From the NCBI GenBank assembly GCA_023252395.1, contig JAJPDY010000003.1, positions 1 through 21,853 on the forward strand: a DNA stretch of 21,853 nt, given 5' to 3'. The position numbers and the translations under genes were made by a program. This document shows, piece by piece, positions 1 through 21,853 of the stretch. This DNA comes from Nitrososphaera sp. (GTDB lineage: Archaea > Thermoproteota > Nitrososphaeria > Nitrososphaerales > Nitrososphaeraceae). The number at the start of each line of letters is the position of its first letter. The stretch's first letter is position 1. Under the pieces are notes generated by a model. That model had not been told where the DNA came from. It saw nothing but the letters and a program-made list of their open reading frames with translations, and did not search any database.

Positions 1-23
1 AGCCGGTAATATATGAACTACCT

Positions 24-1520
24 TCAGGCAAGGTTTGGTATCGACATTCCGCCAAGTCGCTTCCTCAGGTACACGGCCAGACCTATTGACACCATTGACA
101 GCACTGCAGCTGTCAGAAATATTATGGTATAAGCCTGCATCGACGGAAACGCCGTCTGCTTGCCTGCCACTTCAACTGTTGATTGGTACATCTGCATGTA
201 GACTCCTGCAAGCGCCGGCCCGACAGAACTTCCAATGATCCTCAAGAGATTGCTCATGCCAAGCGACATGCCGGTAAACTGCGGCGGAGTGGCCAGTATT
301 GTCACGTTCATTGCCCCGACGTTTGTCAGGGACAGCCCTGTCGAGAGTACTGCGAGGTTTATTGCGACCGCTATCCAGCTCTGGTGGAACGCAAGCAAGG
401 CTAGGAACCCGGCAGCAGTTATCGCTGTGCCTATGATTATCGGCCGGAGCGACCCGAGCTTGCTGACAATGAACCCGGATGTGGGTCCGAACACGAGGAG
501 CACTATGGCAAATGGCAGCTGGATGTATCCCGCAGTTGCGGCATCGCCTCCAAAGCCAAGCGGCGGAGGGTTGCGTACAAGCACAGGCACCGTCTGGAAA
601 ACCATGAACATAGAGAACCCGACTACCATGATTATCAGGTTAGAAGGCATGATGGCCTTGTGGGCTATCAGCTTAAAGTCGACCAGCGGCGCTTTTGTGC
701 GCCTTTCAATTATTATGAACAGCGCAAGAGCAACTGCACCTATTGCCAGAAAAAGCGCGACCTGCGCTATCCCTCCGCTTGAGCCGGTTTCAACCAGCGT
801 AAGGGCTATCAGAAAAGAAGTGACAAACGTCGCCAGCGCGAGGGCGCCCTTTACATCCACGCTTTTTGATACTGCAGGAATGTATGCAGGAGACTTGGCC
901 GCTTCTTGCTGCGGCTTCTTGGCTTCATGGTCAAAGCGCCAGATTATGAAAAAGAGCGCGATAGCTATCGGTATCGTCGACAAAAAGGTGGCGTGCCAGC
1001 CGTAGTTGTTGATTATAATTCCCCCTGCCAAAAGGCCGATCACTGCGCCGGAGGCAAACATGGACGTGATGACTCCCTGACCGATAGAGATCTTTTCCCT
1101 CGGGAACTGGTCGCGTATTATGCCAAACGCTATCACAAACATGGCCATCCCGATTCCCTGAATTGCCCGTGAGAATATCAGCATGTAGATGCTGGAAGAA
1201 ACCGCGGCCATTGCAAGCCCTGCAATGTAGATTGCCATTATGATTAGCAGCACCTTCTTTTTACCATAGATGTCTGACAGCTTGCCGGCGATTGGAGTCA
1301 TGACGGCGCCGGGGATCAAATATGCAGTGAGTATCCAGGATGAAATGCTGTACGAAACGTTGAACTCGTGGATAAGGTCGGGCAGGGCAGGTATAAGCAT
1401 GGTCTCTGCGTACATGACCATCGTGGCAATACTGCTGAGCACCGCAAGAACTCTCCATGCAGACGCAGGGACTTTTACCGAGTCACGCGCCTGCTTGCTT
1501 TTGTCTTCAAATGTTCCCAA
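24..1520 (-). CDS. MFS multidrug-type efflux transporter
   Basis: Polytopic membrane protein of 498 residues, probably a proton-coupled exporter of the major facilitator superfamily (DHA2/EmrB-QacA-like by length). The cytoplasmic loop motif A is visible at residues 79-90 (GKLSDIYGKKKV). A glycine-rich antiporter motif C region follows at about 153-168, in which the usual Gly-Pro reads Gly-Leu. An acidic residue lies in the first membrane helix (AETMLIP, about 38-44). The start is TTG; no upstream in-frame ATG fits, and a TATA-like stretch lies on the minus strand near 1548-1556, which would give a very short leader. The substrate cannot be read from sequence. The gene stands alone, followed at a distance of 82 bases by the secreted-protein gene on the same strand. 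The family call is secure, the drug-export role is inference. Confidence 0.88.
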   Translation of the reverse strand: MGTFEDKSKQARDSVKVPASAWRVLAVLSSIATMVMYAETMLIPALPDLIHEFNVSYSISSWILTAYLIPGAVMTPIAGKLSDIYGKKKVLLIIMAIYIAGLAMAAVSSSIYMLIFSRAIQGIGMAMFVIAFGIIRDQFPREKISIGQGVITSMFASGAVIGLLAGGIIINNYGWHATFLSTIPIAIALFFIIWRFDHEAKKPQQEAAKSPAYIPAVSKSVDVKGALALATFVTSFLIALTLVETGSSGGIAQVALFLAIGAVALALFIIIERRTKAPLVDFKLIAHKAIMPSNLIIMVVGFSMFMVFQTVPVLVRNPPPLGFGGDAATAGYIQLPFAIVLLVFGPTSGFIVSKLGSLRPIIIGTAITAAGFLALLAFHQSWIAVAINLAVLSTGLSLTNVGAMNVTILATPPQFTGMSLGMSNLLRIIGSSVGPALAGVYMQMYQSTVEVAGKQTAFPSMQAYTIIFLTAAVLSMVSIGLAVYLRKRLGGMSIPNLA

Positions 1521-1602
1521 TCTTTTTGCCCCGGGTTATAAGACCAGAGTATTAAGTGCTGTAAACCTAATTAAATGGTGAGGAAAAGAAAATGGAAGGC
1601 GC

Positions 1603-2298
1603 CTATCCTTCCACGGTTGCTGGTTTTGTTTCCTCTGTGAATGGGAAGATCATCACAAACACAAAGGTAGTGTCTGATTCTTTGGTAGTACCAGTGCCGT
1701 TGTCAACAAGCTTCACGGTAATGTTCTGGGGCGAGTCCCAGCCTTGCTGTAGCATGCTGCTTCCAGTCTTCATGTTTTCAAACAAGCCAAGCGGGCTCAT
1801 CGAATTCCCAAATGAAAGGCTGTTGTTGCCAGAGTCATTGTTGCTTGCCGAGCCAATCACCGTGCCATTGTAGCTGGTATTGTTTGTCGCGGAAATGCTG
1901 CTATTGCCAAAGCTGCTCTCGTTCATGAAGGATCCAAGCGATCCCGGCGATGCCAGCATCGACATCATGTCCATCGTCCCGCTAAACGCTACCACAGTAA
2001 CTGCTGGCGATTCTCCAGTGTCGTTTGTATTTGCTATTGTTACTGAAACCTTGTCGTCATCGTTCAGGACTATTCCCTTGACTTGCGCTCCTTCAACCAT
2101 GCTCATACCAAACGCGCCAAGAAATGTCATGCCGGTGTTGTTGCTGTCTGGCGAGGTTGGCAGTGTATTGTCAAGGCCAAAAGTGTCTCTAGGCGGTGTT
2201 GTTTGCGCTGATGCTGCTGTCAAACCCATAGGCAATGCCGGTACCAACAGTAGCACCGCGGCAATGCCCGCTATCTGTACAAATTTATCCAGTTTCAT
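1603..2298 (-). CDS. Secreted Asn/Ser/Thr-rich protein, function unknown
   Basis: A 231-residue exported protein that I do not recognise. Residues 1-31 form a classical signal peptide: Lys near the start, a hydrophobic core around 9-20, and an ASA-Q cleavage-like site at 31/32. The mature part is rich in Asn, Ser, Thr and Gly and holds about eleven N-x-S/T sequons, densest around residues 125-165. There is no C-terminal membrane anchor and no cysteine-rich or catalytic motif. It may be a glycosylated cell-surface or released protein. A TATA-like box at 2321-2328 on the minus strand sits about 26 bp before the ATG, so the mRNA is probably leaderless and the gene a separate unit from the lysine block beside it. 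Confidence 0.75.
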   Translation of the reverse strand: MKLDKFVQIAGIAAVLLLVPALPMGLTAASAQTTPPRDTFGLDNTLPTSPDSNNTGMTFLGAFGMSMVEGAQVKGIVLNDDDKVSVTIANTNDTGESPAVTVVAFSGTMDMMSMLASPGSLGSFMNESSFGNSSISATNNTSYNGTVIGSASNNDSGNNSLSFGNSMSPLGLFENMKTGSSMLQQGWDSPQNITVKLVDNGTGTTKESDTTFVFVMIFPFTEETKPATVEG

Positions 2299-2320
2299 TG
2301 CGCGCTAGTGCAAAATATCG

Positions 2321-2328
2321 TATTTAGC
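2321..2328 (-). promoter_or_regulatory. TATA box for the secreted-protein gene
   Basis: On the minus strand the bases read GCTAAATA, centred about 26 bp before the ATG at 2298. That is the spacing expected for an archaeal leaderless transcript. Inferred from position and composition only. Confidence 0.45.
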
Positions 2329-2368
2329 AAGTTCATATATTTTGGAGCGAAGAACAAAAAGAGGAAAC

Positions 2369-2794
2369 TTAGCGCATCGTCTTCAGTATAATGACGGTGT
2401 TTGTGTCAGACACGCCCTCTATCTTGCGTATGTCGTCTATGCACTTGTTGATCTCTACAATGGCGGGTGCCGCAATTATTGCTGCAATGTCGTACTGGCC
2501 GGTTATTTCATAGACTACTTCGACTCCGGGGAGCTTCATCAGCCTGCCTGACACCGCAGACGTGTCAGCGGTTGAAGCTACTGAAATGAGCGTTATCGCG
2601 CTCGTCTTGTCGCTTGCGCCAAGCTCGATTGTAAAGCGCTTGATGGCTCCGCTGTCAACAAGGTTCTTCACCCTCCTCCTCACCGCAGATTCGGACAGCC
2701 CTATCTCGTTTGCAATCTCGACAAAGGCGCGGCGTGAGTCTGTCTGCATGATTCGGATTATCTTCTCGTCTGTCTCGTCAATGTTAGCCGACAT
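2369..2794 (-). CDS. lysM: Lrp/AsnC-family regulator, LysM-like
   Basis: A 141-residue transcription regulator of the leucine-responsive family. Residues about 5-50 are the winged helix-turn-helix (the recognition region is about 24-45, with IGLSESAVRRRV). Residues about 65-140 are the RAM ligand-binding/oligomerisation domain, including a YEITGQYDIAA segment typical of the family. Its start overlaps the 3' end of lysJ by 11 bases, so it is translated as the last gene of the lysYZJ unit. In Sulfolobus the Lrp-like LysM binds just upstream of the promoter of the lysW operon and responds to lysine. By analogy this protein is the best candidate to bind the two phased half-site arrays at 5891-5937 and 8251-8297. 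The family is certain; the target and ligand are inference. Confidence 0.88.
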   Translation of the reverse strand: MSANIDETDEKIIRIMQTDSRRAFVEIANEIGLSESAVRRRVKNLVDSGAIKRFTIELGASDKTSAITLISVASTADTSAVSGRLMKLPGVEVVYEITGQYDIAAIIAAPAIVEINKCIDDIRKIEGVSDTNTVIILKTMR

Positions 2795-3965
2795 TTCTTC
2801 TCTTTTCCTCGCTAGTCAATACAGCGTCCATTATATCAACTGCGCGGGAAACCGTCGTTTCATCCATTACAAGTGGCGGAAGGAGTCTTATGATGTTTCT
2901 TCCAGAGTATAACATCAGCAACCCGTTGCGAATTCCGTCAAAGAGCACATCCTTGACCTCAAAGCGTAGCTCAACTCCTAGCATCATGCCGATACCCCTG
3001 ACCTCGCGGATTATCTTGTGCTTTTCCTTGAGGCGGTTGAGGCCCTCCTTGAAGTGCTTGCCCATTTTGGCCGCGTTCTCAACGAGCTTGTCGTCGGTGA
3101 GAGCCTCAAGAGTGGCTACTCCTGCCGCGCAGGCAATTGGGCTTCCGCCAAACGTGGACGAGTGTTCGCCAAGCTTCATTGCGTCCATCACTTCCGGCTT
3201 TGCCAGTACAAGTCCCATCGGGATTCCACCTGCAATTCCTTTTGCGAGGCACATGATGTCCGGAGTTGTGTTCCAGTTCTGCCCTGCCCACATCTTGCCA
3301 GTTCTGCCAAGCCCTGCCTGTATCTCGTCAAACACCAGCACAAGATTGCGCCTGTTGCAGATTTCCCGTATCCTTGGCAAGAGGTCGTCAGGCGGGACTA
3401 TGATACCAGTCTCGCCCTGTATGGGCTCAACAATTACTGTGCCTGTTGTATCATCTATTGCCTCTTCCAGCTTTTCCGGGTCGCTGTAGGGCACAAACTT
3501 TACTCCCTCCAGCAGCGGCATGAATGACTTCCGATATTTTTCGTTGTAGGTGACTGAAAGCGCGCCAAAGGTCTTGCCGTGGTACGCGCCATTCATGGCT
3601 ATTACTCCGGGCTTGCCTGTGTATTTTCGTGCAAACTTGAGCGCGGCTTCGACAGATTCGGCGCCGCTGTTGGTAAAGAACATCTTGGTCAATCCAGGCG
3701 GCGCTATAGTCGACATTTTCTCCATGAATTGTAACCTGGTATCGTTGTATACAGACATGTGAGCCGTGATGAGCATGTCAGCCTGTTTTTTTATCGCGGC
3801 AACTACCCTGTCGTTGCAGTGCCCGACCAGTGCGACGCCATAGCCTCCCATGCAGTCAATGTATTCTTTGCCTGCAGTGTCCCACACCCTTGCACCCTTG
3901 CCCCTTGCAAGGTTCACCGGGAACCTCTGGTACAGCGTTGCTAGATGCGAATCTTCGCTGCTCAT
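2784..3965 (-). CDS. lysJ: [LysW]-aminoadipate semialdehyde / glutamate semialdehyde aminotransferase
   Basis: PLP enzyme of the acetylornithine aminotransferase family, 393 residues, normal length. It transaminates the carrier-bound semialdehyde, giving LysW-lysine (or LysW-ornithine in the arginine branch), with glutamate as amino donor. Visible motifs are NSGAES at 99-104 (cofactor phosphate binding), VFDEIQ at 211-216 with the Asp that contacts the pyridine nitrogen, and LAKGIAGG with the Schiff-base Lys at 242. It overlaps lysZ upstream by four bases (ATGA) and lysM downstream by 11, so translation is coupled. It could be named argD on homology alone; the LysW neighbourhood decides for lysJ. 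Confidence 0.93.
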   Translation of the reverse strand: MSSEDSHLATLYQRFPVNLARGKGARVWDTAGKEYIDCMGGYGVALVGHCNDRVVAAIKKQADMLITAHMSVYNDTRLQFMEKMSTIAPPGLTKMFFTNSGAESVEAALKFARKYTGKPGVIAMNGAYHGKTFGALSVTYNEKYRKSFMPLLEGVKFVPYSDPEKLEEAIDDTTGTVIVEPIQGETGIIVPPDDLLPRIREICNRRNLVLVFDEIQAGLGRTGKMWAGQNWNTTPDIMCLAKGIAGGIPMGLVLAKPEVMDAMKLGEHSSTFGGSPIACAAGVATLEALTDDKLVENAAKMGKHFKEGLNRLKEKHKIIREVRGIGMMLGVELRFEVKDVLFDGIRNGLLMLYSGRNIIRLLPPLVMDETTVSRAVDIMDAVLTSEEKRRNVG

Positions 3966-4762
3966 GGCGTTATCACCGTGCAGTTGTTGTGCGCAATTGC
4001 AGCAGAAATCGGATTGTCGACTTGGCCGGAGGCGATGATTGCTTCCTTTACTCCCATCTCTAGCGCCTCAGTGCAGGCAAGAACCTTCTTTTCCATGCCA
4101 AACCCTATCTTTGGCAGCGCCTCTTTAGCCTGTTCAAGCGTCATGCTTGTGACCAGCTTTTCATTGAGCATGAGCCCGTTTACGTTTGTAATGAATATCA
4201 CCTTGTCTGCCTTTACTCCGCCTGCAACGTATGCCGCCGCTCTGTCGCCATCGACATTTAGAAAGTCATAGTCCTCACTCAGCGCGATTGGCGAGACCAC
4301 CGGCACGTAGCCGCTGTTTACAAGGTGGTTCACAAGCGTCGGATCAACTGCGTTTATCTTGCCGGTGTAGCCGCCATCTATCATCATCTTCCTGCCTTTT
4401 TCATTTATTATCAGCAGCTTCTTTTTGCGCTCCGCTTTCAAGATGCCTCCATCGATTCCCGCGATACCAACTGCCTTGATGCCCTGACGCAGAAGCATGC
4501 CCACTATGGCCTTGTTTATCTTGCCAGACATGACCATCGTGTATATCTCGGCAGTCTCCTTGTCCGTGTGACGGCTGCGCACGCCGCCTGGCGACACTAT
4601 GAATTTTTGCTCCTTGCCAAGCTTTGTAGCGACAGCCGTGACGTCTTTGCCTCCGCCATGCACAAACACCAGCTTGTCCTTTTCTGCAATAGACTTGATG
4701 TCTGTCAGAGTCGTTGGGTGCAGCCCGTCGACTACACTTCCGCCTATCTTTATGACTATCAT
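3962..4762 (-). CDS. lysZ: [LysW]-aminoadipate / glutamate kinase
   Basis: Amino-acid kinase of the N-acetylglutamate kinase fold, 266 residues. It phosphorylates the side-chain carboxylate of the LysW-bound aminoadipate (or glutamate). The N-terminal IKIGGS loop (residues 4-9) and HGGGKD (35-40) bind nucleotide phosphates and substrate. NVDGDRAA near 169-176 and FITNVNGLM near 190-198 are the usual C-terminal nucleotide-binding features. Its ATG overlaps the lysY stop by four bases (ATGA) and its stop overlaps the lysJ start in the same way. Homology alone would allow argB; the surrounding lys genes and the absence of an N-acetylglutamate synthase support the carrier-protein route. Confidence 0.93.
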   Translation of the reverse strand: MIVIKIGGSVVDGLHPTTLTDIKSIAEKDKLVFVHGGGKDVTAVATKLGKEQKFIVSPGGVRSRHTDKETAEIYTMVMSGKINKAIVGMLLRQGIKAVGIAGIDGGILKAERKKKLLIINEKGRKMMIDGGYTGKINAVDPTLVNHLVNSGYVPVVSPIALSEDYDFLNVDGDRAAAYVAGGVKADKVIFITNVNGLMLNEKLVTSMTLEQAKEALPKIGFGMEKKVLACTEALEMGVKEAIIASGQVDNPISAAIAHNNCTVITP

Positions 4763-5811
4763 ACCGGTGTCAATGGAGTGTAGTTCAAGCCTTCTGTCTC
4801 GCCCAAGCCAAACATCACGTTCATGTTTTGTATTGCAGAGCCGGCTGCCCCCTTCATCAGGTTGTCTGATGCGGAAAGCGCGACTATTCTCTGGTTGTCC
4901 TCGTCTATGTCAAAGCCGACGTCGCAAAAGTTCGAGCCGACTACGAACTTTGGATCGGGGAACTTGTAGAGTCCCTTCTTGTCTCGAATAAGCCTGACAA
5001 ACGGCTCACCCTTGTACGAGTTGCGGTACATCTTCCACAGCTCCAGCTCTTCCACTGAGCGCTTGAGGAACGTGTGGTTCGTTGTCAGTATGCCCCTTAC
5101 GATGTTGACTGCGTGAGGGCTCATGCTTACCTTGATCTGCTTCTTGGCAACAATAGAGAGCTCTTGCTCGATTTCGCCTGTGTGTCTGTGCTTTGCAGGC
5201 TTGTATGGCCGAACGACGCCATAGCGCATCGCGTGGTGCGTGCCGGCGTTTGCCTTCGCGCCTGCACCGGATGAGCCTATCTTGCTATCCACCACGACGT
5301 GGTCGGTGTCTATCAGGTTGTTTTCAATGAGCGGCTTGAGCGCAAGGAGCGATGTCACTGCCATGCATCCGGGGCATGATACTAGCTGCGCCTTTTTGAT
5401 CTCTTCGCGGTGGAACTCTGGCACGCCGTACACTGATTTTGACAGCATGTCAGGGAATGGGTGCTCCCATCCATACCACTTTACATAGTCTTTTGGATTC
5501 TTGAGCCTAAAATCTGCCGACAGGTCGATAATCTTCATCCCCCTGTCGTACAGATCCTTGACTATCTTGTTCGCCTTGCCGTGTGGCACAGAGGTAAACA
5601 CGAGATCGCACGAGTTTGCCAGCTTGTCCATGTCCATCGGCGAGAATGTCAGATCAATGAATCCCTTCAGAGATGGGTGGATGCGGTGCACATAGTCGCC
5701 TGCCTTTTGCCGCGATGTTACCATGCTGATCTCTACCTTTGGGTGGGTGACTAGCAGCCGCAAAAGTTCTCCGCCTACGTATCCGGAAGCGCCAACTACT
5801 CCAACTTTCAT
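4759..5811 (-). CDS. lysY: [LysW]-aminoadipyl/glutamyl phosphate reductase
   Basis: ArgC-family NADPH-dependent reductase of 350 residues, converting the carrier-bound acyl phosphate to the semialdehyde. GASGYVGGELL at 7-17 is the Rossmann nucleotide loop. CPGC at 146-149 contains the catalytic Cys149 that forms the thioester. HRHTGEIEQEL at about 208-218 carries the conserved histidine. It is the first gene of the lysYZJ-lysM unit. The 126-base gap between the lysX end and this start holds a TATA box and an array of Lrp-like half-sites, so lysY probably begins a second transcription unit with a leader of about 45 bases. Confidence 0.93.
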   Translation of the reverse strand: MKVGVVGASGYVGGELLRLLVTHPKVEISMVTSRQKAGDYVHRIHPSLKGFIDLTFSPMDMDKLANSCDLVFTSVPHGKANKIVKDLYDRGMKIIDLSADFRLKNPKDYVKWYGWEHPFPDMLSKSVYGVPEFHREEIKKAQLVSCPGCMAVTSLLALKPLIENNLIDTDHVVVDSKIGSSGAGAKANAGTHHAMRYGVVRPYKPAKHRHTGEIEQELSIVAKKQIKVSMSPHAVNIVRGILTTNHTFLKRSVEELELWKMYRNSYKGEPFVRLIRDKKGLYKFPDPKFVVGSNFCDVGFDIDEDNQRIVALSASDNLMKGAAGSAIQNMNVMFGLGETEGLNYTPLTPV

Positions 5812-5877
5812 TTTAATAGTTCTTCTCCATCATGACAGAATTGTACATTTCTTTTAATTTTTTGCCTCAAAAATCCT

Positions 5878-5937
5878 CATTTATATTTTTTGGTCAGTTA
5901 TGACCCAATGCAGGTCAATAATGGCCAGAACTGGTCA
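5878..5937 (-). promoter_or_regulatory. Promoter of lysY with five phased TGGTCA-like operator half-sites (copy B)
   Basis: On the plus strand the half-sites are TGGTCA 5891, TGACCC 5901 (inverted), AGGTCA 5912, TGGCCA 5922 and TGGTCA 5932, that is, one about every 10 bp or one per helical turn. They abut a TATA-like AATATAAA (minus strand, 5879-5888) preceded by an A-rich BRE-like run. The array runs up to the lysX stop codon at 5938-5940. The region aligns without gaps to the argG promoter at 8238-8297. Periodic half-sites next to BRE/TATA are characteristic of Lrp-family regulators; LysM binding is inference. Confidence 0.75.
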
Positions 5938-6798
5938 TTACTTTCTGGCGATCTTGACCGCGTACTCGATTATTGCGCCAGGGATGTCATTTTCAGACAC
6001 GCTTGCCGCCCCGTGGAACTCGACTGTATTGTTCACTTCATGGACGATAAGCCCGCGATCCTTGTCCTCCATCATGTCAACACCGAGTATCCCGCCGCCG
6101 ACAGCTTTTGCAGCTTTTAGCGCCAAGTCTTCAAGCTCTTTTGTGATTGGCGCAAGCTCGGCCTTGCCCCCGCGGGCGACGTTCGTGCGCCACTCGTTTT
6201 CAGCAGAATAGCGGTAAATTGCGGTGACAACATGGTCGCCAACTACTATGCACCGGATGTCTCTTGGCGGCCTGTTTATCATTTCCTGGACGTAGTAGAT
6301 CCTCGAAAGCGGGCTGTCGTCTTCCTCTCTCATCTCTACAATCATGCTTGCCACTTCGCTGTCTCGGAGCGGGAATACGCCTCTGCCCCACGAGCCTACT
6401 ATGGGTTTTAGCACAATCGGAAAGCCAGTCTTGTTTATTGTTTCAAGGGCAGATTCGGCTGCAAACGCAAACTGCGTCTTTGGAGTAGGCACTTTGTTTT
6501 TTGCAAGCACAAGCGACGTGATAAGCTTGTTGCCACAGGTCTCGCCCACTTGGAACTTGTTTATCACCTTGAAGCCAAGAAACTCAAGACACGCAGTGAG
6601 GTACAGCCCACGGTAGTGGCTGACGCTTCTCTGCAATATCACGTCTCCAAGTGCAAAATCTTTCTTCTTGCTGTCAGTAGTGATAGTCAGAGTCTTGCCA
6701 TCTACGATCTGCGCCTTTACGCCCTTCTTTTGCGCCTTTTCGTACAGCGCCTTCTCTTCAAAGCGCACCTTGTCGTATATGATGCAGACTTCAGTCAT
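5938..6798 (-). CDS. lysX: [LysW]-L-2-aminoadipate ligase (ATP-grasp)
   Basis: RimK/LysX-type ATP-grasp ligase of 286 residues that links the amino group of aminoadipate (or glutamate) to the C-terminus of the carrier LysW at the expense of ATP. VLKPIVGSWGRGV (129-141) contains the ATP-binding Lys131 and the glycine loop. D241 and EVNN (254-257) are the metal-binding acidic/Asn residues. The following NNTVEFHGA segment (256-264) lies where LysX and ArgX enzymes differ in substrate choice. Its ATG shares one base with the lysW stop (TAATG), so it is coupled to its substrate protein. Only one such ligase is seen here, next to argG; it may serve both pathways or a separate ArgX may lie elsewhere. 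Confidence 0.92.
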   Translation of the reverse strand: MTEVCIIYDKVRFEEKALYEKAQKKGVKAQIVDGKTLTITTDSKKKDFALGDVILQRSVSHYRGLYLTACLEFLGFKVINKFQVGETCGNKLITSLVLAKNKVPTPKTQFAFAAESALETINKTGFPIVLKPIVGSWGRGVFPLRDSEVASMIVEMREEDDSPLSRIYYVQEMINRPPRDIRCIVVGDHVVTAIYRYSAENEWRTNVARGGKAELAPITKELEDLALKAAKAVGGGILGVDMMEDKDRGLIVHEVNNTVEFHGAASVSENDIPGAIIEYAVKIARK

Positions 6799-6977
6799 TA
6801 TTGTCCCCAGTCTTCGCCTACTGTTTCTGCCGGCTTCAGCTCCACCTTGTCGGCTGCCTTTGAGGCAATCTCGTAGTCGCCTCCGCAGTCAGGGCACGTC
6901 ACGATCTCGCCCACTACAGAGTCTTCTGGAACGCTGATGTCGGCTCCACATTCTTGGCATTCAACTTTTGTTTTCAT
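6798..6977 (-). CDS. lysW: Amino-group carrier protein LysW, ending in EDWGQ
   Basis: A 59-residue acidic zinc-ribbon protein. It masks the amino group of aminoadipate/glutamate and carries the intermediates through LysX, LysZ, LysY and LysJ. Two CxxC knuckles (Cys7/Cys10 and Cys28/Cys31) bind zinc. The C-terminal tail matches the family motif EDWGE except that the last codon is CAA (Gln) at 6801-6803, followed by TAA. In the Thermus protein the final Glu is the residue joined to the substrate, so the change lies at the functional atom. The start ATG overlaps the argG stop (ATGA) and the stop overlaps the lysX start. Confidence 0.95.
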   Translation of the reverse strand: MKTKVECQECGADISVPEDSVVGEIVTCPDCGGDYEIASKAADKVELKPAETVGEDWGQ

Positions 6978-8209
6978 TTTTTATTTTTTTCTCCCTTTGT
7001 TTTTTTATCATCGTCGGCAGTCGCGCCTGCAGCGACCGAGTTTGCGATGATTGATTGCAGGCCCCACAGTTCTACGAACCCCTTGGCCAGGTTCTGGTCA
7101 AAGGTAGACCCGGCTGCGTACGTTGCCAGATCGTTTTTGTACAGGGAATATTTCGATTCCCTGCCAACCACGCGAAGTGATCCCCTTTGCATCTTTAACC
7201 TGACTTTTCCGGTAACTCGGATTTGAGTCGCATCTATAAATCTATCCAAGTCATTGCGCAGCGGGTCCTGCCACAGCCCGGAATATGCAAGCCAGCTCCA
7301 CTGCTCGTCCACCGTGCGCTTGAACGCAAGCTCGTGTTTTGTCAGCACCATCTTCTCCAGATCCCTGTGTGCCTCGATTATCGTGATCGCAGCCGGCGCT
7401 TCGTACACTTCCCTTGACTTTATGCCAACTACGCGGTCCTCTATGTGGTCGACTATGCCAACTCCATGAGCGCCGGCCTTGTCGTTGACGTACTGGATGA
7501 GATCGATTATTGGCATGCGCTTGCCGTCCGCGGCTACCGGAGTCCCGGCTTCAAATTCTAATTCGATGTAGCCGGCCTTGTCGTTGGCAAAGTTGATGAA
7601 CTGGAATGCGTCTTCTGGCGGCTCAAAGTGCGAATCCTCGATATTGCCTCCTTCCACGGCCCTGCCCCACAGGTTGAGGTCGATACTGTACTTTTTCGCC
7701 TCGGCGCTTATCGGTATGTCCTGCTCTTTTGCAAATTTCATCTCGACGTCGCGTGTGAGGTTCATGTCCCGTATCGGGGCGATTATCTTGAGCTTTGGGT
7801 TGAGGGCTCGCATCGTGACGTCAAACCTTATCTGGTCGTTGCCCTTGCCTGTGCAGCCGTGCGCTATGGCGATGGCGCCTTCCTTGTTTGCCACTTGTAC
7901 GGCTTTGGCAGCAATCAGCGGGCGGGCGAGCGCGGTAGCCAGCGGGTACTTGTTTTGATACAGGCCGTTAGCCTTGATGCTTGGAATAACGTAATCGCGT
8001 GCAAATTCTTCTCGGGCGTCAACGTAGACGTGCTTTATCGCGCCTATCGCCTTGGCCTTCTTTTCAATCTCCTTGAAATCGTCGTCCTGGCCGCAGTCCA
8101 CCGTGACTGTTACCACGTCGAGCTTGTGCAGAGTCTGCAAGTATCGTATGCAAACAGAAGTGTCCAAGCCCCCCGAGTAGGCCAAAACAACCTTGCCGTT
8201 ATTTCCCAT
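6974..8209 (-). CDS. argG: Argininosuccinate synthase
   Basis: Joins citrulline and aspartate with ATP in arginine synthesis; 411 residues, the usual length. AYSGGLDTS (10-18) is the PP-loop that binds ATP, and HGCTGKGNDQIRF (117-129) is the family signature around the citrulline/aspartate site. The C-terminus carries a Lys-rich hydrophilic tail beyond the conserved part. It is the first gene of the argG-lysW-lysX unit, overlapping lysW by four bases. Its ATG lies about 35 bp from a TATA box at 8239-8248, implying a leader of under ten bases, and the phased half-site array lies immediately upstream of that box. Its place at the head of a lysine cluster suggests shared control, and perhaps a shared carrier, for arginine and lysine. 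Confidence 0.96.
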   Translation of the reverse strand: MGNNGKVVLAYSGGLDTSVCIRYLQTLHKLDVVTVTVDCGQDDDFKEIEKKAKAIGAIKHVYVDAREEFARDYVIPSIKANGLYQNKYPLATALARPLIAAKAVQVANKEGAIAIAHGCTGKGNDQIRFDVTMRALNPKLKIIAPIRDMNLTRDVEMKFAKEQDIPISAEAKKYSIDLNLWGRAVEGGNIEDSHFEPPEDAFQFINFANDKAGYIELEFEAGTPVAADGKRMPIIDLIQYVNDKAGAHGVGIVDHIEDRVVGIKSREVYEAPAAITIIEAHRDLEKMVLTKHELAFKRTVDEQWSWLAYSGLWQDPLRNDLDRFIDATQIRVTGKVRLKMQRGSLRVVGRESKYSLYKNDLATYAAGSTFDQNLAKGFVELWGLQSIIANSVAAGATADDDKKTKGEKNKK

Positions 8210-8237
8210 GAATACATCCGTTGCGTTTCTAACACTA

Positions 8238-8297
8238 CATTTATATTTTTTGGTCAGGAATGACCTAAATCAAGGTGATAGTGGCCAATGTTGGTCA
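8238..8297 (-). promoter_or_regulatory. Promoter of argG with five phased TGGTCA-like operator half-sites (copy A)
   Basis: Plus-strand half-sites are TGGTCA 8251, TGACCT 8261 (inverted), AGGTGA 8273, TGGCCA 8282 and TGGTCA 8292. The first pair forms the palindrome GGTCA-n5-TGACC. The TATA-like element at 8239-8248 is nearly symmetrical (ATTTATATTT), so it could also serve the divergent ACT-domain gene. Aligned from 8241 against 5881, 44 of 60 bases match without a gap. For argG the array is upstream of TATA, a position suited to activation. For the divergent gene it covers the start region, a position suited to repression. Confidence 0.75.
8273..8279 (+). promoter_or_regulatory. Ribosome binding site of the ACT-domain gene
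   Basis: AGGTGAT matches the Shine-Dalgarno complement of the archaeal 16S 3' end at seven positions and stands eight bases before the ATG at 8288, supporting that start. It coincides with the third half-site of operator copy A. Confidence 0.6.
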
Positions 8298-8980
8298 ACA
8301 ATGAAAAGTCGATAACAAACGCGGTCAAGGAAGTGGTCAACAACGACCTGTCGTTCCAAGATTCGCTCCAGCGCGACTACTGCAATATCAGCGCGCTTGC
8401 AAGGATAATCAAGCCGCAGATAGACACGATGCTCGGCGGCAAGAACACGAGCATTGAAAGCATTGTCACTGCGCTCAAGAGGTCAAGGCGCGACTACAAT
8501 GTTCCTGAAAAGCCGATAGCGTCGATACTTGCAGGAAGCACCATCAGCGTCAGGACAGACGTTGCAAAAGTGTCTGCAGAAAAGAGCAAAAAGACTATCG
8601 AAAAGGTTGCAAAGGCGCTTACCCAGAATGTCAACAACTTTATCAGCGTGTCAGAGAGCATCATGTCAATCACTCTTGTCTTTGACGAGGTGCTGCTGGA
8701 AGACGTCAAGGAAATGTTTGCCCACGACGACATTTTAGAGATAGAGGACGATCTGGCCGCAATAATCGTGCACAGCCCGGAAGAGATAATCAAGACTCCG
8801 GGGTGCGCCATCGCATTTTACAACCAGCTGGCGCGCCGGCACATCAACATAGAGGACACGGTCAGCTGCTACACTGACACTATAGTGCTTGTCAAAATGG
8901 ACCAGGTGGGCAAGGCGTTTAACGCATTGACAGATTTGATATCAAATTCAAGAAAGATGCCAAAAAAGAAGCACAAATGA
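8288..8980 (+). CDS. ACT-domain protein, predicted amino-acid metabolism regulator (COG2150-like)
   Basis: A 230-residue soluble protein. The N-terminal part (about 20-70) is helical, with a DYCNISALARIIKP segment resembling a helix-turn-helix found in archaeal proteins annotated as amino-acid regulators. The C-terminal part (about 158-218) resembles an ACT ligand-binding domain, with a GCAIAFYNQLARRHINIED stretch. The tail is strongly basic. It is transcribed divergently from argG and shares the operator/promoter region, so it probably belongs to the same regulon and may sense an amino acid. I do not know its molecular partner. An AGGTGAT site eight bases upstream supports the ATG. Confidence 0.75.
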   Translation: MLVNNEKSITNAVKEVVNNDLSFQDSLQRDYCNISALARIIKPQIDTMLGGKNTSIESIVTALKRSRRDYNVPEKPIASILAGSTISVRTDVAKVSAEKSKKTIEKVAKALTQNVNNFISVSESIMSITLVFDEVLLEDVKEMFAHDDILEIEDDLAAIIVHSPEEIIKTPGCAIAFYNQLARRHINIEDTVSCYTDTIVLVKMDQVGKAFNALTDLISNSRKMPKKKHK

Positions 8981-8981
8981 G

Positions 8982-11387
8982 CTAGCGCCCGTCTCCCACA
9001 ACCGTCACTTTTGTATATTTTATTGCAAGCAATGCCATCAGAGCTGACGCTGCGGCGCCGGCGTATGTGCCAAGCCCAAACAGCAAGTTGCCGCTAAAGC
9101 CTATCACCATTGCAAGCGTGGCTGCAAGGACAGTGCCTATTATGGAGGCAATGATGTTTACGCCCCAAAGAAGTGTGGTGTCGTTTCCCCTGTTTTTCAT
9201 GAATGACGCCATGCTGATAAGTGACGGGAACTGGAAGCCCATCAGGAGGCCGGCAGGTGACAGGAGCGCCATCGTGAGCGCAATCCTGTATGGGAGCTCC
9301 ATTGTAATGCTTGAATCAATGATCTGCGGCAGGAAGGCAAAGTTAAACAGGATCACGCCTGCAAGAATCGGAACCGTGACAAATACAGCTTTGTACGGCC
9401 TGCCGGGAAATAGCCTGCCGCTCAGGTACGCGCCAATTCCGCTTGACAAGAGGATGGAAAACAGAATGACTGTCAGGGCCATTATTGGAGTCCCAAGCAA
9501 CAGCAGGAACTTTTGGATGAAGGTTACTTCAAGGAACATAAAGCCAAGGCCGATGAACACTGCAAAGAGGATGTGAAAGCCTGATGTGGCGTCCATCGTT
9601 GCCTTCTTTCTTTTAGCATGGAACACAAGTAGGACTGATAGGGCGGCAGAAATTCCAAGGACAGTTTCAAGCAGAATAACCATCTGCTGAGGCACCGGCT
9701 CTTTTGCAAAGTAGAAGGGCGAGTCATCTGTAGGGACATTTGGATTTGAGAGGGTGGCAAGGTATTCTCTGTAGGCGTTGCTGTCAAACAGCTTGTCATA
9801 AGGCGGCTGTATGTACCTGTCAGCCAGCATGGTTACGTCGGCACGGTTTTCTGCTGCCCTCTGGCTTGCCAAGTCAACTTGGCTGTCCGTAAAGGGCGTG
9901 GGCTTGACAATCACCAGCACGGGATAGTACGTCTGGCTGTCGCTTGTACGGCCAAAATACAGGCCGGGCCTGTCTTCTACCACTATGATATTCTTGCTTG
10001 CAGATTCCCTGCTTTGCCCCGTCTCTTTTACCAGAGAATCGACCACAAGGGGCATGAGCCTTGGCAGCTCAAAATTCCACCTTATCATCACGAGCATGCC
10101 ATCCTTGTTCAGGTGGCGTATGTACTGCTGGAACGCCTCCGTGGTATAGAGGTAGTTCTCTGAAAGCGCGTAGCCACCGGCGAGCTGGGCCGCCCACGAG
10201 TCTACCAGCTTTATCACTATTGCGTCGTACTTTGCGTCGGTAGAGCTGATAAAGCGCCGGCCGTCGTCAATGAACAGGTCAACGTCCTTGTTATCATATA
10301 CATCTCCTGACTGGCTCCCAAAGCGTTTCACGGCAGAAACTATCAGCGGGTTCAGCTCTACCGCTGTGACTTTCTTTGAGCCGCCTGCAAGAGCGGTCTG
10401 GATGTCTTCTCCACCGCCGCCTCCTATGACAAGAGTGCTATTCGTCTTTTGCATGTCGTACGGCATATAGTCCATGTATTTCTGCAGCCAGGCAAGGTCG
10501 CTTCTGGAGCCATTCCACTGAAATATCGGCGTGCCGGCGTCCGCATCAATAATAATTGACGCCAGCTCCCTAGAGGTGGTGTCTGCTTCCCTATTCTTGC
10601 TTGTAACGTCAATGCGGGAAAAAGAATTCCACTCCTTTGAGAGATGCTCAAATTTTGAAGGGTCTTTAAGCTGGTAGTAAAGCCCCTTGTTCGAGCCTGG
10701 GCGCACTTCAAAGATGCCAAGGTTTGATACATTTCCGGCTATGGGCAAGAGTATCGTGGCTGCGAGGACAATGCCGGCAAGCATCTTTGTCCTGCGTGCC
10801 AGTGCAATCCTGTCTGCCTGCCGCGCTCTCAATATCAATGCCCCTATTATCGCTGACGCTGCAACCATGGGCGCCGTCAGGAGAATAACATATTCGGCGC
10901 CGAGCCCCTGCATCAGCGGATCCAAAAGCAGGGTGGCAGATGCGGCTCCGACCAGATCGGCAAAGTACAGCTTGCTTATGTTCTGGGGCATCGCGTGGAA
11001 CACCAGCGCCATTATCGACCCGGCGAAAAAGAAGGGGACAGAGGACACTAGATAGAAGAGGTAAATGTTGGACGTGTCGGGCGGGATGCTCGATAGCAGG
11101 AAGACAAACACAGGCACCGATACTGCGTACGCAATTGCAAAGTAGATTATGCGCGATGACAGGTGCTCCTTGTTTTCGTACTTGTCCTTCCATCTGGCGC
11201 TGTCTTTTTGCATGTGTATTACAAGCGAGCCAATACCTAGACCAAAAAATGCCACGGAAATAGCCATGAACGCATAGTCATACCACAAGATAATGGAAAA
11301 GACCCGGGTCAGCGCAAGCTCTAGCAGTATAGTGCTAAGAGAGGAGAAGAACAGGACTAGCAAAAGGAAGATCAAAAATGGCTTCAA
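8982..11387 (-). CDS. Large membrane protein with central spermidine-synthase-like domain
   Basis: An 801-residue protein in three parts. Residues 1-220 form about five to six membrane helices. Residues about 225-560 form a soluble domain with the aminopropyltransferase/methyltransferase Rossmann signature: LVIGGGGGEDIQTAL at 319-333, Glu344 in TAVELNP as the ribose-binding acid, IDDGRRF at 373-379 and VIKLVDSW at 391-398. Residues about 575-800 form another set of roughly seven helices. Membrane-bound SpeE homologues are known in bacteria, but their substrates are mostly unknown. The start is TTG, supported by a GGAG site eight bases upstream (11396-11399) and a stop codon just before. The fold call is good; polyamine synthesis is not established. 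Confidence 0.8.
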   Translation of the reverse strand: MKPFLIFLLLVLFFSSLSTILLELALTRVFSIILWYDYAFMAISVAFFGLGIGSLVIHMQKDSARWKDKYENKEHLSSRIIYFAIAYAVSVPVFVFLLSSIPPDTSNIYLFYLVSSVPFFFAGSIMALVFHAMPQNISKLYFADLVGAASATLLLDPLMQGLGAEYVILLTAPMVAASAIIGALILRARQADRIALARRTKMLAGIVLAATILLPIAGNVSNLGIFEVRPGSNKGLYYQLKDPSKFEHLSKEWNSFSRIDVTSKNREADTTSRELASIIIDADAGTPIFQWNGSRSDLAWLQKYMDYMPYDMQKTNSTLVIGGGGGEDIQTALAGGSKKVTAVELNPLIVSAVKRFGSQSGDVYDNKDVDLFIDDGRRFISSTDAKYDAIVIKLVDSWAAQLAGGYALSENYLYTTEAFQQYIRHLNKDGMLVMIRWNFELPRLMPLVVDSLVKETGQSRESASKNIIVVEDRPGLYFGRTSDSQTYYPVLVIVKPTPFTDSQVDLASQRAAENRADVTMLADRYIQPPYDKLFDSNAYREYLATLSNPNVPTDDSPFYFAKEPVPQQMVILLETVLGISAALSVLLVFHAKRKKATMDATSGFHILFAVFIGLGFMFLEVTFIQKFLLLLGTPIMALTVILFSILLSSGIGAYLSGRLFPGRPYKAVFVTVPILAGVILFNFAFLPQIIDSSITMELPYRIALTMALLSPAGLLMGFQFPSLISMASFMKNRGNDTTLLWGVNIIASIIGTVLAATLAMVIGFSGNLLFGLGTYAGAAASALMALLAIKYTKVTVVGDGR

Positions 11388-11451
11388 ATGCAGCTCCTAT
11401 CCAAAAGAAAACATTAGGGATATAGGTTTCCTAGCCTGTAGGTAGCGAAAT

Positions 11452-11474
11452 CTTCTAGTGCTTCCAGCTAGAAG
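11452..11474. promoter_or_regulatory. Inverted repeat, possible operator
   Basis: CTTCTAG (11452-11458) and its exact complement CTAGAAG (11468-11474) are separated by nine bases. The repeat lies about 20 bp upstream of the TATA-like box of the HTH gene starting at 11525, in the 137-bp divergent gap. It could be an autoregulatory site or a hairpin; the function is inference. Confidence 0.4.
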
Positions 11475-11492
11475 CCTGCCGAGATCATGCAA

Positions 11493-11501
11493 AGTTTATT
11501 T
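11493..11501 (+). promoter_or_regulatory. TATA box for the HTH/B12-like gene
   Basis: The plus-strand AGTTTATTT is centred about 27 bp before the GTG at 11525. This supports GTG as the start of a leaderless transcript. Confidence 0.5.
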
Positions 11502-11524
11502 CGTGCAAATCATGAAAAGCTGAC

Positions 11525-12433
11525 GTGTACCGGCGCTATACGCTAGACGAGGTTAAGCGCAAAATAGTCGACGCGTTGCAGAATGCCGGCACCGGCCTAT
11601 CTGGCATCGAACTTGCAGACAAGACAGGCATCAACAGGATGACTATAACAAAATACCTCGATGTCATGCATGCCATGGGTCTGGTGAAAAAGAAAAAAAC
11701 AGGCTCAGTCAATGTCTGGTTTCTGGAAACAGGGGTCGCAGATATAGAGTTCCCCATCAACTACATACAGGTGCAGCAAAAGCTGATAAGCGCTGTTTTG
11801 GCCGGCGAGGAAGACCAAGCGCGAAGGATTTTGCTGAGCGTGCTAAATTCTAATGTCGACCAAGTGAAGGTGTTATCAGATGTTGTGCTTCCTGCAGTCA
11901 ACACCATAGGCGAGCTTTACGCAAGGGGGAGGCTTGACAAGACAGAGCGCACGTTCCTTCTGAACCTCATGGCAGAGTTTGTCGACCTTGTCAAGTTCAA
12001 TTCGCACACTACTGCGCAAAAGATGAACGCGCATGTGTTATTGGTAGCCGGCTCTGAAGATAAAGTTCATCTGGCAAAGAGCGCGGCAGTCGCATTTCAA
12101 ATTCTCGGGTGGGACTCTATATACATCGGAAACGTCGAAGACCAGATCGACCCATTTTTCGATATCGACTTTCAGCGCTACGTCTCGCGCACGTGGGGCA
12201 ACAGCCACGGCCTGATGATCATTTGCATATTTTCTTCCAGCGAAGGATCGCTGAGGTTCCTGTCCTCGACTGCCAAGGCCATGAAGGGCAGGCTTAAGGG
12301 CGAGCTTCGGATCGCGTCTTCTACCACTTCTGAGCTTCAGGCGGTGGCAGAAGAGAACTCGGACTATATCCCAAAAGACCTGCTGTCGCTTACAGAGTGG
12401 GCAGAGCGCGAATACAATACCATAGTCAAGTAG
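11525..12433 (+). CDS. HTH regulator with B12-binding-like sensor domain
   Basis: A 302-residue protein. Residues about 8-60 are a winged helix-turn-helix (SGIELADKTGINRMTITKYL). Residues about 80-165 resemble the helical cap domain that precedes cobalamin-binding domains. Residues about 170-290 look like the B12-binding Rossmann fold, with an HVLLVAGSEDKVHLAK start and a GWDSIYIGN strand. The cobalamin-ligand motif DxHxxG is degenerate: the His remains (KVHLAK) but the Asp and Gly are gone, so the domain may bind another ligand or none. The order recalls CarH/MerR-type light or redox regulators, although the HTH is of a different family. The start is GTG, supported by the TATA spacing. Its stop codon abuts that of the convergent membrane-protein gene with no base between. 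Confidence 0.7.
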   Translation: MYRRYTLDEVKRKIVDALQNAGTGLSGIELADKTGINRMTITKYLDVMHAMGLVKKKKTGSVNVWFLETGVADIEFPINYIQVQQKLISAVLAGEEDQARRILLSVLNSNVDQVKVLSDVVLPAVNTIGELYARGRLDKTERTFLLNLMAEFVDLVKFNSHTTAQKMNAHVLLVAGSEDKVHLAKSAAVAFQILGWDSIYIGNVEDQIDPFFDIDFQRYVSRTWGNSHGLMIICIFSSSEGSLRFLSSTAKAMKGRLKGELRIASSTTSELQAVAEENSDYIPKDLLSLTEWAEREYNTIVK

Positions 12434-12895
12434 CTAGGCTTGCTGCAGCTGGAATGGGGTTATCGGCGGCGCTTCAGGCACTATCGCCTGTATTGCCAGA
12501 GTTACAATCAACCCAATCACTGCAAACACTATTGTTGCCAGAACAGCTATTCCAAATGCCCTAAGCCAGCCAGTGTCAAACCCTTTCTTGAAAACAGCTA
12601 TCCACGCAATAAATGCAATGACAAACGATATTACCACGAGCACTGACCTCTCGCCAAACGTCAGGGCAAGTATCACTGATGAAATGAAAAGCACGATGGC
12701 GTAGACTATGGGGCCGACTGCGGTGACTAACATGGCCCGGGTAAACTTTGCTCGGCCAAGCGTGAGGATCTTTGCCGCTATCCAAACAGGGATTGAGACG
12801 ATTATCCATAGAGCAAGCAGGCCGACAAGAACTGCGGCAATTATGACTAGAATTCCGGCGCCTGCCTGAAGCAAAAACTGCTCGAGCAACACCAT
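12434..12895 (-). CDS. Small four-helix membrane protein, function unknown
   Basis: A 153-residue hydrophobic protein with four predicted membrane helices (about 13-45, 54-80, 83-101 and 110-138), short basic loops (AKILTLGRAK, FKKGFDTG) and a Pro/Gln-rich C-terminus. No family motif is recognised. A minus-strand CTTAAATC at 12914-12921 lies about 22 bp before the ATG and may be its TATA box. It is divergent from rpiA and convergent with the HTH gene; nothing in the context points to a function. Confidence 0.65.
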   Translation of the reverse strand: MVLLEQFLLQAGAGILVIIAAVLVGLLALWIIVSIPVWIAAKILTLGRAKFTRAMLVTAVGPIVYAIVLFISSVILALTFGERSVLVVISFVIAFIAWIAVFKKGFDTGWLRAFGIAVLATIVFAVIGLIVTLAIQAIVPEAPPITPFQLQQA

Positions 12896-12946
12896 TGATA
12901 GAATATGCTTCTGGATTTAAGGGCTACCTTTGGCAATTTACAACTC

Positions 12947-12953
12947 TTTTAAT
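12947..12953 (+). promoter_or_regulatory. TATA box for rpiA
   Basis: TTTTAAT is centred 28 bp before the rpiA ATG at 12978, matching a leaderless archaeal promoter. Confidence 0.45.
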
Positions 12954-12977
12954 CGATAGGGTCCAAGCTATGCCATA

Positions 12978-13697
12978 ATGTACGCCGGCCTGGAAGAGCA
13001 AACTAACTGGATTCCGCCATCATTTCAAAAGGCTGCGCAGAACCTTGCCAAAGAAGCAGTGAACAAGTTTGTGAAGGACAGCCAAGTTGTCGGTCTTGGC
13101 AGCGGCCCGATGGCGGCTGCAATAGTAAGGGAAATGGCAGATATGAAAAACAAGGAAGCTCTGGCGTGCATCCCGACTTCATTTCAGATAAAGCTGGAAG
13201 CAGAGTGCAGCGGCCTAAAGATTGTTGACGAAAGCTACATTCCAGAAATTGATGTCGTGTTTGACGGCGCAGATGAAGTAGATTCAAAATTTAACATGAT
13301 AAAGGGCGGTGGCGGGGCGCTTTTGAGGGAAAAAATAATCCACTCTGCAGCCAAAAAAGTGGTGATTGCTGCAGAATCAAGCAAGTTTGTCCCGGCCTTT
13401 AGCTGGCCGGTGCCTGTCGAGATACACCCGTTTGCCATCCACATAGCAAGGAAAAAGCTTGAAGAAACTGGTGGTAGGCCAAAGATGAGGATGCTGAGAG
13501 AAGGGTATCCCTATGTGACAGAGAACGGCAACTTTATCCTTGACACGTCTTTCAGGTTTGATTCGAAAGATATCAGGCAGATAGAAGTGGCATTGAAAAG
13601 TATCCCGGGAGTAGCAGAAGTCGGCTTATTCACAAGGCGGGCAGATGTATACTATAAAGCAAAAGAAGATGGCACTTTTGAGGTAATCGAACGGTAG
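12978..13697 (+). CDS. rpiA: Ribose-5-phosphate isomerase A
   Basis: Interconverts ribulose 5-phosphate and ribose 5-phosphate; 239 residues, typical length. DGADEVD (96-102) and KGGGGALLREKI (109-120) hold the active-site acids and lysine, including the catalytic Glu of the REK segment. The phosphate loop, usually GSGST, reads GSGPM (41-45), an unusual change. It has its own TATA box and is followed after three bases by the cyclase gene, then the cupin and gnd, suggesting one transcription unit. Gnd produces the substrate of this enzyme, so the two probably act together in supplying pentose phosphate. Confidence 0.93.
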   Translation: MYAGLEEQTNWIPPSFQKAAQNLAKEAVNKFVKDSQVVGLGSGPMAAAIVREMADMKNKEALACIPTSFQIKLEAECSGLKIVDESYIPEIDVVFDGADEVDSKFNMIKGGGGALLREKIIHSAAKKVVIAAESSKFVPAFSWPVPVEIHPFAIHIARKKLEETGGRPKMRMLREGYPYVTENGNFILDTSFRFDSKDIRQIEVALKSIPGVAEVGLFTRRADVYYKAKEDGTFEVIER

Positions 13698-13700
13698 CAA

Positions 13701-14366
13701 ATGCCAAGTATGAAAGGGATCAAAACGGAAAGGCTCTACGACATAACCCGCGCGCTGAGCCCGCGAATGCCAGTGTATCCCGGAGACCCGCAGCCTGAAT
13801 TTACGACACATTTGACAATAGAAAAGGATGGGGCAAACGTTACACGAATAGCCCTTGGCTCGCATACTGGGACCCATGTCGATGCGCCATGGCATTTTCT
13901 CCAAGACGGCAATACCATAGACAAGGAGCCTCTTGACAAGTTTGCTGGACAGGCAGTTATTGCGGACCTGTCGCAAAAGCCGGTGGGCGCAGGCATAGAC
14001 GGGCAAGACCTTGATGAATATGCAAGGGCAGTCAAAGATGGCGACATACTATTGATCTACACTGGCACAGACAATGGCAAAGTCAGAAGCAACTTTACTT
14101 ATCTTGAAACTTCGGCTGCAGAATGGCTTGTGCGCCGCGGCGTCAAGTGCATTGGCATTGACACGCTCAGCGTTGAAAAATATGGTAGCAAGGAAGCTCC
14201 AGTGCACAGGATGCTGCTCTCAGGAGGCATAGGAATAATCGAGAACCTTAACTCGAATTTAAAGCAGTTTGCAGGCAAGAGGATGTTCCTTGTGTGCATG
14301 CCGCTGCCACTTGAAGGAGTTGACGGGTCGCCGGCAAGAGCTATTCTATTTGACATAAAATCATAA
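13701..14366 (+). CDS. Cyclase/kynurenine formamidase-like metallohydrolase
   Basis: A 221-residue member of the cyclase family (COG1878). The signature HTGTHVDAPWHF (55-66) supplies the metal ligands His55, His59 and Asp61, and MPVYPGDP at 23-30 is the usual N-terminal motif. Family members include arylformamidase and other amidohydrolases acting on small amides or lactones. The substrate here is unknown. No kynurenine pathway gene is nearby, so a formamidase name would be premature; placement between rpiA and gnd might hint at sugar-acid or lactone chemistry. The ATG lies three bases after the rpiA stop. Confidence 0.82.
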   Translation: MPSMKGIKTERLYDITRALSPRMPVYPGDPQPEFTTHLTIEKDGANVTRIALGSHTGTHVDAPWHFLQDGNTIDKEPLDKFAGQAVIADLSQKPVGAGIDGQDLDEYARAVKDGDILLIYTGTDNGKVRSNFTYLETSAAEWLVRRGVKCIGIDTLSVEKYGSKEAPVHRMLLSGGIGIIENLNSNLKQFAGKRMFLVCMPLPLEGVDGSPARAILFDIKS

Positions 14367-14392
14367 AATAACTTGTTGGGCAGCTCTAGTCA

Positions 14393-14797
14393 GTGGTAAT
14401 AATAAGAAATTGGAGAAGCGTCCACCCTACCATCGCGCACAAGAGCGGGCTTGATTGGCGGCTGCTATCAATGGCAGCCAAGACGCACGGCGACATAGAA
14501 GCACAAGTCGAGCCGCGATTTCAATGCCTCAAAAGCATAACATATGTTTCCCTTGCCAAGCTGCAGCCCAGCCTTTCGTACGAGCCGCATGACCACAGTG
14601 ACCATGAAGAAATATACTACATCATCGGTGGAAGCGGCCACGTCAAGATTGGCAGCGAAACCGCGCAGTTCCATGACGGCGACATTATCTACATACCTGA
14701 AAAAACCGTCCACTCGATAGCAAACGATGGAGACGAGATGGTAGAATTTCTTGCGTTTGGCGGGTTAACTGGCACGCAGTCACTAGGAGGCAGGTGA
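14393..14797 (+). CDS. Cupin-domain protein
   Basis: A 134-residue single-domain cupin beta-barrel. The first motif has His66, His68 and Glu72/Glu73 (PHDHSDHEE), followed by the conserved GGSGHVKIG. The second motif runs from about 95 to 108 and contains Pro102 and His107 (IPEKTVH). All metal ligands are present, so it could be an enzyme (isomerase, dioxygenase) or a binding protein; the sequence does not decide. The start is GTG, with 26 bases to the preceding stop. It is followed by gnd after one base, separating them only by the stop and a T, which suggests translational coupling. Confidence 0.78.
   Translation: MVIIRNWRSVHPTIAHKSGLDWRLLSMAAKTHGDIEAQVEPRFQCLKSITYVSLAKLQPSLSYEPHDHSDHEEIYYIIGGSGHVKIGSETAQFHDGDIIYIPEKTVHSIANDGDEMVEFLAFGGLTGTQSLGGR
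14785..14790 (+). promoter_or_regulatory. Strong ribosome binding site of gnd
   Basis: AGGAGG stands eight bases before the gnd ATG, inside the cupin coding sequence. This is a textbook Shine-Dalgarno site in a neighbourhood where other genes look leaderless, as expected for an internal operon gene. Confidence 0.6.
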
Positions 14798-14798
14798 T

Positions 14799-15740
14799 AT
14801 GCAGCAACTTCAGCTGGGCATAATTGGTCTAGGCAAGATGGGAGGGAACCTTGCGCTGCAGGCAACGGAGAAAGGCATTTCAGTAATTGGCAAGGCGCGA
14901 AGCAAAAAGCCAGAGCTTGAAAGGCAGGGCATCAAGGTCGTTAATGATTACAAATCATTTGTTGACTTTCTGAAGCACCCAAGGATTGTCTACCTTTCAC
15001 TCCCGGCAGGCCCCACGGTAGACAAGGTGATCGAGGAGTTGGTTCCACACCTTGAAAAAGAGGACGTGATAATGGACGGGGGCAACTCATTTTATCTTGA
15101 TTCGATAGACAGGGAAAAGAGGCTGCACACAACTGGAATCCATTTCTTGGACTGCGGCACCAGCGGCGGGCTGGAAGGTGCAAGGCACGGCGCTTGCTTT
15201 ATGGTAGGCGGCAATAAAGAAGGCATCAGGGTCGCTGAGCCGGTGCTCAAGACGCTTGCAGTCAAGGATGGCTACGTGCACACGGGACAGCCCGGCAGCG
15301 GCCATTTTGTAAAGCTTGTCCACAATGGCATAGAGTTTGGCATGCTGCAGGCGATAGGCGAAGGCACGGCGCTTTTGCGCGCAAGCGGGTTCAAGCTTGA
15401 TTTGGCAGAGATTTTCAAGAACTGGTCAAACGGCTCGGTGATAAGAGGCTGGCTGGTTGAGCTGATGGAAAAGGGGTTAAGGGAAAAAGGCATCGACAAA
15501 GTTGAAAGCTATGTAGAAGATACGGGCGAGGTCAACTGGCTTGTGCAGGACGCGATCAACAAAGAGGTCCCCGTGCCTGTCATCTCGCAATCAGTGATGG
15601 AGCTATTCAAGTCAAGGATGGCTGAGAGCGACGCCTACAAGTCAATAGCGTTGATGAGGCATGGCTTTGGCGGCCACCCGTTTGGCGCAGATAAAGACAT
15701 CGCAGAAGAAAGGAGAACAAGCAGAATCAACAAGGTCTAG
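14799..15740 (+). CDS. gnd: 6-phosphogluconate dehydrogenase, decarboxylating (short type)
   Basis: Oxidises 6-phosphogluconate to ribulose 5-phosphate and CO2. It has 313 residues, the short GndA/GntZ-type length. GLGKMGGN (10-17) is the nucleotide loop, DGGNS (93-97) and GTSGG (120-124) are substrate-binding loops, and Lys172 in FVKLVHNGIEFG is the catalytic lysine, with His175, Asn176 and Glu179 nearby. It follows the cupin after one base and lies downstream of rpiA, whose substrate it makes. Cofactor preference (NAD or NADP) is not evident. Its last four bases overlap the 3' end of the zinc-finger gene on the minus strand. Confidence 0.93.
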   Translation: MQQLQLGIIGLGKMGGNLALQATEKGISVIGKARSKKPELERQGIKVVNDYKSFVDFLKHPRIVYLSLPAGPTVDKVIEELVPHLEKEDVIMDGGNSFYLDSIDREKRLHTTGIHFLDCGTSGGLEGARHGACFMVGGNKEGIRVAEPVLKTLAVKDGYVHTGQPGSGHFVKLVHNGIEFGMLQAIGEGTALLRASGFKLDLAEIFKNWSNGSVIRGWLVELMEKGLREKGIDKVESYVEDTGEVNWLVQDAINKEVPVPVISQSVMELFKSRMAESDAYKSIALMRHGFGGHPFGADKDIAEERRTSRINKV

Positions 15741-15883
15741 GCGGCTTCTGCCTCTGACTTTTTATCGACAATGTCTCCCTGTTGGTGATGCTCGACCAAG
15801 ATGTGGCGCTGCATGTCACCCAATGAATCAAATTTCTCGCCGCATGACCTGCACCGGTATTCTGTAGGTTCCTCTTTAGACAA
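15737..15883 (-). CDS. Small C2H2 zinc-finger protein
   Basis: A 48-residue protein with a single classical zinc finger: Cys11-x2-Cys14-x12-His27-x4-His32 (YRCRSCGEKFDSLGDMQRH is the core), with an acidic tail. Short one-finger proteins of this kind are common in Thaumarchaeota and are presumed nucleic-acid or protein binders. The start is TTG at 15883; an in-frame alternative TTG at 15898 would add five residues, and a stop lies just before that. A minus-strand CTTATCT near 15913-15919 could be the TATA box. The gene overlaps the gnd stop by four bases in convergent orientation. Confidence 0.75.
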   Translation of the reverse strand: MSKEEPTEYRCRSCGEKFDSLGDMQRHILVEHHQQGDIVDKKSEAEAA

Positions 15884-15967
15884 TGCGCCTGAATTCAATT
15901 ACCCAGCATTCCAGATAAGGGTTCGTGCAACCTAGAAAAGGGAAAAAGCATCTAGATATAATAGCAT

Positions 15968-17308
15968 ATGAAAAACGTCGACACTAGCGCATTGAACTCA
16001 TTTTCTGCCAACGCCGGCAGGTTCATGGAGCTTACAGAGGGCTACATCCACGAAGGGGTGAACCCCGGCGGATACTACAAGGCAGTGTGGTGCCGCGACG
16101 CGTCATACATCCTCAAGGACTGGTTCCTGTCAGGGCGCATGCAAGACGTGATGCAGGAAATGATGTTCATATGGTCTCACCAGATAACGCCAGCAGGGGA
16201 AAAGCTGGTGTACGGGAGAGGGTCGCCAGAGATGAAATACTTGTCCCAAGTTGCCAAGCCGGAAGTACAAGAGAAATTCGCAGGGGCGCTTCCAACTACG
16301 ATATTCCACGGCTTTTCGGAAGTGTACGGCAGAAACCCGGACATTGACTCGACTGCCCTCATGATTTCTACCACCTCATGGATTTTGAATGCCTACCTGA
16401 AGGCAGGTCTGATTTCACCTGCCAGTGGTCAAACGCTGGACAACCAGATATCATCCATCGCATCGGATCCTTCGGTAGTCACCAACTTTGTAGTCCCGCG
16501 TATGCTCAAGGCAGTTGATTACCTTGCCAGTCGCGACGTTGATGGAGACTCGCTTTTAGAGCAGGGGCACAACGAGGACTGGATGGACACGGTGCTACGG
16601 GCTGGCAAAATAGTATACAGCCAGGCATGCTGGATACTTGCGCTGAGCAACCTGTCTTTGTTGCTGTCCGAGCTTCAAAACAAAGATGCAGGCAGGATTA
16701 TGGCTCTTGCCAACAAGGCAATACTGGCTGTCGAGAGCCACCTGTGGTCTGAGGAAGACGGGGCGTATATCGACATACAGGAGACGCACCACATAGGCGG
16801 CCCGTACAGGACGCTTACCCAAGATGTCTCGCTTTACGTTACTGCAATTACTGAAAACACCATGCATGATATCCTGAGCGCACAGCTCAAGAAAGGCGGC
16901 TCAACTGACCAGAGGATAAAGCCTGATTATGCCCGCCGCGCGGCAGCAACCCTTGACGCCATAAAGAGCAGGATATGGAAAGGCAGGTGGCCCCTTGTCA
17001 CCGAGGTGGAGTTAAAGACAACAGGCCCGTGGGTGCTCCACCCAAACCAGTACCATAACCACACCTTCTGGCCCTGGACGACCGGGATAGAGATGCAGGC
17101 GCGCAGCCGCCTTCAGCAGTTTGAAGAATGTGATTTGCTCATGTCGACGCTATCAAAAGGTGATCATAACAGCATGCTTGCCTTTTACGAATGGATAAAT
17201 CCCGTCACCGGCAAAGGCGACGGGGCGTTTCCATTCAGGACAGGAATATCGGCAATAAGAATAGCCATCGCCGACATACTGTCGAACATGAATGTTAGTA
17301 GCCAGTGA
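15968..17308 (+). CDS. Six-hairpin glycosidase-like protein (amylo-1,6-glucosidase/glucoamylase-like)
   Basis: A 446-residue protein that looks like an (alpha/alpha)6-barrel glycoside hydrolase. The pattern VWCRDASYIL (40-49) resembles the WGRD-type motif of glycogen-debranching glucosidases. DIDSTALMI (125-133), HNEDWMD (201-207) and NQYHNHTFWPW (360-370) match the successive barrel motifs and supply candidate catalytic acids. There is no signal peptide, so it probably acts in the cytoplasm on an alpha-glucan or oligosaccharide. The start is the first in-frame ATG. A TATA-like stretch at 15953-15960 is too close to it, so a start at Met20 is possible. The 3' end overlaps the convergent Rieske-reductase gene by 14 bases. 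The exact family and substrate are uncertain. Confidence 0.72.
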   Translation: MKNVDTSALNSFSANAGRFMELTEGYIHEGVNPGGYYKAVWCRDASYILKDWFLSGRMQDVMQEMMFIWSHQITPAGEKLVYGRGSPEMKYLSQVAKPEVQEKFAGALPTTIFHGFSEVYGRNPDIDSTALMISTTSWILNAYLKAGLISPASGQTLDNQISSIASDPSVVTNFVVPRMLKAVDYLASRDVDGDSLLEQGHNEDWMDTVLRAGKIVYSQACWILALSNLSLLLSELQNKDAGRIMALANKAILAVESHLWSEEDGAYIDIQETHHIGGPYRTLTQDVSLYVTAITENTMHDILSAQLKKGGSTDQRIKPDYARRAAATLDAIKSRIWKGRWPLVTEVELKTTGPWVLHPNQYHNHTFWPWTTGIEMQARSRLQQFEECDLLMSTLSKGDHNSMLAFYEWINPVTGKGDGAFPFRTGISAIRIAIADILSNMNVSSQ

Positions 17309-18440
17309 ATTCCTCCACCTTGATCCTTTCTTTCGGCACCTGCATTTCCTGCAACAGTTTTTGCATAGCTTTTAGCATGCCTGGCGGCCCGCAAATGTAA
17401 AAGATGGAATTGCCAAGCTCGCTTTTGTTTAGATGCCTCTCGATCATGTTCCTATCTATCCTCCCTCGCTCGCCGCTCCAAGAGTCCGGGATTTCATCAC
17501 TCAGCGTATGCACCGGCTGAAAGTTCTTGTTCTCCAGAGCCCATTTGTCAAACTCGCCTTTGTAGAGAATGTTGGCCTCGTTCCTGTTTGAATCAAACAT
17601 CACTATCTTGACTGGCAGGCGCTTGTCAGTCGCGTACTTTATCATGCTCCTAAACGGGGTGACCCCTATTCCGCCTGACAGAAATACTGCTGGCTTTGAA
17701 TAATCGTCATGCAGGACAAACTCGCCCTGCGGTCCCCACGCCAGAATTTTTGTGCCATCTTCCAGCGACGCAAGCTTTTGTTTGTACGGCGTGTCCCGGA
17801 TTCTGGTGCTTATCATCAAGTCCTGCTCTGTCGGAGAAGACGCGATAGAAAAGTGCCGGATAGGCCCCTTTGAGTCGCCAGAGACTCCGTCAAGCTTAAA
17901 GTAAGCAAACTGCCCTGCGGCATAATCCAACCCGCCTCTTGCAATCTTGAATGTCATGATGTCAGTCCCCTCTAATTTTTCCTTTGCAAGCAGCTCAAGT
18001 GATAGCTTGTCAGATGCTTTGCGCTCCTCCTCTTCATAGAATTTCCTTTCATTCTCCATGGCTTGGGAGTTATTGTCTCCGGCTCTTTTCTGCTGCAGAG
18101 CCTCTTCAGCCTGCTTGCCCTTGAGATTTACCGATATGTCGCCAGTGCTTTCGTCTACCTGCACAGGATACGAGTTGAGGTCTGTTGCCCACACTGTCTT
18201 TTCTGAAACCTTGGCATTTCGCACATCAAACACGGCATTATGCCATGGGCACGTCAGGTCGTATCCTTCAAGCTTGCCATCTTCAAGCGGCCCGCCTTCA
18301 TGGGAGCACACGGCGTCCATCGCGTAGACCTTGCCACGGGCCATTGCAAGGACTATTGGCTTGCCATCCGGCTCTACTCGCAAGAGGCTGCCCTCCTTGA
18401 GGTCTTTAATGTTGGCGACCTTTTGATATTCTGACAGCAT
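17295..18440 (-). CDS. Rieske [2Fe-2S] domain fused to ferredoxin-NAD(P)+ reductase-like domain
   Basis: A 381-residue redox protein. Residues 1-108 are a Rieske-type ferredoxin domain with cluster ligands Cys45, His47, Cys64 and His67 (CSHEGG and CPWHN). A charged, Glu/Lys-rich linker (about 108-155) follows. Residues about 155-381 are an FNR-type flavoprotein: RHFSIASS (195-202) for FAD, GGIGVTPFRSM (256-266) for the pyridine nucleotide, a CGPPGM motif, and the terminal EEFTGY. It probably moves electrons between NAD(P)H and the Rieske centre, to an unknown acceptor such as an oxygenase. A minus-strand GTAAATAG at 18463-18470 gives a leaderless promoter. Confidence 0.85.
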   Translation of the reverse strand: MLSEYQKVANIKDLKEGSLLRVEPDGKPIVLAMARGKVYAMDAVCSHEGGPLEDGKLEGYDLTCPWHNAVFDVRNAKVSEKTVWATDLNSYPVQVDESTGDISVNLKGKQAEEALQQKRAGDNNSQAMENERKFYEEEERKASDKLSLELLAKEKLEGTDIMTFKIARGGLDYAAGQFAYFKLDGVSGDSKGPIRHFSIASSPTEQDLMISTRIRDTPYKQKLASLEDGTKILAWGPQGEFVLHDDYSKPAVFLSGGIGVTPFRSMIKYATDKRLPVKIVMFDSNRNEANILYKGEFDKWALENKNFQPVHTLSDEIPDSWSGERGRIDRNMIERHLNKSELGNSIFYICGPPGMLKAMQKLLQEMQVPKERIKVEEFTGY

Positions 18441-18462
18441 ATGTATGAAATATGCACAAATT

Positions 18463-18470
18463 CTATTTAC
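18463..18470 (-). promoter_or_regulatory. TATA box for the Rieske-reductase gene
   Basis: GTAAATAG on the minus strand is centred about 26 bp before the ATG at 18440, implying a leaderless transcript. Confidence 0.45.
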
Positions 18471-18486
18471 AGACTTGCTTTGATGG

Positions 18487-18696
18487 TTAGCGTTCTACGC
18501 CAAATGACATCTTTACAGTGGTCTTGTACCTGATTATCTTGCCCGAGCTGTCCACGTCTGCGGTCATGTCCCGAACCTTTATTCCATGTATTCCGTGCAC
18601 GCTCTTTTTTGCTTCGGTTATGGCTATTTGCGCCGCGTCCTCCCACCCTTTTTCAGAAATGCCGATGACTTCGATTATCTTGGCGACCGATGACAT
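18487..18696 (-). CDS. Dodecin-family protein
   Basis: A 69-residue protein matching the small dodecin fold throughout: VAKIIEVIGISEKGWEDAA at the N-terminus, then the helix and the two long strands ending in YKTTVKMSFGVE. Dodecins form hollow dodecamers that store flavins. The Trp that stacks on the flavin in halophile and Thermus dodecins is absent (the region reads HGIHGIKV), and the nearby Gln appears as Met, so flavin binding cannot be assumed. It lies between the TIM-barrel gene (59 bases upstream) and the Rieske flavoprotein gene (46 bases downstream), with its own TATA-like CTAAATAA at 18717-18724. Confidence 0.85.
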   Translation of the reverse strand: MSSVAKIIEVIGISEKGWEDAAQIAITEAKKSVHGIHGIKVRDMTADVDSSGKIIRYKTTVKMSFGVER

Positions 18697-18716
18697 GCAT
18701 TTAGTGTAACAGTTTG

Positions 18717-18724
18717 TTATTTAG
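18717..18724 (-). promoter_or_regulatory. TATA box for the dodecin gene
   Basis: CTAAATAA on the minus strand is centred about 25 bp before the ATG at 18696. It resembles the boxes at 2321-2328 and 18463-18470. Confidence 0.45.
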
Positions 18725-18755
18725 GCAGTACCGAAAAAACAAATAGAATATCCCG

Positions 18756-19598
18756 CTAGGCTATTGCCGCCTTACTCTGCATCTCCATCCTTTTTACAAA
18801 GTCAAGCCCGCTTTTTGTTGCAAACTCGTAATCTCTGCCAGCAATGTTTGGCTCAAAGCTGACATAGCCATCGTAGTTGATTTCATGCAGGCTTTTCATG
18901 ATTGCCTGAAAATCAATGTGCGCAAACCCCGGCATCTTTCGGTTGTTGTCTGCAAAATGCGTGTGCCGCAAAAGGCCGCGCGAGCTCTTGATAGCGTCTG
19001 CAAAAGAATCTTCTTCGATGTTCATGTGAAAAGTGTCAAGCAATATGCCAAGCAAGTCTACCCTTTGCGCTATGGCAATTGCGTCTTTTGCATTGGCGCA
19101 GTATGGCGTGCTGTAGCGGTTGAGAGGCTCAAGCACAAGCTCGACTCCATGATCTGCTGCGTCTCTGCATAGCCGGCTCATTACAGGAATCGCCTTTGCA
19201 AAAAAGAGATCTTTATCCTTTGCAGGAATCGTGCCGTGCGTCCTGTCAAATCCCGGCCTGTCGTCAGCAAACAGGCAGACGTTCATCTCTTTTCCCCCTA
19301 GTGTGTCGCACATCCTGACGCAGTCCTGCACGTACTTTTCAGATTCTTTTACAAGCGCAGGGTCGGCGCTCAAGAGCTTGCGCTTCCAGCCGTCCTTGCT
19401 GATAGAGCCCCACATCCCGGTTATGCCACATACGGGCATGCTGTACGAGCTGAGCGTGTCTTTCAATTTCTTTACGTCAACGTCGCCGGGCTCTCCATAC
19501 ATCTCTACGGCGTCGTAGCCCTGTCTTGCCAGTTTTGCAAGCGTTTGCTCGATTGGCTCTATTTTCCTAAATGACGCAAGCGTTATAGAGTATTTCAT
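18756..19598 (-). CDS. Xylose-isomerase-like TIM-barrel protein, EboE-like
   Basis: A 280-residue member of the sugar-phosphate isomerase/AP-endonuclease-2 superfamily. The metal site is complete: Glu157 (LEPLNRY), Asp188 and His191 (LLDTFHMN), His214 (HTHFAD) and Glu249 (FEPN). Such proteins are isomerases or epimerases of sugars and polyols; the substrate is unknown. The ATG overlaps the stop of the phosphatase-superfamily gene by four bases (ATGA), so the two are translated together. A UbiA gene lies just upstream. This trio corresponds to EboE, EboF and EboC of the ebo gene cluster, hence the tentative name. Confidence 0.8.
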   Translation of the reverse strand: MKYSITLASFRKIEPIEQTLAKLARQGYDAVEMYGEPGDVDVKKLKDTLSSYSMPVCGITGMWGSISKDGWKRKLLSADPALVKESEKYVQDCVRMCDTLGGKEMNVCLFADDRPGFDRTHGTIPAKDKDLFFAKAIPVMSRLCRDAADHGVELVLEPLNRYSTPYCANAKDAIAIAQRVDLLGILLDTFHMNIEEDSFADAIKSSRGLLRHTHFADNNRKMPGFAHIDFQAIMKSLHEINYDGYVSFEPNIAGRDYEFATKSGLDFVKRMEMQSKAAIA

Positions 19599-20899
19599 TG
19601 CGCATCAACAAGGCATTTCATGATGTCAACGCATTTTGCGACCCCAGACTTGGCAATGCCGTGCTTTTTGCTTGAAGCATAGAATGCAAGCCCCTCGCCC
19701 GTTTCAAGGTCTGGCGGCCTGCCATGTGAGCCCTTGACGAGGCTGGTGTCAAGCGGTATCGACTTTGTCTTCATGTCTACAAATAGTTCCACTGGGTCGT
19801 ACCCCGGCTTTCTGTGAATGTCTACCCTACGCGCAAAATCCGGCGCCTTGCTTTCGTCCTGCCACCAATAATAGCTGAACCACCTGTCTTTTGCAGAAAT
19901 GGCCACCAGCTCGCCGCTCCTCGCGTTGTCTATTCTGAGCTCTTGCTTGCCCTTGCCATCCAGTATTTTGTCCACGCCGGCAGTCGCTTCAAGCACCTTT
20001 CTTGCTTCCCGCTCAAACCCTTCCTTGACATAAATGTGCGCCACTTGGTGGTCGACCATCGCAAACGCCTTGCTGTATTCAAAATCAATGTACTCCTTGT
20101 CTGCAATTGTGCGAACTGAAAGAAGGCCGGCTTCTCTCAATATCAGGTTCAGGGGCACCGCGCCCTTGACATCGTTAAAGGCGTATTCTGATATTATGAT
20201 AAATTGCGTTTCGTCATGCATTCCAAGGTCGATTGCCTTTTGCACGAGCCTCCCGACTATCTCGTCGGCCTTTTTCAGATCTTCTTTTACCTGTGCAGAT
20301 TCTTTGCCAAAGCGCTGCGCGGAATAGTCGACGTGTGGGATATAGACAAAGAGCAGTTCTGGCCGCTCGTTTTCAAGAGTATATTCTGCCGCGTTTGCTA
20401 TCCATTCGCTTGACTTGTGCGATGCAAGCGGCCCCCAGTAGCTTGCAAGGTTAAATTCGCCAAACTTTTCTTTCAGTTTTTCATAGTAGCCCGGTGGCCT
20501 AGAGTAGCACCACATCACCATCTTGTCGTCCAAGTGTATCGGCCGCGGAGTCACAACAATGTCAGAGTTGGCATACATTGTGTTCTGCCAGAAAAGCGCT
20601 GCAGTCTTGGCGTTATTGGTGTCCCAGACTCTTTTTGTTTGCACAAGCGAGCTTGGCTGCTCCCAGAATGACACATTGTGTGTTTCTCTGTCATATAGCC
20701 CGTTAGCGATGATGCCGTGCTCTCTTGGATACTTGCCAGACAGGATGCTTGCCTGCACAGTGCACGTGACTGCAGGAAACACCGGCTCAAGCCGGGCGGC
20801 CTCTCCGGCCCGCGCAATCTTTTCAATATTTGGAACAAGGCCGGAATCGAGGTGTTTGTATTCCAAGCCGACGATGTCTAACACTATCGAGTGCTTCAT
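19595..20899 (-). CDS. Alkaline-phosphatase-superfamily (nucleotide pyrophosphatase-like) protein, EboF-like
   Basis: A 434-residue member of the phosphodiesterase/nucleotide pyrophosphatase group (COG1524-like). Asp8, Thr45 (FPAVTCT) as nucleophile, the SGKYPREHGIIANG segment (54-67) and Asp191 (IPHVDYSAQRFG) are recognisable. DHQVAH at 283-288 and GSHGRP at 390-395 supply histidines. The usual SDHG second-metal motif reads SEYA at 237-240, and the His normally following the Asp of the fourth motif is Gln195. There is no signal peptide, so it acts in the cytoplasm. A TTTAAA at 20933-20938 may be its own TATA box. It is coupled to the TIM-barrel gene and follows UbiA by 49 bases. Confidence 0.82.
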   Translation of the reverse strand: MKHSIVLDIVGLEYKHLDSGLVPNIEKIARAGEAARLEPVFPAVTCTVQASILSGKYPREHGIIANGLYDRETHNVSFWEQPSSLVQTKRVWDTNNAKTAALFWQNTMYANSDIVVTPRPIHLDDKMVMWCYSRPPGYYEKLKEKFGEFNLASYWGPLASHKSSEWIANAAEYTLENERPELLFVYIPHVDYSAQRFGKESAQVKEDLKKADEIVGRLVQKAIDLGMHDETQFIIISEYAFNDVKGAVPLNLILREAGLLSVRTIADKEYIDFEYSKAFAMVDHQVAHIYVKEGFEREARKVLEATAGVDKILDGKGKQELRIDNARSGELVAISAKDRWFSYYWWQDESKAPDFARRVDIHRKPGYDPVELFVDMKTKSIPLDTSLVKGSHGRPPDLETGEGLAFYASSKKHGIAKSGVAKCVDIMKCLVDAQ

Positions 20900-20932
20900 T
20901 TGCGTTTGCTGCCCGTCAATATTCTCATATCG

Positions 20933-20938
20933 TTTAAA
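20933..20938 (-). promoter_or_regulatory. Possible TATA box before the EboF-like gene
   Basis: A TTTAAA stretch on the minus strand is centred about 36 bp before the ATG at 20899, inside the 49-base gap after the UbiA-like gene. It could give a secondary transcript with a leader of about ten bases. Weak evidence. Confidence 0.3.
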
Positions 20939-20948
20939 TGGGTTAGCG

Positions 20949-21848
20949 TCAGGTCACGTACAGCTTTTTTGCCAGAATTATTGCCGGCGCGATGAAAAGT
21001 AGCGTTGCCAGCCCATAAGGCAGTCCGGCAGTCCCACTGACAAATACAGAATCAAGGATTACTATCGAGATGACCATGTTCCTAACTGCTTTTTGGATAG
21101 ACGGCGCGCTGGTTGCGATGTGTTGCCTGAGAGTCACGAGCATCACGGCGGCAAAAATTATCAGGCTTATCATGAATGTCAGCTGCATGCTCAGCATGCC
21201 TATCGTGGCTATCGCCACAACAAGTACAAAGACGATTGAAAATGGGATCATGCTTGGCTTTTCACTTCCTACTTCCTTTTTGCTGAGCATCGTTATTGCC
21301 ACAATGTAAACAAACAACGACGCGGCTGCAAAGATTGCCACAGCCATTGGAGTCGCATTGCCGGCAAGCCATGCCGCCGGTATTGCAGGGCTTGCCCCCA
21401 AGAGTACATTCAGGAACCTAGAGCCTCCCATGGCAAATGGGCCGGCTGCGGTATGCTTTAGCCGGTAGTCGTACGCGATTATCATTGCGGTAAGCGCCAA
21501 GCTTGTTGCAAGGCTTGCAGGTCCGATTGCAAGTGAAATTGCGTTTGCGGCAGCAAGCGCGGACAGGGCGATAATCATTGCGGCGCTTTTTGAAACGCTG
21601 CCAGAAGGAAGCGGCCTGAATGGGCGCTCCTTTCTGTCTATTTCAATGTCAAAGTAGTCATTGAGCACGATGCCGGCGATGTAGAGCAGGCCGGATGAAA
21701 TCATGAGAGCGGCCAGGTGCACGCCGTCTACCGCAGCGGGAGCAACAGTTGCAAAATATCCTGCTGCAACGTCAGGTGGTGCCGTAAAAACATTTGGCAG
21801 CCTGACAAGAAGCAGGTACTGCCGCAGGCGTCCTACATGATGCTGCAA
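20949..21848 (-). CDS. UbiA-family prenyltransferase, EboC-like
   Basis: An integral membrane protein of at least 299 residues with about eight to nine helices. The first Asp-rich motif, NDYFDIEID at 63-71, binds the Mg-pyrophosphate of the prenyl donor and is followed by RPFRPLPSG. The second conserved region is YDYRLKHT at 126-133 with GGSRFLNVLLG at 141-151. The acceptor is unknown. The visible start is TTG, five bases from the window edge, with no stop upstream, so the true start may lie outside the window. The pairing with phosphatase-like and TIM-barrel enzymes matches ebo clusters rather than quinone or archaeal lipid synthesis genes. Confidence 0.83.
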   Translation of the reverse strand: MQHHVGRLRQYLLLVRLPNVFTAPPDVAAGYFATVAPAAVDGVHLAALMISSGLLYIAGIVLNDYFDIEIDRKERPFRPLPSGSVSKSAAMIIALSALAAANAISLAIGPASLATSLALTAMIIAYDYRLKHTAAGPFAMGGSRFLNVLLGASPAIPAAWLAGNATPMAVAIFAAASLFVYIVAITMLSKKEVGSEKPSMIPFSIVFVLVVAIATIGMLSMQLTFMISLIIFAAVMLVTLRQHIATSAPSIQKAVRNMVISIVILDSVFVSGTAGLPYGLATLLFIAPAIILAKKLYVT

Positions 21849-21853
21849 AGGTA

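Follow-up and report, generated by a model that had tools for sequence, protein, structure and literature searches.

A terminal glutamine in place of glutamate in the LysW carrier proteins of Nitrososphaera and related archaea, and a possible deamidation step

Introduction

LysW and ArgW (PDB 3vpb chain E, 3wwl, and 5k2m chain E; NF041070 and PF21344) are zinc-ribbon proteins with CxxC pairs and an EDWG-X tail, and their genes adjoin lysX/argX and argCBD. ATP does not ordinarily activate an amide. The ligase LysX/ArgX belongs to the same ATP-grasp family as RimK, which adds glutamate to ribosomal protein S6 through an alpha linkage. In contrast to RimK, the characterised LysX/ArgX enzymes use the gamma-carboxylate of LysW, the cargo being carried on the last Glu with which the solved and characterised proteins end, as described in the available text of the source (PMC10433800). 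The same text reports that Natrinema with the argW mutation E54A showed no growth without arginine, and that MS/MS placed glutamate on E54 of ArgW (PMC10433800).

Another small protein joined via the side chain of its C-terminal Glu is Pup, which, according to the accessible portions of two articles, is encoded with Glu in many species and with Gln in others, and whose removing enzyme Dop also deamidates Pup-Gln in addition to releasing Pup from proteins (PMC12288473, PMC8223512). For LysW the likeness is one of analogy only, Pup being an unrelated, disordered tag for proteins.

Results and discussion

The window and its lysW

The window, i.e., the whole stretch of DNA analysed, comprises 21,853 nucleotides of Nitrososphaera sp. 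(GenBank assembly GCA_023252395.1, contig JAJPDY010000003.1, positions 1 to 21,853 of the forward strand). It harbors the following gene cluster, and an Rfam search of the window gave no match.

6974..8209, minus strand: argG (argininosuccinate synthase), the gene immediately upstream of lysW (NF001770 and TIGR00032 above cut-off)
6798..6977, minus strand: lysW, the arginine-side copy by its neighbours (NF041070 and PF21344 above cut-off)
6801..6803, minus strand: final sense codon of lysW, CAA, encoding Gln where characterised LysW has Glu (translation and alignment to PDB chains ending EDWGE)
5938..6798, minus strand: lysX/argX, ATP-grasp ligase, the predicted LysW loader (TIGR02144, 311.4 bits against a cut-off of 275.6)
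4759..5811, minus strand: argC/lysY reductase (TIGR01850 above cut-off)
3962..4762, minus strand: argB/lysZ, [LysW]-aminoadipate/glutamate kinase (NF010662 above cut-off)
2784..3965, minus strand: argD/lysJ aminotransferase (TIGR00707 above cut-off)
2369..2794, minus strand: LysM-type transcriptional regulator that closes the cluster (NF040947, 197.9 bits against a cut-off of 180)

Re-translation of minus 6977-6798 confirmed what a sequence-only reading of this DNA had claimed, namely that lysW ends in EDWGQ with CAA as its final codon and is otherwise intact: the 59-residue protein has the C-terminus AETVGEDWGQ, two CxxC pairs (CQEC and CPDC), and the acidic EDWG tail, and its TAA stop at 6800-6798 overlaps the ATG of lysX. 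The protein scored 94.8 bits against NF041070, the NCBIfam LysW/ArgW model (cut-off 75), and 49.5 bits against Pfam PF21344 (cut-off 27), and was below the cut-off of the narrower TIGR01206 lysW model (40.8 vs 53.2). The neighbouring lysX product keeps the GSWGR motif and matched the RimK family model TIGR00768 with 279.4 bits (cut-off 143.4).

The source genome (G000; 66.7% complete, with 159 contigs totalling 1.11 Mb) harbors a second LysW at G000:C109:3232-3396, which is 58% identical to the window copy and also ends EDWGQ, with CAG followed by TGA. Its gene neighbours argH, homocitrate synthase, lysX, and lysK, and lies in a lysine-side cluster (L033, G000:C109:2003-5396) in which homocitrate synthase, lysW(Gln), lysX, and lysK follow one another; lysK was assigned by TIGR01902, and argH and homocitrate synthase were named from their sequences. 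The Pfam LysW model recovered these two copies and no third LysW above cut-off in this 66.7% complete genome. G000 thus has one arginine-side and one lysine-side LysW, both Gln-ending. By profile and gene context the Gln-ending LysW is a member of the LysW/ArgW family, the window lysW adjoining its ligase and the argCBD/lysYZJ genes, but it departs at the very residue that bears the cargo. As an encoded C-terminal Glu is lacking from both copies of the genome, the protein is filed as a family variant rather than as a canonical member. A wrong base at 6803 was considered and ruled out, since the equivalent codon is CAA or CAG in the genomes of relatives and Gln occurs in both paralogues.

The last residue across homologues and its spread

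Tails were compared in 213 proteins, comprising the 92 matches of a first protein search, 120 listed matches of 280 from a second, and the query; 79 of the 93 proteins in the first set (92 homologues and the query) end exactly EDWGQ. After three proteins with a cut or shifted tail (P0082, P0083, and P0160) and two with an overrun tail (P0108 and P0185) were set aside, the 208 intact tails among the matches listed consisted of 169 ending in Gln, 39 ending in Glu, and none ending in any other residue, P0057 (EDCGQ), P0130 (EDWDQ), and P0112 (doubled tail EDWGQWDWGQ) being scored as Gln. Scoring the last residue of aligned LysW proteins, which had been proposed as a check, therefore gave Glu or Gln in every intact tail among the matches listed. 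The closest pairs of Glu- and Gln-ending LysW match over about 0.9 of their length. The doubled tail of P0112 and the few extra residues of P0185 and P0108 are either true variants or assembly faults.

Exact searches for GEDWGQ-stop, GEDWGE-stop, and GEDWG-any-stop in 300 genomes of the order, with family counts tallied by hand, found matches in 199, 211, and 264 genomes, respectively. GEDWGQ-stop was confined to three families (f1, f9, and f2) and occurred in 0 of the 91 genomes of the other 14 families, 59 of which have GEDWGE-stop. In f1, the family of the source genome (n = 70), 47 genomes had Gln only, 18 both endings, 2 Glu only, and 3 no match; in f9 (n = 132) the corresponding counts were 6, 122, 3, and 1, and in f2 (n = 7) both endings were found in 6 genomes and Glu only in 1. 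These counts come from an exact pattern that overlooks Glu copies with a slightly altered tail, as in G199, which was tallied as Gln only yet has a second LysW ending AEDWGE. In G026, one GEDWG-any-stop match ends in neither Glu nor Gln. Across the phylum (398 genomes), the Gln pattern was present in 72 of 74 genomes of the order vs 2 of 324 others, and these two (G393 and G417) have genuine LysW genes with lysX behind each; G393 additionally has a Glu-ending LysW that the exact pattern missed.

Among the matches listed, Gln-ending LysW occurred in records named Nitrososphaera, Nitrosocosmicus, Nitrosopumilus, Nitrosopelagicus, Nitrosotalea, Nitrosotenuis, Nitrosarchaeum, Cenarchaeum, and Nitrosocaldus, genera of ammonia-oxidizing archaea. 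The earlier statement that the LysW family ends in EDWGE thus holds for the characterised proteins but not for the ammonia-oxidizing archaea sampled. Outside the phylum, at least four records have a Gln-ending LysW (two Jordarchaeia, one Undinarchaeales, and archaeon UBA55), with lysX next in three of these four listed records and the fourth locus stopping there; no bacterial LysW-Gln was established among the matches listed. In the pattern scan of named genomes, 101 of the 119 stretches listed contain LysW by profile. The other 18 include three with a GEDWGQ-ending frame that is no LysW, three (L118, L143, and L150) in which lysX follows a lysW that lies at the contig start and is too short for the profile step, and 12 with no such frame of at least 35 residues. 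Searches of open-licence papers listed no report of a Gln-ending LysW.

Exchange of Glu and Gln and genomes with a single carrier

Quick ligase trees were built for the arginine side (50 rows: 24 with Gln partners, 23 with Glu, and 3 without a neighbouring LysW) and the lysine side (53 rows: 35 Gln, 16 Glu, and 2 without a neighbouring LysW). At least two changes between Glu and Gln partners are required by the arginine-side tree and at least four by the lysine-side tree, of which well-supported branches alone force two and one, respectively. In f1, the arginine-side copy of G028 ends in Glu and its lysine-side copy in Gln, and G022, G031, and G024 have the reverse, while G176 (f9) and G079 (f2) have Glu on both sides and G010, G014, and G015 have two LysW each, both Gln. 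The f9 split, with arginine-side Glu and lysine-side Gln, is very stable, suggesting that the Glu and Gln copies of f9 are not freely interchangeable.

Genomes with one carrier bear on the suggestion, made in the sequence-only reading, that another LysW copy does the work. For G000 this is left without support, because the other copy found in this 66.7% complete genome is Gln-ending too, and none of the nine relatives tested yielded a Glu-ending LysW scoring over the Pfam cut-off. Three of the genomes (G018, G029, and G036), each on one contig and 99% complete, share the order argG-argX-argC-argB-argD-homocitrate synthase-lysW(Gln)-lysX-lysK; argX has no lysW in front of it, and the Pfam model brought up no further LysW over its cut-off. 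Provided that the pathways are active, both ligases there would be served by the single Gln-ending LysW. G417, a one-contig genome of another family, likewise has a single LysW that is Gln-ending, bringing to four the one-contig genomes whose sole LysW ends in Gln. G246 has a single LysW that is Glu-ending and lies on the arginine side. At its locus L228 (G246:C1, 729-3207, minus), no LysW precedes the lysine-side lysX, and the frame upstream of lysX has an Arg/Gly/Ala-rich repeat run.

Partner enzymes

Exactly one LysZ-type kinase and exactly one LysK above cut-off were found in each of 20 chosen genomes, with sub-cut-off LysK relatives in G031, G037, G042, G047, and G079. Six of the 20 (G022, G028, G031, G037, G044, and G058) have one Glu and one Gln carrier, so a single kinase and a single LysK meet the products of both carrier types. 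Wherever loci are long enough, lysK comes after lysX and the lysine-side lysW.

Among the ligases, GSWGR is kept in 103 of 103 from the order irrespective of the Glu or Gln partner, and the exact motif is absent from two of four Gln-paired ligases outside the order (G393 and UBA55). This motif is said to recognise the LysW tail in the available part of one report (PMC10433800). No ligase column tracking Glu/Gln throughout was found, and the independent pairs were too few for a significant test. As candidates for a compensating ligase change, four columns split Glu from Gln inside one clade only; at three of them, L031 bears the Gln-type residue although it is a Glu row within the Gln clade, and L060 breaks the pattern of the fourth.

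Ligase column 88 (L001 frame), a Cys within QR-C-V/L-S, showed no change among 39 Glu-paired tree rows and 12 changes among 59 Gln-paired rows; of the 36 columns unchanged in Glu rows, the runner-up had three changes. This column was chosen after looking over all 279 columns examined, and its pattern rests mostly on family f1. When every locus is counted, all 46 Glu-paired ligases have Cys in this column, as do 90 of the 138 paired with Gln; one gap and one unread residue are among the remaining 48. In records named Nitrosopumilaceae, Cys is retained by all 26 Gln-partnered ligases of the lysine side. Gln therefore does not require the column 88 change, while the column pattern hints that some ligases may meet LysW-Gln directly. 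Residue 88 of the window lysX is Ser, at a position that is variable in f1 ligases beside Gln-ending LysW.

A carrier made as a pro-form

Taken together, the last residue being always Glu or Gln, the exchanges between the two, the occurrence of either as sole carrier, and the sharing of the same enzymes by both make a conversion of Gln to Glu the best explanation. We propose, with a probability of about 0.55, that LysW-Gln is a working carrier made as a pro-form whose side chain would be deamidated once to Glu. The prior deamidation put forward in the sequence-only reading is accordingly the best fit to the tails, the swaps, and the shared kinase and LysK, and it is held here as a prediction from comparative sequence data. 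In such a cycle, the terminal Gln side chain would be hydrolysed once to give Glu, LysX/ArgX would load the gamma-carboxylate with aminoadipate or glutamate in the manner of the characterised systems, and LysK would cut the gamma-amide in each round; as this would leave Glu each time, deamidation would be needed only once in the life of a carrier. Such a step may serve as a control point in lysine and arginine synthesis, as the sequence-only reading suggested. The column 88 pattern, the inexact GSWGR motif outside the order, and the stable f9 split weigh against the pro-carrier.

The earlier suggestion of a deamidase gene co-occurring with LysW-Gln gained no backing for the Pup type: homologues of Dop/PafA (PF03136) were found in 0 of 12 genomes, the positive control Corynebacterium glutamicum being recovered, and LysW-Gln is thus not a member of the Pup/Dop system. 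One family adjoins lysK at 10 of 18 chosen Gln loci vs 0 of 10 chosen Glu loci, its G000 member following lysK at G000:C109:5412-6501 (L033); it presumably resembles diphthine synthase and was set aside. Other neighbour families occurred at four to six of the 18 Gln loci and none of the 10 Glu loci, and some of them may be chance frames.

LysK would be the most economical candidate for the deamidating agent, because LysW-Gln contains the bond that LysK cuts, with ammonia replacing lysine or ornithine; the proposal is tentative and less likely right than wrong. LysK would have to accept ammonia as leaving group in place of its usual one, and it is equally present in Glu-only and Gln genomes, an occurrence that fails to distinguish it as the agent. 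A somewhat more speculative extension is that LysK may act as a Dop-like double agent, releasing lysine or ornithine and deamidating new LysW-Gln, and that this arrangement may have evolved separately from Pup, and in at least two lineages of archaea. If so, a carrier would be loadable only where its release enzyme is already present.

Alternative explanations

The main rival, which we consider unlikely, is that the cargo is joined by LysX/ArgX to the terminal Gln at its alpha-carboxylate, the amide staying untouched. The alpha-carboxylate is present on Glu and Gln alike, which would make the swaps harmless, the ligase is one of the RimK family, whose members NCBIfam names alpha-L-glutamate ligases (TIGR00768), and the absence of a ligase column following Glu/Gln throughout fits this chemistry equally well. 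However, a free side chain should drift, and no third residue was seen in the 208 intact tails among the matches listed; if only the Gln carrier were loaded in this way, the shared kinase and LysK would face two geometries. According to the available text, moreover, E54A in Natrinema abolishes arginine synthesis though the alpha-carboxylate remains (PMC10433800). Less likely again is an exchange in which LysX/ArgX itself swaps the Gln amide for the amino acid, perhaps via a phosphate intermediate like the one proposed for Dop, with no separate deamidase. The change of column 88 only beside Gln carriers in the trees would agree with this exchange, but that column was a post hoc choice among 279, the Gln-partnered ligases of Nitrosopumilaceae retain Cys, and we know of no ATP-grasp ligase of the LysX/ArgX kind that uses an amide. 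A precedent for the exchange is offered by Dop, a homologue of the ligase PafA, which acts on amides with ATP or with ADP and phosphate, as stated in the accessible part of one source (PMC12288473).

It is highly improbable that the Gln copy is no carrier at all, being a decoy, a regulator, or a decaying gene, and that a Glu-ending LysW does the work. The 122 of 132 f9 genomes that keep both copies by the exact pattern and the overlooked Glu copies of G199 and G393 speak for such a role; yet a further LysW above the Pfam cut-off is missing from G018, G029, G036, and G417, both LysW of G010, G014, and G015 end in Gln, and it is the Gln copy that sits between homocitrate synthase and lysX-lysK in those f9 loci that were read. 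The one-contig genomes contradict a non-carrier unless an unrecognised carrier exists. Equally hard to credit is a Gln that is trimmed, or a tail that is remade, for instance by stop read-through, so that another residue bears the cargo. P0108, P0112 (EDWGQWDWGQ), and P0185 do extend beyond the tail, but the residue before Gln is Gly, which has no side-chain carboxylate, and TAA, TAG, and TGA are all found after the Gln codon in relatives, which excludes read-through as a conserved device.

Implications

Across the ammonia-oxidizing archaea sampled, an inert amide is often encoded at the residue on which the carrier role of LysW depends. Ammonia-oxidizing archaea are abundant in sea and soil, and those with an amide-encoded LysW likely have either a missed activation or maturation step or a different attachment chemistry; either outcome concerns their lysine and arginine synthesis. 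A metabolic model of Nitrosopumilus maritimus fills in LysW-mediated synthesis, and the available text of that study mentions no such step (PMC6038301).

The forms of the carrier differ in computed mass. The predicted tryptic C-terminal peptide of the window LysW, VELKPAETVGEDWG-X, has a computed mass of 1656.800 Da with Gln and 1657.784 Da with Glu. Loading of the Glu form would give 1786.826 Da with glutamate and 1771.863 Da with ornithine, and a peptide that kept its amide and was loaded with glutamate would have a mass of 1785.842 Da.
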